In this document: one piece after another, positions 1 through 64,000 of the stretch | How positions within the stretch are numbered: the stretch's first letter is position 1 | How the letters are laid out: each line of letters begins with the position of its first letter | NCBI GenBank assembly: GCA_002717655.1 | Contig: PBAY01000039.1 | Coordinates: forward strand, 186,001 to 250,000 | Direction of reading: 5' to 3' | Source of the DNA: Phycisphaerae bacterium | GTDB taxonomy: Bacteria > Planctomycetota > Phycisphaerae > Phycisphaerales > SM1A02 | Length of the DNA: 64,000 nucleotides | The notes under the pieces: generated by a model | The model's input: the letters and a program-made list of their open reading frames with translations, nothing else | Database searches by the model: none | What the model was told of the DNA's origin: nothing | Made by a program: the position numbers and the translations under genes

Positions 1-411
1 CATCACGGTGAGCTTCTGAGAGAGCGGTTCGATCTCATACTCGAAGTCAGGCAGAGACCAGGCGATCGACGGTGCTTTGTAGACGATCGCGGTCCCCAGA
101 GGCCAGCCTGCATTCACTGTTTCAAGTTGTACATGGACGGTGTTCCGAACCTGTGAATCCGAGCCAAGTCTCTGCAGCAGGATCAGGTCGCCACCACTGA
201 CCGCATGAAAGTCAAGTACACGAGTTTCCCGTGTTCGCTCAATGGTGGCTTGCAGGACATAGGTGGTCAGGACTGCCAGAAGTCCTGTGAGAACAAGTGC
301 GATATCGACACGAGCAGTCCAGGTTGTTCGTGGTCGTCTGGCGGAGTGATAGTTCAGCCGTTGATGCCAGCGACGTGTTCGACGAAACAGTTTCCTCGGT
401 CCTATGACCAT
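1..411 (-). CDS. Partial single-span membrane protein, unknown function
   Basis: The reading frame is open for 137 codons from an ATG at 411 to the left edge, so the C-terminus is missing. An Arg-rich N-terminus (motifs RKLFRRTRR and SARRPRTTW) is followed by one hydrophobic segment at about residues 35-54, then a soluble, beta-like domain. This suggests a type II membrane protein with a periplasmic body. Its start codon lies inside the last codons of trpC (ATG 411-409, trpC stop 404-402), so the two are probably translationally coupled and co-transcribed from the promoter upstream of trpC. I recognise no family, and a role in tryptophan synthesis should not be assumed. Confidence 0.7.
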   Translation of the reverse strand, partial: MVIGPRKLFRRTRRWHQRLNYHSARRPRTTWTARVDIALVLTGLLAVLTTYVLQATIERTRETRVLDFHAVSGGDLILLQRLGSDSQVRNTVHVQLETVNAGWPLGTAIVYKAPSIAWSLPDFEYEIEPLSQKLTVM

Positions 412-1223
412 GGTGTTTCAAGCAGTGCTCGAAGTGCCTGACCGGGATCTTCTTCACGAAGAAGGGATTCTCCTACCAGCACCTTGTTGACACCATGGCT
501 GGCAAGTCGCATCACATCCTCGCGTGTCTTGATGCCTGACTCGCTGACGATGATCTCTCGCTGTTCTTCAACCAGATCAAGCAGACGGATCGTGTGGTTC
601 AGATCCGTTGTCATGGTCTTCAGATTCCGGTTGTTGATCCCCAGCAGGGCATAGCCTGGATGTGGAAATCCAATGTGCCTCTTGATTCGCAACAGTGACT
701 CGATGTCATGGACTTCGACCAGCGCAGTCATGTCCAGTTCATGGGCCAGAATCATCAGATCCAGTATTTCCCCTTCGGAAAGCACTTCTGCGATCAGCAG
801 AATCGCATCGGCGCCCATGACGCGGGCCTCCCAGACCTGCCAGGGATCGACGATGAAGTCCTTTCGGAGCACTGGAAGTGAAACCGCTTCCCGCACCAGT
901 TTCAGATGCTCGGGGCAGCCACCGAAGAAATGCACATCCGTCAGGCATGAAATCGCCACAGCGCCAGCATTTTCGTACTGTAGAGCGATCCCCGCAGGGT
1001 CATAGGGTTCTCGAAGTGGACCTGCGGAGGGACTCTTGGCCTTGACCTCTGCAATCACGTTTATCCCACCAGGACCACGACCATTGGCAACGGCTCCGAA
1101 AAAGTTACGAGCAGGAGGAACACCAGAAGCCTGCTCCTTCAGAGCTTCAAGTGAAGTGACATCACGAGCTTCGGCGATCTCTCGTCGTTTGTGGATGATG
1201 ATGTCTTCAAGACTGATGGCCAT
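402..1223 (-). CDS. trpC: Indole-3-glycerol phosphate synthase
   Basis: This cytoplasmic (beta/alpha)8-barrel enzyme closes the indole ring in tryptophan biosynthesis, converting carboxyphenylaminodeoxyribulose-5-phosphate to indole-3-glycerol phosphate. The 273-residue length is typical of monofunctional TrpC. The expected strand motifs occur in order: EVKAKSPSAG (catalytic Glu and Lys), RKDFIVD (catalytic Lys), LVEVHD (catalytic Glu), GINNRNL, VSESGI and LVGES. No TrpF domain is fused. The ATG at 1223 overlaps, on the opposite strand, a possible ATG of the neighbouring CPBP gene in a CATG. Its stop overlaps the start of the downstream membrane protein. A good sigma70-type promoter lies 38-67 bp upstream. 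No other trp biosynthesis gene is beside it, although trpS is about 1 kb away. Confidence 0.97.
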   Translation of the reverse strand: MAISLEDIIIHKRREIAEARDVTSLEALKEQASGVPPARNFFGAVANGRGPGGINVIAEVKAKSPSAGPLREPYDPAGIALQYENAGAVAISCLTDVHFFGGCPEHLKLVREAVSLPVLRKDFIVDPWQVWEARVMGADAILLIAEVLSEGEILDLMILAHELDMTALVEVHDIESLLRIKRHIGFPHPGYALLGINNRNLKTMTTDLNHTIRLLDLVEEQREIIVSESGIKTREDVMRLASHGVNKVLVGESLLREEDPGQALRALLETPWS

Positions 1224-2172
1224 GGGATTTCTCGTGGCAGTAACGATGATCAGTTCACCCGTTATAGCCGTGACACCAGTTCCGGATCAAGAACAGGAAT
1301 CAGGAACATTCACCGATGGGGCCGATTGGCTGTCATGGTGGCCTGTTCCAGCCGCCATTGCAGCGTTGCTGATCCTGTTATGGATTCCAGATCTCCGTCT
1401 TCGACGCCCGCGGCTTCGACAGTGGTCATTTTCTCCATTGGCGGGATTCATCTTCTTCATGACGGCTTTGCTGGGTGGTTTGTTCGCCTCCCGCATCGCC
1501 TTGTCACTGGCTGGAGGAGGATTGGCCATCGAGCAGGCGGATCAGGCGATACCCCCTGACCTGCGTTCGATCGTCTTCATGATGCTTGGCAACTACATTG
1601 GCCAAGGCGTCGTGCTGTTGCTGGTTCCAGGTCTGATTCTCGGCAAGGTTCGATCAGCAAACCCGATGCGATCAGGACTTTCCTGGTGGAAAGCCATGGC
1701 GGCGGGTACAGGCGCAATGGTGCTGTTCTGGCCTCTTGTTCTTGCATCTGGACTGCTGGCCGGGGTTTTCATCACCCTCATGACGGGACAGGAACTCCCC
1801 GAGATCGCGCATACGACGCTGCTCCAGCTGCAGCAGGCGGCAGAGAATCCGGATATCTGGTTGATTCTCGCCTTGATCATGATTGTCCTGCTTACGCCGA
1901 TACTGGAAGAGCTGATGTATCGAGGGTTGCTTCAGGAATCGATCCGCAGAATGCCGGGTCTGGTGACCGAGACACCCTGGATCGCCATCGCATTGACCAG
2001 CATCATCTTTGCCGTGATGCATGCAGCGGTGGTTGATCAGCGGGGGTTGGTTGCCTTGATCGTGCTGTCAATGGGATTCGGATGGATCGCACTGCGAACG
2101 GGTCGACTGCTTTCCTGCATCGTGATGCATGGGTTGTTCAATCTGCTGAATCTGGTTCAGGTTCTGGCCTGA
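1222..2172 (+). CDS. CPBP family intramembrane metalloprotease
   Basis: A multi-pass membrane protein of about 316 residues from the ATG at 1222, with hydrophobic helices across most of its length. The conserved motifs of the CPBP (CAAX-protease/bacteriocin-processing, Abi) family are present: EELMYRG with the EExxxR signature, a His in VMHAAVVDQ, and a second His in VMHGLFNLLN near the C-terminus. Family members are Rce1-like membrane glutamic proteases, and the substrate here cannot be told. The start is uncertain: ATGs at 1216, 1222 and 1246 and GTG at 1270 share the frame, and none has a good ribosome site. The stretch upstream of 1216 is antisense to trpC and was left out. The gene end and trpS are separated by 47 bp. 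Confidence 0.85.
   Translation: MGFLVAVTMISSPVIAVTPVPDQEQESGTFTDGADWLSWWPVPAAIAALLILLWIPDLRLRRPRLRQWSFSPLAGFIFFMTALLGGLFASRIALSLAGGGLAIEQADQAIPPDLRSIVFMMLGNYIGQGVVLLLVPGLILGKVRSANPMRSGLSWWKAMAAGTGAMVLFWPLVLASGLLAGVFITLMTGQELPEIAHTTLLQLQQAAENPDIWLILALIMIVLLTPILEELMYRGLLQESIRRMPGLVTETPWIAIALTSIIFAVMHAAVVDQRGLVALIVLSMGFGWIALRTGRLLSCIVMHGLFNLLNLVQVLA
1261..1290 (-). promoter_or_regulatory. Sigma70-type promoter of trpC
   Basis: Read on the minus strand: -35 TTGATC (1290-1285), an 18-bp spacer, and -10 TATAAC (1266-1261). This predicts transcription start near 1254 and a leader of about 30 nt. It is one of the best -35/-10 matches in the window. It lies inside the 5' part of the CPBP gene if that gene starts at 1222. 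Confidence 0.6.
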
Positions 2173-2206
2173 GGCCCGCGCTTCAACTGAGGATGGTCTG
2201 GCTGGG

Positions 2207-2212
2207 TACAAT
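2207..2212 (+). promoter_or_regulatory. Start-proximal -10 box of trpS (leaderless type)
   Basis: TACAAT ends 7 nt before the trpS ATG at 2220, so transcription would begin at or next to the start codon. No Shine-Dalgarno is present and the -35 region is poor. Confidence 0.5.
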
Positions 2213-2219
2213 CCTGACC

Positions 2220-3296
2220 ATGGCAGCTACTGATAAACGTCGCGTCCTGACCGGTGACACCCCGACGGGTTGTCTCCATATTGGTCACTGGGTTGGTTCA
2301 GTCAAACGTCGCGTCGAGATCCAGGAGACGCATGATTGTTTCTTCCTGGTGGCGAACATGCATGCTTTCACGACACGGGCAGACAAGCCCGAGGAAATCC
2401 GTCAGGATTGTCTGAACGTGGTACGCGACGCCCTCGCGATGGGCGTTGATCCCAACAAGGCTTCAATCTTCCTGCAGACCGAAGTCCCAGCGATCATGGA
2501 GCTGACCTATCTCTTCGCCATGCTTCTTCCCTACAACCGCGTGATGCGGAATCCAACGCTGAAGGATGAGTTGAAGGTGAAGGGCCTGGAGGACAACTAC
2601 TCGTTCGGTTTCCCGCTGTATACCGTCGGCCAGACGGCAGACATCCTCGCGTTCCGTGCACATGATGTTCCGGTGGGTGAAGATCAGGTTCCTCATCTCG
2701 AGCTTACTCGTGAGGTGGCCAGGCGATTCAACAAGATGTACTGCGGCGTACCTGACAAGGCTGAAGACAAGGATCATGTCGAGCTTGGTGGAGTGTTTCC
2801 AATTCCAGAAGCGGATGTGGGCAAGGTTGGCCGGCTGATCGGAACCGATGGTGTCCAGAAGATGAGCAAGTCGCTTGGCAATGCGATTCAGATCACCGAT
2901 ACACCCAAGCAGGTCAAGAAGAAGCTGGGCAAGATGTACATCGGCACGGACACCCGCCAGCCGACTGATCCAGGCGAAGTTGATCCTGCCAAGAATCCTC
3001 TGTTCCAGTATGTCGATACCTTCATCGAGTCCGAAGATGAGATCGCTGACCTTCGTGATCGATATGCCCGAGGTGACAATATCGGGGATGGGGTCGTGAA
3101 AGTACGGGTCGCCGAATCAATCAGTGCCTTGCTTGAGCCAATGCAGGAGCGTCGAAAACAGTACGAGTCGGATGATGTCGTACTTGAGATTCTCCATGAG
3201 GGCTGCAAGAAAGCGATTGCCGCAACGGAAGAGACTCTGGACATGGCCAAGGAAGCAGCCAGCCTGCACTTCTACGATCGCCAGATCAGCATCTGA
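2220..3296 (+). CDS. trpS: Tryptophanyl-tRNA synthetase
   Basis: This cytoplasmic class I aminoacyl-tRNA synthetase charges tRNA-Trp. From the ATG at 2220 the protein has 358 residues, close to the usual bacterial TrpRS. The N-terminal TGDTPTGCLHIGHWVG carries the HIGH-type signature and QKMSKSLGN carries KMSKS. The central region has the TrpRS-like VGEDQVPHLELTREVARRFN stretch. In-frame codons upstream of 2220 run inside the CPBP gene and are unlikely to be translated. A TACAAT box 7 nt upstream of the ATG and the lack of a Shine-Dalgarno suggest a leaderless transcript. The gene ends 17 bp from the convergent xerD. Confidence 0.97.
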   Translation: MAATDKRRVLTGDTPTGCLHIGHWVGSVKRRVEIQETHDCFFLVANMHAFTTRADKPEEIRQDCLNVVRDALAMGVDPNKASIFLQTEVPAIMELTYLFAMLLPYNRVMRNPTLKDELKVKGLEDNYSFGFPLYTVGQTADILAFRAHDVPVGEDQVPHLELTREVARRFNKMYCGVPDKAEDKDHVELGGVFPIPEADVGKVGRLIGTDGVQKMSKSLGNAIQITDTPKQVKKKLGKMYIGTDTRQPTDPGEVDPAKNPLFQYVDTFIESEDEIADLRDRYARGDNIGDGVVKVRVAESISALLEPMQERRKQYESDDVVLEILHEGCKKAIAATEETLDMAKEAASLHFYDRQISI

Positions 3297-3313
3297 CCAG
3301 CTCTTGCCTGTGC

Positions 3314-4222
3314 CTATGGTCTTGGATGATGATTGGCTACGACAGACTTGAGTCGACTTCGATCCACATGGGTATAGATCTGTGTCGTGGCGATGTCGGA
3401 GTGGCCCAGCAGTTCCTGGACAACTCGAAGATCCGCACCACCAGCAAGCAGATGTGTCGCGAATGAATGTCGAAGCATGTGTGGATGGATGTTTTCCAGT
3501 TCAGCAAGCTTGGCCAGCCTTCTGACAATCTGCCAGACTGCAACGCGTTCAAGGGGTCGACCGGTATTGCTCAGCAGAAGACGATCCTCATCGCGTTCAT
3601 CACCGAACCGAGTCAATTCAGGATAAAGCTGTTCTCGGTATTGCTGCACGGCTCTTCGAGCAGGTTTGCCAACAGGCACAAGTCGCTCTCTATTGCCTTT
3701 GCCGTGTACAAGAATGACACCAAGCGTTTCCTTGTAATCATGAATTCGTATTGTGCCGACTTCCGATGCACGAAGACCGGCGGCATACATGAGTTCAATC
3801 ATGGCTCGATCACGCAACCACAATCTGCCTGCGCTGGGATTTGCAGCCTCGAGCAGTTTTTTCATCTGCCGAGGCGTCATCACCCCAGGCAGTCTTTTCC
3901 ACCGCGTTGGCGGCGTGAGTGGCGATGCCGGGTTGTGTTCCAGACGTTTGTCGGCTTCGAGGTACCGGAAGAAGGTGCGAATCGTGGAGAGATGTCGACT
4001 GATGCTGCTGGGTTGCAGGCCGCGATCTCGATGCAGATGCTGCAGATGATCCGCCAGATGCCGAGGCGTCACGTCAGCTGGATTGGTGATACCACGCTTT
4101 CGCATGTCTTCCACCAGATCATCAAGATCACGTTGGTAGGCCGTGAGGGTCGCGGAAGACAGTCCAGCTTCTATTCGAAGCCAGCCAAGTACTTCACGAA
4201 CCGGTTGGTCGAAGCTTGACAT
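3314..4222 (-). CDS. xerD: Tyrosine recombinase XerD/XerC
   Basis: A 302-residue tyrosine site-specific recombinase of the Xer type, which resolves chromosome dimers at dif together with a partner Xer protein and FtsK. An N-terminal SAM-like core-binding domain (about residues 5-90) precedes the catalytic domain. The catalytic set is visible: Arg in LRASEVG, Lys in VHGKGNRE, HxxR in HMLRHSFATH, His in LLGHSDIATTQ, and the Tyr nucleophile in QIYTHVDRS. Length and the C-terminal tail fit XerD slightly better than XerC, but this was not tested. Its start overlaps the 3' end of the upstream Cys-rich small gene by 29 bp, so they are probably one transcript. Confidence 0.93.
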   Translation of the reverse strand: MSSFDQPVREVLGWLRIEAGLSSATLTAYQRDLDDLVEDMRKRGITNPADVTPRHLADHLQHLHRDRGLQPSSISRHLSTIRTFFRYLEADKRLEHNPASPLTPPTRWKRLPGVMTPRQMKKLLEAANPSAGRLWLRDRAMIELMYAAGLRASEVGTIRIHDYKETLGVILVHGKGNRERLVPVGKPARRAVQQYREQLYPELTRFGDERDEDRLLLSNTGRPLERVAVWQIVRRLAKLAELENIHPHMLRHSFATHLLAGGADLRVVQELLGHSDIATTQIYTHVDRSRLKSVVANHHPRP

Positions 4223-4484
4223 GCTCTTGCCTTCGGACCGTCAACACCACGACGGCAGGTTGTTCAGCCTGAGATGGTGTTCCTTCTCGTGTGCAGGCCT
4301 GATAAACCGGACAGTTGGAGTATTCGCCGAAGCAGGTGGACATGGCATGCTGAATCGACCTCAGGCGAAAGCTCTTCCGGCAATCAGCCAGACCATGTTC
4401 GACCAGAGGGCAGGATCCTGTTTCGGATTCCGGAGCCATCGAGGCGACATCAATCAACGAGTTGGCAAGCATCCTTGCAGCCAT
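4194..4484 (-). CDS. Small Cys-rich protein, possible metal or Fe-S binding
   Basis: A 96-residue reading frame on the xerD strand that overlaps the xerD start by 29 bp. Its centre holds regularly spaced cysteines: C-x9-C-x15-C-x6-C-x5-C, with CPLVEHGLADC, CFGEYSNC and CPVYQAC. This pattern looks designed for a metal or cluster and is unlike chance translation. A TAGTTT hexamer lies 11 nt upstream of the ATG as a possible -10. I do not recognise the family. An alternative is that the frame is spurious, since a longer plus-strand frame is open across it, but that one shows no such pattern. Function is unknown; the position suggests co-expression with xerD. Confidence 0.5.
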   Translation of the reverse strand: MAARMLANSLIDVASMAPESETGSCPLVEHGLADCRKSFRLRSIQHAMSTCFGEYSNCPVYQACTREGTPSQAEQPAVVVLTVRRQEHVKLRPTGS

Positions 4485-4732
4485 TTCCGGTAGTGAAACT
4501 ATCGGCGGTTCTGAAGGCCTTCGATCACACTTTGACTGGATACTGGAAGGTCGATGATCTGCTGGTTGGCGTCAGATCAATCAGATCAGGCGCATTTCTT
4601 GCGCTGTACACCATGCCATGCGTAGTGAGGAGCTGCCCCAACCTCGATTAAGGAGCTGCAAAGGTCGATTTCTTCAGGCATGGCAATTGCCCTTGGTCTT
4701 TGCTGGCAAACCCAGGCAGGAGGCCATACCGG
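4485..4732 (+). other. Gene-free spacer upstream of the flagellar operon
   Basis: This 248-bp stretch separates the xerD-side genes from the plus-strand flagellar genes and must hold the flagellar promoter. A TTGACT at 4532-4537 is the best -35-like hexamer, but no good -10 follows at 16-18 bp. I found no convincing sigma28 or sigma54 site. A 67-codon minus-strand frame (4586-4789) is open here but has no supporting features. Confidence 0.4.
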
Positions 4733-4930
4733 GTGAATGACTACCACATGCAAGCAAGAAGGCTGATTGACCAGGCCCAGAATGATCAAGTTCAGGGTGG
4801 CTCAGTCTCCATGGGGACCCGAATCGGGGAATCCATTCTTCATGCCGCCAGAACGGCGACGGCCATGCATGTCGCACTTCTGGGTGGCAATCCAGCCACT
4901 ACATCAGGCCAGGAGGGCCGAAAACAGTGA
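4733..4930 (+). CDS. Small protein of unknown function leading the flagellar operon
   Basis: A 65-residue frame starting at GTG 4733, with a perfect AGGAGG Shine-Dalgarno at 4718-4723, 9 nt upstream. Its TGA (4928-4930) overlaps the GTG start of flgF (4927-4929), the classic arrangement of translational coupling. The product is polar and mostly helical (RRLIDQAQ, RIGESILHAARTATAMHVALL), with no signal peptide or cysteine. I recognise no family. Its place directly before a rod gene suggests a flagellar accessory protein or a coupling leader peptide. An ATG at 4748 would give a shorter product but has no ribosome site. Confidence 0.6.
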   Translation: MNDYHMQARRLIDQAQNDQVQGGSVSMGTRIGESILHAARTATAMHVALLGGNPATTSGQEGRKQ

Positions 4931-5697
4931 ATTACGGTTTCTATCAGTCCGCAGCAGGCCTGATTTCACAGGTCAATCGACTTCAGGTCACGAGCAACAA
5001 TCTCGCCAACAGCGAAACAGTTGGCTTCAAGGCCGACTCGATTACGACAGCGCAACGACTTCCGGCTCGAATCGAGACGGGGGCACCAATTGATGCTCAC
5101 CTGATGCTTGAAGCGCTTGGTGGTGGACAGCTTTCCGATCCCACTCGATTCGATCTGTCACAAGGCTCGCTGAACTCGACTGGTGATCAGCTCAACATGG
5201 CGATTGATGGGGAAGCATTCTTTCTCGTCGGCGATGAAACAGGCGGGCGACATGACGTGAAACTGACCCGCGATGGTCGATTCACCCGTGACCCTGAAGG
5301 GGATCTGGCCATGGCTGCTACGGGAATGAAAGTGCTCGATGCGAGCCATCGAACCATCCCTGTTCCCTTGGGCACGATTTCAGTCGGGCCTGATGGCGTG
5401 GTTTCGCATGAAGGCCAGGAACTTGGCCAGATCGCCATGATGGAAGTCGATCGCCCGGACGCCCTCCGCAAACTCGGCGACAGTCTGATTGAACACACAG
5501 CTGCTGCAGGCAAGATGGATATCTCTGCGGATTCAACACTCTGGCAAGGCTATCTGGAATCCAGCACCGTGAAACCTGTTCTTGAAATGGCAGGTCTGGT
5601 TCAGATCAGTCGTGCCATCGAAGCAAACGCAACTCTGATGCAGGCTCAGGATCTTCTGGTCGGGCAGGCAATCAATACCTTTGGAAAAGTGACCTGA
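4927..5697 (+). CDS. flgF: Flagellar rod protein FlgF
   Basis: A 256-residue rod protein exported by the flagellar type III system that forms part of the proximal rod. The N-terminal flagellar rod signature is clear (FYQSAAGLISQVNRLQVTSN, then NLANSETVGFKAD), the central D1-like domain has AIDGEAFFLVG, and the C-terminal helix ends in ISRAIEANATLMQAQDLLVG. It is shorter than FlgG and lacks the FlgG-specific N-terminal pattern, so FlgF is preferred. The GTG start has a strong AGGAGG at 4911-4916 and overlaps the stop of the preceding small gene. flgG follows after 33 bp. Confidence 0.88.
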   Translation: MNYGFYQSAAGLISQVNRLQVTSNNLANSETVGFKADSITTAQRLPARIETGAPIDAHLMLEALGGGQLSDPTRFDLSQGSLNSTGDQLNMAIDGEAFFLVGDETGGRHDVKLTRDGRFTRDPEGDLAMAATGMKVLDASHRTIPVPLGTISVGPDGVVSHEGQELGQIAMMEVDRPDALRKLGDSLIEHTAAAGKMDISADSTLWQGYLESSTVKPVLEMAGLVQISRAIEANATLMQAQDLLVGQAINTFGKVT

Positions 5698-5730
5698 TGG
5701 ATCCGTACAGGATCGATACGGGAGTGAAAC

Positions 5731-6543
5731 ATGGCCTTTACATGTCTTGATGCTTCAGCAACCGGCCTCAGCGCCCTGACGACCAATCTCAACGTGATTG
5801 CCAACAATCTGGCAAACGCGAATACAGATGGCTTCAAGGCAAGCAGAGTCAATTTTCAGGATCTCATGTATCTCGAGCAACGGCAGCCCGGTCTCGAGAA
5901 CACCGTTGGTGATCTCAACCCGACGGGTCTTTACACGGGTGTCGGTACCCGCGTGTCGGGTACTCAGCTCGATCTTCGTGAAGGTCCATTGGTCTCGACG
6001 GATCAGCCTTTGGATGTAGCGATCAGTGGGTCCGGTTTCTTCGTGGTCGAAGTAGAAGACACCTACACCAATGGACTGGCCTATACGCGTGCAGGCAACT
6101 TCGCCTTGAATGCTGAACGCGAAATCGTACTGGCCAACGATCAGGGTCGACGGCTCGTCCCATCCATCGAGGTTCCCTGGGGTATTCCTGAATATGCGAT
6201 CAACATCACCAATGATGGAAGTGTTCAGGTTTCCTATGGCGAGGTGTTCGAGGAAATAGGACAACTGGAACTGGCAATCTTTGCGAACCCAGCAGGCCTG
6301 ACACCCATCGGCGGCAATCTCTATACCGAATCCGTTGCTTCCGGCGAAGTGGCGATCGGCCTTCCAACGGAGAATGGTCGAGGGACCATGATCCAGAACT
6401 TTCTGGAAGCTTCCAACATCGATCCGGTGACGGAACTGGTTGATTTGATCAATACACAACGTGCCTTTGAATTCAATTCCCAGTCACTGAAGGCGGCTGA
6501 TGAAGTACTGCAGATCGTCGCCAATCTGCGTCGGTACGGTTGA
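5731..6543 (+). CDS. flgG: Flagellar distal rod protein FlgG
   Basis: A 270-residue distal rod protein. The start shows the rod signature (GLSALTTNLNVIANNLANAN followed by TDGFKASRVNFQDL), the centre has VAISGSGFFVV and AYTRAGNFALN, and the C-terminus has TELVDLINTQRAFEFNSQ followed by KAADEVLQ. These are the signatures of the FlgG family, and the length is normal. The ATG at 5731 is preceded by a purine-rich CGGGAGTG. It sits between flgF and flgA with short gaps, consistent with one operon building the rod and rings. Confidence 0.95.
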   Translation: MAFTCLDASATGLSALTTNLNVIANNLANANTDGFKASRVNFQDLMYLEQRQPGLENTVGDLNPTGLYTGVGTRVSGTQLDLREGPLVSTDQPLDVAISGSGFFVVEVEDTYTNGLAYTRAGNFALNAEREIVLANDQGRRLVPSIEVPWGIPEYAINITNDGSVQVSYGEVFEEIGQLELAIFANPAGLTPIGGNLYTESVASGEVAIGLPTENGRGTMIQNFLEASNIDPVTELVDLINTQRAFEFNSQSLKAADEVLQIVANLRRYG

Positions 6544-6567
6544 TCGTTGAATGAGAGGTGATCGGAT

Positions 6568-7635
6568 ATGAAGCGTGATGGATTATGGACCGCCGGGATC
6601 GTGCTGATGACAGTTCCATGCTTGATGGCTGACACGATTACCTTGCGTTCTTCAGCGATCAATACAGGTGATTCCAGCACCATCAAGCTTGCGGAAATCG
6701 CTGAACTCGATGGCCCCGAAGCAGAGGCCTTGGGCGATCTGGTCATCAGTGAATGTGGCGACCGCACTGAAACTCGAATCACCATCCGTGAAGTACGACA
6801 GCGGCTGGATGCCATGGGCGTACATTGGGGACGAGTGAATCTGAACGGTCGAGAAGTAGTCGTTCGAAATGACATCACCACAGCGAACAACGCGCCTACA
6901 GCCATGAAGTCGATACGAGTCGGCGGAACGTCGGAGAAGACCGAAGCCAGAAGTGTCGCAAGCGTGGCCTCGGCAGAATCGAGTTCACGAACTCTGCGTG
7001 GCGCCGTGACGAGATTTCTGATCAAGACACTGGGAACCACTCCCGACTCATTGAAGATCACATTCGACACCGCTGATCAGGCTTGGCTCAATGAATCGAT
7101 TGATGAATCGAGATATCAGATTTCAGCCATGAGCGATCTTCTCTTCACCGATCGTCTTGATCTGGAAATTCGAAGATGGACGGAAGGCCGCCCCGGTGAA
7201 CGCCGTCTTCTCAAGGTCAAGCCATTGATCCGGTGTACGATCGCAGAGGCTGCAGTCGGTTTGTCACGGCATGAGCAGATCAAGGCGGAGCAGGTCAATT
7301 CCGTGGAAGCATGGCTTACGCCTTCTCAACGCAGTATTCGCCTTGAACCAATCGATGTCATCGGTCGAGTCCCCGTCGCGCCGCTCAAGGCAGGAACCAT
7401 GTTCCGAGCAAGAGACATACGTGCGGTACAGCTGATTGATCGTGGAGATCAGGTCATTGTTCGTTGTCTGGTCGGAGGTGCAGCGATTTCACTCAAGGCG
7501 AAAGCTGAATCATCCGGTGGACTGGGTGAATCAATCGAGTTGAGACGTGGCCGTGAACGAGAAACCTTTACGGCCGTGATCACCGGACCAGGGCAGGCGA
7601 TCATCGATCTGAAGCCTGCGAATCAAGCGAGTTGA
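6568..7635 (+). CDS. flgA: Flagellar P-ring assembly chaperone FlgA
   Basis: A 355-residue periplasmic chaperone for P-ring (FlgI) assembly. The N-terminus has a signal peptide (KRDGLWTAGIVLMTVPCLMA, cleaved near ADT). The C-terminal half contains the SAF/FlgA domain: AEAAVGLSRHEQIKAEQV, followed by RVPVAPLKAGTMFRARDI and VIVRCLVGGAAISLKAKAES. At 355 residues it is longer than enterobacterial FlgA (about 220), the extra length lying in the N-terminal half, as in many non-proteobacterial homologues. It starts 24 bp after flgG and ends 16 bp before flgH. Its client flgI is not in this operon. Confidence 0.85.
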   Translation: MKRDGLWTAGIVLMTVPCLMADTITLRSSAINTGDSSTIKLAEIAELDGPEAEALGDLVISECGDRTETRITIREVRQRLDAMGVHWGRVNLNGREVVVRNDITTANNAPTAMKSIRVGGTSEKTEARSVASVASAESSSRTLRGAVTRFLIKTLGTTPDSLKITFDTADQAWLNESIDESRYQISAMSDLLFTDRLDLEIRRWTEGRPGERRLLKVKPLIRCTIAEAAVGLSRHEQIKAEQVNSVEAWLTPSQRSIRLEPIDVIGRVPVAPLKAGTMFRARDIRAVQLIDRGDQVIVRCLVGGAAISLKAKAESSGGLGESIELRRGRERETFTAVITGPGQAIIDLKPANQAS

Positions 7636-7651
7636 ATGTTGGAGAATCGGT

Positions 7652-8689
7652 ATGAAATGTAGTGTTGCAATCACCGTTGCGTTCATGGCCTGCGCAGGCA
7701 GTCTGACCGCAGATGAGATCATCGTGCCGACTCATGCACATGCAGCTTCCTCGATGAAGACCATGCATCCTGATCCAATCGTCAACCGGCAGCACATGAC
7801 GGCGGCTCGTATAACCCATGTGCCAAGCAGTTCTGCCATCAACTTCGCGACCATGAACCAACCCCTTGCAGGCTATGGAAACATGTGGATGGGAGGCATG
7901 CCGGGTCTGGCAGGTGTTCCTCTGGTATCGCCGGTTCTGCCCATGAACACGATGATGGATGGAATCATGCCCATGGGCATGATGATGGGAGACATCGGAA
8001 TGGTCGATCCAGTCATTGCGACGGATCTACCACCATTGACCGGATTGCCCATGCTGGCGACGACGCCGATATCCACGATGCCTCTTCCGATGCAATCAAC
8101 CTCCATCATGGCGCAGGCGATGGGGGTCTGGTCGGAACGAACTCCAGGGGCGACGGATCTTCAGTCCATCAGCATGTTTGCGGTACAACCAGTTGAGCCA
8201 AGACTGTTTCACGTTCATGATCTGGTCCAGATCATTGTCCGTGAGGCAAGTGTCGCTGCTTCGTTTCAGGGATTGGAGACGGAAAAGGAGATTGGTCTGG
8301 CCGGAGGTGTTGAAGCATTCCCGGGTGTCAACAAATTCGATCCAATCAACTACACCGAGTTTGAAATCGAAGGGGAGAAGGAATTCGACGGTGAAGGTGA
8401 ATACGTAAGAGAAGATGAACTCGTAACTCGCCTTACCGCTGAAGTCATTGAAATCAGGCCCAATGGCAACCTGGTGCTGGAAGCCAGAACACGTATTCGA
8501 ACAGATGATGAAGAGTGGTATACCCAGCTGACCGGCGTTGCGAGACCTGTTGATGTGACCGCAGCCAATACGATCCTTTCCAATCAGATCTTTGACCTTC
8601 AGATTGAAAAGCGCCACAAGGGAGAAGTGCCCAGTGCAGCCAGCAAGGGCATCCTGGCTCAGGCGCTGGATGCGATATTTGCCTTCTGA
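7652..8689 (+). CDS. flgH: Flagellar L-ring protein FlgH with Met-rich insert
   Basis: The outer-membrane L-ring subunit. The conserved FlgH domain runs from about residue 158 (GVWSERTPGATDL) to the C-terminus, with VHDLVQIIVREASVAASFQG, VTRLTAEVIEIRPNGNLVLE and TAANTILSNQIFDLQIE. An export signal covers about residues 1-20. FlgH is usually a lipoprotein, but the only early Cys after the hydrophobic stretch sits in FMAC, a poor lipobox, so lipidation is doubtful. Between signal and domain lies an unusual Met/Pro/Gly-rich segment with 18 Met in residues 68-157. Total length is 345 residues against about 230 in well-studied FlgH. It is the last gene of the flagellar operon. Confidence 0.88.
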   Translation: MKCSVAITVAFMACAGSLTADEIIVPTHAHAASSMKTMHPDPIVNRQHMTAARITHVPSSSAINFATMNQPLAGYGNMWMGGMPGLAGVPLVSPVLPMNTMMDGIMPMGMMMGDIGMVDPVIATDLPPLTGLPMLATTPISTMPLPMQSTSIMAQAMGVWSERTPGATDLQSISMFAVQPVEPRLFHVHDLVQIIVREASVAASFQGLETEKEIGLAGGVEAFPGVNKFDPINYTEFEIEGEKEFDGEGEYVREDELVTRLTAEVIEIRPNGNLVLEARTRIRTDDEEWYTQLTGVARPVDVTAANTILSNQIFDLQIEKRHKGEVPSAASKGILAQALDAIFAF

Positions 8690-8695
8690 AGGCTG

Positions 8696-8724
8696 TTCGC
8701 ATCTGGTGTAGGGGTGTTTACAAT
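8696..8724 (+). promoter_or_regulatory. Promoter of the 401-residue exported protein
   Basis: A -35-like TTCGCA (8696-8701), a 17-bp spacer and a TACAAT -10 (8719-8724) end 6 nt before the ATG at 8731. This predicts a leaderless mRNA and separates the gene transcriptionally from flgH. Confidence 0.55.
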
Positions 8725-8730
8725 GGCAAC

Positions 8731-9936
8731 ATGCGTGCCCTCATTCCATTGATCGTATTTCTGACCAGCCTTCCCGCGCTGGCGATGCAGGCCTCGAATC
8801 AGGCGTTGCAGAAGTTTCAGGTTCATCAGATTCAGCCGCTGGTCATTCCGGAAGATCTCCGTGGATTCATCACCGGCATGGGCTTCGATGATCAGGAACG
8901 TCAGATCGCAGAGATCCGTTATCAGGCCTACATCGATGCGCTGGAATCCATTGCTGATGAATCAGTCAGCCGGGAGCAGGCGATTCGCGATCGTCTTGAT
9001 GGCATTCTCAAAGGTCGATTTCGCCCACAGCCTGGTGAAGTGAAGCAGCTGCGAATCGATCTCGAGGAATCCAAATCTCAGAACTGGCCTGCTGTTGATC
9101 GTGAATTCGACGATCTCATCGATGATCTCAAGACCATTGGCGTGAATGTCCAGACCAGTGCATTCGAGGCAGAGCGATTCAATCTGTATCGCCGTGTCTA
9201 TCTTCGACCGCTTCGTATTGAAGCAAGTGATTCCACCTATGCAGGTGAAGGGCTGGATTTCTTCGAGTTGGTTGTGGAAGGTGTTCGTGAAGAACTGCAG
9301 AATGTCTCTCCGGACGTACTCGAGAATCATCTGGCGACGTGGCGGGTTGCCATGCTGCCCATCATCCGGAAGTCGGCTGATGACGAACGGCAGGATCGAC
9401 TTGGAGATCATGTTGCTCGCATAACCGGTGATACGGCTGCTCGAGTGAACATCATGATCGAGCGTTCCAAGCGATGGGCTGCTCGGCAGGGTGTTGATTA
9501 CACGACCTTCGTGGCCATCTACAGCTCATGTCCGACAACGGATGACGCGAACGCCTGGACGGCTCGCTATCGACGAGCAAACTATCCATGGCTGTGGAAG
9601 TCGAATGATGATGTTGAAAAGATGGCTGAGTGGATTCTGTCGAACGGTTCCCCAGAACAACTGGGGATCGTCAATGACGTTCTGCCGGACTACATCACTC
9701 GTCGCGAGGAGTTGCGACTGGAAGTGGAAGCAATTCTTGCAGAGGGCCGGGGATCAGGTGCGAACCTGTGTGATGATGTTGCGGGCGCCTATGAGGCCGC
9801 AAGAGAACCGTTGACGAAACTGATGCAGAACTCCGGAAAGCGTTCTGTTCTGCTGAGGCAGGCCAAGGCGGAATTGGAGCAGCCACTCAGTGATGGTCAG
9901 CGTGCGGCTGTTCGTCGGCTGCTGTTGGGTCGCTGA
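8731..9936 (+). CDS. Exported helical protein of unknown function
   Basis: A 401-residue protein with a clear Sec signal peptide (LIPLIVFLTSLPALA, cleaved before MQA). The mature part is strongly charged, almost entirely alpha-helical, and rich in Glu, Asp, Arg and Gln, with likely coiled-coil stretches around residues 45-120 and in the last third. Only two cysteines are seen, and no enzyme motif. It occupies the place after flgH where flgI is often found, but it has no FlgI features and has its own start-proximal promoter. Its 3' end overlaps the convergent dus gene by 50 bp. I do not recognise the family. Confidence 0.8.
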   Translation: MRALIPLIVFLTSLPALAMQASNQALQKFQVHQIQPLVIPEDLRGFITGMGFDDQERQIAEIRYQAYIDALESIADESVSREQAIRDRLDGILKGRFRPQPGEVKQLRIDLEESKSQNWPAVDREFDDLIDDLKTIGVNVQTSAFEAERFNLYRRVYLRPLRIEASDSTYAGEGLDFFELVVEGVREELQNVSPDVLENHLATWRVAMLPIIRKSADDERQDRLGDHVARITGDTAARVNIMIERSKRWAARQGVDYTTFVAIYSSCPTTDDANAWTARYRRANYPWLWKSNDDVEKMAEWILSNGSPEQLGIVNDVLPDYITRREELRLEVEAILAEGRGSGANLCDDVAGAYEAAREPLTKLMQNSGKRSVLLRQAKAELEQPLSDGQRAAVRRLLLGR

Positions 9937-11053
9937 CCTCGGCATAAAATTCATCCAGCACGGCACGCCATTCAGAGAGTGATCGAACGGCGATGAAACG
10001 TTTCCTCACGGTTTCCGGATCAGGATGATGCGTTGAGAACTTGATTCCGAATTTCCGCATCTGTCTTGACGCGGATCCTTCCCCATGCAGTTTCACAGAG
10101 AGGGCGAAGTGGTCCATCAAGGCCTGCCGTTGTTCGATCAGCGTCGGCGGCGCCGGAGGTTCTCCAGCCATCAGACTTCTGGCCTGTCTGAAGATCCAGG
10201 GGTTTCCGATACAGCCTCGAGCGACCGAGACACCTTGTACGCCGGTATCAGCGAGCATGAGGAAGATGTCTTCGACGGTCCAGATGTCTCCACTTCCGAA
10301 GATCAGCTTTTCAGGGTGTCGCTTCACCAGTTCCCGCAGGAACGGCCAGCGCCCCGGCCCTTTGTACTTCTGTTGAACCGTCCGGCAGTGAACCGTTGTC
10401 CAGTCACATCCCATTTCATAGGCCGCAATGAAAATACGCTCGAAGTTGTCAGCCATTTCATCCGTGTCATCGAATGCTCGCCGCAACTTGACGGTCATAG
10501 GCATCGATGCCGGCACGACTTCACGTACGGCCTCGAGTATGGCGATCGCCTGATCCGGCACCGTCAGCAGATGACCACCTCGATGACGTTTGCGTATCTT
10601 CTTGACAGGACACGCAAGATTGACATCGATGACGTCGTAGTTCATACCCACCAGAAGCTCGGCGCCTGCGGCCATGGTTTCCGGTGAGGTGCCCATGATC
10701 TGACCCGCCAGAGGGTGATCGTGACCTCCGGCGGCACGATTCTCCTCCAACTCACCCATTCCACATTCTTCCTGAAGCAGATCGGGATCTTCGCGAGATC
10801 GTCCTTTGCCCCCATTGATCAGCGTGATATCAAGCAGGGCTTCGGTGATGCAGAAGGGGCATCCATGTGCCCGCGCTACCAGCCTCATGGCACCGTCGGA
10901 GTAACCAGCCAGTCCCGCCTGGAAGAATGGCGCATCGAACCCCGGCACCAGAGCGGGGATACGAGGGTCGACACGGGTTTCCCGGGCGATCTCATTGATC
11001 GGACGGGGGGGTGTCGGGCGGACCAGTCCAGAAGGATTCATTTCGACTGACAT
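9887..11053 (-). CDS. dus: tRNA-dihydrouridine synthase
   Basis: An FMN-dependent enzyme that reduces uridine to dihydrouridine in tRNA D-loops. It has the Dus TIM barrel: APFFQAGLAGYSDGAMRLVA, then IMGTSPETMAAGA, DVNLACPVKK (catalytic Cys), KLRRAFDD, TVHCRTVQQKYKGPG, IFGSGDIWTVED and VARGCIGNPWIF. The Cys loop is slightly unusual, with KKIRKRHRGGHL after the CP motif. The C-terminal helical tRNA-binding domain follows. The ATG at 11053 (388 residues) is preferred over the upstream one at 11095, because an AACAAT box ends 6 nt before it and the extension looks non-coding. The 3' end overlaps the convergent exported-protein gene. DusA/B/C subtype was not determined. Confidence 0.92.
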   Translation of the reverse strand: MSVEMNPSGLVRPTPPRPINEIARETRVDPRIPALVPGFDAPFFQAGLAGYSDGAMRLVARAHGCPFCITEALLDITLINGGKGRSREDPDLLQEECGMGELEENRAAGGHDHPLAGQIMGTSPETMAAGAELLVGMNYDVIDVNLACPVKKIRKRHRGGHLLTVPDQAIAILEAVREVVPASMPMTVKLRRAFDDTDEMADNFERIFIAAYEMGCDWTTVHCRTVQQKYKGPGRWPFLRELVKRHPEKLIFGSGDIWTVEDIFLMLADTGVQGVSVARGCIGNPWIFRQARSLMAGEPPAPPTLIEQRQALMDHFALSVKLHGEGSASRQMRKFGIKFSTHHPDPETVRKRFIAVRSLSEWRAVLDEFYAEVSDPTAADEQPHADHH

Positions 11054-11060
11054 GCGCCCA

Positions 11061-11090
11061 TTGTTGCGGCTTGGCCCTCCCTCGTACAAT
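11061..11090 (+). promoter_or_regulatory. Promoter of small lipoprotein gene
   Basis: TTGTTG (11061-11066), an 18-bp spacer and TACAAT (11085-11090), with the -10 ending 10 nt before the ATG at 11101. It is divergent to the dus start and overlaps its upstream region. Confidence 0.5.
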
Positions 11091-11100
11091 CCCAAGCATC

Positions 11101-11547
11101 ATGATTCTGAATTTCACCATTCGAATGGCCGTCCTGCTGCTGGTTCTGCTGTCATCACTTTCGATGTCGGCGTGCAACAGGCCCAACTTCGACCCCAAAC
11201 TGGCGATGCCTCCATACCCGTATGAACTTCATACGACCAATGTGATACCGATTCAGGTGTTCCGGGATGGCACGCATATCGAGATCGTCAACTCCACGGA
11301 CAATTCCTGGAGCGATCTGACGGTCTGGATCAATCAGCGGTTCGCGGCGAAGTTGAGCCAGCTTCCAGCAGGTCAGCGAGTCTCGATGAACCTCTTCGAC
11401 TTTCGAGATGATCTGGGCGAGCAGTTTCGAGCGGGGGGTCTGCTCCGGACTCGCCCTGCAGCGAAGGTTGAACTCGTCGAACTCCAGTCAGGTCTTGAAC
11501 AGCCGCTAGTCGGCTTGATCTCCGTCATGCCGGGCAAGGGTCAGTAG
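11101..11547 (+). CDS. Small lipoprotein of unknown function
   Basis: A 148-residue protein with a short basic/hydrophobic N-terminus and a lipobox (LSSLSMSAC), so probably anchored to a membrane. The mature domain is beta-rich (IEIVNSTDNSWSDLTVWINQ, FAAKLSQLPAGQRVSMNLFDF), resembling a small Ig-like or transthyretin-like fold, but this is only an impression. In-frame codons upstream of 11101 are antisense to dus and were rejected. No operon partners: dus is divergent and the next gene is convergent. Function unknown. Confidence 0.8.
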   Translation: MILNFTIRMAVLLLVLLSSLSMSACNRPNFDPKLAMPPYPYELHTTNVIPIQVFRDGTHIEIVNSTDNSWSDLTVWINQRFAAKLSQLPAGQRVSMNLFDFRDDLGEQFRAGGLLRTRPAAKVELVELQSGLEQPLVGLISVMPGKGQ

Positions 11548-11606
11548 ATCGCTCCGATCCTCCTGAGCATCTCGGCATGCTCAGAAGGACCAGAAACGCG
11601 ATTCGT

Positions 11607-12362
11607 TCAATCATCCAGTGGTATCCAGTGGATCTCGTCGTCATCGAGTGTCACTCGTACCGCTTCAGCGTCCTTCATGGATTGAATCACAAGGTGACCT
11701 GCAGGAGTAGAGGACTCCATCGAGTGGATTCCGCAATCCACAATGAAACGCAGAACTTCGGGAAGGTTTCCGGCGACACGCCATGTTTCAAAGTCTGGCC
11801 CATCGGATCCTGGAAGCACGTCCCACTGATACCCGAGGTCGTAGTTTCGAAAGTCAGGCCGAGTGAACTGTGAAGTGGAAGGGATCGTGAGATCAAGGGT
11901 CCATGCAGTGGTACTGATCTGATGAAGCCAGATCACCTGGCTGGGCGACGTGCCGTCCAGTCCCAGTTTGTTGATCCACTCCTCGGCGCTTTGATCGCCG
12001 AATCCAGGATCGAGATAGGGAAGATCATTCGGCAAGGCGGGTTTCCATTCAGAAGGATCGAGCATGCGTTCAGGTGCTTCAGGTCGAAGCAGCCATTGCC
12101 GTGTGCCGTGCCGTGCAAGATCCGCGACTCCATCACAATCCAGATCGAACAACAGCAGATAGTCCCCATTTCCAAGCTTCAGTGTTTCAATGAGTGTTTC
12201 TGGACAATGAGGAGGATGATGTGATTCAGGTTCTTTGGATGTTCGCGAATGAAACTCGGCTTCCAGGCTCATTGGCGTGGCGCGAAAGCTGGCATCACAG
12301 GAGGAGGCGACCAGGCTGAGTGCCAGACTGGTGAGTCCGAGTATTGATTGCAGTACGGGCAT
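11607..12362 (-). CDS. Exported or lipid-anchored protein of unknown function
   Basis: A 251-residue protein from the ATG at 12362, which has a good ribosome site (AAAGGAA, about 7 nt upstream). The N-terminus is a hydrophobic signal (VLQSILGLTSLALSLVASSC), with a weak lipobox ending at the Cys. The mature part contains LLLFDLDCDGVADLARHG, similar to an FG-GAP/dockerin-type calcium-binding loop (DxDxDG-like), and a Trp/Asp-rich C-terminal region. Upstream in-frame codons to 12395 would lack a ribosome site. It follows thyA-folA on the same strand after a 111-bp gap that includes a hairpin, so it is probably a separate unit. Function unknown. Confidence 0.75.
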   Translation of the reverse strand: MPVLQSILGLTSLALSLVASSCDASFRATPMSLEAEFHSRTSKEPESHHPPHCPETLIETLKLGNGDYLLLFDLDCDGVADLARHGTRQWLLRPEAPERMLDPSEWKPALPNDLPYLDPGFGDQSAEEWINKLGLDGTSPSQVIWLHQISTTAWTLDLTIPSTSQFTRPDFRNYDLGYQWDVLPGSDGPDFETWRVAGNLPEVLRFIVDCGIHSMESSTPAGHLVIQSMKDAEAVRVTLDDDEIHWIPLDD

Positions 12363-12402
12363 GACGATTTCCTTTCGTGTTGTGGCGACCTCCATGTCGC
12401 CT

Positions 12403-12415
12403 GTACACGATGTAC
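12403..12415. repeat. Short inverted repeat between folA and the exported-protein gene
   Basis: GTACA-CGA-TGTAC is a perfect 5-bp inverted repeat with a 3-nt centre. Next to it, GGCGAC and GTCGCC form a second possible hairpin. No U-run follows, so it is not an intrinsic terminator; an operator is possible but unproven. Confidence 0.3.
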
Positions 12416-12473
12416 CTGATGATCAGAGCCCATCAGGCAAGTCATGCCAAAGAGAATTGGATTTCAAAAAGGC

Positions 12474-12959
12474 TCAGCGTCGTTGCCAGTCCTGGAACGT
12501 CATTGCGTGATCGTTGCGATCATCGACTTCATGTGATTCGCTGGAGATCAACATCCATGCACTTTCATCAAGCGGAGGAAAACTGGCATCGCCATCGATT
12601 TCAGCATGTACCCGTGTAAGCAGGATTCGATCAGCCCGGTCCAGAAACAGACGGTAGATCTCACCGCCACCGATGACGAAGCATTCTCCGGCATCTTCAC
12701 AGGCTGCGATGGCTTCTTCGATCGTGGTGACGACGGTACCACCGTCAGCCTTGAAGTCGTGCTGCCGTGTCAACACGATGTTGGTTCGCTCAACGAGTGG
12801 TTTGGGAAGTGACTCCCAGGTTTTTCGTCCCATGATGACCGGGTGACCGATCGTGGTATCCCGAAAACGAAGCATGTCGGCCCGCAGCCGCCAGGGCAGA
12901 TCACCATCACGACCGATCGCATGGTTCTCGGCTGCTGCAACGATGAGCGTGATTCGCAT
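12474..12959 (-). CDS. folA: Dihydrofolate reductase
   Basis: Cytoplasmic enzyme that reduces dihydrofolate to tetrahydrofolate with NADPH, regenerating the cofactor consumed by thymidylate synthase. The 161-residue length is typical. Hallmarks: LIVAAAENHAIGRDGDLPWR, then VIMGRKTWESLPKPL, and FVIGGGEIYRLFLDRADRI. It starts 13 bp after the thyA stop, so thyA-folA form an operon, a common arrangement because the two reactions are linked. Confidence 0.96.
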   Translation of the reverse strand: MRITLIVAAAENHAIGRDGDLPWRLRADMLRFRDTTIGHPVIMGRKTWESLPKPLVERTNIVLTRQHDFKADGGTVVTTIEEAIAACEDAGECFVIGGGEIYRLFLDRADRILLTRVHAEIDGDASFPPLDESAWMLISSESHEVDDRNDHAMTFQDWQRR

Positions 12960-12972
12960 GAGTCTGGATCCG

Positions 12973-13767
12973 CTAGACCGCGACGGGTGCGGAAAGTCGT
13001 GGATGTGGGTCGTAGTCGGTCAGCGTGAAGTCATCGAGTGTGAAGTCAAACACGCTTTGTACTTCGGGGTTGAGTGTCATCGTCGGTCGAGGTCGAGGGG
13101 CACGCGTCAACTGTGTGTCGACCTGTTCCAGGTGATTACTGTAGATGTGAGCATCGCCGATGACATGGATGAAGTCACCCACGCCGAGTCCGGTGCATTG
13201 AGCGATCATCATCGTCAGCAGGGCATAGGAAGCGATGTTGAACGGGACGCCGAGAAACAGATCTGCGCTTCGTTGATACAACTGGCAGGACAGTTTGTCA
13301 TCCGCCACATAGAACTGGAACAGGATGTGGCAGGGCGGCAGCGCCATCTTCTCAAGTTCGCCGACATTCCAGGCGTTCACGATCAAGCGGCGTGACAGAG
13401 GATTGGTCTGGATCAGATCAACGACTCGACTCACCTGATCGATGGTCTCTCCGTTTGCGGTGGGCCATGAACGCCATTGGTGACCATAGACAGGTCCAAG
13501 ATCGCCATGTTCATCCGCCCATTCATCCCAGATCGAGATGCCATGGTCGTTCAGCCATTTGATGTTGGTGTCGCCACGGAGGAACCAGAGCAGTTCACCG
13601 ATGACCGACTTGAGGTGCACCTTCTTGGTCGTGACCAGCGGGAATCCTTCGGAGAGGTCATAGCGCATGGACTGGCCGAAGCAGCTGATTGTTCCGGTAC
13701 CGGTGCGGTCTTCACGGGGGCTGCCGTTGGTGCGAACGTGTCGGAGCAGATCGAGGTAGGTTTCCAT
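12973..13767 (-). CDS. thyA: Thymidylate synthase ThyA
   Basis: Folate-dependent methylation of dUMP to dTMP. The 264-residue product matches E. coli-type ThyA from start ([20 protein letters not shown]) to the C-terminal PVAV. The catalytic Cys is in [22 protein letters not shown] follows the usual pattern, and [18 protein letters not shown] and [12 protein letters not shown] are conserved. A TAGGAT -10-like box ends 9 nt before the ATG and overlaps the stop codon of the upstream ABC ATPase gene, so thyA may be read from its own promoter, from upstream, or both. Confidence 0.97.
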
Positions 13768-13776
13768 CGCGGAGCT

Positions 13777-13782
13777 ATCCTA
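13777..13782 (-). promoter_or_regulatory. Start-proximal -10 box of thyA
   Basis: TAGGAT on the minus strand, 9 nt before the thyA ATG. It shares its first three bases with the TAG stop codon of the upstream ATPase gene. No clear -35. Confidence 0.35.
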
Positions 13783-14586
13783 GCGGCCCGTGCCGGCCAA
13801 CGCAGCCTCGATCAAGGCTCGTGTCACGGCATGGGCTGGTGCATCCAGTACCTGAGCTACGGGGCCGGATTCAATGACCTTTCCACCATCCATCACCATG
13901 ACGTCATCGCACATCTGTCGCACCACTCCCATGTCATGGGTGATGAACAACATGCCGAGATTGCCTTCACGCTGCAGTTTGCGGAGCAGTTCCAGCACCT
14001 GAGTCTGAACCGAGACATCGAGTGCGGAGGTCGGCTCGTCGCAGACCAGCAGCGCAGGTTCGGTGATGATGGCTCGTGCAATGGCGATTCGTTGTCGCTG
14101 GCCACCTGAAAACTGGTGGGGATAGCGATTGACTGCTTCCTCTGGAATCCCGACTCTGCCCAGGCAGGCTGTCGCGCGAGCATTCAGTTCGGCTCCTCGA
14201 GCCAGACCATGAACGAGCAGCGGTTCCGAGACGAGGTCGACGACTCGCATTCTTGCGTTGAGCGATCCGCCGGGATCCTGAAACACCATCTGGAATTGCC
14301 GTCGTCTGGTTCTCAATTCGGAGCGTGAAAGGCTGGACAGATCCGTTCCCATCAGGCGAATGCGTCCTGAAGTGAGTGGGACCAGATGCATGATCGCACG
14401 TGCAAGACTGGTCTTGCCACAACCGGAACTTCCGACCAGTCCAAGCGTACGTCCTCGATCAAGATTGAGAGACACGTCATTGACCGCGACGATACCGTCG
14501 CGATTGGAGGCTGTCTGGAAGACCACTCGCGCCGCTTCAACCTGAAGCAGCGAGCAGGTAACGGGTGTTGTTCTGGAATCAGACAT
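13780..14586 (-). CDS. Orphan ABC transporter ATPase, peptide-importer type
   Basis: A 268-residue ABC ATPase of the oligopeptide/dipeptide/nickel (DppD/DppF) subfamily. Walker A is [16 protein letters not shown], the signature is [14 protein letters not shown], Walker B is [16 protein letters not shown], and the switch His is in [10 protein letters not shown]. The C-terminal part is shorter than in DppF, whose usual C-terminal oligopeptide-binding extension (about 60-70 residues) is mostly lacking. No permease or binding-protein gene lies nearby: upstream is an HtrA protease and downstream thyA. It may serve permeases elsewhere or have another ATPase role. Confidence 0.88.
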
Positions 14587-14645
14587 TGATCAGTCCGCTA
14601 CGCTACCGCGCCGAGACCGCTCGAGTCAGCCTGATTGCCGAGGCC

Positions 14646-16193
14646 CTAGGGGAGATTGTCCAGTTCAGCCAGTGGGATCTCCAGCCGGATCTGCTTTCCG
14701 GATCCAGTTCCATGATCAGGTCGCCACACCATGATCTCGACCACGGAGTCGGGCAGAATCGAGGAGATCGTCGAACGAAGCTGATCAACGGTATTCATCT
14801 CACGACCGTTGATCTGATAGATGATGTCGCAGGCCTTGAGACCGCCTCGGCGTGCAGGTCGATCAGGCATGGTCTTGACCACGAGTACGCCGGTACGCAG
14901 GAACCCAATGTCCCGGTAGTAGCTCGACATTCGATCCATCGCATCCAGCAGTTTCAGATCGGCTTCCATCCGGCTGGCCGGTCTTGGCATGGCGATCTTG
15001 AGAATCTTGGATTTCCCGGCGTCCGCTTCCGGTCGCCAGATGGTCAGTGAGGAAGTCTGATCTTCATCAGATGCCAGCGCCGCCCAGAATTGATCTGGAT
15101 TGCCAATCTGTTTGTTGTCATAGGAGATGACGATATCCCCGGGCAGAATGCCTGCATCAGCCATTGTCTCACCGACGCCTGACACCAGAATGCCTGATCC
15201 ATTGATATCGAACCCCAGAGGCAGAAGCCAACGGAAGATCGGTTCTCGCTGATCAACCACCGTGACACCCAGATACCCCTTGCGCACGCTGCCATTGTCG
15301 ATCACCTGCTTGGCGACCGATTCGATCATGTCCAGTGGAATGGCCAGACCAATACCCGAGAAGCGTCCTTCTGATTCACGATCATTAGTTGCGATGGCGG
15401 TGTTCATGCCAATGACTTCACCTCGGTGATTGGTCAGTGGGCCGCCTGAGTTGCCCGGGTTGATGGCTGCATCGACCTGGATGAAATTCTCATAGCCAAG
15501 TGAGCTTCTGCTGCGGAACAGGCCAACCGACCGACCAAGACCTGAAACGATGCCCTGAGACATCGAGAAGCGGAAGTCCATCGGTGAACCAAAGGCGAAG
15601 ACCAGAGACCCTTGATCGATCTCTTCACGTACGTCAGCACGTGTTGCAGGCACGAGCCGGCCAGAAGGAATCTGAATCACGGCAATGTCCGTCGTTGGAT
15701 CAGCGCCTACAAGTGTCGCTGGTCGAACGGTTCCATCATGGAGTTGCACATCGATGCGATCTGCACCGGAGACAACATGCCAGTTGGTGAGGATGTGTCC
15801 TTCCTCGCTCCAGATCCATCCGCTGCCGGTGGAGATACCTGCGAAGAACTCCTGAGGGGCAGGATTCTGTTGTGCACTGATATGCACGACGGAGGGCCGA
15901 ACAAATGAAGCCACATCGCGCGAGGCCCGGTTGAGCTGTTCAAGGAACGAGCCCGAAGATGGGGTTGCATCAGTGGCTTGATTCAACCTGAGGCTGGCTT
16001 CCTTGACCTGATACGTAATCCGATCATGGGCTATCTGGCGAAGCGTTGCCGGAGTACCCCAGAGGACGACGACTGCCGTGGCCAGTACCAGCACCGCCGG
16101 GGCCATGGCCGTGAGCCAGGCTGTTCGGCGTCCTGGAGGCGGTGCAGGATGGGTCATGGTCTTCTCAGAAGGCGCATCGGATGGCAGCGACAT
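14646..16193 (-). CDS. HtrA/DegP-type serine protease with PDZ domains
   Basis: A 515-residue membrane-anchored periplasmic protease/chaperone. After a Pro-rich cytoplasmic start there is one transmembrane segment (about residues 30-48). The trypsin-like domain has the catalytic triad His in ILTNWHVVSG, Asp in DPTTDIAVIQ and Ser in NPGNSGGPLTN. Two PDZ domains follow, the first near GYLGVTVVDQREP and the second in the last 100 residues (RRGGLKACDIIYQINGREM). Family members degrade misfolded envelope proteins. The ATG at 16193 has a GGAG about 7 nt upstream. The orphan ABC ATPase follows 59 bp downstream on the same strand. Confidence 0.93.
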   Translation of the reverse strand: MSLPSDAPSEKTMTHPAPPPGRRTAWLTAMAPAVLVLATAVVVLWGTPATLRQIAHDRITYQVKEASLRLNQATDATPSSGSFLEQLNRASRDVASFVRPSVVHISAQQNPAPQEFFAGISTGSGWIWSEEGHILTNWHVVSGADRIDVQLHDGTVRPATLVGADPTTDIAVIQIPSGRLVPATRADVREEIDQGSLVFAFGSPMDFRFSMSQGIVSGLGRSVGLFRSRSSLGYENFIQVDAAINPGNSGGPLTNHRGEVIGMNTAIATNDRESEGRFSGIGLAIPLDMIESVAKQVIDNGSVRKGYLGVTVVDQREPIFRWLLPLGFDINGSGILVSGVGETMADAGILPGDIVISYDNKQIGNPDQFWAALASDEDQTSSLTIWRPEADAGKSKILKIAMPRPASRMEADLKLLDAMDRMSSYYRDIGFLRTGVLVVKTMPDRPARRGGLKACDIIYQINGREMNTVDQLRSTISSILPDSVVEIMVWRPDHGTGSGKQIRLEIPLAELDNLP

Positions 16194-16335
16194 TCGGTTC
16201 TCCAGTAGTCAGGGGGCCACTTGAGTGCATGGCCAATGCTCAATGATTCATCCGAAACGGCTGGAAAGCAAGTGATTCGGGACATTGGGAGGCCGGATCC
16301 GGGGCCTCGACTATGCCATCAGCCCTACAGGGTTC

Positions 16336-16341
16336 TATACT
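16336..16341 (+). promoter_or_regulatory. Start-proximal -10 box of panB
   Basis: TATACT ends 10 nt before the panB ATG. A weak -35 (ATGCCA, 16313-16318) lies 17 bp upstream. There is no Shine-Dalgarno between box and start. Confidence 0.5.
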
Positions 16342-16351
16342 GGCGTAAATC

Positions 16352-17251
16352 ATGGGAAGTTCATCAGGTCATTCGAATACTCCTCAGGGTCTGGAGAAGC
16401 CAGTCACCCTCCGCACCATCCGCCGGATGGTCGAGTCGGGTGATCCATTCGCCGCCTTGACCTGCTACGACGCGACCTCGGCTCGATGGTTCCAGCAAGC
16501 AGGTGTACCGGTTCTTCTGGTGGGCGATACCGCCGCGGAGATGATTCTGGGGTTGCCCGGGACCATCCATGCGCCTCTGGATTTCATGCTGACCATTACG
16601 GCCGCAGTTCGCCGTGGCGCTCCCAATTGCCTGCTCATGGGTGACATGCCTTTCCTGTCTTATCAGGTCGATGAAGCCGAGGCGATTCGTAATGCCGGTC
16701 GCTTCATGGTCGAAGGTCAGGCGGATTGTGTGAAGCTCGAGGTTGATGGCACGTTCTCAGGACTGGTTTCCCAGATGAATCGAGCTGGCATCCCCGTGAT
16801 TGCCCACATCGGTTCTCGCCCTCAGCAGGTCAAGCATGATGGGGGCTATCGTTCCTTTGGCCGAACGGCAGCTGAGGCAAGTCGACTCATCGAGGATGCT
16901 CGAAGACTGGAAGAAGCGGGAGCAACCATGCTCCTGATCGAAGCAGTACCAAGTGAAGTGACACAGGCCATTGTGGACTGCACCTCAATACCGGTCATCG
17001 GATGTGGCGCTGGCACTGCTTGTCATGGGCAGGTGGTCGTGACGCAGGATTTGATGGGCTTGACCCCCTGGCAACCGGCCTTTGCGAGTCCTCTGGTGGA
17101 CATGGGTGCCGAGTTTGTTGCCTTGGGACAGAAATGGATCGATCGTGTCAAGACGGGAAATCTGGGGGAACATCCTTACAAGATGGCCCCAGGAGAGACC
17201 CTTGGAGATCCGGGAGAGGTGGCTCGGCGAGCTCCTCAGCAGTCCCATTGA
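16352..17251 (+). CDS. panB: 3-methyl-2-oxobutanoate hydroxymethyltransferase
   Basis: First committed step of pantothenate (vitamin B5) synthesis: transfers a hydroxymethyl group from methylenetetrahydrofolate to alpha-ketoisovalerate, giving ketopantoate. The 299-residue product has the PanB signatures ALTCYDATSARWFQQAG, LVGDTAAEMILGLPGT, LMGDMPFLSY, VKLEVDG, PVIAHIGSRPQQV and PVIGCGAGTACHGQV. The N-terminus is about 25 residues longer than in E. coli. No other pantothenate gene is adjacent. A TATACT box close upstream suggests a leaderless or nearly leaderless transcript. Confidence 0.96.
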   Translation: MGSSSGHSNTPQGLEKPVTLRTIRRMVESGDPFAALTCYDATSARWFQQAGVPVLLVGDTAAEMILGLPGTIHAPLDFMLTITAAVRRGAPNCLLMGDMPFLSYQVDEAEAIRNAGRFMVEGQADCVKLEVDGTFSGLVSQMNRAGIPVIAHIGSRPQQVKHDGGYRSFGRTAAEASRLIEDARRLEEAGATMLLIEAVPSEVTQAIVDCTSIPVIGCGAGTACHGQVVVTQDLMGLTPWQPAFASPLVDMGAEFVALGQKWIDRVKTGNLGEHPYKMAPGETLGDPGEVARRAPQQSH

Positions 17252-17336
17252 TCCGGCCTTCCCACAGGGGCATTCATGATCGTTCTGGTTCATCCACCAC
17301 GCTGATACGCTGATTCCCAGCAGCGATTGGCCGGGG

Positions 17337-17342
17337 TAAACT
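17337..17342 (+). promoter_or_regulatory. Start-proximal -10 box of glutamine synthetase III
   Basis: TAAACT ends 7 nt before the ATG at 17350. TTCCCA (17314-17319) lies 17 bp upstream and matches four of six -35 positions. Confidence 0.5.
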
Positions 17343-17349
17343 GCGGGGC

Positions 17350-19581
17350 ATGAGCCTTACCAATTCCCGGTCGTCTTCAGTTTCAAATGCAATCCTCGAG
17401 CCCCAAGGTGTCCTTGGGGGATCTGCCCATTACTACCCGGAGCCTTCCATGGACCGTGTGCGAGATGTTGAGCGTCTGTTTGGTGACGAGTACGGGATTC
17501 TGACTTTCACGGGCGAGAACATTCGACGACGCCTGTCGCCTACGGCGTTGCGGCGCTTCGATCAGACCGTGAAGTACAACGAGCCGCTCGATGAAGCCAT
17601 TGCTGATGAAATTGCCGCCGCAATGAAGGACTGGGCAACAGAGAATGGTTGTACGCATTACTGCCACTGGTTCCAGCCGCTGACCGGCGCCACCGCTGAA
17701 AAGCATGATTCATTCATCAACATGGATGGCGAAGGAGGCGTGATCGCGGAGTTTTCGGGCGAGATGCTCATTCGCAGTGAGCCTGATGCAAGCTCATTTC
17801 CAACCGGAAGTATTCGAGACACCTGGGAAGCCCGTGGCTATACCGCCTGGGATCCTACGTCTCCCGCATTCATCTCCATCAATGGAGGTGAACGTACGCT
17901 CTGCATTCCGACCGCCTTTGTCTCATGGACAGGCGAGTCCCTCGACCAGAAGACACCATTGCTTCGCTCCATCGACGCCTTGAGCACACAGGCCATGCGT
18001 ATTCTTCGTGTATTCGGCACGGACAAGGGTGTGAATCGTGTGCAGACGACCTTGGGCTGTGAGCAGGAATACTTCCTGGTCCACGATGAGGATTATGAAG
18101 CCAGGCCAGACCTCAAGATGTGTGGCCGTACGCTTCTGGGGACCGCCGCACCAAAGGGCCACCAGCTGGACGATCATTACTTCGGCTCGATTCCGGGCAA
18201 GGTCCTGTCCTACATGGCTGAAGTCGAGCGGGATCTCTACCGGCTTGGCATTCCAGCCAAGACTCGACATAACGAGGTCGCTCCTCATCAGTTCGAGCTG
18301 GCTCCATTGTTCGAGGGAACCAATCTGGCCTGCGACCACCAGATGCAGACGATGAGTGTGCTTCGCCGGGTTGCCCGCAAGCACAACATGGTATGCCTGC
18401 TGCATGAGAAGCCCTTTGCAGGTGTGAATGGAAGTGGCAAGCACAACAACTGGTCACTGGTGACGGACACCGGACACAACCTGTTGAGCCCCAAGACAAC
18501 CAGCCAGATGGGGCAGCTGCAGTTCCTGACCTTCGTCTGTGCAGTCGTACGTGGACTGGATCTGCATGCCGATCTGCTGCGTGCCGCGGTCGCAAGTGCC
18601 GGCAATGACCATCGTCTTGGCGCCAATGAAGCACCACCAGCCATTCTCAGTATCTACACCGGTGCGGAACTGGAGCGTGTTCTGGAGAAACTCGAGTCAG
18701 GCGAACTGACCGAGTTCGAACACAGTGGAACACTTGATCTGGGTACGACCGCGATGCCGACACTTGAGCGACATCCTGGCGATCGAAACAGAACCAGTCC
18801 CTTCGCGTTCATCGGAAATCGCTTTGAATTCCGAGCGGTGGGTTCAACCGCAGTGCCTGCCTGGCCAAACGCGATTCTGAACACGATTGTGGCCGAGTCA
18901 CTGGATCATATTGCAGATCAGATGGAAGAACAGCTCACCGATGACATGTCCACCGAAGACCGTGGCAAGATCATTGTCGATGTTCTTCGAGATGTGTATA
19001 CCAGTCACAAGCGAGTCGTCTTCAATGGTGACAACTACTCTCAGGATTGGCATGATGAAGCCGAGCGGCGTGGTCTGCCGAATCTTCGCGGCTGTGCTGA
19101 CGCACTTCCGGTTTTGGGTTCAGAGAAGGCGACTGAGCTGTTCAGCAAATACGGCGTGATGAGTGGTCCTGAACTGGAAGCTCGACACATGGTCCTGCTG
19201 GAAACCTATGCGACGCTCGTGGGAATCGAAGCTCGAACCATGTTGCGCATGGTGCGCACGATGGTTGCTCCAGCAGCCATCCGGCATCAGGCTGAACTGG
19301 CTGAAGCCGTCGCCGCGACGGAAGCGGTCGGTATCGATGCTGGATCGGTTCGAGGACGCCTGGCTGACCTCACGGGTCTGATTACGGAACTGGAGGAAGC
19401 CTGTCTGGACATCGAAAGCAATCTGGGCAGTCTTCCTGAGGAGGAAGAAGCCTGTGTGCAGTCGGTGCAGCGCAGCGTGATTCCCGCCATGGACCGTGCT
19501 CGTACAGCCTCCGATGCGATTGAACGAATCGTTCCGGATGATCTCTGGCCAATGCCGACTTACCTTGACATGCTCTTCTGA
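17350..19581 (+). CDS. glnN: Glutamine synthetase type III
   Basis: ATP-dependent assembly of glutamine from glutamate and ammonia; a cytoplasmic dodecamer in the type III family. At 743 residues it is far longer than type I (about 470) and fits type III. Type III marks include WFQPLTGATAEKHDSF near residue 115, TLGCEQEYFLVHDEDY, PAKTRHNEVAPHQFELAP and the metal/ATP site FAGVNGSGKHNNWSL. The C-terminal region ending MPTYLDMLF is typical of bacterial GSIII. It stands alone with its own start-proximal promoter and no P-II gene beside it. No Shine-Dalgarno precedes the ATG. Confidence 0.96.
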   Translation: MSLTNSRSSSVSNAILEPQGVLGGSAHYYPEPSMDRVRDVERLFGDEYGILTFTGENIRRRLSPTALRRFDQTVKYNEPLDEAIADEIAAAMKDWATENGCTHYCHWFQPLTGATAEKHDSFINMDGEGGVIAEFSGEMLIRSEPDASSFPTGSIRDTWEARGYTAWDPTSPAFISINGGERTLCIPTAFVSWTGESLDQKTPLLRSIDALSTQAMRILRVFGTDKGVNRVQTTLGCEQEYFLVHDEDYEARPDLKMCGRTLLGTAAPKGHQLDDHYFGSIPGKVLSYMAEVERDLYRLGIPAKTRHNEVAPHQFELAPLFEGTNLACDHQMQTMSVLRRVARKHNMVCLLHEKPFAGVNGSGKHNNWSLVTDTGHNLLSPKTTSQMGQLQFLTFVCAVVRGLDLHADLLRAAVASAGNDHRLGANEAPPAILSIYTGAELERVLEKLESGELTEFEHSGTLDLGTTAMPTLERHPGDRNRTSPFAFIGNRFEFRAVGSTAVPAWPNAILNTIVAESLDHIADQMEEQLTDDMSTEDRGKIIVDVLRDVYTSHKRVVFNGDNYSQDWHDEAERRGLPNLRGCADALPVLGSEKATELFSKYGVMSGPELEARHMVLLETYATLVGIEARTMLRMVRTMVAPAAIRHQAELAEAVAATEAVGIDAGSVRGRLADLTGLITELEEACLDIESNLGSLPEEEEACVQSVQRSVIPAMDRARTASDAIERIVPDDLWPMPTYLDMLF

Positions 19582-19607
19582 GCAGATCACGGCAGCGACC
19601 ATCTGTC

Positions 19608-20354
19608 TCAGTGAGCCTTGCCCTGTCTGGCAACAGCTTCAGCTGCTGCTGCAATGGCATCGGCATCACCAAGGTATCGCCGGCTCAAGGGTTTCAGGTC
19701 ATCATCGAACTCGTAGACCATGGGCACACCTGTCGGGATGTTGAGAGACACGATCTCCTCATCACTGATCCCATCCAGATGCTTGACCATCGCTCGAAGT
19801 GAGTTGCCATGAGCGGCAATGATGAGCCGTTGTCCAGACGCAACAAGTGGTTTGATCACGTTGTTCCAGTAGGGAACGACGCGTTCCACCGTGTCCTTGA
19901 GACATTCACCATGTGGAAGTCGATCGCGTTCTACATCGGCATAACGAGGGTCATGCAAAGGCAGGCCAGGATCATCGGAATTCATCAAAGGTGGCCGGGT
20001 GTCATAGGATCGACGCCAGATCAATACCTGTTCATCGCCATGTTCAGCAGCCGTTTCGGCTTTGTCGAGTCCCTGAAGCGCACCGTAGTGCCGCTCATTC
20101 AATTCCCATGCCTTGGTGACCGGAATCCAGCACAGATCCATCTGGTGCTGGATGAACCAGAGTGTTCGTATTGCTCGTTTCAATCGGCTGGTGAAGGCCA
20201 TGTCGAAGGTGAACCCTTCTTCACGAAGAAGGGTTCCAGCAGCATTGGCTTCAATCTCTCCATTGGCGGAGAGATCCTGATCTACCCAGCCGGTAAATCG
20301 GTTTTCCAGATTCCATTGGCTTTGTCCGTGACGAATCAGCACCAGTTGTGGCAT
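19608..20354 (-). CDS. gpmA: 2,3-bisphosphoglycerate-dependent phosphoglycerate mutase
   Basis: Interconverts 3- and 2-phosphoglycerate in glycolysis/gluconeogenesis through a phosphohistidine. The 248-residue length is that of dPGM. The catalytic His is in [18 protein letters not shown], the Glu region in [18 protein letters not shown], and the second His in [19 protein letters not shown]. The ATG has a good ribosome site (GGAGGT, 5 nt upstream) and a TACGAT -10-like box about 24 nt farther up, so this is a leadered gene. It lies 32 bp downstream of xth on the same strand. Confidence 0.96.
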
Positions 20355-20386
20355 GTCGGACCTCCGATGACAACACCGGCATCGTA

Positions 20387-21175
20387 TCAGGCACTGGCGG
20401 AGTCAAGGTCCAGCACGACGGGAGCATGATCCGAGATCGCAAGTCCGGCCTCACGATGGACAAAGAGGGAACGAGCATCCCGGACAGATCGGGAATTGCC
20501 CAGGAGGTAGTCGATCCTCCATCCACGATCCAGTTGTCGAGCCTTGCCGCGGTTGGACCACCAGGTATAGGGCCCGTCCACTTCGCCGACATGATCACGC
20601 AGGAGATCGTGGCATCCAGCCTCGACCAGATCATCCATCCACAGGCGTTCGTGGGGGAGAAAGCCGGAAGTATTCTGGTTGCTCCGCCAGTGATAGAGAT
20701 CCTGTTCCGTGCGGGCGATGTTGAAATCTCCACCAAGGATGACGTGTCTTCTTCGACGCATGAGCTTTCTGGCGAAGGGAGTGAATGCCTTCATCCACTT
20801 CTGTTTACGCTGTTGCGCTTCATCACTTGATGAACCTGAAGGAAGGTAGATGCTTCCGACATCAATATCGCCGATCCTCGCGATCACGACTCGTCCCTCG
20901 GGATCCGCAGCGCCATCGATGCCGGTTTCGATCCGGTCGATGGGGTGTCGAGACCAGATGCATGTGCCGGAGTATCCGGGGCGTTCTGCAGGATGCCAAT
21001 GGACATGCCAGCCTTCCATGGCGGCCCAGGGCTCAGGCAACTGATCGGGTCTGGCTCGTATTTCCTGAAGCAGGATGATGTCCGGCTCAAGTTCGGCCAT
21101 CCAGTCCGACAGACCCTTGCGGATGGCGGCCCTCAGACCATTGACGTTCCAGGTGATGATTCGCAGGCTGGACAT
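20387..21175 (-). CDS. xth: Exodeoxyribonuclease III
   Basis: AP endonuclease and 3'-5' exonuclease of base-excision repair, in the EEP superfamily. The 262-residue protein shows [18 protein letters not shown], then DIILLQEIR (metal-binding Glu), [43 protein letters not shown] and [11 protein letters not shown] (terminal Asp-His). GGAGAT lies about 3 nt before the ATG. The divergent oligopeptidase gene begins 62 bp away. Confidence 0.95.
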
Positions 21176-21237
21176 GAGATCTCCATCATGTTGGACCGGG
21201 AGGCTAGCATGTCGAGTTGTTCAAGAGGAGATCGGAC

Positions 21238-23319
21238 ATGTGTATCCCGGAGGTTCTGCTGACCATCATGCTCATGACACCCCCAGACGTCGAAGCTCGT
21301 CCAGTGATCACCAATCCCCACGGTGTTCGCATGGTCGACCCCTATTCGTGGCTGCGTCAGAAGGAGAACCCGGAAGTCATCGACTATCTCAAGGCTGAGA
21401 ATGCCTATGCGGAGAAATCGACTGCTCATCTGGAGGATCTCCGCAAGAAGATCTATGACGAGATGCTGGGACGGATCAAGGAAGACGACACCACCGTGCC
21501 CTGGGAAGCCAATGATGGCTGGATCTACTACTCGCGTACGGAAGAGGGCAAGGCCTACGACATCATCTGCCGCAAGTCAGGTGAGGATGGTGAGGAACAG
21601 ATCATTCTGAACATCAATGACCTGGCTGAAGGCCATGAGTTCTACGATGTCACCACCTGGGAAACCAGTCCGGACGGCAGATATCTTGCCTGGCTTGCGG
21701 ACACGTCGGGCTATGAGGAGAACGACCTTCTGGTGAAGGATCTTGAAACGGGCGAAGTCATCGATGCCGTCGTCCAGCACGCCAACCCATTCTCGCTTGC
21801 CTGGGCCAATGACAACAAGACCATCTTCTATGCACGTCAGGATGAAGCCAAGCGACCTGATCGGATCTTCCGCCATCGTCTGGGTACGCCTGCTGAAGAT
21901 GATGTTCAGGTCTATCACGATCCTGATGGCATGTTCTACGTGAGCGCATCCCGGAATCGAAGCGGGGAATCCATCTTCATCGGCAGTGGTTCGCAGCTGA
22001 CCTCGGAGTGGCATGAGATCGATACCGATGATCCGGAGATGGATCCTCGTGTGATTGCGCCAAGGCGTCATGGCGTCGAATACGAGGTGGATCGACACGG
22101 CGATCGATATTTCATCCTCACCAATGACAACGCCACGAACTTCAAGATCATGACCACTTCTGTCGCAACGCCGCAGGAGAGAAACTGGACGGCATTCATT
22201 CCACATGATCCGGAGGTGTATCTCACCGGGCTGGATGCCTTCAAGGACCATCTCGTGGTCTCCGAGCGTCGAGACGGTTTCCGCGCCCTTCGTGTCATCG
22301 ACCTCGCTGACGGCAGTTCGCATCAGATCGAGGTTCCTGAACAGGTCTCTGCTATCGGGACCGGGATGAACGCGCGATTCGACACGACCAATCTTCGCTA
22401 CGGCTACCAGTCGCCCGTCACGCCTCCATCGGTCTATGACTACGACATGAATACCCGTCAAGCGACGCTGCGCAAGCAGCGTGAGGTGCTCGGGGGCTTC
22501 GAGTCATCTGATTACGTCGCGGTTCGCTCGGAAGCAGAGGCTGCTGATGGCGCCTTGATTCCAGTGACCGTGGTACATCGCAAGGGGATCAAGCCAGACG
22601 GCTCGAATCCTCTTTGGGTGTATGGTTATGGATCCTATGGCTCGTCAATGGATCCCTGGTTCTCCTCCAACCGATTGTCACTGCTTGATCGCGGCGTAGT
22701 CTTCGCGATTGCGCATATCCGAGGCGGCGCGGAGAAGGGTCGTAGCTGGTACGACCATGGCAAGATGGAGCAGAAGGTCAACACCTTCACTGATTTCATT
22801 GCTGTAGTCGAGGCGCTTCGTGATGAGGGCTGGGGTGATCCTGACCGGATCGCCATTCAGGGTGGATCAGCCGGCGGTCTGTTGATGGGTGCCGTGCTCA
22901 ACATGCGACCTGACCTGTTTACGGTTGCACAAGCTGACGTACCGTTCGTGGATGTCATCAATACGATGTCGGATCCAAGCATCCCGCTGACCGTCGGCGA
23001 ATACGAAGAGTGGGGGAATCCGGCGGAACCAGCAGCCTTTCATCGGATGCTGGCCTATTCGCCGTATGACAATATTCGTGAGATGGACTATCCAACCATT
23101 CTTGTGACGGCAGGACTGAATGACTCTCGTGTTCATTACTGGGAGCCTGCCAAGTGGACCGCCAGACTGCGGGATCACAAGACCGATGACAATCTCCTGA
23201 TCATGAAGACCAACATGGGTGCGGGCCATGGAGGCTCAAGCGGTCGTTATGGACGACTGGAGGAACTCGCCTTCGAGTATGCGTTCATGCTTGATCAGCT
23301 GGGTCTGGCGGATCGTTGA
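21238..23319 (+). CDS. ptrB: Oligopeptidase B (prolyl oligopeptidase family S9A)
   Basis: A 693-residue serine peptidase that cleaves small peptides after basic residues. The N-terminal beta-propeller (about residues 70-400) is followed by an alpha/beta hydrolase domain. The catalytic Ser is in IQGGSAGGLLMG, the Asp in the following GLNDSRVHYWEP region and the His in GAGHGGSSGRYGR. The stretch beginning GYGSYGSSMDPWF, with IAHIRGGAEKGRSWYDHGK, is characteristic of oligopeptidase B. The ATG at 21238 has a good GAGGAG 7 nt upstream (21225-21230), so it is preferred over in-frame 21217. The N-terminus is hydrophobic but not a convincing signal peptide. It ends 1 bp from the convergent RND gene. 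Confidence 0.93.
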   Translation: MCIPEVLLTIMLMTPPDVEARPVITNPHGVRMVDPYSWLRQKENPEVIDYLKAENAYAEKSTAHLEDLRKKIYDEMLGRIKEDDTTVPWEANDGWIYYSRTEEGKAYDIICRKSGEDGEEQIILNINDLAEGHEFYDVTTWETSPDGRYLAWLADTSGYEENDLLVKDLETGEVIDAVVQHANPFSLAWANDNKTIFYARQDEAKRPDRIFRHRLGTPAEDDVQVYHDPDGMFYVSASRNRSGESIFIGSGSQLTSEWHEIDTDDPEMDPRVIAPRRHGVEYEVDRHGDRYFILTNDNATNFKIMTTSVATPQERNWTAFIPHDPEVYLTGLDAFKDHLVVSERRDGFRALRVIDLADGSSHQIEVPEQVSAIGTGMNARFDTTNLRYGYQSPVTPPSVYDYDMNTRQATLRKQREVLGGFESSDYVAVRSEAEAADGALIPVTVVHRKGIKPDGSNPLWVYGYGSYGSSMDPWFSSNRLSLLDRGVVFAIAHIRGGAEKGRSWYDHGKMEQKVNTFTDFIAVVEALRDEGWGDPDRIAIQGGSAGGLLMGAVLNMRPDLFTVAQADVPFVDVINTMSDPSIPLTVGEYEEWGNPAEPAAFHRMLAYSPYDNIREMDYPTILVTAGLNDSRVHYWEPAKWTARLRDHKTDDNLLIMKTNMGAGHGGSSGRYGRLEELAFEYAFMLDQLGLADR

Positions 23320-23320
23320 A

Positions 23321-26300
23321 TCAATCGATCGGTTTGGCGTTCGGATCGACCTTGTGGAAGCCGAATCGTGTTCGCATGCGTTCCAGTACAACGTAGAACA
23401 CGGGAACAAGTCCGAGTGTGAGCACGGTGGCGATCACCATGCCTCCGAACACGACGGTGCCCAGTGACTGTCGACTGACCGCCCCGGCACCGGTTGCGAT
23501 GACCAGTGGAAGAACACCAACTGCGAAACTGACTGCCGTCATGAGAATCGGACGAAGTCGGAGGATGGCGGCCTTGACTGCGGATTCAACGATCTCACCA
23601 CCGGCATCACGTTCCTGCTTGGCGAATTCAACGATCAGAATCGAGTTCTTCGCTGCAAGGCCGATCAGCATGACGAGTCCGATCTGACCATAGACATCCA
23701 GCGGCATGGATCGGAACAGCAGGAACAGAAGTGCTCCCAGCACTGCAGGCGGAACCGCCAACAGAATCAGGACAGGCAGTGTCCAGCTTTCATATTGGGC
23801 AGCCAGGAAGAGAAAGACCGCGATCAACGCCAGCGTGAAGATGATCGGTGCAAGATTGCCGGCCTTGAGCTGCTGGTAGGTCATGCCCGTCCATTCGGTA
23901 TTCATGCCGGCGGGCAGGACTCGATCCGCAAGCTTTTCCATGGCCATGATGGCGATACCGCTGCTGTATCCAGGTGCAGGACCACCATTGATGGCGACCG
24001 AATTGTAGATGTTGTAATGGGCAAGATTGTCGACGCCAGTAATGGACTCGATCTGAACGAAGGCGGAAAGCGGGATCATTCTTCCTTCACGGTTCTGGAC
24101 ATGCAGTGCAAGAATCTCATCGGACTGCATGCGGTACTGCGCGTCGGCCTGGACCATGACACGGTACACCTTGCCGAACTTGTTGAAGTCATTCACATAG
24201 AACGACCCCAGATAGAACTGCAGCGTGTCGAGCAATGTCCCCACATCAACGCCATAGAGTTCAGCCTTGGTCCGATCGATATCGAGATAGAGCTGTGGCA
24301 CATCATTGCTGAAGGTGGTCGACAGTCGACCAAGCATGGGAACCTGCATGGCACCGCCGATGAGTTGTCGAACAGCCTGTGCCATGGCGTCAACACCGAG
24401 TGAGTTGACGTCCTGAATCTGCATCTGGAAGCCGCCGACTGCACCCAGACCTGAGATTGCAGGAGGGTTGAAGGCCAGAACTCGTGCCTCCGGTATGGCG
24501 AAGAACTGAGGAAGAAGTCGTTCAATCACCGCTTCGACATGCTGCTCTGGACGGGTTCGTTCTGCCCAGTTGGTAAGCGTGACGACGAAGAACGCCGAAT
24601 TCGACTGGGAAACACCTGAGAGGAAGTTGAAGCCGCTGATCATGATGACGTCGACCACATCGGTCTCGGCTTCGATCAGCTTCAGGACATCATCTTCGAT
24701 CTTCTGTGTCCGCTCCATGGTCGCGGCGGATGGCAGCTGAATGGTGACGAAGAAATAGCCTTGATCCTCGTCCGGCACGAAGTCGGTCGGTGTGACCAGC
24801 AATAGTCCAACGAGGCCTGCGATCACGCCACCGAACAACAGGAGAACCAGGAACCAGATTTTGGCTCCGACCTTGACGATTTTTCCATACCAGCCGGTCA
24901 TCCAGTCAAGCACGCTGTTGAAGGGCTGGAAGATCCGCTCACGAAGACTCTTCTTTCCTTCTTCATGCTCCTCGCGCTTCATCATGATGGCGCAGAGTGC
25001 GGGGCTGAGCGTCAGCGAGACGATGCTGCTGATTGCGACGGAGAAGGCAATCGTCAAGGCGAACTGGTTGTAGAGCTGGCCGGTGATCCCCGGCATCATG
25101 GCAGCGGGCACGAATACCGCGAGGAGAACAAGTGTCGTCGCCACGACAGGTCCTGTTACCTGACGCATGGCGACAATCGTGGATTCCATCGTGGATCGGT
25201 CCTTCGGACCGGTACGGATTTCCCGCTCGACATTCTCCACGACCACGATGGCATCATCAACGACCAGTCCGATGGCGAGGACCAGTCCAAGCAGCGTCAG
25301 CGTATTGATCGAGAATCCGAAGGCCAGCATTGCTGCAAATGCGCCGATCACGGATACGGGAATCGCCAGCAGTGGAATGATCGTGGTTCGGAAGGACTGC
25401 AGGAAGATGTAGATGACGAGAATGACCAGCAGTGCAGCTTCAAAGATGGTCTTGATCAGATCTTCAATCGAAGCCTGAACGAAGGATGTAGCGTCGTAGG
25501 ACACCTTGTATTCGACGTCATCGGGGAACTGGAGCGCCAGTTCATCCATGGCCGTTCGGATGTTTCCAGCAACATCCAGTGCGTTGGCGGATGGAAGCTG
25601 ATAGATGCCGATCTGAGCCGCAGGTATACCGTTCTGTTGTGAATCGCCGGTATAGCTCTGTGATCCAAGCTCGACACGGGCAATATCCTTGAGTCGAACG
25701 ACTCGACCCGCGCCAGTCGCTCGGACAACGATGTTCTCGAATTGTTCGACCTCGACGAGCCGGCCCATGGCCGTGACCTGAAGCGTGAAGGCAGGATCAC
25801 CGATGGTTGGCGGAGCGCCGATCTGTCCGGCGATCGCCTGTTTGTTCTGGCTGCTGATGGCGTTGCGGACATCCGGAATCCCGATATCCATGGCGGCCAT
25901 TCGTTCGGGATCAAGCCAGATCCGGATCGCATACTTCTGCAGTCCGAAGTTGTTGATCTTGCCGACACCTGGAACACGAGTCAAGGCATCCGTGACATGG
26001 ATGTCCGCATAGTTGGTGAGGAAGGTCCCATCGAAGGTGCCATTCGGGGAGAGAAGCGACACCACCATGGTCAGGCTGGTGGACTGCTTGTCCACGATGA
26101 TGCCTGAACGCTGAACTTCTTCAGGAAGTCTTGGACGAGCCCGTTCGACGCGGTTCTGAACATCGACCGCTGCGATGTCCTGGTCATAACCCACATCGAA
26201 GGTGACCGTGATGCTCGAGTCGCCATTGTTGGTACTGCTGGAGGACATGTAGATCATGCCCTTGACGCCATTGATCTCCTGTTCCATCGGGCGGGTGACC

Positions 26301-26479
26301 ACATCCGAAACCGTCTGGGCGTCCGCACCCGGGAAGTTGCAGGACACGGTGATGGTCGGTGGGGTCACATCAGGGAACTGCGCGATTGGCAGAATACCAA
26401 CAGAAACCAGACCCGCGAAGATGATCACCAGGGAGACTACTGTCGAGAAGACAGGTCGGCGGATGAAGAACTCAACCAT
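23321..26479 (-). CDS. RND efflux pump inner-membrane transporter (HAE-1 type)
   Basis: A 1052-residue proton-driven multidrug exporter of the AcrB/MexB type. It begins MVEFFIRRPVFSTVVSLVII, as is typical, and has twelve predicted transmembrane helices in the RND pattern with two large periplasmic loops. Visible marks are PTITVSCNFPGADAQTVSD, GLVLAIGLVVDDAIVVVEN (TM4 region with the paired Asp of the proton relay), SPALCAIMM and, in the second half, YGQIGLVMLIGLAAKNSILI. It is the last gene of an OMP-MFP-RND operon, starting 6 bp after the fusion protein gene. No regulator is adjacent, so control cannot be inferred. Confidence 0.96.
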   Translation of the reverse strand: MVEFFIRRPVFSTVVSLVIIFAGLVSVGILPIAQFPDVTPPTITVSCNFPGADAQTVSDVVTRPMEQEINGVKGMIYMSSSSTNNGDSSITVTFDVGYDQDIAAVDVQNRVERARPRLPEEVQRSGIIVDKQSTSLTMVVSLLSPNGTFDGTFLTNYADIHVTDALTRVPGVGKINNFGLQKYAIRIWLDPERMAAMDIGIPDVRNAISSQNKQAIAGQIGAPPTIGDPAFTLQVTAMGRLVEVEQFENIVVRATGAGRVVRLKDIARVELGSQSYTGDSQQNGIPAAQIGIYQLPSANALDVAGNIRTAMDELALQFPDDVEYKVSYDATSFVQASIEDLIKTIFEAALLVILVIYIFLQSFRTTIIPLLAIPVSVIGAFAAMLAFGFSINTLTLLGLVLAIGLVVDDAIVVVENVEREIRTGPKDRSTMESTIVAMRQVTGPVVATTLVLLAVFVPAAMMPGITGQLYNQFALTIAFSVAISSIVSLTLSPALCAIMMKREEHEEGKKSLRERIFQPFNSVLDWMTGWYGKIVKVGAKIWFLVLLLFGGVIAGLVGLLLVTPTDFVPDEDQGYFFVTIQLPSAATMERTQKIEDDVLKLIEAETDVVDVIMISGFNFLSGVSQSNSAFFVVTLTNWAERTRPEQHVEAVIERLLPQFFAIPEARVLAFNPPAISGLGAVGGFQMQIQDVNSLGVDAMAQAVRQLIGGAMQVPMLGRLSTTFSNDVPQLYLDIDRTKAELYGVDVGTLLDTLQFYLGSFYVNDFNKFGKVYRVMVQADAQYRMQSDEILALHVQNREGRMIPLSAFVQIESITGVDNLAHYNIYNSVAINGGPAPGYSSGIAIMAMEKLADRVLPAGMNTEWTGMTYQQLKAGNLAPIIFTLALIAVFLFLAAQYESWTLPVLILLAVPPAVLGALLFLLFRSMPLDVYGQIGLVMLIGLAAKNSILIVEFAKQERDAGGEIVESAVKAAILRLRPILMTAVSFAVGVLPLVIATGAGAVSRQSLGTVVFGGMVIATVLTLGLVPVFYVVLERMRTRFGFHKVDPNAKPID

Positions 26480-26485
26480 GCTTGA

Positions 26486-27658
26486 TCAGCTTCCCGTGGC
26501 TTTCCCTGCAGCACCTGCAGGTTTCTGGTTCATCTGTTTCATTTCATCAGCAGAGACCACCTGCACTTGAAGTCCGGGTCGATATTTGCTTCCACCTTCG
26601 GTGATGATGGTGGCGCCGGCTTCGAGACCGGTGGTCACGACCACGTGGTCTCCAAAATCAGGTCCCAAGGTGATCGTTGTATGGACAGGTGTCTGGCCAT
26701 CCTTCATCGTCCAGACGAACTTCTCTGAGGCACTGCTCTGAACACAGGTCGCTGGAATGATGACGGCGTCTTCAAGCACCTTCAGCCGCACCTTGATCGA
26801 GACAAACTGTCCCGGCATGAGTGACAGGTCTTCATTTTCGATCAAGGCCCACATTTCAACGGTGGAGGTGTCGGAGTCCACGATGTTGTCCACGAAATTG
26901 ACCTGACCGGTCCTGCTGTAGTTCGGATCGGTTGGAATCGTCACCTCGACCATGAGTGGATTCTGGCCACCCCGGCTCTGTTTGAGGTATTCAGGCCATT
27001 CGGATCCAGCAGGATCGAAAATCGCGCGAATCGGCGAGATCTGAATCACGTTCGCCAGTTGGGCATTGAGGCCCGGGCCTACCAGTGAACCTTCGTCAAA
27101 GAAGGTGCGACCGACCCGATACATGTTCTGCTCGGGAACCTCAGGCATGACGACGTTGCACCATTCCACACTCAACTCGGCCTGCACAACCTTTGATTTT
27201 GCGACTTCAACATTGGCCTGAGCCTTGGCGAGCTTCGTTTCAAGTTCGTCGTAGTACTCGCGGGAAACGGCACCTTCATCAACAAGTTTCTTGTTTCGCT
27301 GCAGCTGACTTCGGCAATATTCAACATCGGCTATGGCCGCACCAAGATCGGCAACAGCTGCTTCAAGATTCGCCCTGAAGGGTTGATCCTGAATGCTGTA
27401 GAGCGTCTGATTCGGCTCAACAAGCCCACCCTGAGTGAAATGGATCCTTTCCATGATGCCTTCGACGCGGGCGTTGATGCCCATCGTTCGCACCGCTTCG
27501 GTCTTGCCTGGATAGGTTCGATAGACCGGCACATCCGCCGTACTCGACGTACCTGTTACGACGGGAATCGGAGGGATTTGCTGCTGGACCTCCTGTTTAC
27601 AGGAAATCACCACGGTGCTGCAAAGGAGCAGTCCAAGTGTCTTGGCAATGGTCCTCAT
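26486..27658 (-). CDS. RND efflux periplasmic adaptor (membrane fusion) lipoprotein
   Basis: A 390-residue adaptor that links the RND pump to the outer-membrane channel. A signal with lipobox (LLLCSTVVISC) shows it is lipid-anchored. It has the HlyD/AcrA layout: a barrel-sandwich strand near MGINARVEGIMERIHFTQGG, a coiled-coil hairpin (about residues 95-170, AKAQANVEVAKSKVVQAELS), the second half of the lipoyl-like domain, then beta-barrel and membrane-proximal domains (SLMPGQFVSIKVRL). It overlaps the upstream outer-membrane gene by 4 bp (ATGA), a sign of coupled translation. Confidence 0.95.
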   Translation of the reverse strand: MRTIAKTLGLLLCSTVVISCKQEVQQQIPPIPVVTGTSSTADVPVYRTYPGKTEAVRTMGINARVEGIMERIHFTQGGLVEPNQTLYSIQDQPFRANLEAAVADLGAAIADVEYCRSQLQRNKKLVDEGAVSREYYDELETKLAKAQANVEVAKSKVVQAELSVEWCNVVMPEVPEQNMYRVGRTFFDEGSLVGPGLNAQLANVIQISPIRAIFDPAGSEWPEYLKQSRGGQNPLMVEVTIPTDPNYSRTGQVNFVDNIVDSDTSTVEMWALIENEDLSLMPGQFVSIKVRLKVLEDAVIIPATCVQSSASEKFVWTMKDGQTPVHTTITLGPDFGDHVVVTTGLEAGATIITEGGSKYRPGLQVQVVSADEMKQMNQKPAGAAGKATGS

Positions 27659-29163
27659 TCCGATTCCTTTCCATGCGCGGCCAGCGCATCAGCCTCGGCT
27701 GCTTCAGCATCTTCCTCATTCAACGGGACCTCTCCAGGAGTCCATCCACCTCCAAGGGCTCGATAGACTTCGACCAGCGTTTCTGCCGCCAGTCCGGATG
27801 CCTGAACACGCTCGTCCTCCAGAGTCAGGAGTGCCTGCTGAGCAGTCAGTACAGTCAGAAAGTCGAGTGTTCCGGCGCTGTACTGCATCGTGGCCAGTTC
27901 AACTGCTTTGCGGCCAGCCACGGTTCCCATCTTGAGAATGTCTCGTTCACGTGCTGAAAGCACGAAGCCTGCCAGCGCGGTTTCGACTTCAGCCAATGCA
28001 ACCAGCGCTTTCTGTTCATAATCAAGCAAGGCCTGTTGTGTGATGGCTTCAGCTTCTTCGACGGCAGCCTTGAGCCTTCCTCCATTGAAGAAGTCCCAGG
28101 ACACACCTGGACCAGCCGAGTAGGTACGGCTTGACCAGTTCCAGATGTCATTGAAATTGGAAGCTGTGAACGCAAAGCTGCCGGTCAGGCGAATCGACGG
28201 GTAGAGCGCCGCCTCGGCTTGACCAATTCGTGCCGTCGCCGCCGCCAGCGTTCGCTCCGCAGCCCTCAGATCAGGGCGTCTGCGAATCAGATCTGCAGGA
28301 ATGCCAATGGCTATTTCACCTGGAGGGATGGGAATACCTCGGCCCCCATCAAGTTGTTCCGCGAGCCCTTGCTGGGTTCGCCCGAGGAGTACGGCCAGAT
28401 TGCCGATCTCCTGCGCCAGTTGGGATTCAATCCGTGGAAGCTGGGCTTCGAACTGGTAGTACTGGGTTTCCGCCTGATAGACCTCAAGCAATGAATTGGT
28501 GCCGACATCCTCCATGTCCCGAGTCAGCTTGAGCAGGATGCGGCTGGAGTTGAGGGTGGCCTGAACGACTTCCCAACGTCCCTGGAGTGTTCGAATATTG
28601 ATGTAGCTGGAAGCCACATCGGCACGCAGCGAAACCATGACTCCACGCCAGTCTTCGATGATGCCTTCCCATTCCGCAGTGGCAGCCTCGATTGCCCGGG
28701 CAATTCTGCCGAAGAGATCCAGTTCCCAGCTGGCATCAAGTCCGAGGCCCCAGTTGTTGAATGGCCCACCGACGCTGTATCCCGACTGGTCAAAGTCCGT
28801 ATCACTGACTCTTGAACGACTGTAGCCAGCCAAGGCCTTCACATCAGGATAGAGATCGGAGGAGGCGATTCCGTATTGAGCTCGGTATTGATCGATGCGA
28901 GCCACGGCAATCATGAGACTTCGATTATTGGCATCAGCTTCGGCAATCAACTCATTGAGGATGGGATCCTCAAAGCAATGCCACCATTGATCCCAGTTCG
29001 GTGTCCCCTCGGTTTCGTTCGGGGCCTCTGCTTGAGCCCAGGTTTCCGGCATCTGGAGATCAGGTCGTTTGTAATCAGGCCCGACCTTGCAGCTCACCAG
29101 CAGGCCTGTGACCAGAATGGTCATCAGGATCAAGCTCGGAATGGAGATCTGGCGTGAAGTCAC
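27655..29163 (-). CDS. Outer-membrane efflux lipoprotein, NodT/OprM family
   Basis: A 502-residue TolC-like outer-membrane channel of the tripartite pump. A GTG start leads into a lipoprotein signal (LILMTILVTGLLVSC) followed by KVGPDYKRP, the typical NodT/OprM mature N-terminus. Two internally similar halves each carry the long coiled coils, with GLGLDASWELDLFGRIARA and GPGVSWDFFNGGRLKAAVEE as the paired motifs, and IPADLIRRRPDLRAAERTL between. It is the first gene of the efflux operon. A TAATCT box lies 4 nt before the GTG, rather close for a -10. Confidence 0.95.
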   Translation of the reverse strand: MTSRQISIPSLILMTILVTGLLVSCKVGPDYKRPDLQMPETWAQAEAPNETEGTPNWDQWWHCFEDPILNELIAEADANNRSLMIAVARIDQYRAQYGIASSDLYPDVKALAGYSRSRVSDTDFDQSGYSVGGPFNNWGLGLDASWELDLFGRIARAIEAATAEWEGIIEDWRGVMVSLRADVASSYINIRTLQGRWEVVQATLNSSRILLKLTRDMEDVGTNSLLEVYQAETQYYQFEAQLPRIESQLAQEIGNLAVLLGRTQQGLAEQLDGGRGIPIPPGEIAIGIPADLIRRRPDLRAAERTLAAATARIGQAEAALYPSIRLTGSFAFTASNFNDIWNWSSRTYSAGPGVSWDFFNGGRLKAAVEEAEAITQQALLDYEQKALVALAEVETALAGFVLSARERDILKMGTVAGRKAVELATMQYSAGTLDFLTVLTAQQALLTLEDERVQASGLAAETLVEVYRALGGGWTPGEVPLNEEDAEAAEADALAAHGKESE

Positions 29164-29243
29164 CCGGAGATTAGACCACGTTCATGGCCTTGCAGGCAAA
29201 TCAGATATTCCAATGAAGATATGCATGACTGCGGTCAGCCTGC

Positions 29244-29249
29244 GATACT
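29244..29249 (+). promoter_or_regulatory. Start-proximal -10 box of EamA transporter gene
   Basis: GATACT ends 6 nt before the GTG at 29256. No Shine-Dalgarno and no clear -35. Confidence 0.35.
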
Positions 29250-29255
29250 TCCAAA

Positions 29256-30275
29256 GTGACTCATGACGTACTAGTTGGCTCCTCGGCTTCGATCGGTGCA
29301 GCGCTGTGCTGGGTGGTGACGGCTCTTGCCATTGCTGCTGCTGGTCGGCGGGTGGGATCATCCCTTGTGAATGTATCCCGATTGATTGTGGCAGTCATTC
29401 TTCTGGCGGTTGTTCATCGTCTGATCTTCGGGAACTGGTGGCCCGAAGTCTCGAATGAATCAATTGCCTGGCTCGCGGCCTCAGGGATCATCGGGCTGGG
29501 CATCGGGGACCAGCTGCTCTTTCAGGCGTTGGTCGATGCAGGTTCCCGGATGACCACCTTGCTGCTCACGTTGGCACCTCCACTGACGGCGATCATCGCC
29601 TGGCCGGTTCTCGATGAGACCCTGAGCATCATGGCCATTCTGGGGATGACCATAACGCTGGGAGGCATTGCCTGGGTTGTAGCCGAACAGGAGTCCGCCG
29701 GTGGCCATCATCCTCATCCAAGACGTGGTGTGCTGCTTGGCGTCGGTGCCGGGCTTGCTCAGGCAGTGGGCTTGATTCTGGCCAAACTCGGCATGGCGAT
29801 TCCTGATGCAGCTGGACACACGATGGACCCATGGTCGGCCACGCTGGTTCGAATCGTCTTCGGAGTCATGATGGCTTTCGTGCTTCTTCTGATCCTCAGG
29901 GCCAAGAAGTTGAAAGGGAAACAACAGACAGGGGCAAATCGAAAGATGAGTGGGGGTGTGCTCGGTCTGATTGTGATCGGCGCAGTATTCGGGCCTGTTC
30001 TGGGTGTCTGGTTCAGTCTGATCGGGATTGAACGGATGAATACCGCGATCGCGGCGACATTGATGTCCCTGTCGCCGATCTTCATTCTTCCATTCGCATC
30101 ATGGGTTGAAAAGGAACGCATCACCAGACGCGCTGTTCTGGGTGCGGTGGTTTCAGTCGTTGGCGTAGCTGTTCTTGCGTTTGGTCTGGCCGGCGAAGAT
30201 CTGCCGCTTGCAGCTGAACCAGAGGTCGTACCTCAGCCGAGTTCCACAAGTCTGCAACCAGGTTCAACATCGTAG
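29256..30275 (+). CDS. DMT-superfamily EamA transporter
   Basis: A 339-residue inner-membrane protein with about ten hydrophobic helices in two EamA repeats (about residues 5-145 and 160-315), the fold of the drug/metabolite transporter superfamily. Motifs such as ITLGGIAWVVAEQE at the end of repeat one and FVEKERI-type sequence near the end of repeat two (ASWVEKERITRRAVLGAVVS) fit the family. Substrate unknown. The GTG start has a GATACT box 6 nt upstream. The last 43 bp overlap the convergent peptidase E gene, where the C-terminal tail is hydrophilic and Pro/Ser-rich. Confidence 0.9.
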   Translation: MTHDVLVGSSASIGAALCWVVTALAIAAAGRRVGSSLVNVSRLIVAVILLAVVHRLIFGNWWPEVSNESIAWLAASGIIGLGIGDQLLFQALVDAGSRMTTLLLTLAPPLTAIIAWPVLDETLSIMAILGMTITLGGIAWVVAEQESAGGHHPHPRRGVLLGVGAGLAQAVGLILAKLGMAIPDAAGHTMDPWSATLVRIVFGVMMAFVLLLILRAKKLKGKQQTGANRKMSGGVLGLIVIGAVFGPVLGVWFSLIGIERMNTAIAATLMSLSPIFILPFASWVEKERITRRAVLGAVVSVVGVAVLAFGLAGEDLPLAAEPEVVPQPSSTSLQPGSTS

Positions 30276-30946
30276 GGATCACAACCCTTTCGGAAGATAC
30301 GAGCCTGGGCACCGATCAATTCAAACTGATCATTCTCGACCCGGATGAAACCGGCTTCCCACAATCCGACGACGGGCGTTTCATTCATTTCGTGGAACTC
30401 ACGAATCCGGTCATCACGTGTCTCTCCGAAATGCTCCACGAATTCCTCTTCATGCTTGACCCAGATTGAACCGGCGTAGTAGTGGGCATTGACCTGGAAA
30501 GGTACGAGTCCGATTGCCTTGAAGCTGCTTGGCTGCGTGATGGGCATGTCATTCGTAGTCTGCATCGTGGGGCAGGCGACGTTGGTTCCAGCACTGACAC
30601 CCATGTATGGCAGATCATCATTGATGACACGATCGCGGATCAGATCGACCAGATCCAACCGATGAAGATCTGCAATCAGACGAAAGGTATTGCCACCACC
30701 GACTGAGATCGCCTCCGCTTCACGGATGGCTTTGGCAGGATCTGCATGCCGATGAATCCCGTCGATTTCATAGCCGGCGTTGAGGCCACGTTCCGTCATC
30801 AAGTTGGTGTAGGCCTCATGATCATGAAGCGCATAGGGAATGAACAGGATGCGCTTGATGTCACCAAAATGTCGGCGCATTTCATCGTTGTAGAGCTGCC
30901 GACGTTCCTCGGTTCTGAATCCGCCACTTCCAAGCAGGGCACGCAT
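30233..30946 (-). CDS. pepE: Peptidase E (alpha-aspartyl dipeptidase, family S51)
   Basis: A 237-residue cytoplasmic serine peptidase that hydrolyses Asp-X dipeptides. The nucleophile is in YMGVSAGTNVACPTM, with AISVGGGNTFRLIADLH and the later AHYYAGSIWVKHEEEF and EFHEM regions as in PepE. The ATG has a good ribosome site (AAAGGAA, 6-7 nt upstream). It begins 15 bp after the ABC permease gene, so it is likely the third gene of that operon. Its end overlaps the convergent EamA gene. Confidence 0.9.
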   Translation of the reverse strand: MRALLGSGGFRTEERRQLYNDEMRRHFGDIKRILFIPYALHDHEAYTNLMTERGLNAGYEIDGIHRHADPAKAIREAEAISVGGGNTFRLIADLHRLDLVDLIRDRVINDDLPYMGVSAGTNVACPTMQTTNDMPITQPSSFKAIGLVPFQVNAHYYAGSIWVKHEEEFVEHFGETRDDRIREFHEMNETPVVGLWEAGFIRVENDQFELIGAQARIFRKGCDPYDVEPGCRLVELG

Positions 30947-30961
30947 GTTGAATTCCTTTCG

Positions 30962-31729
30962 TCAGAAGTCGCGTCGATTGTAGATCTTCAATGAAGCAAG
31001 CAGCATGATGATCGTCGCGCCCACAAAGCAACCAGTCGCCATCCAGGGCCATTGTCCAGCCTTGATTTCCATGAACACATACACATCAATTGACTTGAAC
31101 AGGCTGATTTCGTCGATTTCCTGAATCAGATAGAAGGCGAAGTTGAGCAGCATGATTCCGATCAGGATGATCCCCGCACGGAGTTGATGGCTGCTCAGGG
31201 ATGACACAAGAGTCGTGAATGTGATGAGCGTGATCAGAAACAGCGACATGTAACTGCTGGCAAGAAGCACATCACTCCAGGCAAGTGTTTCATCGACAGC
31301 GGGAGAGATCCAGATCGCTGTGAATGAGGTCAGATACACCGGAATGATCACCAGCGTCACCACCACGAGCCATCGCGTCAGGAGCACTCTGCTTCTGGAC
31401 ACAGGTCTCGACAGGAGAAACTCGGCTGTCTTCTGATCAGGGTCACGAGCGACGATCCCACTGGTCAGAAAGGCCGCGGCAGCAAGTCCAAAGAGACTGC
31501 ATCCCTTGAACCACTGCTGTACGGCGAAATATGGCCAGTACCCTTCGATTTCAACTGAGTCCAGAAGTCTCTGCAGAGATTCAAATGGAACGAGCTTTGC
31601 GATCGCTGGAACATTGTCCCGGAATTTCGGCCAATAGATGATGGCAGCAACAAGTGCTGCTTCCAGAATGACGAAGTAACCCAGCGCAATCCACCAGGCA
31701 TCACGAAGGTATTGCCGAAGGAGGCTCAT
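30962..31729 (-). CDS. ABC-2 type transporter permease
   Basis: A 255-residue membrane protein with six predicted transmembrane helices and the ABC-2 pattern: one helix, a large extracytoplasmic stretch, then GIVARDPDQKTAEFLLSRPVSRSRVLLTRW, the conserved coupling region next to helix 3. It overlaps the ATPase gene by 4 bp (ATGA), forming a two-gene exporter, with pepE downstream. Substrate unknown. Confidence 0.9.
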   Translation of the reverse strand: MSLLRQYLRDAWWIALGYFVILEAALVAAIIYWPKFRDNVPAIAKLVPFESLQRLLDSVEIEGYWPYFAVQQWFKGCSLFGLAAAAFLTSGIVARDPDQKTAEFLLSRPVSRSRVLLTRWLVVVTLVIIPVYLTSFTAIWISPAVDETLAWSDVLLASSYMSLFLITLITFTTLVSSLSSHQLRAGIILIGIMLLNFAFYLIQEIDEISLFKSIDVYVFMEIKAGQWPWMATGCFVGATIIMLLASLKIYNRRDF

Positions 31730-32610
31730 TGTACAGCCTCCTTTTTATAGAGGTGGTCGAAGAGCTCTTCGAGATTTGCTCGATCATCACGCAGTCCAGC
31801 GATTGGAAGCGAGCCAAGTTCAACCATCAGTTCTTCAAGCGGACAGGAGAATTGAACCTTCCAATGTGATCCTGAACCGGTCCATTTGAATGCTGGATTC
31901 GAGGGAAGCTGATCAGCTACGAGTGCCTCGCGGAACTGGATATTCAATTGTCCTGAAAGATCTGCAAGCAGTTCATCCACAGGACCATCACGGAGAACCT
32001 TGCCATGATGAAGAAAGGTCACTCGAGAGCAGAGTCGCTGTGTGCTGAACAGATCATGCGAAGAAAGAAAGATGGTTCGGCCTCGCTCAACTTCGGCCTT
32101 GAGCAGATCTTCAGCAATGCGTCGAGCTTCTGGATCCAAGGCTTCCATTGGCTCATCGAGGATCATCAACGGCGCATTGCACGCAATTGCCTGGACCAGC
32201 AACAGTTTGCGTTTCATCCCGTGGCTCAAGGCGCCGACCCTGCGATTGCCGGGGACACCGAATCCTTCCATCAGGTGCCTGGCTCGTTCATGATCCGGCG
32301 AAGGGTGATAGCGAATCGCGAAGTCAAGAAGTTCAGATGATTTCATCCGGTGGTAGAGGGTTGTCTCCGCGGGGGCGTAGCCGACACGCCGTCGAACAGC
32401 CAGTGCATTGGATCCGACATCAATCCCATCTATGGTGATTTCCCCGTCATCAGGATGTACGACGCCGACAAGACATTTAAGAAGTGTCGATTTGCCGGCG
32501 CCATTTGGCCCGACGAATCCATGAATGGTTCCCTGGGCCACATCGAGGTCGACCCCTCGTAGAACGGGGGTTGATCGGTAGGACTTGCTGAGTGCTCTGG
32601 TACGAATCAT
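31726..32610 (-). CDS. ABC transporter ATPase of an ABC-2 exporter
   Basis: A 294-residue ATPase. Walker A is GFVGPNGAGKSTLLKCLVG, the signature is LSHGMKRKLLLVQAIACNA (a variant of LSGGQ), Walker B is LMILDEPMEALDPEARR, and the switch His is in TIFLSSHDLFS. The C-terminal 70 residues form an extra domain common in exporters of this class. ATG 32610 (starting MIRTRALSKSYRS) is preferred over in-frame upstream codons because the family starts there and a TATCCT -10 box ends 9 nt before it. Partner permease overlaps downstream. Confidence 0.93.
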   Translation of the reverse strand: MIRTRALSKSYRSTPVLRGVDLDVAQGTIHGFVGPNGAGKSTLLKCLVGVVHPDDGEITIDGIDVGSNALAVRRRVGYAPAETTLYHRMKSSELLDFAIRYHPSPDHERARHLMEGFGVPGNRRVGALSHGMKRKLLLVQAIACNAPLMILDEPMEALDPEARRIAEDLLKAEVERGRTIFLSSHDLFSTQRLCSRVTFLHHGKVLRDGPVDELLADLSGQLNIQFREALVADQLPSNPAFKWTGSGSHWKVQFSCPLEELMVELGSLPIAGLRDDRANLEELFDHLYKKEAVQ

Positions 32611-32619
32611 GACTGGAGC

Positions 32620-32625
32620 AGGATA
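32620..32625 (-). promoter_or_regulatory. Start-proximal -10 box of ABC exporter operon
   Basis: TATCCT on the minus strand, 9 nt before the ATPase ATG. A TAGACT for the divergent tag gene lies 6 bp away on the other strand (32632-32637), so the two promoters are packed together. Confidence 0.4.
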
Positions 32626-32659
32626 GGCGACTAGACTCCGAATAGGATGTGATTTATAC

Positions 32660-33238
32660 ATGAACGAACTCGAACGTTGTCCCTGGTGCGGCACCGATCC
32701 GCAATACGTCGCCTATCACGATGAGGAGTGGGGTGTGCCGGTACGTGAGGGTACGGCCCTGTTTGCGAAGCTGATTCTCGATACGTTCCAGTCAGGGCTG
32801 TCATGGCTGGTGGTACTGCGAAAGCGTCAGGCCATCCTCGAATTGATGGACGATCTCGATCCATATCGGTTGGCGGGTTGGGACAGCAGTCGAATCGAGC
32901 AGTTGCTTGGTGATGATCGGGTCATCCGAAACCGGGCAAAGATCAAAGCGGCGGTAAGCAATGCCCGTTGCTATCTCGAGTTGGAGCAGACCGGTGCTTC
33001 CTTCTCAGATCTGCTGTGGGCACATGTCGGAGGTCAGCCAATCATCAATGCCCGAAACCGGATGAGTGATATCGTCGACCGGACTCCGGAATCCGAGTCC
33101 ATGGCCCGTGAGTTGAAAGCGCTGGGATTCAAATGGACCGGACCGGTGGTGTGCTATGCCTTCATGCAGGCCGTGGGAATGGTGAATGACCATTTGGTGA
33201 GCTGTCATCGATACACGGCCTGTCGGGAACTCTCCTGA
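32660..33238 (+). CDS. tag: DNA-3-methyladenine glycosylase I
   Basis: Excises 3-methyladenine from alkylated DNA. The 192-residue length matches E. coli Tag. It opens with the zinc-site Cys region (RCPWCGTDPQYVAYHDEEWG), has FAKLILDTFQSGLSWLVVLRKRQ with the helix-hairpin region, and ends with the second zinc ligands HLVSCHRY. It begins 49 bp from the divergent ABC ATPase start. The stop directly abuts the stop of the convergent amidase gene, with no spacer. Confidence 0.96.
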   Translation: MNELERCPWCGTDPQYVAYHDEEWGVPVREGTALFAKLILDTFQSGLSWLVVLRKRQAILELMDDLDPYRLAGWDSSRIEQLLGDDRVIRNRAKIKAAVSNARCYLELEQTGASFSDLLWAHVGGQPIINARNRMSDIVDRTPESESMARELKALGFKWTGPVVCYAFMQAVGMVNDHLVSCHRYTACRELS

Positions 33239-34981
33239 TCAGGCAAGCGGTCTTCGTGGTTTGGTCAGCCAGCAGCTTCGTTCAATCTCACGCCCCAACC
33301 TCAACAGGGTGCCTTCATCGAAGAGCCGTCCGATCATGGTCACACCGTGCGGACTTCCACTTTCCTTGAGTCCAACTGGTACGGTCAGAGAGGGATGTCC
33401 GGTGCAGTTCATCGAGATGATCAGACCTTCTGCAAAGGAGGGTGCGATGATGGCATCGATATTCGAGAACACCTCTGCGAAGTGTTCCATGCACTGTCGC
33501 CGGAATCGATCTGCCTGGACAAGTTCCGGACCGGGAATGAACCATGACTGCCTGAAGGTATTTGGCCATGCTTCAGGTTCCTGCCAGGCCAGCTTGTCAT
33601 CCTCATTACTTCTTGTCAGTGATTCAAAGGCAGCGGTTGCTTCAGCCAGAAGAATCAGGAACAGTGAATCCCATGGCCACGCGGGCAACTTGATTTCCTG
33701 AAGCCTCACGCCTGACTTGCGAAGCGCTTCCACGGCCTGGAGTTCAATTCGGCCTGTTTCATCATCACTGAACCACTTCGGGTCATAGGCGACTCGAAGA
33801 CCCTGAGCGGTTGATGCGGTGTCGACGTGGAGTGGTTGTGATACGGATGCTGGGTCACCGGGACTGGCGCCATTGATGGCAGCAAGAACAGGTGCGGCAT
33901 CATCCACATGTCGCACGATGGGTCCCACCTTGTCCAGTGACCAGCACAGCGCCATGGCGCCATCACGAGGCACACGTCCGAAGGTTGGACGAAGACCGAC
34001 CGTGCCACATCGCAGAGATGGGGAAACGATCGAACCACAGGTTTCCGTACCCAATGTGAATCCAACCAGTCCTGCAGCGGTCGCTGCGGCGGAACCCGCG
34101 CTCGAGCCACTGGATCCTTCTTCCGTATTCCATGGATTGTTGGTTCGTCCTCCAAACCAGGTGTCGTTGTAGGCCAGAGCGCCAAGTGAAAGCTTGGCGA
34201 CGAGAATGGCACCTGCTTCATTGAGTCGTTCGATGACAACGGCGGTCGTCTTGGGTATTCGATCCTTGTGTGTTTCAGCTCCCCAGGTCGTCTTGATGCC
34301 AGCGGTATCGAAGAGGTCCTTGGCGCCCCAGGGAATTCCGTGCAATGGTCCTCGCCATTGGCCAGCATCCATTTCCTGATCAGCGGATCGGGCCTGAATC
34401 AATGCTTCATCCTCCATCAGGGTGATGACACACTTCAGTTCCGGATCATGTTTCTTGAGACGATCGAGATAGAGTCGTGTGAGCCTGACGCTCGTCAATT
34501 CCCGCGTACGAAGCCAGTGGCTCAATTCAGCAATCGAGGCATAGGCGATCTCGGAGTCTTCCGCGGGTAGACGACGTACGACCTTCGGCAGTTCATTGGG
34601 ATCCCCCTGAGCCGTTGAGAGATGTGGAGCATGGCCAGGAAGCAACGGGTTGAAGGTCAGTGCGGGAAAGAGATCATTCGGCAGCTCCGGTCCGGCCATC
34701 CGTTGATGGATCCAGCGAACCTGATCCTTGATGGTCTTGGCCATCATGGACCGCTCCTTGGGCGTGAAGGTCATTCCCGTCAACTTCTCCGCCTGTGCAA
34801 TGGTCGCCGCCGTGATCTTCGGCAAGGGACGACCGTTGGCGCCATCAAGTGGTTCGCCAGCAGCAATGTCGACAAGTCCTTTCAGCTCATCATCACCGAA
34901 TGCCATTCGGCTGGCGATGCCTGATGCCGAAACAGCGGCCATGAATGCAAAAAACTGACGGCGAGCGAAGTGTTGTTTCAT
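33239..34981 (-). CDS. Tat-exported amidase-signature hydrolase
   Basis: A 580-residue member of the amidase signature family (Ser-cisSer-Lys triad). The Lys is in GIPWGAKDLFDTAG, and the two Ser in EGSSGSSAGSAAATAAGLVG and TLGTETCGSIVSPS. The N-terminus KQHFARRQFFAFMAAVSASG is a twin-arginine signal, so a folded periplasmic enzyme is expected; most family members are cytoplasmic. The first 130 residues after the signal form an extra domain absent from GatA. The substrate could be a peptide amide, an aryl amide or a carbamate and cannot be told. ATG 34981 is preferred over the longer frame because a TACCAT box ends 6 nt before it and the Tat motif follows at once. Confidence 0.92.
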   Translation of the reverse strand: MKQHFARRQFFAFMAAVSASGIASRMAFGDDELKGLVDIAAGEPLDGANGRPLPKITAATIAQAEKLTGMTFTPKERSMMAKTIKDQVRWIHQRMAGPELPNDLFPALTFNPLLPGHAPHLSTAQGDPNELPKVVRRLPAEDSEIAYASIAELSHWLRTRELTSVRLTRLYLDRLKKHDPELKCVITLMEDEALIQARSADQEMDAGQWRGPLHGIPWGAKDLFDTAGIKTTWGAETHKDRIPKTTAVVIERLNEAGAILVAKLSLGALAYNDTWFGGRTNNPWNTEEGSSGSSAGSAAATAAGLVGFTLGTETCGSIVSPSLRCGTVGLRPTFGRVPRDGAMALCWSLDKVGPIVRHVDDAAPVLAAINGASPGDPASVSQPLHVDTASTAQGLRVAYDPKWFSDDETGRIELQAVEALRKSGVRLQEIKLPAWPWDSLFLILLAEATAAFESLTRSNEDDKLAWQEPEAWPNTFRQSWFIPGPELVQADRFRRQCMEHFAEVFSNIDAIIAPSFAEGLIISMNCTGHPSLTVPVGLKESGSPHGVTMIGRLFDEGTLLRLGREIERSCWLTKPRRPLA

Positions 34982-34987
34982 GCCTGA

Positions 34988-34993
34988 ATGGTA
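34988..34993 (-). promoter_or_regulatory. Start-proximal -10 box of the amidase gene
   Basis: TACCAT on the minus strand, 6 nt before the ATG at 34981; no Shine-Dalgarno. Confidence 0.4.
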
Positions 34994-35023
34994 TCGCGTC
35001 ACAGACGCTGGTGGTTACGTATC

Positions 35024-35392
35024 TCAGGCTGTTGTTGCTGTCGTGATCTTGAAGCCACATTCAGGGCAGTTGTTGCGGGTAATGCCGGCGAGGTTGTAGC
35101 CACAGCGAGCACAGGATCCGATCCCTTTCCTCGCCCTGTTTTCAACGAACATGGCGATCGACATGCCGATCAGAAGCAGTGGAGCAGCGATCCCGAAAAT
35201 GAAACCTGCTTCAGGACGGACATGGTTGTCCGTGAAGAGACCAATCATCTCATTTCTCCACTCCATGGTGATCATCTGTTCCGTGGGTCCCGGCCCCGGC
35301 CATTCCATTCCCCATTCGCAGAGTGTCATGTGCAGAACAATCGCGACCAGCAGAAATGTAAAAGCCAATATGGTCCGAGCAGAAGTACACAT
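35024..35392 (-). CDS. Two-span membrane protein with C-terminal zinc ribbon
   Basis: A 122-residue protein from ATG 35392, with hydrophobic helices at about residues 6-24 and 62-80 and a C-terminal zinc-ribbon CARCGYNLAGITRNNCPECG. This ribbon form (CxxCGYxL...CPECG) is frequent in planctomycete proteins and helped the taxonomic guess. The function of the family is unknown to me. In-frame codons up to 35449 would add 19 residues, but no ribosome site favours either start. Upstream sequence has AGGA about 11 nt before the ATG. Confidence 0.7.
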   Translation of the reverse strand: MCTSARTILAFTFLLVAIVLHMTLCEWGMEWPGPGPTEQMITMEWRNEMIGLFTDNHVRPEAGFIFGIAAPLLLIGMSIAMFVENRARKGIGSCARCGYNLAGITRNNCPECGFKITTATTA

Positions 35393-35559
35393 GTGTGTTG
35401 AATTCCTGATTGTGCTGTGGCCCCTGATATCCATGCATACGCACGCCATCCAGCAAGTGATCCCTTCGGAACTTCAGTACATCGAAAACCGTGTCTGCCA
35501 GAGTTGCTCGGCATGGCATCGGGTACCCTTGTAGGCAGGCCATTTCAGGAGAGGTCTCC

Positions 35560-36951
35560 GTGAGACACTGGTTATTGATCATGAGCATCATGTCTGGGCT
35601 GGTTGTCGGCTGTGGGACACCATTGGAGCCACCTCGGCCGAACGATGATTCTGGTGAACCAGGGGTCAAAGAACTGTTTGAGGAACAATTGACCATTCTC
35701 GAAGCCGATCGAGGAAATCCAGAACATTGGCACAAGCTGGCCATGGCCTATCACGCCAACCAGCAGATTCCACTGGCGATCATTTGTTATCAACAGGCGA
35801 TTGAAGCTGGACTGGATACCTCGCAGGTTCATCTGATGCTGGGATTGGCCAATGCCGAACTTGCACAGGATGAAGCAGCGTTAGCTGCATTCAGGAAAGC
35901 CGTCGAGGTTGATCCCTCCGATGCTGAAGCGAAATGGCGGCTGGCGTTGGCCTTACTTGAACTTGGGCAGGCCGAGCAGGCTCTCCAGCGCTTGAGCAGT
36001 GGAACGCATGATGCAGGCGTTGTTGCCGTCCAGCATATCCGTGCTCAGATTCTGATTCAATTGAAACGCGAATCCGAAGCAATCAATGGATTACGTGCAT
36101 GGTTGACCAGGAAGCCAGGGGATCTTCATGCGCACTATCTGCTCGGAGTTGCATTGCGCAATCAGGGCAAATCTGAAACCGCCACACCTCATCTGAAAGC
36201 GGGTGTGGGTACGAGTCCGGATCGATCAGGTGTCCAAGTCGTCATTCAGGAATGGGCTCGTGATACTCAGTCACTCCGAACCAAGGCGTTGCGTGATCTG
36301 GACAATGGTTCCGTAGACCGGGCGATTAGTCAGTTGAAGCAATTGGCTGATGATCATCCGGAGGATGCCACGCTCGTACTCAATCTTGGAATGGCTACGG
36401 TCGCGTCGGGAGACATGGATTCAGGCAAGCGTTATCTGGAACAATCACTGGATATGAATCCGGAACTGGAGCTGGCCCATCGACAACTGGCCGGGATCGA
36501 GCTTCGAGGGAAGAATGCCGATGCGGCACGAAAGAACCCACAGGCCATCGAAGCAGGTATTCAGCATCTGCGCAAGGCGATCGCCATCTCGCCAGAGAAC
36601 TCTTCCACACAGTCCTTGCTGGGCAAGGCCCTTGTCCTTCAGGGCAAGAATTCGGAGGCCATCGAGTTCCTGCTGCCTTCTGCTCAGGCAAGACCTGGCG
36701 ACACTCAATTGACGGTGAATACGATCTCATTGCTGTTGGATCTTGAACGGTATCAGGAAGCACTGGATCTGATCGAAGTACTGCGTGTCATCCGACCTGA
36801 TGATCCGAATCCCGTCATTTCTGCGGCAACTGCGTATGCCGGACTTGGTGACATGGATCTCGCTCGATCACTTCTGCAGATGGCCGGCAACCGGTGGCCT
36901 CGTCATCAGGGCATCAAACGTGCCATGAGGACACTGGAGGACACCAGATGA
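35560..36951 (+). CDS. TPR-repeat lipoprotein
   Basis: A 463-residue protein from GTG 35560, which has AGGAG 7 nt upstream. The lipobox SGLVVGC near residue 17 marks it as lipid-anchored. The rest is at least nine tetratricopeptide repeats, for example NPEHWHKLAMAYHANQQIPL, LGLANAELAQDEAALAAFRK and LGKALVLQGKNSEAIEFLLP. TPR proteins are scaffolds. The next gene overlaps by 4 bp (ATGA) and encodes an FG-GAP/ASPIC lipoprotein, so the two products are probably made together and may bind each other in the periplasm. Longer in-frame codons upstream lack a ribosome site. Confidence 0.88.
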   Translation: MRHWLLIMSIMSGLVVGCGTPLEPPRPNDDSGEPGVKELFEEQLTILEADRGNPEHWHKLAMAYHANQQIPLAIICYQQAIEAGLDTSQVHLMLGLANAELAQDEAALAAFRKAVEVDPSDAEAKWRLALALLELGQAEQALQRLSSGTHDAGVVAVQHIRAQILIQLKRESEAINGLRAWLTRKPGDLHAHYLLGVALRNQGKSETATPHLKAGVGTSPDRSGVQVVIQEWARDTQSLRTKALRDLDNGSVDRAISQLKQLADDHPEDATLVLNLGMATVASGDMDSGKRYLEQSLDMNPELELAHRQLAGIELRGKNADAARKNPQAIEAGIQHLRKAIAISPENSSTQSLLGKALVLQGKNSEAIEFLLPSAQARPGDTQLTVNTISLLLDLERYQEALDLIEVLRVIRPDDPNPVISAATAYAGLGDMDLARSLLQMAGNRWPRHQGIKRAMRTLEDTR

Positions 36952-38588
36952 CCAGACTGCGAACAGTCCTGTTGTCTGCTTCACCTTTGCTTCTGGCTTC
37001 AGGGTGCGACAACTCCTCTGAGCAATCAGTTGATGAGACAACCACTGCAACGGTCTGGCTGGCGGATCAGCAACGAGAGAGCGGGCTCGTATTCGAGCAT
37101 CAATTGCTTGACGCAGATGGCCACCAACTTCCAGATGCAGTGGGTAGTGGTGTCGGAGTCCTTGATCTGGATGGCGATGGGTTGCTTGACATCGTCCTCA
37201 TTCAGGGACATCCGGGTCAGGTGGCGATTTTTCACAATCTCGGCGATGGCCAGTTCAAGGCAGGTGAGGTTCTGCCGTTGGGCGATGCATTCGGGATGGG
37301 TGTTGCAACGGGAGACTATGACCAGGATGGAGATCTTGATGTCTATGTGACGGCGTTGGGCCGCAATGCACTGTTTCGGAATGAAGGTGACGGCCGTTTG
37401 ACCGATGTGACGGACGAAACCGGTGTCGGCCATGCAGGCTTTGGTGCAGGCGCCAGTTTTCTGGATGCTGATGGCGATCGGGATTTCGACCTGATGGTCG
37501 TGAACTATGTCGATTGGACTCCCGAGGTGGAACGACAGTGTCGCAATGCACGAGGCGAACTGGATTACTGTGCACCAGCTGACTATGGCCGCCCTACTTC
37601 GGATGTGCTCTATCGCAACGATGGCAACGGTAGATTCGTTGATTGGTCAATGGAATCCGGAATCGGTCAGGTGCAGGGGACCGGGCTGGGTGTACTGACG
37701 GGAGATTTCGATGGAGATGGACTTGAAGACATCTTCGTAGCCAATGATGGGATGCCGGATCGTCTCTGGCGCAACCGCGGAGATCTCTCCTTTGAGGAGG
37801 TGGGCCTGCTTCAGGGTTGTGCGGTGGACAATACCGGCAAGGCCAAGGCGGGCATGGGAGTCACGGCGGCTGACATCGACTTCGATGGTGATCTCGATCT
37901 CATGGTGTGCAATCTTCAGGGCGAAACCGATTCGGTGTTCAGAAATGATGGTGATCATTTCCGTGATATCACCTCGACATCCAATCTGGCTCAGTTGCCA
38001 CGTCGCTTCACTCGATTCGGACTCGGATGGGTAGATCTGGACAATGATGGTCTGCTTGATCTGTTCCAGGCGAATGGGCGTGTCGCAAGATACGGCGAAC
38101 TTTATTCGGAAGATCCCTATGCCGAACCGGATCTTCTTCTTCGAGGAACCGAGTCCGGCCGATTTCAGGCCATGCAGGTTGATTCACCCGCTGCCTCGGG
38201 CCGTGGTACCGCCTTTGCGGATCTCGACAACGACGGGGGGATGGATGTAGTCATCAACAATCGTGCAGGCGTACCACAGTTGCTGATGAATCAGCATCCG
38301 GATCGAGGTGAGTGGCTCATCCTTGATGTCAGGAACAATGCCGGGGCGCCTGCGATCGGAGCAACCGTCATGGTCACGCTTGGCGATCGAACCATTCGCC
38401 GCGATGTCCGGACGGGGTGGAGCTACCTTGCTGCGAATGATCCACGAATCCATGTTGGCCTTGACAAGGCTGAGGTGGTTGAAGATGTATCCGTCATCTG
38501 GGCGGATGGCGAGATCACTTCATTTGGTTCGATGAAGAGTGGAACGATGCATCTGCTTGAGCGGAATGCAGCCGAGGCCAGTCGTTAA
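36948..38588 (+). CDS. FG-GAP/ASPIC-UnbV repeat lipoprotein
   Basis: A 546-residue lipoprotein (lipobox LLLASGC) made of FG-GAP/VCBS-type repeats with calcium-binding DxDxDG loops: DLDGDGLLDIV, DYDQDGDLDVY, DADGDRDFDLM, DFDGDGLEDIF, DIDFDGDLDLM and DLDNDGLLDLF, as in integrin-like beta-propellers. The last 100 residues form an ASPIC/UnbV domain (GAPAIGATVMVTLGDRTIRR, ending in SVIWADGEITSF). CRTAC1-like proteins of this build are abundant in planctomycetes; their role is poorly known. It is coupled to the preceding TPR gene and overlaps the convergent TPR gene by 4 bp. Confidence 0.92.
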   Translation: MTRLRTVLLSASPLLLASGCDNSSEQSVDETTTATVWLADQQRESGLVFEHQLLDADGHQLPDAVGSGVGVLDLDGDGLLDIVLIQGHPGQVAIFHNLGDGQFKAGEVLPLGDAFGMGVATGDYDQDGDLDVYVTALGRNALFRNEGDGRLTDVTDETGVGHAGFGAGASFLDADGDRDFDLMVVNYVDWTPEVERQCRNARGELDYCAPADYGRPTSDVLYRNDGNGRFVDWSMESGIGQVQGTGLGVLTGDFDGDGLEDIFVANDGMPDRLWRNRGDLSFEEVGLLQGCAVDNTGKAKAGMGVTAADIDFDGDLDLMVCNLQGETDSVFRNDGDHFRDITSTSNLAQLPRRFTRFGLGWVDLDNDGLLDLFQANGRVARYGELYSEDPYAEPDLLLRGTESGRFQAMQVDSPAASGRGTAFADLDNDGGMDVVINNRAGVPQLLMNQHPDRGEWLILDVRNNAGAPAIGATVMVTLGDRTIRRDVRTGWSYLAANDPRIHVGLDKAEVVEDVSVIWADGEITSFGSMKSGTMHLLERNAAEASR

Positions 38589-40009
38589 TCAGCAGATTCA
38601 ACTGCGATTCTGGCTTTGCCGAGGAATTCACCATTGAGTGAAGCGCTGGTCAAGCCGGCAAGAATCTGACGTGCCTCATCCGTTCGACCCTGTTCAGCCA
38701 GCGAGAGCACCAGCAGCGAACCTGCTGCTGGATGATTCGGAACATTCATCCACAGCGCTCGAAGGAGATCTTCATTGTCTTTCCAGAGTTCATGACGAGC
38801 AATCAGCATGGAAGCAAGATGCAGAGGCTCGATGGCCCCTGATGATGTCTTCCAGTGAGCACGACATGCGCCGATCGCTTCCTCTGGACGACCAAGTGTC
38901 TCCAGTGCTCGCATGCAGATCGAATGAGCGGCTGAATCAGCGGGATTCAATTCAAGCAGTCTTTCTGCAGCAGCCAGCGCAGCCTCTGCTTGAGCAGGCT
39001 CGTTTCTGGCTGATGCAAGATCAAGCTGGACGTTAGATCTTGCCACGATGATTGGACGATCATCTGGTTCGGCTTCAAGCATTCGATCCAGTTGGTTCAA
39101 CGCTTCTTCGGGTGATCCGGTTCTTGCAAGACAAGTTGCCTCGAGCAGGAGAACTTCCTTGGTCGGTTCTTCATACTGCCGCAGATTGTCCAGCATCGCC
39201 ATGGCCTGTTCCCACTTCTGAGCGCGAACGGCGTTCGAGATCTGTATCTTCAGTACTGGGATTCCCATGCGCATTCTGGAAACTTCCAGTTCCCAGGAAT
39301 TACCCATCGGAGGCAATCCAGTACTGGCCAGCACACGTGATTTTTCGGCTTCCTCCGAGTTGCCGAGCATGTCATGAGCTCGTTCGAGAAGCTGATGGAT
39401 ATACGGTGCAATGGGTGTATCGGTCAGTCGATGGGTTGCTTCCACTTCGAGCGCAGCCTCTGCATTCCCGGCATCTACTTGTGCTCGCATCACCATGGCC
39501 ATCAGGGTTGGATCATCACCGAGTTCGTTGCGAGCTGCTTCCAGTGCGGGTAGTGCCTCTTCAGGCCGCTCTGCTGCGAGTAGCATCAATCCAAGGCGCC
39601 AGCTGGGAAACGGTATCTTGCCGGCATGACGCACACTTTCTCGCATGGCCGCCATGGCTTCGGTTGACTGACCTCGTTTGTCGAGGATCAGGCCAGTCTG
39701 ATACCAGGCTCTGGGGTGTTCCGGAACTACATCAGTCAGCTGTTGATAGGAGGCCAACGCAAGATCATCGAGTTCATTCGCCTCGTAGATCATGCCTAGT
39801 TTGAGCCGTTCATCCAAAGAACTCGGGTTCTGCTCGATGTTGTTCAGCTGCAACTGAATGGTTCGCTTGAGAATTGGATCCAGAGCCTGCTCCGGAGAGG
39901 GGCTTGGTGCCGGAGCCAATCCACGAGCTGTGAACAGGAAGAAATAGACAGCCACGCCCGCAAGCACGGCCATGAGTATCCATCTAATCCAGTCGGTTCC
40001 TCGATTCAT
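38585..40009 (-). CDS. Membrane-anchored TPR protein
   Basis: A 474-residue protein with one N-terminal transmembrane segment (about residues 9-27, WILMAVLAGVAVYFFLF), then a Pro/Ser-rich linker and TPR-like repeats to the end (LGMIYEANELDDLALASYQQ, LGLMLLAAERPEEALPALEA, AEAALAAAERLLELNPADSA). It resembles the TPR part of cytochrome c biogenesis (CcmH/CycH-like) or outer-membrane assembly scaffolds but has no diagnostic motif. It faces the FG-GAP/TPR pair and may act with it. A TATGAT box lies 11 nt upstream of the ATG. Confidence 0.85.
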   Translation of the reverse strand: MNRGTDWIRWILMAVLAGVAVYFFLFTARGLAPAPSPSPEQALDPILKRTIQLQLNNIEQNPSSLDERLKLGMIYEANELDDLALASYQQLTDVVPEHPRAWYQTGLILDKRGQSTEAMAAMRESVRHAGKIPFPSWRLGLMLLAAERPEEALPALEAARNELGDDPTLMAMVMRAQVDAGNAEAALEVEATHRLTDTPIAPYIHQLLERAHDMLGNSEEAEKSRVLASTGLPPMGNSWELEVSRMRMGIPVLKIQISNAVRAQKWEQAMAMLDNLRQYEEPTKEVLLLEATCLARTGSPEEALNQLDRMLEAEPDDRPIIVARSNVQLDLASARNEPAQAEAALAAAERLLELNPADSAAHSICMRALETLGRPEEAIGACRAHWKTSSGAIEPLHLASMLIARHELWKDNEDLLRALWMNVPNHPAAGSLLVLSLAEQGRTDEARQILAGLTSASLNGEFLGKARIAVESAD

Positions 40010-40159
40010 GATGCAACTTGATCATACACCGCCAGAGCAAATTCAGGCCTGTTGAAGTTGCTTTCATCTTCTGGTGCCGGCACCTTCAGCTTGAGGTTGG
40101 TTGGCTGATTTCAGGCGTCTAAGAGCTTCATTGAAGGTTCTTCAGCAGTTTTTCAGTGG

Positions 40160-40165
40160 TATCAT
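40160..40165 (+). promoter_or_regulatory. Start-proximal -10 box of TPR-sulfotransferase gene
   Basis: TATCAT ends 8 nt before the ATG at 40174; TTCTTC (40138-40143) lies 16 bp upstream as a weak -35. Confidence 0.45.
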
Positions 40166-40173
40166 GTTGGGAT

Positions 40174-41697
40174 ATGGCCAAGCCAGCAAATGAAACATCG
40201 GATCTGAAAGCCGCAATCAAGGCCGTGCGGTCATTGGTTAAAATCGGTGGGCTGGAACATGCCCGTACACAGGCAGCTGAGCTGGCTTCCAAACATCCCG
40301 ATAGCGTTGAACCATTGGTCGCGTTGTCAAAGGTCGCTGAACTCCAGTGCGACTTCATCCAGGCAGCTGAAATTGCCGAGAAGGCGTTCAAGCTCGAGCC
40401 TACTGAGCCCACACATCTGATTCAGGCGTCACATGCACAGATGCGAGCAGGCTACCCGGAGGAGGGTCTCAGGATCCTGGATCGCGGCATGGCGAAGTTC
40501 AAGGATTTCGTGCCATTCCATATCAATTATGCGAATTCTCAGGAGCGACAGAACAACAACGACGAGGCCATGAAATGGGTCGAGTCATGTCGCAAGCGGG
40601 GAGTCGATGCACTTGCGTTGCATATGGTCGAAGGCAAGGTCCTGCTCAAGCGAAAGCAGTGGGATGAGGCGGAAAAGATCTTCAAGAACATCCTGACCAT
40701 GACCAATGAGCCGGATGAGAGCCTTGCGGCCGCGAGATTCCAACTGGTCAAGTTGTATGACAAGACTGAACGGTATGACGATGCATTCGCGATGGCGACC
40801 GAGGCCTACAGGGAGCTGAATTGGACAGCTCCAATAACTGCATTTACTGACCGGCTCGAAGAGGCGGCCAAAGTCTTCAATGAGCGTAATCTCAGGATGT
40901 GGAGGCGACCGAACAAATCGAGCAAACTGCCAATCTGCATCATCGGCATGCCGCGAAGTGGGACGAGTCTGGTTGAGCAGATTCTCGGGATGCATTCCCA
41001 GATTTCCCAGGCCGGTGAGATTGCAGCCACAAGCATTCTTTCCATTCGCGCCGCCCACATGTGTGATTCCTACCACAACTATCCTCAGTGCCTCATTGAC
41101 ATGCGGCCTGAGGATGCAGATGCGATGCAGGATTGGTTCGTGGAATATCTCGAGCCGTATCGCAATGGTGCGGCAAGAGTTTCAAACAAGAGCTTGATGA
41201 ACTATGAACACCTTGGACTGATGTCCGTCATCCTGCCAGATACTCAGGCGATCCATATCAAACGACATCCTCTGGACAACTGTCTCTCCTGTCATCTCAC
41301 GGAGATCATCGTCAATCACCATCGCTATGCGGCAAAGCTTGAGGATCTTGGAGCGATCTACAAGGCAAGACAGAAGCTGTGGCATCATTGGCAGGAAGTC
41401 CTCGATATCCCGATGCTTGAGGTCCCCTATGAATGCCTTACGGCTGACCAGGAAACCTGGACCCGGAGATTGATTGACCTGACCGGTCTGGAGTGGGAGG
41501 AAAACTGTCTTGAATTCCACAAGTCTTCCCGGTCAGCGATGACGATTTCCTACGATCAGGTCAATCAGAAGATGTATCGCTCATCAGTCGAGCGATGGCG
41601 TAATTATGAAAAGCATCTTGGCCCGTTGATCGATGCACTGGGTGATGAAATCGAAGCGCACGAATCACTGGTCAATGCCAACATGCCCTCCGAATAG
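40174..41697 (+). CDS. TPR domain-sulfotransferase fusion
   Basis: A 507-residue protein. The first 240 residues are TPR-like helices (AAEIAEKAFKLEPTEPTHLI, GKVLLKRKQWDEAEKIFKNI). The C-terminal half is a PAPS-dependent sulfotransferase, with the 5'-phosphosulfate loop IIGMPRSGTSLVEQILGMHS, a conserved HIKRHPLDNCLSC (3'-phosphate region) and VPYECLTADQETWTR. This layout resembles tyrosylprotein sulfotransferase-like bacterial proteins, whose acceptors may be proteins or glycans. ATG 40174 is chosen over the in-frame GTG at 40156, which lies upstream of the -10 box. The isoaspartyl peptidase gene follows after 16 bp. Confidence 0.92.
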   Translation: MAKPANETSDLKAAIKAVRSLVKIGGLEHARTQAAELASKHPDSVEPLVALSKVAELQCDFIQAAEIAEKAFKLEPTEPTHLIQASHAQMRAGYPEEGLRILDRGMAKFKDFVPFHINYANSQERQNNNDEAMKWVESCRKRGVDALALHMVEGKVLLKRKQWDEAEKIFKNILTMTNEPDESLAAARFQLVKLYDKTERYDDAFAMATEAYRELNWTAPITAFTDRLEEAAKVFNERNLRMWRRPNKSSKLPICIIGMPRSGTSLVEQILGMHSQISQAGEIAATSILSIRAAHMCDSYHNYPQCLIDMRPEDADAMQDWFVEYLEPYRNGAARVSNKSLMNYEHLGLMSVILPDTQAIHIKRHPLDNCLSCHLTEIIVNHHRYAAKLEDLGAIYKARQKLWHHWQEVLDIPMLEVPYECLTADQETWTRRLIDLTGLEWEENCLEFHKSSRSAMTISYDQVNQKMYRSSVERWRNYEKHLGPLIDALGDEIEAHESLVNANMPSE

Positions 41698-41713
41698 GCA
41701 GGAGCAGGCGGTC

Positions 41714-42607
41714 ATGCGGAACTGGGCGGTAGCGATTCATGGTGGAGCAGGTGTAATCGGCCGCTCCATGGATCCCTCGATGGCTTCGGTCCGAATGAAT
41801 CATCTTGAGATGGTCATCCGTCATGCCAGCGAGCGAGCCGAGCAAGGCCAATCTGCAGTTGATCTGGTGGAGCAGGCTGTCATTGAACTGGAGGAGATTC
41901 CGGAATTCAATGCCGGTCGAGGTGCGGTCCTGACTGCCGACGGCAAGCATGAACTTGAAGCAGCCATCATGGATGGTTCACGTGCAGCATGTGGCGGTGC
42001 TTGCCTTCTGCGCAACATTCGCAACCCGATCCGATTGGCCAGACGTGTGATGGAACAGTCACCACATGTCCTCTTGGCTGGAGAGGCGGCTGAATCCATG
42101 GGAATGGATCTGGATCGGGTAGAGAACGACTGGTTTACGACTTCCCTGCGAAAAGAACAATGGGAATCATGGGCTGCAACAAAGCGGGAAGCGGATGCCA
42201 GAGGCCCTGCAACAGTGGGGGCGGTCGCAAGAGATCAAGCCGGAAATCTTGCAGCTGCTACGTCAACTGGTGGTCGCACGGGCAAGCCGCCTGGTCGAAT
42301 CGGTGATACGCCTACGATCGGTGCAGGTACATGGGCTGATCAGACCTGTGCCATTTCAGGTACAGGGCATGGTGAAGCGTTCATGGCTGCCGTCACAGGG
42401 CATGCGGTATCTGCTCGGATGCGTCATCTCAACGAGCCACTCGCTGAAGCAGCCAGCGTGATCATCCATCAGGAGATGCCTGCTGGCAGTGGCGGATTGA
42501 TTGCCGTCGATGGTTCAGGCCGTCTTGCGATGCCCTACAACTGTGAAGGAATGTACCGGGCGGCAGCTGATTCCAGCGGACATCTGGAGATCGCGATCTG
42601 GGATTGA
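41714..42607 (+). CDS. Isoaspartyl peptidase/L-asparaginase (Ntn hydrolase)
   Basis: A 297-residue plant-type asparaginase that removes isoaspartyl residues from peptides and hydrolyses asparagine. It self-cleaves before Thr in ARGPATVGAVARD; this Thr becomes the N-terminal nucleophile. Other marks: AVAIHGGAGVI at the start, EFNAGRGAVLTADGKHELEA, the TSTGGRTGKPPGRIGDTPT substrate region and GTGHGEAFM. A GGAG-type ribosome site precedes the ATG at 41714. No signal peptide, so cytoplasmic. It may be co-transcribed with the sulfotransferase gene upstream. Confidence 0.95.
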   Translation: MRNWAVAIHGGAGVIGRSMDPSMASVRMNHLEMVIRHASERAEQGQSAVDLVEQAVIELEEIPEFNAGRGAVLTADGKHELEAAIMDGSRAACGGACLLRNIRNPIRLARRVMEQSPHVLLAGEAAESMGMDLDRVENDWFTTSLRKEQWESWAATKREADARGPATVGAVARDQAGNLAAATSTGGRTGKPPGRIGDTPTIGAGTWADQTCAISGTGHGEAFMAAVTGHAVSARMRHLNEPLAEAASVIIHQEMPAGSGGLIAVDGSGRLAMPYNCEGMYRAAADSSGHLEIAIWD

Positions 42608-42718
42608 GCTGGCCAGCTTGCTCTTCCTTCCACAATTCCCAGAATGACCATTCGGCAGGCCTGACCAGACACCGAATTTCCGCTGTTTCTGAGACCGATA
42701 ACCTTCTTAGATGCATTA

Positions 42719-42732
42719 AAAACAGCTGTTTT
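42719..42732. repeat. 14-bp perfect palindrome
   Basis: AAAACAGCTGTTTT, perfect dyad symmetry, in an AT-rich patch about 45 bp upstream of the candidate RNA promoter. Possible operator. Confidence 0.4.
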
Positions 42733-42754
42733 CGAGTTCCGATAGTTTCAAAGC

Positions 42755-42782
42755 TAGACGTATCGCCAAGAGGCCTTACTAT
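42755..42782 (+). promoter_or_regulatory. Candidate promoter of the structured RNA
   Basis: TAGACG (42755-42760; four of six -35 positions), a 16-bp spacer and TACTAT (42777-42782). It predicts transcription start near 42790, just before the first hairpins. Moderate match only. Confidence 0.3.
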
Positions 42783-42867
42783 CGTTAAGGAATGGTGGTC
42801 CAGATCAAGGACTGGCATCGGAGTGGAGCGAGGGAACCAAATCCAGCATTCTGGAGGGGGGAACTTC

Positions 42868-42933
42868 GTGATCTGGCCCTCCACCAGATCTCGCCGAAGT
42901 CGACGATCCTGGATCAGCCCCATACGGGTATAG
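42868..42933 (+). CDS. Possible 21-residue leader peptide
   Basis: GTG at 42868 has a GGAGG-type site (42853-42861) about 6 nt upstream and reads 21 codons rich in Arg and Ser (VIWPSTRSRRSRR at the start) to a TAG inside the CATACGGGT arm region. If translated, ribosomes would open hairpin B and the pseudoknot. It may equally be chance within a structured RNA. Confidence 0.25.
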   Translation: MIWPSTRSRRSRRSWISPIRV

Positions 42934-43000
42934 GTGGATGGGCCGAAAGGCCCGTATTAAACCCGTATGCCATGCCGCTAGTCGGCATTACTTCCGAGCG

Positions 43001-43036
43001 TCGGTCGCGGCTTCAGGGCCGCGACCGAATTTTTTT
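43001..43036 (+). terminator. Strong Rho-independent terminator
   Basis: Perfect 11-bp stem TCGGTCGCGGC (43001-43011) with GCCGCGACCGA (43018-43028), loop TTCAGG, followed by A and seven T (43030-43036). The U-run follows only on the plus strand. It is 88 bp upstream of the nagB ATG and is the only clear intrinsic terminator found in the window. Confidence 0.9.
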
Positions 43037-43059
43037 GTCCACGGTCCTGGTTCCGAGGT

Positions 43060-43075
43060 TGATTCATGTGAATCA
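43060..43075. promoter_or_regulatory. 16-bp palindromic operator candidate upstream of nagB
   Basis: TGATTCATGTGAATCA: perfect 7-bp arms around TG, centred about 57 bp before the nagB ATG. The TT at 43059-43060 with GATT gives a -35-like TTGATT, so a bound protein could block the nagB promoter. Confidence 0.45.
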
Positions 43076-43124
43076 TCTCTGCGTTACCTTGGAAGTCATC
43101 AGGCGAAGGCAAAAGGTGAAATCG

Positions 43125-45095
43125 ATGCAAGAAAACAATGCCAGAGAAGCTGTTCCAATCGTTGCGCATGCAGAGCCCCGGGAAGTATCTCTGGCCGTGG
43201 CGGGAGAGATCGCCCGCACGATCAATGAGTGTGCAGAGGCGGGGCGCTCATGCGTTCTTGGATTGGCTACTGGTTCGACTCCACTGACGGTGTATGAAGA
43301 ACTGGTCAGGATGCATCGCGATGAAGGGTTGTCCTTTGCCAATGTGATCACCTTCAATCTTGATGAGTATTACCCGATGCATCCGGAGGAGCTGCAGAGT
43401 TACCACCGTTTCATGCATGAGAATCTGTTTGATCACATCGACATTGATCCATCCAATGTCAATATTCCCAATGGTCTGACGGCTGAAGATGATCTCAATC
43501 AGTATTGCCAGGACTATGAAGCAAGAATCAGGAAAGCAGGAGGTATCGACCTTCAGCTTCTGGGTATTGGACGTACTGGCCATGTCGGGTTCAACGAGCC
43601 AGGTTCGAGTCGTCTCAGCCGAACCCGTCTGATTACGCTGGATCGAACCACCCGACTCGATGCCGCCAGCGACTTCTTTGGCGAGCAGCATGTACCTCGC
43701 CGGGCGATCACGATGGGCGTGGGCACTATTCTTGATGCAAGACGCATCTGTCTTCTGGCCTTTGGCGAACGAAAGTCGGAGATCATTCGATGTGCCGTCG
43801 AGGAACCAATTACGGAATCCGTGGCGGCGTCATTCCTTCAGGAGCATCCCAACGCAACGTTCTATCTTGATGATGCAGCAGCAGCAGCACTGACGCGATT
43901 CCGCTGTCCATGGACGCTTGGCCCGATCGACTGGAATGTCGACAATATCCACGCTGCCACCATCTGGTTGGCTCAACAGACAGGTAAGCCGATCCTCAAG
44001 CTGACCGATGAGGACTACAACGAGCATTCGCTTCAGGATCTCGTCGCACAACATGGACCGGCGTATGACATCAACTTGAATGTCTTCCGCAGACTGCAGC
44101 GGACCATTACGGGATGGCCCGGGGGAAAGCCCGCGGGACGCAAGCGTGATGGAGATCTTTCCCGCGCCGGCGATGAGATCTTTCCGAAGACCATTCTTAT
44201 TTTCTCACCGCATCCTGATGACGATGTGATTTCGATGGGGGGCACGTTGCTGCGCCTGGTGGAGCAGGGGCATGAGGTCCATGTTGCCTATCAGACTTCG
44301 GGAAACATCGCGGTATTCGACGACGATGCCATCAGCGCAGTCGACTTCGTCCGTGACTTCTCAGCCATGTTTCAGGTCGATGAGAAGCGTGTGCAGGACA
44401 TCGACGACCATGTCGAGACGTTTCTCAGAAACAAGAAGCCAGGCCAGATCGACAGTGCGGAAGTGCAGGGGATCAAGACGCTCATTCGTCGGAATGAGGC
44501 GAGGACGGCGACACGGGCATGTGGCGTGAAAGGCGAGAACCTCCATTTTCTCGACATGCCTTTCTATGAAACGGGCCGCATCAGGAAATCACCGTTGACG
44601 TCTGCGGATCTCGACATCATCAAAGATCTGCTTCGGCGGTTGAAGCCACATCAGATCTATGCGGCAGGCGATCTGTCGGATCCGCATGGCACACATCGAA
44701 CCTGTCTTCAGGCCATATTCGACTCGGTCAACCAGCTTCAGGGCGAAGAATGGATGGAACCTCTTCAGGTCTGGCTGTATCGAGGCGCCTGGCAGGAATG
44801 GGAACCGGATCAAATCCAAATGGCGGTACCACTGAGCCCACAGGAACTTGAACGCAAGATCAACTCGATCTTCAAACATGAGTCTCAGAAGGACAAGGCG
44901 CTCTTCCCAGGTTCTGATGCCCGTGAGTTCTGGCAGCGGGCGGAAGATCGCAATCGGGCAACGGCCGAACTCTACAACCAGCTTGGTCTGGCGGAATATG
45001 AAGCGATCGAAGCATTTGTTCAGTGGACTCCAGCAGAAACCGGGCTTGGCAAGCAGATTGGTCAGAAGGCCTGCGATCAGACGACTCTAAAATGA
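43125..45095 (+). CDS. nagB: Glucosamine-6-phosphate deaminase fused to PIG-L deacetylase domain
   Basis: A 656-residue two-domain protein. Residues 1-320 are NagB, which converts glucosamine-6-phosphate to fructose-6-phosphate and ammonia: LGLATGSTPLTVYEELVRM, then VITFNLDEYYPM, and LLGIGRTGHVGFNEPGSS. Residues 355-656 form a PIG-L/LmbE-type zinc deacetylase domain with SPHPDDDVISMGGTL and DPHGTHRTC metal motifs. Such fusions are known in Bacteroidetes-type NagB; a deacetylating step on GlcNAc-6-phosphate is a natural guess, but unproven. ATG 43125 is preferred because conserved sequence begins there (AAGGTG ribosome-like site). In-frame codons upstream to 42792 cross the terminator. ppk1 follows 19 bp downstream. 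Confidence 0.93.
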   Translation: MQENNAREAVPIVAHAEPREVSLAVAGEIARTINECAEAGRSCVLGLATGSTPLTVYEELVRMHRDEGLSFANVITFNLDEYYPMHPEELQSYHRFMHENLFDHIDIDPSNVNIPNGLTAEDDLNQYCQDYEARIRKAGGIDLQLLGIGRTGHVGFNEPGSSRLSRTRLITLDRTTRLDAASDFFGEQHVPRRAITMGVGTILDARRICLLAFGERKSEIIRCAVEEPITESVAASFLQEHPNATFYLDDAAAAALTRFRCPWTLGPIDWNVDNIHAATIWLAQQTGKPILKLTDEDYNEHSLQDLVAQHGPAYDINLNVFRRLQRTITGWPGGKPAGRKRDGDLSRAGDEIFPKTILIFSPHPDDDVISMGGTLLRLVEQGHEVHVAYQTSGNIAVFDDDAISAVDFVRDFSAMFQVDEKRVQDIDDHVETFLRNKKPGQIDSAEVQGIKTLIRRNEARTATRACGVKGENLHFLDMPFYETGRIRKSPLTSADLDIIKDLLRRLKPHQIYAAGDLSDPHGTHRTCLQAIFDSVNQLQGEEWMEPLQVWLYRGAWQEWEPDQIQMAVPLSPQELERKINSIFKHESQKDKALFPGSDAREFWQRAEDRNRATAELYNQLGLAEYEAIEAFVQWTPAETGLGKQIGQKACDQTTLK

Positions 45096-45114
45096 ATGTA
45101 CGCGGTGAGATGAG

Positions 45115-47298
45115 ATGAAATCTCGAACAGGTGATCAAAACAAAGCGGTTCCGAAACAGACGGGGCAGGTTCAAGGATCTGATGCTTTGAATCCGGACTG
45201 CTTTGTCGGTCGTGATCTTTCGTGGCTTCAATTCAATCACAGGGTCATCGCGGAGGCTGCTGAACAAGAGAAACCTCTGTTTGATCGTCTCCAGTTCATG
45301 GCGATCAGCTGCTCCAATCTGGATGAGTTCTTCATGAAACGGATTGCCTTGTTGCGTAAGAGGATTGCAACAGGCCTGGAGAAGCAGACCCATGACGGGA
45401 TGTCCGTCCGCATGCAGTTGAAGGCCTGTCGTGAGGAAGTCAACAGGCTTCAAGCATGGCAGGCGGATCTCTGGACCAGCGAGCTTGAACCAAGTCTACG
45501 CAAAGAAGGGGTCCGAATAGCGAGTTGGGGTGACTTGAGTCACGAACAACGAGGCCGGCTTGACAGTTGGTTTCATGAGATGGTCTTTCCGATTCTGACT
45601 CCACTCGCCGTGGACCCCGGCCATCCCTTCCCATTCATCTCAAATCTATCCATGAATCTCGGCGTACTACTTTCAGATCCGGGCAGTGATCGGCTTCGAT
45701 TTGCACGGGTGAAGGTTCCGGATGGTCTCCCCGAATGGGTTGGTTTGTCATCGGATGGTGTCGGAACGATTGATGGCAGTCCGCCTCTTGACGTGATTCC
45801 TATTCAAGAGGTGATCGAGCGTAATCTTCACGAAATCTTCCCTGGAATGGAGATTCACGAGACGCTCTTCTTCCGAGTCACGCGAGGAGCAGGGCTGGAA
45901 GAAGATGATGAAGACATTGAGGATTTGATGGAGTTCGTCCAGGAGTCCCTCAGACATCGAAGATTTGCAGAGGCGGTTCGCCTTGAGACGCCTCTGGTTG
46001 CTTCATCTCGAATTGTTGCGTTGCTTCTGGATGAACTTGAGCTTGAGCCAGCTGAGCATTATGCCCACGCAGGTCTGCTCGATTACACCTGTCTGAAATC
46101 ACTGGCGAAGGTCGATGCGCCTCATCTGAGGAGTACAAGATGGCAGCCCGTTCCACCGCCACTGCTGCGGGATCAGGAACAGGACATCTTCTCCGTCATT
46201 CGTGAGAACGATATCTTCGTCAATCATCCCTACGAGTCGTTTGATTCCTCTGTTGAACGGTTCATTCACGCAGCTGCAGTTGATCCTGATGTGCTGGCGA
46301 TCAAACAATGTCTGTATCGAACGGATATCGATTCACCATTCATCAAGAGTCTGATCGCAGCGGCTGACAGTGGTAAGCAGGTTTCATGCATTGTGGAGCT
46401 TCGTGCCAGATTCGATGAGGATCAGAACCTGCAGCTAACTCGACTGCTGGAGAAGCATGGTATTCATGTGGCTTATGGCATGATGGGTTACAAGACACAT
46501 GCGAAGGCTTCACTGGTCATCAGACGTGAAGAAGGCAGGCTTCAGGCCTATGGGCATATCGGAACCGGGAACTACCATTCCATTACGGCTCGCCAATACA
46601 GCGATGTGGGAATACTGACATCCTGCAAGACGATCACGGATGATCTGATCGAGATCTTCAACTTTCTGACTGGTCGTTCGCGACACAGCGATTACCAAAG
46701 TCTTCTCGTTGCACCTGTAACCATGCGAAACAGGTTCCTTGGACTGATCGATCAGGAAATTGAAGCAGCAAAGGCCGGCAATCCATCTCGAATCTGGGCC
46801 AAGATGAATCAGCTGGAAGATCCTGAGATCATGGCTCGGCTTATTCAGGCTTCTCAGGCTGGTGTAGAGGTGCAGTTGGTCATCAGAGGTTTCTGTTGTC
46901 TGCGGCCTGGCGTACCGGGGATATCCGAAAACATACGCATCATTTCCGTGATCGGTCGTTTCCTCGAGCACTCCAGGATCTTTCATTTTGCCTCAGGTTC
47001 CGAAGACCCACTGGATGGTGAATGGTTCATCGGTTCGGCCGACTGGATGAAAAGGAATCTGGATGGCCGAGTCGAAATTGTCGTACCAGTTATGGATGCG
47101 GCGGCGCGACATCGATTGAATCGAATCATGATGGTCAACATGAATGACAGGCATGACGCGTGGGAGATGAAGCCAGATGGCTCCTATTACCCACTTCGTC
47201 TGGAATCAGGCCGTAAAGAACAGACGGAACCCTCCGGTACATTTGATCTGCTTTGCCGGGATGCCAGAGAAGCTGATGCCGGGCGTATGGAATCCTAG
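45115..47298 (+). CDS. ppk1: Polyphosphate kinase 1
   Basis: Membrane-associated enzyme that polymerises ATP gamma-phosphate into polyphosphate. The 727-residue protein has the PPK1 domain order N-head-C1-C2: DLSWLQFNHRVIAEAAEQ near the start, FVNHPYESFDSSVERF, then AIKQCLYRTDIDSPFIKSL and ARFDEDQNLQLTRLLEKHG. The phosphorylated His is in MMGYKTHAKASLVIRR and the second in AYGHIGTGNYHS. A TAAAAT box lies at the end of nagB, but cotranscription with nagB is equally likely. sixA follows within 21 bp. Confidence 0.96.
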   Translation: MKSRTGDQNKAVPKQTGQVQGSDALNPDCFVGRDLSWLQFNHRVIAEAAEQEKPLFDRLQFMAISCSNLDEFFMKRIALLRKRIATGLEKQTHDGMSVRMQLKACREEVNRLQAWQADLWTSELEPSLRKEGVRIASWGDLSHEQRGRLDSWFHEMVFPILTPLAVDPGHPFPFISNLSMNLGVLLSDPGSDRLRFARVKVPDGLPEWVGLSSDGVGTIDGSPPLDVIPIQEVIERNLHEIFPGMEIHETLFFRVTRGAGLEEDDEDIEDLMEFVQESLRHRRFAEAVRLETPLVASSRIVALLLDELELEPAEHYAHAGLLDYTCLKSLAKVDAPHLRSTRWQPVPPPLLRDQEQDIFSVIRENDIFVNHPYESFDSSVERFIHAAAVDPDVLAIKQCLYRTDIDSPFIKSLIAAADSGKQVSCIVELRARFDEDQNLQLTRLLEKHGIHVAYGMMGYKTHAKASLVIRREEGRLQAYGHIGTGNYHSITARQYSDVGILTSCKTITDDLIEIFNFLTGRSRHSDYQSLLVAPVTMRNRFLGLIDQEIEAAKAGNPSRIWAKMNQLEDPEIMARLIQASQAGVEVQLVIRGFCCLRPGVPGISENIRIISVIGRFLEHSRIFHFASGSEDPLDGEWFIGSADWMKRNLDGRVEIVVPVMDAAARHRLNRIMMVNMNDRHDAWEMKPDGSYYPLRLESGRKEQTEPSGTFDLLCRDAREADAGRMES

Positions 47299-47318
47299 AT
47301 CGAACATGGAGCATGCTC

Positions 47319-47822
47319 ATGCCTCGACTTCTTCTGATGCGTCATGCCAAATCAAGCTGGTCCGATCCTCGGATGTCCGATCATGACCGTCCACTCAACA
47401 AACGGGGGCGTGCTGCAGCACCCCGGATGGGTCGATGGTTGCAGGAGCAGGGACTTCGCCCGGAGCGAATCTTCGCTTCAACAGCCAACCGAGCCAGCAC
47501 GACTGCTCGCCTGCTTGCGGAAACGTTCGAAAATCCGCCAGAGGTGGAGCACTTTCGAGATCTGTATCACGCCACACCGGACGAGATGATCGATGTTCTG
47601 GCCACCCATGGCGGGGATGCTGAAGTTGTGATGGTTGTCGCGCACAACCCTGGAATCGAGGACTTCATCAGCGAGATGACGACGAAGGTCGAATTCTGTC
47701 CGACAGCGGTAATTGCAGTCATCGACTTCGAGGTTCCATGGATTGATCTTCTGGTCGAAGCGAAGGGACTGCTGCAATCGCTCTGGCGCCCCAAGGAACT
47801 GCCTGCTGATCAGGCTTCGTAG
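47319..47822 (+). CDS. sixA: Phosphohistidine phosphatase SixA-like
   Basis: A 167-residue histidine phosphatase. The catalytic His is in [14 protein letters not shown], with [33 protein letters not shown] and the second His in [12 protein letters not shown]. SixA removes phosphate from phosphohistidine in phosphotransfer proteins, and the family also includes small-molecule phosphatases. GGAG at 47308-47311 favours ATG 47319 over ATG 47313. Pairing with ppk1, as here, is seen in other bacteria, but no functional link is shown. The 3' end overlaps the convergent epimerase by 13 bp. Confidence 0.9.
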
Positions 47823-48826
47823 TAGGACAGATACCAGTCGACGAAATTGCGAACGCCTTGCTCGACACTTGTTGCAGGTTTGTAATCGAGGTTGTTGGCG
47901 AGATCCGAAGTGTCTGCCCAGGTGGCAGGGATGTCCCCGGGCTGCATGGGAAGCATGTTCTTCTCGGCCTTTCTGCCGAGGCAATCTTCGAGCACCTCGA
48001 TGTAGTGCATCAATTCAACCGGTTGGCTGTTGCCGATGTTGTAGATCCGCCATGGTGCATGGCTGACCGCGGGATCCGGATGATCGGTGTCGTAATCGGA
48101 GGCAGGCGCGGCGGGCTGATCGAGAACACGAACGATACCTTCGACAATGTCCTCGACATAGGTGAAATCACGCTTGTGCTTTCCATGATTGAAGACATCG
48201 ATGGGTTTGCCTGCAAGAATCGCCTTGGCAAAGAGGAAGAGGGCCATGTCAGGTCGACCCCAGGGGCCATAGACCGTGAAGAAACGAAGGCCAGTGGTTG
48301 GCAGATCAAACAGACTGCTGTACGAGTGAGCCATCATCTCATTCGCTCGCTTGGTCGCGGCATACAGCGTGATGGGATGATCCGCACCCTTGTGTTCCGT
48401 GAATGGCATTCCGGTATCACTGCCATAGACCGATGACGTCGAGGCATAGACCAGATGCTCGATGCCATGATGCCGACAACCTTCCAGAACATGAAGGAAA
48501 CCGGTGATGTTCGATTCGGTATACACATGCGGGCATTCGAGCGAATAACGAACACCTGCCTGGGCAGCGAGATGAACGACCCGATCAAATCCACCATTAG
48601 CGAAAGCGGCGTCCATTGCTTCACGATCCGCGAGATCGGCCTTGATGAAACGAAACCGATCGGCATCCGGCCGGGATTGGATACGTTCTAATCGAGCTTC
48701 CTTGAGTGTGGGATCGTAATAGTCATTGACGTTGTCAAGACCAATGACCTCATCACCACGATCAAGCAACCGATGTGTCGTAAATGAGCCGATGAATCCG
48801 GCGGCCCCGGTAACCAGGACTTTCAT
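47810..48826 (-). CDS. NAD-dependent epimerase, UDP-glucuronate 4-epimerase type
   Basis: A 338-residue extended short-chain dehydrogenase. The NAD loop is [20 protein letters not shown], followed by [18 protein letters not shown], which is characteristic of UDP-glucuronate 4-epimerases (CapI/GAE-like). The catalytic set is Ser in [10 protein letters not shown] and Tyr/Lys in [16 protein letters not shown]. It probably makes UDP-galacturonate for the polysaccharide cluster that starts here. An AGGAGA ribosome site lies about 6 nt before the ATG and can pair with TCTCC upstream. Confidence 0.9.
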
Positions 48827-48832
48827 GAAACG

Positions 48833-48849
48833 TCTCCTGAATTTGGAGA
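48833..48849 (-). promoter_or_regulatory. Hairpin that can mask the epimerase ribosome site
   Basis: On the minus-strand transcript, TCTCC (48849-48845) and GGAGA (48837-48833, the Shine-Dalgarno) form a 5-bp stem with a 7-nt loop. A TACCAT -10-like box lies about 29 nt before the ATG. Short stem; could be chance. Confidence 0.3.
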
Positions 48850-48880
48850 GATGGTAACACTATGTGTTTCGGCGTGATGA

Positions 48881-50677
48881 TCAGGATTCATCGCTGCCGG
48901 CGAGTTCGCGGAAGAGCTCGCAGCGATCATGCAGTTCGTCCCAGGAGCCGGAATCAACGATCCGTCCTTTTTCAAGGACGATGATTCGATCACAGAACCG
49001 GATGGTCGACAACCGGTGGGCGATGATGACGACGGTGCGGTTGTCGGATTCCGACTGAATGCCAGCCATGACGGATTGCTCTGTCTTGGTGTCGAGCGCA
49101 CTTGTGGCTTCATCCAGAAACAGTATTGAAGGGTTGGCATAGATTGCCCGTGCAATTCCAAGACGTTGGATTTGCCCTCCACTGAGCCTAACGCCTCGTT
49201 CACCGACGTGAGTCGCATATCCATTCGGCAGATCATTCATGATGAAATCATGAATACCGGCAATCGAAGCAGCTTGGGCAAGTCTTTCCTGATCAGGTGC
49301 AGTATTGCCGGTGCCAAGCAGGATGTTCTTCGCAATGCTGTTGTCCGACAAGAAGATGTGTTGAGGAACATAGCCAAGTTCCTGCTGCCAACCGCGAAGA
49401 TGTGAACGGCTTATGACGTTGTCGTCGACCTTCATGGTTCCGGTGCTCGGTTCAAGCAAACCAAGCAGAATGTCCACCAATGTGGTCTTGCCGGCTCCAG
49501 TTGGTCCGACGATTGCAAGAGAATCGCCACGCTTGATCCTGAGATTGATTGCATCAAGCACCCTGGCGTTGTTCTCGTCATATTCAAAGGAGACATCATC
49601 CAGAACGATTTCATCTTCAAAAGGCACTGGCTTGATCGGCGCCGGATCCGATGGGTTGCTGCTGGTCTCGTTGAGATCAGCAGCGACGACATCCAGACTT
49701 GCAGTCGAGGAGCGTATGTTCGCGACAGCGACAAACACCTGAGACAAGGCGGGCATCAATCGGTATCCAGCCATGGCGAATACCGAAACGGTAGGGATGA
49801 TCTCACTGACGCCCTTTGATGTGCCAAGCAGGATCAGGACGATTGCCAGCATTCCGCCAAACGCAACGCTCTCCAGAAGGTACCGGGGAGTTCCGGCAAT
49901 CACGATCCTTCGTGAACTCATTCGTGCAACCATGTGCCCTGGTGGGGAGAAGGCATTGACGTAGGCATCCTCAAGACCACCAAGTTTGGCTTCCTTGATC
50001 CCGCCAAAGGCTTCATTCGTTACTCGATAGCACTCCTCATTCGCAGCTACGATCCGTTTGCCTATCTGTGTCAATGCCTTGCGACTGACCAGAAACACCA
50101 AGGCGTAGGTTCCGGCAAACAGGATGGCCAGTCCGATCGATACAGCCCAGTTGATGTAGATCAGCAGCAGCAGGATCAGTGCGATCGAAATCAATTTCGA
50201 TAGAAGAATCACACTCGGAAGAATCAGTCCAGTCACGATCTGACGAACTTCCTGATAGATGTTCCTGGTGAAGTCAGCACTGTTCCTGGTCAGGAAGAAG
50301 CGGTAGGGACGATTCAGATATGACTCGAAGAGTCGTCGTGAAATGGAGAAGCTTCGCATCCAGGAGAACCTGGCCTGAGCCCAAAGACTGAGTGCATTGA
50401 CAAGGTTCACCAGGAGAAACAGGGCAAGGACCACAACTCCTGCCATGATCAGGAAGGATCGATCGCTTGTGAAACCAAAGGTCTGATAGGCCCATTCGGT
50501 GAACCAGATGCCATGGATGGCTTCTGGTCTCTCGAGTAGCGCCATGAACGGCAGGATCGAGCCAATCGAAACTACTTCAAGACATGCTTGCCCGATCATC
50601 AGCGTGATCAGCAGCCACAGCTGCTTTCGCTCATGACGTTCCAGAAGGCCATAGGTAGTGCTTGCAAGCTGTTTCAT
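48881..50677 (-). CDS. ABC exporter, PglK/MsbA-type lipid-linked sugar flippase
   Basis: A 598-residue half-transporter with six transmembrane helices (residues 15-320) and a C-terminal ATPase: Walker [21 protein letters not shown], signature [17 protein letters not shown], Walker [18 protein letters not shown] and switch His IIAHRLSTI. The N-terminus and [10 protein letters not shown] tail resemble PglK-type flippases, which turn undecaprenyl-linked oligosaccharides across the membrane. Its place inside the polysaccharide cluster supports that role. Multidrug or lipid A export are alternatives. Confidence 0.88.
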
Positions 50678-50858
50678 GACGCGTTCTGCGTGGATGATAG
50701 GCGGGGATGCCGAAGGAGGTCAGATTTCCCGATGGCGGTTGACTTGGCCCTCAGAAGCTCAATGGGAGACGCCCCTCCAGCAGGATCCTCTGCCCACCTG
50801 TTGTCTCGGTATGCTGGGACAATCACAGTCTTTGACTCAATGCCCGGAGAAGCACACC

Positions 50859-51461
50859 ATGGCCGGCCTTTCTTCAAACTCGATCCATGAATCAGCCATC
50901 GTCGATGATGGGGCGACCATCGGTGAGGGCACTCGAGTGTGGCATTTTGTCCACGTCTGTGCAGGTGCGGTCGTAGGATCCGGGTGTTCACTTGGTCAGG
51001 GTGTCTATGTCGGCAACGATGTGGTCATCGGCAACAACGTGAAGATCCAGAACAACGTATCTGTCTATGACAGTGTTCGGTTGGAAGACGATGTCTTCTG
51101 TGGACCCAGCATGGTCTTCACCAATGTGTACAACCCAAGGTCAGCGGTATCGCGCAAGGATGAATATCGTGAGACCTTTGTGCGCAAGGGAGCCACCCTC
51201 GGAGCCAACTGCACCGTCGTATGCGGGATCGAGATCGGTGAGGGTGCATTCATCGGAGCTGGTGCGGTTGTGAACAGGGATGTGCCTGCTTGGGCGTTGA
51301 TGGTGGGTGTACCTGCTCGGCAGATCGGATGGATGAGCGCTCACGGCGAGCAACTTGATATGCCACTGCATGGAAACGAAGTCACCGTGTGTCCTCACAC
51401 CGGTGATGAATATCAGTTGAAGGATCAGGTGCTGTCGCGAGTCGCTTCAGGCGGCAACTGA
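50859..51461 (+). CDS. WbpD/WlbB-like sugar N-acetyltransferase
   Basis: A 200-residue left-handed beta-helix (hexapeptide) acetyltransferase. Hexapeptide repeats begin at [20 protein letters not shown] and continue through [20 protein letters not shown]. The [20 protein letters not shown] segment is typical of WbpD/WlbB, which acetylates the 3-amino group of UDP-2-acetamido-3-amino-2,3-dideoxyglucuronate. ATG 50859 has GGAGAAG 6-7 nt upstream; in-frame codons before it do not look like this fold. A TATGCT (50810-50815) may be part of its promoter. It faces the WbpB-like gene 14 bp away. Confidence 0.9.
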
Positions 51462-51475
51462 ATTCCAGCACGTAC

Positions 51476-52528
51476 TCAGTAGGACAATGGCAGCGCTTCA
51501 GGCTTTCCATTGCGTGCGGATCGGTAGCAGGCGATGAGAAGTTCAAGGCTCTTGAGTCCTTCCCGCCCATCCGTCAACGCCGTTTCTTCACCTCGAAGTG
51601 TCTGGATCACGTTCTGATAGAACGGAGGGTGACCATGACCATAGACGCTGGTGGTTTCATAGTTCGATTCTGCGATCAACTGATCATCAGGATGTTCATC
51701 CGCGAAGTTCCATTCCTGGATCTCATTGACGGCCACCCCGCCGATTCGAACCGTGCCAGTCTCGCCGAGTACCGTGATCGAACCTTCGAGGTTCTTGGGA
51801 TAGGTGCACATCGTGGTGGCCACCGTGCCGAGGGCTCCTGATCGCCATCGAACATTGACCACAGCCGTGTCTTCTACCTCGATGTCCCGTGCTCTGGTTT
51901 CGGTGAATGCTGAAACACGTTCAACGGGACCGATCATCCAGTCGAGCAGATCGACGTAGTGACTGGCCTGATTCATGAGGGCGCCGCCGTCATACTCCCA
52001 GGTGCCTCGCCACGCAGCGGTGTCGTAGTATTCCTGAGGTCTGGTCCAGAAGACGTTGAGTGCAACAAGGTGGATGCGGCCGAAACGGCCACCTTCAATT
52101 GCGCGTTTGAGCAGTTGCAACGTGGCATTGCGACGGTTCTGCTTGACGACAAATAGATCAACGCCGGCATCATCACAGGCGCGAACCATGTCCAGTCCAT
52201 CCTGCCAGCGAGTGGCCATCGGCTTCTCAGTCATGACCGGGATGCCGGCCTGAGCGCATTGGATGGTCTGTCGAGCATGAACTCCACTTGGGGTACAGAT
52301 ACTGACCAGATCCAGTTGGCCTGCCTCGAGCATCTTGTCGAGCGATTCAAATCGAGCGACGGATTCATCGGCATCCATCGCGTCCATGGCGGCTTGATCA
52401 TGGTCACAGAGGGCCACGAGTTCGCAGTCGGCTTCATTGGCCTTGATGGCGCCAAGATGCTTCTGGGCGATGCGGCCGCAGCCGACAATTCCAATACGAA
52501 TTCTTCGATTTGACAGTGGATTGCTCAC
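51476..52528 (-). CDS. WbpB/WlbA-like sugar 3-dehydrogenase (Gfo/Idh/MocA)
   Basis: A 350-residue NAD-dependent oxidoreductase. The Rossmann start is IRIGIVGCGRIAQKHLGAI, followed by ALCDHDQAAM, and EKPMATRWQDGLDMV carries the catalytic EKP Lys. NQASHYVDLLDWMIGPVERV fits WbpB/WlbA, which oxidises C3 of UDP-GlcNAcA before transamination. GTG 52528 is chosen because a TATCCT box ends 7 nt before it and the conserved fold begins just after. Longer in-frame codons to 52573 would cross that box. The matching acetyltransferase and aminotransferase genes flank it. Confidence 0.9.
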   Translation of the reverse strand: MSNPLSNRRIRIGIVGCGRIAQKHLGAIKANEADCELVALCDHDQAAMDAMDADESVARFESLDKMLEAGQLDLVSICTPSGVHARQTIQCAQAGIPVMTEKPMATRWQDGLDMVRACDDAGVDLFVVKQNRRNATLQLLKRAIEGGRFGRIHLVALNVFWTRPQEYYDTAAWRGTWEYDGGALMNQASHYVDLLDWMIGPVERVSAFTETRARDIEVEDTAVVNVRWRSGALGTVATTMCTYPKNLEGSITVLGETGTVRIGGVAVNEIQEWNFADEHPDDQLIAESNYETTSVYGHGHPPFYQNVIQTLRGEETALTDGREGLKSLELLIACYRSARNGKPEALPLSY

Positions 52529-52535
52529 GTATTGA

Positions 52536-52541
52536 AGGATA
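52536..52541 (-). promoter_or_regulatory. Start-proximal -10 box of WbpB-like gene
   Basis: TATCCT on the minus strand, 7 nt before GTG 52528; no Shine-Dalgarno. Confidence 0.45.
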
Positions 52542-52626
52542 ACGCATAGCCATGCAGATAGCCCTGTAAGCATTGGATTAAAGGTGTTTGCGACGTAATT
52601 AATGAGTTTGGATCAGCGCACCCGTG

Positions 52627-52632
52627 TATACT
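52627..52632 (+). promoter_or_regulatory. Start-proximal -10 box of the main polysaccharide operon
   Basis: TATACT ends 7 nt before ATG 52640. It would start the run epimerase, aminotransferase, asnB, acetyltransferase, sulfotransferase. No Shine-Dalgarno. Confidence 0.5.
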
Positions 52633-52639
52633 GCCGCCC

Positions 52640-53659
52640 ATGGATCTAGCTGGAAAACGCGTCTTGTTGATCGGTGGTGCGGGGCTTATCGGCTCACATA
52701 CGGTTGATCGACTTCTGGCAGAAGAGGTCGAGGAGATCCGCATCTTCGACAATTTCACTCGTGGCTCCAGAGAGAACCTCGCCGAGTCCTTGCCTGATTC
52801 TCGAGTGAACATCTTTCCTCTGGGTGGAGATGTGTTGCATCAGGACATCCTGGAGGCCGCGTGTGATGGAATTGATGGTGTCTTTCACTTTGCGGCTTTG
52901 TGGCTTCTGCATTGCCATGAGTTCGAGCGATCAGCCTTCAAGGTCAACATCGAGGGAACCTTCAATGTCCTGCAGGCCTGCATTCGTACTGGGGTGAAGC
53001 GGCTGGTGTATTCCTCCTCTGCATCGGTTTATGGTGACGCTGTTTCCGAGCCGATGGTCGAGGACACGCATCCCTACAACAATCAGAATTTCTACGGCGC
53101 AACAAAGATCGCAGGCGAGCACATGTGCAGAAGCCTGTACCACCGCCACCGCGATTCAGACAAGCACTTCGATTATGTCGGTCTGCGATACATGAACGTC
53201 TATGGACCACGACAGGATTATCGAGGGGCCTACATCGCCGTCATCATGAAGATGCTGGATCGGATTGATGAGGGTCTTTCTCCTGTGATCTTCGGGGATG
53301 GATCCGAGGCATTCGACTTCATCGCGGTCGAGGACTGTGCACTGGCCAACGTCTGTGCCATGAAATCAGAGGCGACAGATCGGTTCTACAACGTCGGTAC
53401 CGGTACCAGAACGTCACTCAAGGAGCTGGCGGAGCGACTCTTGATTCTCACTGACTGCGACAAGCCGATTGAATATGCTGATCGCAGCCAGGCCACGCTT
53501 GTACGAAATCGAATTGGATGCCCGAAGCGGGCTTCCGAAGAGATCGACTTCACGGCACAGGTGACACTTGATGATGGCCTGCGTCAGCTGATCGAGTGGC
53601 GTTCTGCGCACAAGCTCGAAACCGAGGCTCGCAGACGAGCTGTTGGTATCGAGGGATGA
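52640..53659 (+). CDS. NAD-dependent sugar-nucleotide epimerase/dehydratase
   Basis: A 339-residue extended SDR enzyme. The NAD loop is LLIGGAGLIGSHTVDRLLAE, the Ser motif YSSSASVYGDAVSEPM, and the Tyr/Lys motif NFYGATKIAGEHMCRSLY, with GLRYMNVYGPRQDYRGAY downstream. It looks like a UDP-sugar 4-epimerase or a related decarboxylase/reductase; the exact substrate is not clear. It leads the plus-strand polysaccharide operon, with the next gene overlapping by 4 bp (ATGA). Confidence 0.88.
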   Translation: MDLAGKRVLLIGGAGLIGSHTVDRLLAEEVEEIRIFDNFTRGSRENLAESLPDSRVNIFPLGGDVLHQDILEAACDGIDGVFHFAALWLLHCHEFERSAFKVNIEGTFNVLQACIRTGVKRLVYSSSASVYGDAVSEPMVEDTHPYNNQNFYGATKIAGEHMCRSLYHRHRDSDKHFDYVGLRYMNVYGPRQDYRGAYIAVIMKMLDRIDEGLSPVIFGDGSEAFDFIAVEDCALANVCAMKSEATDRFYNVGTGTRTSLKELAERLLILTDCDKPIEYADRSQATLVRNRIGCPKRASEEIDFTAQVTLDDGLRQLIEWRSAHKLETEARRRAVGIEG

Positions 53660-54819
53660 CCACGGATCCCAGCATGGACATGCGACGTATTCAGATTTCA
53701 TTGCCTGCAACGGGTGAGGAGGAGTGCGATTCTGTACGTGAGTCGATTCTCAGTGGCTGGGTCACGCAAGGCCCGAAAGTCGCCGCCTTTGAAAAAGCAT
53801 TTGCCGAAATGCATGGCGTACCTCACGCGCTGGCGGTCACCAGTTGCACGACGGGTCTGCATCTTGCGCTGGCTGGATTGGGCATTGGCCCTGGTGATGA
53901 AGTCATTGTTCCGGCCTTTACCTGGATTGCTACAGCCAATGTGGTGCTCTACTGCGGCGCCACGCCGGTATTCGTGGATGTCGATCCTGCGACCAACAAC
54001 ATCGATGTCGAGGATGTTGCTCGCAAGTTGACGGATCGCACACGAGCCGTGATTCCAGTGCATCTCTTTGGATTGTGTGCTGACATGGATGGGCTTCGCG
54101 AAGTGGTTCCCTCAGGCGTCTTCATTCTGGAGGATGCAGCCTGTGCAGCAGGTGCCTCCTATAAAGGCACATCTGCTGGCGCGCTTGGTGACGTTGCTGC
54201 ATTTTCATTTCACCCTCGCAAGTCGATTACCACTGGTGAGGGAGGCATGATCACCACCCGTGATGCAGATCTTGCTGATCGCATGGAGAAGATGCGGAAT
54301 CATGGTGCGGAAATTTCCGAGGAACAGCGTCACCATGGTCCGAGTCCATGGAGACTTCCGGATTTCAATCTCCTTGGTTACAACTATCGAATGACGGATC
54401 TTCAGGGCGCGATAGGCCTGGTGCAGCTTGGAAAGCTCGAGCAGTTCATTGCCGAGCGACAGGCCGGTGCCGAAGCCTACTGTGAAGCATTCGTGGATCT
54501 TCCATGGCTCCGAATGCCGGTGATGCCTACGGAAGGTCGCCATGCCTGGCAGGCCTTTGTCACCTGGGTCGATCCCGAACAGGCTCCCATGTCCCGAAAT
54601 GAAATGATGTCGAAGTTGAATGAGCGGGGCGTGGCGACCCGTCCCGGGACACATGCGGTTCACGAACTCGGGTATTACCGGGAACGCTATGGCCTCAAGC
54701 CACAGGATTTCCCAAACGCGTGTGCTTGTGCAGCAAACACCATGGCGATTCCACTTCACAACCGAATGGATGATTCAGACTACGCCCATGTGATCGAGGC
54801 GATCCGGAGCCTGAGCTGA
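53656..54819 (+). CDS. DegT/DnrJ/EryC1 sugar aminotransferase, WbpE-like
   Basis: A 387-residue PLP-dependent enzyme. Its features are SGWVTQGPKVAAFEKAFAEM, VIVPAFTWIATANVVLYCGA, EDAACAAGASYKG and SFHPRKSITTGEGGM, in which Lys binds PLP, then NYRMTDLQGAIGLVQL. WbpE-type enzymes aminate C3 of the 3-keto sugar made by the WbpB-like protein, so the three genes match one pathway. ATG 53656 overlaps the previous stop (ATGA); the longer frame lies inside the epimerase gene. asnB overlaps its stop by 1 bp (TGATG). Confidence 0.93.
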   Translation: MTTDPSMDMRRIQISLPATGEEECDSVRESILSGWVTQGPKVAAFEKAFAEMHGVPHALAVTSCTTGLHLALAGLGIGPGDEVIVPAFTWIATANVVLYCGATPVFVDVDPATNNIDVEDVARKLTDRTRAVIPVHLFGLCADMDGLREVVPSGVFILEDAACAAGASYKGTSAGALGDVAAFSFHPRKSITTGEGGMITTRDADLADRMEKMRNHGAEISEEQRHHGPSPWRLPDFNLLGYNYRMTDLQGAIGLVQLGKLEQFIAERQAGAEAYCEAFVDLPWLRMPVMPTEGRHAWQAFVTWVDPEQAPMSRNEMMSKLNERGVATRPGTHAVHELGYYRERYGLKPQDFPNACACAANTMAIPLHNRMDDSDYAHVIEAIRSLS

Positions 54820-56696
54820 TGTGTGGTATTGCCGGCATCTTCAATCTCAGTGGATCGCCGGCGGATCCTGAGGTCCTTCGGAAGATGGCTGATGTCATCG
54901 CGCATCGCGGCCCTGATGGCGAGGGGTTTCATGTTGAAGGGATGATCGGTCTGGGCCATCGCCGTCTGGCGATCATTGATCTTTCCGAGGCAGGCAAACA
55001 GCCAATGTTGACGGCTGACGAACAGCTTGCTCTTGTCTACAACGGTGAAATCTACAACTTTCAGGAGTTGCGGGCGGAGTTGGAGAGTCGGGGTCATCAG
55101 TTCAGATCTCGAACGGACTCTGAGGTCGTGCTTCAGGCCTGGCAGGAGTGGGGTCCGGAATGTGTTCATCGCTTCAATGGCATGTTCGCCTTTGCGATAT
55201 GGGATAAACGGAATCAATCTCTTTATCTGGTTCGGGATCGTTATGGGATCAAACCGCTCTATTGGGCGAGATGGGGCTCCACGTTCCTGTTTGGTTCAGA
55301 GCAGAAGGCGATTCTCCAGCACCCAGATGCGCGCCGGGAAGTTGATCCAGAAGCGATGCTGGAATACTTCACGTTTCAGAACATCTTCACGGATCGCACG
55401 TTGTTGAAGAATGTCCGGCTGCTTCCTCCAGGCACCATTGCCAGGATTTCACCGGGGTCTGACAAGGATCCTGAACTGACCAGATATTGGGACTATGACT
55501 TCAGAGAACCAGAGAACCCTGTGGACCCGCGTGAATATCGTGAAGAGCTAGATCGACTCATCAAGCAGGCGGTTTCTCGTCAACTGGTGAGTGATGTCGA
55601 GCTTGGTTCCTATCTGTCTGGAGGAATGGACTCAGGCACACTTACCGCGCTGGCTTCCAGAGAACTGCCCTATATCAAGACGTTTACCTGTGGATTTGAT
55701 CTGAGCTCAGCTTCAGGGATCGAGATGTCTTTCGATGAACGGGTGAAGGCCGAAGCGATGTCGGCTGTCTACAAGACGGAGCACTATGAAATGGTGCTCA
55801 AGGCGGGAGACATGGAACGCGCCATGCCCACGCTCGCGTATCACCTCGAGGAGCCTCGAGTTGGTCAGAGCTATCCCAATTACTACGCCTCGAAACTTGC
55901 CAGCAAGTTCGTCAAGGTTGTCCTGAGCGGTGCGGGTGGCGACGAATTGTTCGGCGGTTATCCCTGGCGGTATTACCGAGCAGTCCGTTGCGATGGGTTT
56001 GAAGACTACATCGATCAATACTATGTCTACTGGCAACGCCTGATTGACAATACGAATATCAAAAAAGTGTTTGCGCCCATCTGGAGTCAGGTCGATCACG
56101 TATGGACCCGGGACATCTTTCGGGACGTCTTCGAGCAGCGTGACATCGAGCTCGAACGGCCAGAGGACTTCATCAATCACTCGCTGTATTTCGAAGCCAA
56201 GACATTTCTACACGGTCTTCTGGTCGTCGAAGACAAGCTGAGCATGTCACATGGCCTGGAATCTCGCGTCCCATTTCTGGACAACGATCTGGTTGACTTC
56301 GCGATGTCCTGTCCAGTCGGGCTCAAGCTGAACAATCTTGATTCCGTGTTGAAATTCGATGAGAACACCACGGGTAACAAGACGGTGGCGTATTTCCAGA
56401 AGACCAATGACGGAAAGCAGATCCTGCGAGATGTCATGAGAAGCTACATCCCTGAGCATATTGTCGATGCAGTCAAGCAGGGTTTCTCAGCTCCTGATGG
56501 AAGCTGGTTCAAAGGTGAGAGCATTGACTATGTTCGAAACACCTTGATGGAAGGAGATCCATTCATCTATCAATTCATGGATCGGGATTCAGTCACTGAA
56601 CTGGTGGATGATCATCTCCAGGGTCACCAGAATCGAAGATTGTTCATCTGGTCGCTCTTGAATGTCGAGCAATGGATGGCGCAGACCCTTGTCTAG
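54819..56696 (+). CDS. asnB: Asparagine synthase (glutamine-hydrolysing) family amidotransferase
   Basis: A 625-residue two-domain enzyme. The N-terminal glutaminase begins MCGIAGIFNLSG with catalytic Cys2 and includes LAIIDLSEAGKQPM and YNGEIYNFQELRAEL. The C-terminal ATP pyrophosphatase domain has the PP-loop SYLSGGMDSGTLTAL and LSGAGGDELFGGYPWR. In a polysaccharide cluster such enzymes (WbpS type) often amidate the carboxyl of a uronic acid rather than aspartate. That role is inferred from context; cellular asparagine synthesis is the alternative. It is translationally coupled to the aminotransferase. Confidence 0.92.
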   Translation: MCGIAGIFNLSGSPADPEVLRKMADVIAHRGPDGEGFHVEGMIGLGHRRLAIIDLSEAGKQPMLTADEQLALVYNGEIYNFQELRAELESRGHQFRSRTDSEVVLQAWQEWGPECVHRFNGMFAFAIWDKRNQSLYLVRDRYGIKPLYWARWGSTFLFGSEQKAILQHPDARREVDPEAMLEYFTFQNIFTDRTLLKNVRLLPPGTIARISPGSDKDPELTRYWDYDFREPENPVDPREYREELDRLIKQAVSRQLVSDVELGSYLSGGMDSGTLTALASRELPYIKTFTCGFDLSSASGIEMSFDERVKAEAMSAVYKTEHYEMVLKAGDMERAMPTLAYHLEEPRVGQSYPNYYASKLASKFVKVVLSGAGGDELFGGYPWRYYRAVRCDGFEDYIDQYYVYWQRLIDNTNIKKVFAPIWSQVDHVWTRDIFRDVFEQRDIELERPEDFINHSLYFEAKTFLHGLLVVEDKLSMSHGLESRVPFLDNDLVDFAMSCPVGLKLNNLDSVLKFDENTTGNKTVAYFQKTNDGKQILRDVMRSYIPEHIVDAVKQGFSAPDGSWFKGESIDYVRNTLMEGDPFIYQFMDRDSVTELVDDHLQGHQNRRLFIWSLLNVEQWMAQTLV

Positions 56697-56714
56697 TGCT
56701 GTTGTGAATCCTGC

Positions 56715-57794
56715 ATGAATATCACGATCCACGAACTCGACGCCTCTCTTGAAGAACGCTATTCCCAGTTTCTGCTGGGGCATGAATCGACCTTGCTTTA
56801 TCACTCCCTGAGATACCGGGATCTGCTTCGATCTTTCATTCCATCTTCTGTTGAACATTATCTGGTTGCGATGGAGGGTGATCGCATCGTTGGCGTCATG
56901 CCGACCTTCGTCATGCCAGGCACATCAGGCAGCCTTGTGAATTCACTTCCTTTCTATGGGAGTCATGGCGGGCTGGTGCTGGATGATGCACACGCTGAGG
57001 TGGCCAGAGGCCTGCTGCTTCGGGCATTCCAGCAGCTTTGTGAAGACCATGATGCCATTACCGGGACGGTCGTATTGAATCCGCTTGATGAATCAGCTTC
57101 TGCGATCAGAGAAGAGTTTGTTCATCACTTTGAAGATGTGCGAACAGGCCAACTCACTCCGCTTGGAAGTTGCATCAACGCTGAGGATCCTGAGGCGGCA
57201 GTCATGAACCTGCTTCATGGCAAGACAAGGAATGCGCTGCGCAAGGGTTTGAAATGTGAGTTCGAGGCCCGAAAGGACCATCAAGAGGATGCCATGGCAT
57301 CCTTGCATGAACTTCATCAGGCCAACATGGAATCAATTGGTGGCCAGGCGAAGCCTCTTGCTTTCTTCGAGCTGGTGGAATCCACCTTCCAATATGGCCA
57401 GGATTACGAGGTCTATCGAGCGGAGCGGAATGGGAAGGTGGCAGCAGCAATGCTGGTCTTCTATTTCAATCAAACGGTCGAATATTTCACGCCTGCAATC
57501 CGTGAGGAAGACCGCAGTGATCAGCCGCTGAGTGTCCTGATTCTTCAGGCGATGATCGATGCAGCTGAAAGAAGGATGCAATGGTGGAACTGGGGCGGCA
57601 CATGGGCCTCCCAGGAGGGTGTTCACAGGTTCAAGTCTCGCTGGGGTGCGGTTGATCGGGAGTATCATTATCTCATTCACTCCCGAGTCTCCAGAGATGA
57701 GCTGGCAGCGATGCATGAAGCAGGTACCTTTGCTGAATATCCGTACTTCTATGCCTTCCCGTATTCTATCTTGACGGAGTCGGGCGATGGCTGA
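56715..57794 (+). CDS. FemAB/BioF2-like GNAT acyltransferase
   Basis: A 359-residue protein of the FemAB-like (BioF2) GNAT superfamily. Early residues LLYHSLRYRDLLRSF, central GKTRNALRKGLKCEFEARK and C-terminal MQWWNWGGTWASQEGVHRFK match the usual N-acyltransferase pattern in exopolysaccharide clusters (PEP-CTERM/XrtA-associated type). It probably transfers an aminoacyl or acyl group to an amino sugar or lipid carrier; this is inference. It starts 18 bp after asnB and its end overlaps the sulfotransferase gene by 8 bp. Confidence 0.82.
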   Translation: MNITIHELDASLEERYSQFLLGHESTLLYHSLRYRDLLRSFIPSSVEHYLVAMEGDRIVGVMPTFVMPGTSGSLVNSLPFYGSHGGLVLDDAHAEVARGLLLRAFQQLCEDHDAITGTVVLNPLDESASAIREEFVHHFEDVRTGQLTPLGSCINAEDPEAAVMNLLHGKTRNALRKGLKCEFEARKDHQEDAMASLHELHQANMESIGGQAKPLAFFELVESTFQYGQDYEVYRAERNGKVAAAMLVFYFNQTVEYFTPAIREEDRSDQPLSVLILQAMIDAAERRMQWWNWGGTWASQEGVHRFKSRWGAVDREYHYLIHSRVSRDELAAMHEAGTFAEYPYFYAFPYSILTESGDG

Positions 57795-58746
57795 ATCAGA
57801 ATCTTCTCATCCCAGCGAACCTGATCAGAGTTATCTGAGATTCTCATCCATGGATGAAGCCGATCGGCTGAAGCCATTTCGAAAGGATGTCGATGATGAG
57901 CAGTTCCTCGAACGACTGAACAGGGCTTTGATCGAGTTGGATCGTTCCGAGCAGCCAAAGGAGGGCAGATCATTTTCTCCATTGCTGATTGCTGGAGTTC
58001 CACGATCGGGAACAACAGTTATCTCACAGTTGCTTGCTGCCAGATATGAACTTGGGTACGTCTCGAATTTGATGGCCAGATTTCATCTGGCTCCAGTTGT
58101 CGGCGCGCGTCTGCAGGAGATGCTGCTGGGTGACCAGATATCACGAACCCGAGAATTCAGAAGTGTTCATGGGGTGACATCCCATATCCATGAGCCACAT
58201 GAATTTGGTTATTTCTGGAGTCGACATCTTGGTGTCGAGGGGTCAGCTCATGAGCCTTCGGCAGGATTCGAGCTCAAGTCGGATGCCTATGTGAGTCTGG
58301 CGGAGGAACTTGATCGCATTGGCCAGGCGTTTGCAAGGCCATGGATGGCCAAGAATATCCTGGCTTGTTTCCATGCTTCCCAACTGGCGAAACATACGAA
58401 CTGTTTCTTTGTTCACATTGTTCGTGATCGCAGTGCGACGGTTGATTCCATACTTCGAGTACGCAGAGAACGACTCGGCTCGGAAGAATCCTGGTGGAGT
58501 TTGCGGCCGGCTGGATTCGAGGCACTCGCTTCCGAGCCTCCGAGAAAGCAGGTTGAATGGCAATGCCAGAGGATTCAGGAATCTCTGGAGGAAGGGCTGT
58601 CGGCACATCCCGGCCGCAGCATCACCTGCAGGTTGGAAGATCTTTGCAACAATCCGGAAGAGGAACTGGCGAAGATCATGGCGGCCTATGAGGATGCTGC
58701 TGGCACCACGGTTGCGGTCAAGGGCGAAGCCATCAAATCAGTCTGA
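57787..58746 (+). CDS. Sulfotransferase
   Basis: A 319-residue PAPS-dependent sulfotransferase. The 5'-phosphosulfate loop is LLIAGVPRSGTTVISQLLAA, and FVHIVRDRSATVDSILRVRR corresponds to the 3'-phosphate site (RDxxxxxxS). There is no TPR part, unlike the other sulfotransferase of this window. It overlaps the preceding acyltransferase gene by 8 bp and is followed by a glycosyltransferase, so the likely acceptor is the polysaccharide. No PAPS synthesis genes are present in the window. Confidence 0.88.
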   Translation: MAESESSHPSEPDQSYLRFSSMDEADRLKPFRKDVDDEQFLERLNRALIELDRSEQPKEGRSFSPLLIAGVPRSGTTVISQLLAARYELGYVSNLMARFHLAPVVGARLQEMLLGDQISRTREFRSVHGVTSHIHEPHEFGYFWSRHLGVEGSAHEPSAGFELKSDAYVSLAEELDRIGQAFARPWMAKNILACFHASQLAKHTNCFFVHIVRDRSATVDSILRVRRERLGSEESWWSLRPAGFEALASEPPRKQVEWQCQRIQESLEEGLSAHPGRSITCRLEDLCNNPEEELAKIMAAYEDAAGTTVAVKGEAIKSV

Positions 58747-58785
58747 CACACTCCATTGTGAAATGATTCCGGGAAATCTCTGCTC

Positions 58786-59973
58786 ATGAAAATCGGCTTC
58801 ATCGGCAACATGAACAACAACCATTTTTCAATGGTTCGTTATCTGCATGATCTGGGATTGGATGCCGAACTTCTGCTGCTTGACAATGAACTGAAACACT
58901 TTCATCCCTCTGCGGATTCCTTTGATCTTGACTACCGTCGCTACACGACGGAGCTGAACTGGGGTCATCGGAATCGTTTTCGATTTGTTTCCCCAGAACA
59001 GATCCGTTCGGATCTGGATCGGTTCGACTTTCTGATCGGAACGGGCCTTGCCGCTGCGCATTGCAGCAAGGCCGGTCGTCGACTTGACATCTTCAAGGTC
59101 TACGGCGGCGATCTGCTCTTTGAGACCAGGTATCGATTGAGCCGTCAGCACGTTCACAACTTGCCGGTTTCCTGGCACCAGCGCAGAGGACTTCGTCAGG
59201 CAACCTATCTCGATGTTGGAAAACAGAATCCCAAATATGAGTCCACGGTTTCGAAGTACACCACGCCTGAGAAAAGGCTCTACATGCCCTTGCCGATGGT
59301 CTATGCCCCTGCATATTCAACTGAGGCGTTGCTCAAGGACAAGGACCAGAACCAATGGTCCGGGGCCTTTGATGAGATCCGGGACTCCTGTGACTTCATG
59401 GCAATCAGTCATTCACGTCATTATTGGAGATGCCCCAAGGATCATGTCGCCTACAAAGGTACGGATCGCCTGCTCCAGGGCTGGAAGCAATTCGTCCAAC
59501 AGGAACATGGCACGCGTTGCAGATTGGTCTTGATGGAATACGGCAAAGACGTGCGTGAGACAGTGGAATTGGTGGAGGAACTGGGCATCGAAGACAGCAT
59601 TGCGTGGCTGCCCATGATGGAACGTAAGGAAATCATGTACGGACTGAGTGTGGCGGATGTATCGCTTGGAACTTTTTCGAATCTGAGTTGGCTCATGGGC
59701 GGTGTATATTTCGAAGCACTGGTCGCGGGTATTCCTCTCGTGACATACCGCGAAGATGAGCTCTATGCCTCGAGCCATGAACACCTGTACCCAATTGAGA
59801 AAGCCCTGTTGCCGGATGAGATCCAGCAGGCGCTTTCGACGCTTTTGAATGATCCTGAACATGCTCGTGATCTAGCAAGGAAAGGTCAGTCTTGGTATTC
59901 TGAATGTGTTGTAAAGCCCAAGCTTGATGAATATCAAAGGTGCATATCGGAAGCGGATAATGCGCACCGTTAA
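58786..59973 (+). CDS. Glycosyltransferase, GT4-like
   Basis: A 395-residue protein with a two-lobed Rossmann-like pattern. The start MKIGFIGNMNNNHFSMVRYL resembles nucleotide-sugar transferases, and GLAAAHCSKAGRRLDIFKVYGG and the C-terminal GVYFEALVAGIPLVTYREDE resemble the GT4 acceptor and EX7E-type regions, in variant form. The family match is weaker than for the two GT4 genes at the right end. It sits 39 bp after the sulfotransferase gene with no good ribosome site and may be part of the same operon. Confidence 0.75.
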   Translation: MKIGFIGNMNNNHFSMVRYLHDLGLDAELLLLDNELKHFHPSADSFDLDYRRYTTELNWGHRNRFRFVSPEQIRSDLDRFDFLIGTGLAAAHCSKAGRRLDIFKVYGGDLLFETRYRLSRQHVHNLPVSWHQRRGLRQATYLDVGKQNPKYESTVSKYTTPEKRLYMPLPMVYAPAYSTEALLKDKDQNQWSGAFDEIRDSCDFMAISHSRHYWRCPKDHVAYKGTDRLLQGWKQFVQQEHGTRCRLVLMEYGKDVRETVELVEELGIEDSIAWLPMMERKEIMYGLSVADVSLGTFSNLSWLMGGVYFEALVAGIPLVTYREDELYASSHEHLYPIEKALLPDEIQQALSTLLNDPEHARDLARKGQSWYSECVVKPKLDEYQRCISEADNAHR

Positions 59974-59980
59974 GAACTGC

Positions 59981-59986
59981 TAATCT
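59981..59986 (+). promoter_or_regulatory. Start-proximal -10 box of methyltransferase gene
   Basis: TAATCT ends 10 nt before ATG 59997; no Shine-Dalgarno. Confidence 0.35.
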
Positions 59987-59996
59987 GATCATTCCT

Positions 59997-60758
59997 ATGA
60001 AAAATGATGCATACAACAAGGCGATTACGAAGTTCGGTCCATATATGGATCCAAACACGAGAAGTTTTTGCGAACGCGTCTACGCCTCTGACCAGTCTGT
60101 CTATGAAAGTCGTCTGAAAGCGATTGGCTTTAATGGCCTCGAGCATGTTTTGGATGCGGGATGTGGTGTTGGCCAATGGACCAGCGTGCTGGCAGAATTG
60201 AATACTTCTGTATCTGCCTTTGACATTGATGGTTTGAGGCTTGCATTTCTCGATTCAGTATTGAGTGCTGATGACAAGCAGGCAGATCTGCGATGGTCTT
60301 CGATCACATCACTTGATTATGAAGACCAGTCATTCGACGCGATATTTTCCTATGGTGTCATATTCATCAGTGATTGGAAAAAGGCACTTGAGGAATTCCA
60401 TCGTGTTCTGAAGCCTGGTGGAAGGCTCTACTTCACGATCAATGAAATTGGCTGGTACCTGCATCTCTGGAACAACGCGCCCAACAAGGAGTCAACTTAT
60501 GACCCTCGTCAGGTTGCGGCAGAGGCATTCACTAAGACGATTGAATATGAAAATCGTCCTGAAATGGTCAAGCCTGGTTCGAAGATCATCGGATCGCAGG
60601 AATGCACGGTTGAACTGGAAAGACTGGGATTCACCAATATCCAGTCCGGGCCCGAAGGGACACTCTCGGTCGTGGATATCGAGGGAGTCAGGAGTTTCTA
60701 TCCACCGACGTACGAAGGGCTTCCAGGCATTCGCGAGTTTCTCTGCGTTCGACCGTAG
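59997..60758 (+). CDS. Class I SAM-dependent methyltransferase
   Basis: A 253-residue methyltransferase. Motif I is VLDAGCGVGQWTSVLAE, with the acidic residue after it in SAFDIDGLRLAFL. FDAIFSYGVIFISDWKKALE and FHRVLKPGGRLYFTINEIGW are the usual post-motifs of methyltransferase domain 11/25 proteins. Likely O-methylation of a sugar in the polysaccharide, as suggested by context. The base composition here is visibly more AT-rich than neighbours. Convergent with the deacetylase-like gene, 6 bp apart. Confidence 0.87.
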   Translation: MKNDAYNKAITKFGPYMDPNTRSFCERVYASDQSVYESRLKAIGFNGLEHVLDAGCGVGQWTSVLAELNTSVSAFDIDGLRLAFLDSVLSADDKQADLRWSSITSLDYEDQSFDAIFSYGVIFISDWKKALEEFHRVLKPGGRLYFTINEIGWYLHLWNNAPNKESTYDPRQVAAEAFTKTIEYENRPEMVKPGSKIIGSQECTVELERLGFTNIQSGPEGTLSVVDIEGVRSFYPPTYEGLPGIREFLCVRP

Positions 60759-60764
60759 CCCGCT

Positions 60765-61535
60765 CTACTTCACGAGAGTTCGCAGGAACTGCTCGGCTCC
60801 TGAGTCGGCTGTGCTGCGTTCTTTCCACAGTGCTCCCGGATCGTTGTGTATTGGGCGGGTAGATTCATAATCATCAATCCGATTCGTGTTGATGAACAGA
60901 TGAATTGGATGGAAGTTGAGAACTTTCATGCCAGTTCGGCTGGCAATCTCATCCGGCGCAAGCGATTGCATCGGATTGTCCGGATCTCGACTCTGTGCAG
61001 CGTGCATGTCACCCCAGATGAAAGGTAATGAGACAATTCCTGAGATGACTTCCCATGGCTGTACCGTCAATGCTGTGGATGAGGCAGGGATGAAACTATT
61101 GCTCTCGCGCGCAATGCCGTATTTCTTGAATGCGGCAAGTATTCTCGAACTGTGTACCAGTGAATGGCTTCGTGCAGATGTCGCTTCGGGAACGATCTGC
61201 ATCATCCGTTCAATGACCTCATCGACATTTCTTCCTTTGCTTTCATTGCATTCGAGCAGGAAGTTGAAATTGGGATGAATTCCCAGCTCGAAGTTCGGAT
61301 TCGATCGGATCCGATCAAGCAGAGGTGTTTCATGTGTTGCGAACCAGGTGGCTTGAACCTCCAGTTCCTCCAGCAAGTTGATGCTGTGCTCCAGCACATC
61401 ATCATGTGCCCAATCAATATCGAGCGTCAGGAAAACTTTGTTTGACCAGGTTTCAGGACACTGCAGTTGGATATCAAGCAGCTTTCCGGTGTCCAACATC
61501 AAACGGTTCTCCATTGGTGTTTCAAGCCGAAGCAT
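60765..61535 (-). CDS. Polysaccharide deacetylase-like protein (NodB-type fold)
   Basis: A 256-residue protein. VFLTLDIDWAHDDVLEHSIN carries the Asp-Asp metal-site motif, LGIHPNFNFLL a metal His, and SARSHSLVHSSRI the HSxxH-like motif, matching carbohydrate esterase 4-like/WbmS-type proteins of surface polysaccharide loci. Deacetylation of an amino sugar is likely, but the variant motifs leave activity open. The ATG at 61535 sits inside a TATGCT box; the in-frame ATG at 61514 is the alternative start and would place that box 16 nt upstream. It is the only minus-strand gene in the right part of the cluster. Confidence 0.75.
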   Translation of the reverse strand: MLRLETPMENRLMLDTGKLLDIQLQCPETWSNKVFLTLDIDWAHDDVLEHSINLLEELEVQATWFATHETPLLDRIRSNPNFELGIHPNFNFLLECNESKGRNVDEVIERMMQIVPEATSARSHSLVHSSRILAAFKKYGIARESNSFIPASSTALTVQPWEVISGIVSLPFIWGDMHAAQSRDPDNPMQSLAPDEIASRTGMKVLNFHPIHLFINTNRIDDYESTRPIHNDPGALWKERSTADSGAEQFLRTLVK

Positions 61536-61806
61536 AGGGAGGGGTGGAGGAGTGACTGATGCATTCCTTTCAGACTCATACTAGTTGTATCAACAACAAC
61601 CTTCCATTGCGAGGCTGGGATGATCGAGTCCTGAATTTCGATCAGATATTGAATATCAGGTGATCGGCCAACTTCAGAGCGTCGCAACTGTTTGATTTGA
61701 TGAGCATCGATACAATAGAAGGCGTGATCAAGAGCCAGACCGGGCGTCTTTGCCAGTATGAAATGTATTGTTTATCGATGATTTATTCATTGGGTTGCAT
61801 CAGATC
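61536..61806. other. AT-rich spacer between deacetylase-like and glycosyltransferase genes
   Basis: A 271-bp divergent intergenic region, visibly AT-rich (for example TTGTTTATCGATGATTTATT). No convincing gene. It must hold the promoters of both flanking genes; none could be chosen with confidence. Confidence 0.4.
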
Positions 61807-62949
61807 GTGAGAGCTGTTTTCTTCATTGGTTCATTGGCTACGGGCGGGGCAGAGCGGCAGTACGCCGTCATGGCCTCCGCGCTTCGCCAGCGTGGTCATG
61901 AAGTGCTTTTCCTGACAATGGAAGACAAGGCGCAGAATCCTGATTACCTCAGACTGCTTGATGGGATTGAAGTACGTGTCCTGATGAACCGAAGATGGCC
62001 TGGCCCCCTGCGACTGCTGCAGTTGTTGAACAGTTGGCGTGGGGTAAGGCGTGAGCTGTTGTCATTCAACGCGGATGTCATCTACGCAGGTCTTGAATGG
62101 CCTGACTGGCTGGCTGCTCGAGCGGCCAAAGGGATGAAGCCGCGTCCCGCTGTTGTTGCTGGAATTCGAAACTCGGCGCCGGTCGTGGGCTGGAAAAGAG
62201 CACTGCCACTCAAGAAACTGGCAAGACATGGTGGGCTTGATGCGCTTGTTGCGAATTCACATATCGGTCTGGCGGTTGCCAATGGTCTTGGAATCAGTGC
62301 TCCACTGGAACAGGTCATCGCGAACGGAATCGATACGGATCAGTTCCAGCCTGATCTTGAAGGAGCAGGAGAAGTTCGTGAGGAGATTGGTATCCCTCAG
62401 GACAGTCCCCTGATCGGACATGTCGGACGTCTGGCGGATGCCAAGGATCACCCGACACTGCTCGAGGCCTTCAGCATCGTTGCAGAGAAACGATCGAATG
62501 CCCACTTCATCTGTGTCGGGCATGGTTCCCAGGAGCGGCTGCGTTCCTTGAACGATCATGTTCGTACTGCGGGTTTCGCAGATCGATTCCATTGGATTCC
62601 GTCTCATTCGAATCTGCCGGCGTTGTATTCGGCTCTGGACATGCTGGTGCTCTCCTCCTCTTCAGAGGGGTTTCCCAATGTCGTGGCCGAAGCCATGGCA
62701 TGTGAAACGCCATGTGTCGTCACAAATGTCGGTGAAGCGGCCAATATCGTTGGCAACTTCGGTCGGTTGGCCCCTCCAGGTGATCCAGAATCGCTGGCAG
62801 TTTCGATCAAGGCCATGCTTGATGACCCCAAGCCAGGCGGAGATGCGCGAGCAAGAATCGTGGAGCACTTCAGCATCAGCCGAATGATCGAGACCACGGA
62901 GGAGATGCTGGAAACAGTGATTGCAGCCGTAGATGAAGGTTCGGATTGA
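61807..62949 (+). CDS. Glycosyltransferase family 4
   Basis: A 380-residue retaining glycosyltransferase. The N-terminal loop is FFIGSLATGGAERQYAVMAS, with IANGIDTDQFQPD between domains and the nucleotide-sugar motif SSSEGFPNVVAEAMACETPC (EX7E). It begins at GTG 61807, chosen because the fold starts there; a TTG at 61768 would add 13 residues unlike the family. The next gene is a paralogue. Substrate unknown. Confidence 0.92.
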   Translation: MRAVFFIGSLATGGAERQYAVMASALRQRGHEVLFLTMEDKAQNPDYLRLLDGIEVRVLMNRRWPGPLRLLQLLNSWRGVRRELLSFNADVIYAGLEWPDWLAARAAKGMKPRPAVVAGIRNSAPVVGWKRALPLKKLARHGGLDALVANSHIGLAVANGLGISAPLEQVIANGIDTDQFQPDLEGAGEVREEIGIPQDSPLIGHVGRLADAKDHPTLLEAFSIVAEKRSNAHFICVGHGSQERLRSLNDHVRTAGFADRFHWIPSHSNLPALYSALDMLVLSSSSEGFPNVVAEAMACETPCVVTNVGEAANIVGNFGRLAPPGDPESLAVSIKAMLDDPKPGGDARARIVEHFSISRMIETTEEMLETVIAAVDEGSD

Positions 62950-62958
62950 CGGTCGGTG

Positions 62959-62964
62959 TATGCT
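62959..62964 (+). promoter_or_regulatory. Start-proximal -10 box of the last glycosyltransferase gene
   Basis: TATGCT ends 9 nt before ATG 62974, within the 24-bp gap after the previous glycosyltransferase; no Shine-Dalgarno. Confidence 0.4.
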
Positions 62965-62973
62965 GCCCCTCGA

Positions 62974-64000
62974 ATGATCCGACTTGTCCATGTCATCAAT
63001 AATCTTCAGACCGGGGGCGCAGAGACCACACTCCTGCGACTCATGGAGCGTGTTGACCGTGATCGTTTCCAGCCGGCGGTGATCGCGATGATCGGCGAGG
63101 GCACGATCGGTCCTCAGCTTCGTGAACTCGATATTCCGGTTGTGGCGCTTGGAGCAGCAAGGCGTCGCCCGAGCCTTCGCACCTTTCTTGGCGTTCGCAG
63201 GCATCTCAAGGCGCTTCGTCCTGATGTGATCCAGGCCTGGATGTATCACTCCAATCTCGCAGCATTTCTGGCTCGACGTGGTCTGCCAGGGCAACCGAGT
63301 CTTGCCTGGAACATCAGACACTCACTCAATGACTGGAAGAATGAGCCATGGCTGACCCGCAAGGTGATCAAGGCGGGGGCCAGAAGATCTCCCCGAGTTG
63401 ATGCGGTGATTGCCAATTCACATCTGAGCATGAGTCAGCATGAAGCCATTGGCTATCGTTCCGCTCGAAATGAAGTCATTCCGAATGGGTTTGATCTGGA
63501 ATTGATCAGACCTGTAGCCGGCGCCAAGGCAACATTGCTGAAGGAACTTGGTCTCGAAGATGGCTCGATGCTCATTGGCTGTGCGGGACGATTTCATCAG
63601 GTCAAGGATCAGGCCATGCTGGCTTCAGCGGTATGCAAGATCGCCGAGACCGGGCTGGATGCTCATCTTGTACTGGTGGGTCGAGGATGCGAGCCGGGAG
63701 GCCCGGCAGAGAAGTTGCGAGATGGTCTGGGATCACGTCTTCACCTGCTGGGTGAGCGTCGCCCGCTGGCACCGGTCTTGTCTGGACTGGATTGTCTCGC
63801 CATTTCATCCCGTGGCGAAGGATTCCCCAATGTGCTTGCGGAATCCATGGCCTGTGAGACACCGTGTGTCACGACGAATGTGGGCGATGCTGCGGATATT
63901 CTGGGTGATCCAGATCGTGTTGTTCCAGTTGGGGGTGTGCAGGCCATGGCCGACGCAATCAAGTCAGTCCTGGTTCAACCAGAATCTTCCCGGGAAGCAA
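62974..64000 (+). CDS. Glycosyltransferase family 4, partial at the right edge
   Basis: The frame is open for 342 codons to the window edge, so only the C-terminus is missing. It starts RLVHVINNLQTGGAETTLLR, has VIPNGFDLELIRP at the domain junction and SSRGEGFPNVLAESMACETP as the EX7E motif. The latter is close to the matching motif of the gene upstream, so the two look like tandem paralogues. Part of the same polysaccharide cluster. Confidence 0.92.
   Translation, partial: MIRLVHVINNLQTGGAETTLLRLMERVDRDRFQPAVIAMIGEGTIGPQLRELDIPVVALGAARRRPSLRTFLGVRRHLKALRPDVIQAWMYHSNLAAFLARRGLPGQPSLAWNIRHSLNDWKNEPWLTRKVIKAGARRSPRVDAVIANSHLSMSQHEAIGYRSARNEVIPNGFDLELIRPVAGAKATLLKELGLEDGSMLIGCAGRFHQVKDQAMLASAVCKIAETGLDAHLVLVGRGCEPGGPAEKLRDGLGSRLHLLGERRPLAPVLSGLDCLAISSRGEGFPNVLAESMACETPCVTTNVGDAADILGDPDRVVPVGGVQAMADAIKSVLVQPESSREA

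Follow-up and report, generated by a model that had tools for sequence, protein, structure and literature searches.

The motif CCUCC is complementary to Shine-Dalgarno sequences. RNAs that carry a C-rich anti-Shine-Dalgarno motif in a loop have been described in rhizobia, where they pair with mRNAs at the start of translation and thereby silence them (PMC10746234, PMC3927594). According to a review (PMC9029176), genomes outside the well-studied groups have no more than one or two annotated sRNA families each. For the Phycisphaerales, no paper on regulatory RNAs was found in the open-access literature, and no report of the RNA described here was found there either.

Herein, a locus was analyzed within a 64,000-nt stretch of the contig PBAY01000039.1 of a Phycisphaerae bacterium, referred to as the window. 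The genus was represented by six marine Phycisphaerales metagenome-assembled genomes, comprising the window's own genome (G000) and five others (G001 to G005), and the records with homologues are marine-type Phycisphaerales/Phycisphaerae assemblies. A gap of 517 bp (42608-43124) without a convincing gene lies between an Asparaginase_2 gene and nagB, as an earlier note on this DNA had stated. That note had also proposed a structured RNA not described before, about 250 nt long and equipped with a promoter and a terminator, and the proposal was borne out by homologues in relatives, by compensatory changes and by the absence of an Rfam match. A unit of promoter, RNA of about 248 nt and terminator (42736-43036) was found in five of the six genus genomes. 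We read it, with a probability of about 0.55, as a genus-confined, free structured RNA whose CCCUCCA loop acts in trans on target mRNAs. The comparison of sequences makes it highly probable that the unit is a free RNA gene. The anti-Shine-Dalgarno action, if the RNA gene is free, is proposed tentatively, with a little under an even chance. The features, all on the + strand, are as follows, with R1 denoting a covariance model built on the 5' domain.

42736..42749, +, conserved upstream element GTTCCGATAGTTTC, just 5' of the -35, identical in G000, G001 and G002
42755..42782, +, putative promoter, to which hexamers of relatives align (GAGGCCTTAGGAT in both G002 and G003)
42789..43036, +, predicted RNA of about 248 nt, its ends placed from the -10 and the terminator
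42792..42922, +, conserved 5' domain, with R1 matches in five genus members and covariation
42828..42869, +, hairpin P4, with a CCAG/CTGG tip and GGAGGGGGGA (GGAGGG at 42853)
42870..42890, +, hairpin P5, with a 7-bp stem and the 7-nt loop CCCTCCA at 42877-42883, anti-Shine-Dalgarno-like
42921..42969, +, variable hairpin CATACGGG ... CCCGTATG, sequence not conserved, place of a proposed switch
42972..42988, +, hairpin P6 (ATGCCG/CGGCAT), the last hairpin before the terminator, covarying
42990..43002, +, invariant ACTTCCGAGCGTC, identical in all five genomes, preceding the terminator
43001..43036, +, intrinsic terminator, a 12-pair stem at 43001-43028 followed by T7

The distribution of the RNA was determined by DNA search and by R1. 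By DNA search, the region is present in four of the other five genus genomes. When 181 genomes of the family and a 400-genome sample of the order were searched with R1, the family search returned the same five genus members at 87-136 bits, and the order sample gave only the three genus members that it included. No homologue outside the genus was found among these 181 and 400 genomes. Similarly, R1 never rose above 14.2 bits in the regions upstream of ppk in 18 other genomes. By these searches, the RNA gene is restricted to one genus of marine Phycisphaerales. The sixth member, G004, gave no match to the RNA and none to the orthologues of ppk and asparaginase, so that a loss of the RNA and an assembly gap both fit. 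A scan of named genomes with the terminator motif recovered the four known homologues; its extra hits, in an alphaproteobacterium and on a Burkholderiaceae contig, had no model match and were discarded. Two further candidates were rejected as chance: a 28-nt DNA match in G007, which falls inside an ABC transporter gene, at its 3' end, and a model hit in G140 of 22.4 bits, a chance-level score over 181 genomes, which lies antisense inside a phosphate-permease-like gene.

The existence and shape of a structured RNA are well supported by the sequence comparison. The segment 42789-43036 folds at -112 kcal/mol, compared with -90.6 +/- 5.5 for dinucleotide shuffles (z = -3.9; 0 of 200 shuffles). The 5' domain consists of a long outer stem P1 (42796-42806 paired with 42905-42917), inner stems P2 and P3, and a junction carrying hairpins P4 and P5. 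Within this domain 93.3% of the alignment cells are paired, versus 34.8-50.7% when the partners are slid. Two-sided changes occur at 12 pairs, compared with 5.0 in shuffles that retain kinship (0 of 500 reach 12), counts that come from five sequences with structure and alignment taken from the same data. Since that alignment also yielded the structure, one covariation control favours the fold by construction. The P5 stem is 100% paired in the five genomes, with two-sided changes at two pairs. P6 covaries at three of its seven pairs while staying paired (A-U/G-C, C-G/U-A, G-C/C-G). The homologues and compensatory changes that the earlier note had looked to for support are thus present in four of the five other genus members, at the 12 pairs and at three more in P6. 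The constant stretches outside the stems are ACUUCCGAGCGUC, which precedes the terminator, and the P5 loop, which reads UCCUCCA in G003 and CCCUCCA in the four other genomes. In four relatives, the AGCGT within 42990..43002 may pair with the 5' end and so close the RNA; this pairing can form in four of the five genomes, G000 being the exception. No reading frame is conserved across the homologues. A coding explanation was rejected, as frames are not kept and a long frame running through to nagB occurs in G000 only.

The limits of the conservation follow the unit. In the five-genome alignment, identity climbs at about 42730, at the upstream element and promoter, peaks at 0.88 in the P5 hairpin and at 0.98 in the segment before the terminator, and is down to 0.2-0.3 beyond the terminator's T-run. 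This pattern would be expected for a self-contained RNA gene. The terminator with seven T had been noted before; all five genomes keep its stem, counted here at 12 pairs. The promoter-like sequence of the earlier note has a -35 TAGACG (42755-42760), a 16-nt spacer and a -10 TACTAT (42777-42782). A strict sigma-70 scan missed it, but similar hexamers stand at the same position in the aligned relatives: CTTGAAG or CTTGCCG, followed by TAGGAT as the -10 in G002, G003 and G005, with TACTAT in G000 and G001. We infer that the RNA is transcribed, with a start near 42789. The upstream element GTTCCGATAGTTTC is altered in G003 and G005 at the same aligned place. A search of the five genomes gave no more than two other hits, each with a single mismatch, so a box shared by a regulon was rejected; a regulator of the RNA may bind at this nearly unique 14-nt element. 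The palindrome TTGATTCATGTGAATCAT, at 43057-43076 between the terminator and nagB, resembles a repressor operator and is missing at the aligned position in the relatives.

The gene order was compared among the five genomes. In G000, G003 and G005 the order is asparaginase, RNA, nagB, ppk. In G002 it is asparaginase, RNA, ppk, and in G001 a TPR gene facing away, RNA (C22:200450), ppk; the stretches fetched for these two genomes contain no nagB match. The RNA is found without nagB in both, which indicates that it is not dependent on nagB. The constant downstream block is ppk, on the same strand in all five genomes and directly next to the RNA in G001 and G002. In G000, nagB (43125-45095) encodes a glucosamine-6-phosphate deaminase domain fused to a PIG-L de-N-acetylase domain (PRK02122 family). 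Taken together, the comparison demonstrated that promoter position, fold and terminator are conserved, that conservation ends at the T-run and that the RNA is independent of nagB.

Two finer claims of the earlier note concerned alternative pairings. The words on which they were built were all found in place (CCCTCC at 42877, GGAGGG at 42853, ATACGGG at 42922, CCCGTAT at 42951 and 42962). The two exclusive folds did not hold up, as the double partner of ATACGGG is missing in all four homologues. In G000, forcing the pairing with 42951 gives -101.2 versus -112.0 kcal/mol, 10.8 kcal/mol less stable, and 2% of shuffles hold a 7-mer with such a double partner. The pseudoknot between CCCTCC and GGAGGG stays a candidate: the GGAGGG partner is kept in four of the five genomes, where this pairing is possible, but in G001 the P4 tip and its G-run are lost and the loop CCCTCCA is unchanged.

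That the P5 loop is nearly invariant although its partner is lost in G001 favours a free RNA. In the mechanism we propose, the RNA of about 248 nt would be made from its own promoter and stopped at the intrinsic terminator. Hairpin P5 would hold out the CCCUCCA loop, which would pair in trans, without Hfq, with GGAGG-type ribosome-binding sites of candidate target mRNAs. The proposal is drawn from the complementarity of CCUCC to Shine-Dalgarno sequences and from the analogy with the rhizobial RNAs. Against it, the Shine-Dalgarno-like words GGAG, GAGG or AGGAG precede only 13 of 51 crudely called open reading frames, many of them spurious. Hfq was not detectable in the six genus genomes, and each has two CsrA genes, so an Hfq-independent route or an involvement of CsrA would be needed.

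The constant position of the RNA 5' of ppk on the same strand leaves room for a cis role. An unlikely explanation, and yet the one that survives best beside the free RNA, is a leader or attenuator of the downstream operon in which ppk, and not nagB, is the constant regulated gene and a signal overrides the terminator. The ppk linkage in five of five genomes is consistent with it, as are the gap of about 20 nt between nagB and ppk where nagB intervenes (G000, G003 and G005) and the lack of a ppk match in G004, which also lacks the RNA. However, the search for a conserved antiterminator gave none: the best pairing between the terminator arm and upstream RNA is at shuffle level in four of the five genomes and at 2% in G003. 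The sequence from the terminator to the gene is not conserved, and most other members of the family and order that were searched carry ppk without an adjoining model match. Somewhat more doubtful is a new structured RNA class tied to the ppk locus and acting other than by simple antisense pairing, for example as a protein-binding scaffold or as a cis sensor of phosphate or energy state that controls ppk.

A CsrA-sequestering RNA of the CsrB/RsmZ type is improbable. Such RNAs share with this one several GGA motifs and a host with CsrA; there are nine GGA here versus 5.2 expected, and all five genomes retain the GGA in AUCA[A/U]GGAC. However, this excess is weak and due in part to G-richness (4.6% of shuffles reach nine), few GGA are conserved in all five genomes, they lie outside the tips of repeated hairpins, and G004 has CsrA but no RNA match.

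In Rfam 15, no family matched the window at its gathering threshold, in agreement with the earlier note; sub-threshold hits (E<=10) were chance only, the best at 15.1 bits versus 150 required. A strongly diverged 6S RNA, or another housekeeping RNA, is very improbable. A free RNA of similar size would fit 6S, and RF00013 was not detected in the window's genome (0 matches at E<=0.001), but several relatives carry a recognisable 6S, and G001 holds both this RNA and a weak 6S match elsewhere. That match (C22:48717-48870, 29.3 bits) is below the cut-off. The 6S fold is a rod with a central bubble, unlike the branched fold found here. RNase P RNA (RF00010) was ruled out, as the genome's own lies at C46:8574-8980 (271 bits). 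Finally, there is scarcely any chance that the RNA is, as once suggested, a nagB leader that responds to an amino sugar: the RNA adjoins nagB in three of the five genomes, but the expected conserved linkage fails in the other two, G001 and G002, so that gene order largely refutes it, and the switch words ATACGGG and CCCGTAT are private to G000.

A free RNA acting in trans thus stays our preferred reading. In a genus without detectable Hfq, an RNA gene that is conserved and covaries offers a concrete test case for small RNA action. If the ppk linkage is functional, the RNA would be connected to polyphosphate metabolism.

Compared with known systems, this RNA forms a new family within a general kind that is already known. 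Terminator-type leaders, such as riboswitches and attenuators, are likewise folded RNAs that end in a terminator upstream of an operon; here, in contrast, there is no conserved antiterminator and the first downstream gene varies between genomes. The alpha-r14 / NfeR1 (SmelA075-type) RNAs of the Rhizobiales carry CCUCCUCCC in each of their three or four hairpins, whereas the RNA here has a single CCCUCCA loop in a branched 5' domain, not CCUCCUCCC in each of three hairpin loops. It is of twice their complexity or more, in a host without detectable Hfq, and homology is not claimed. Both are intergenic, both carry a C-rich anti-Shine-Dalgarno motif in an unpaired hairpin loop, and in both the loop stays constant while the stem varies.
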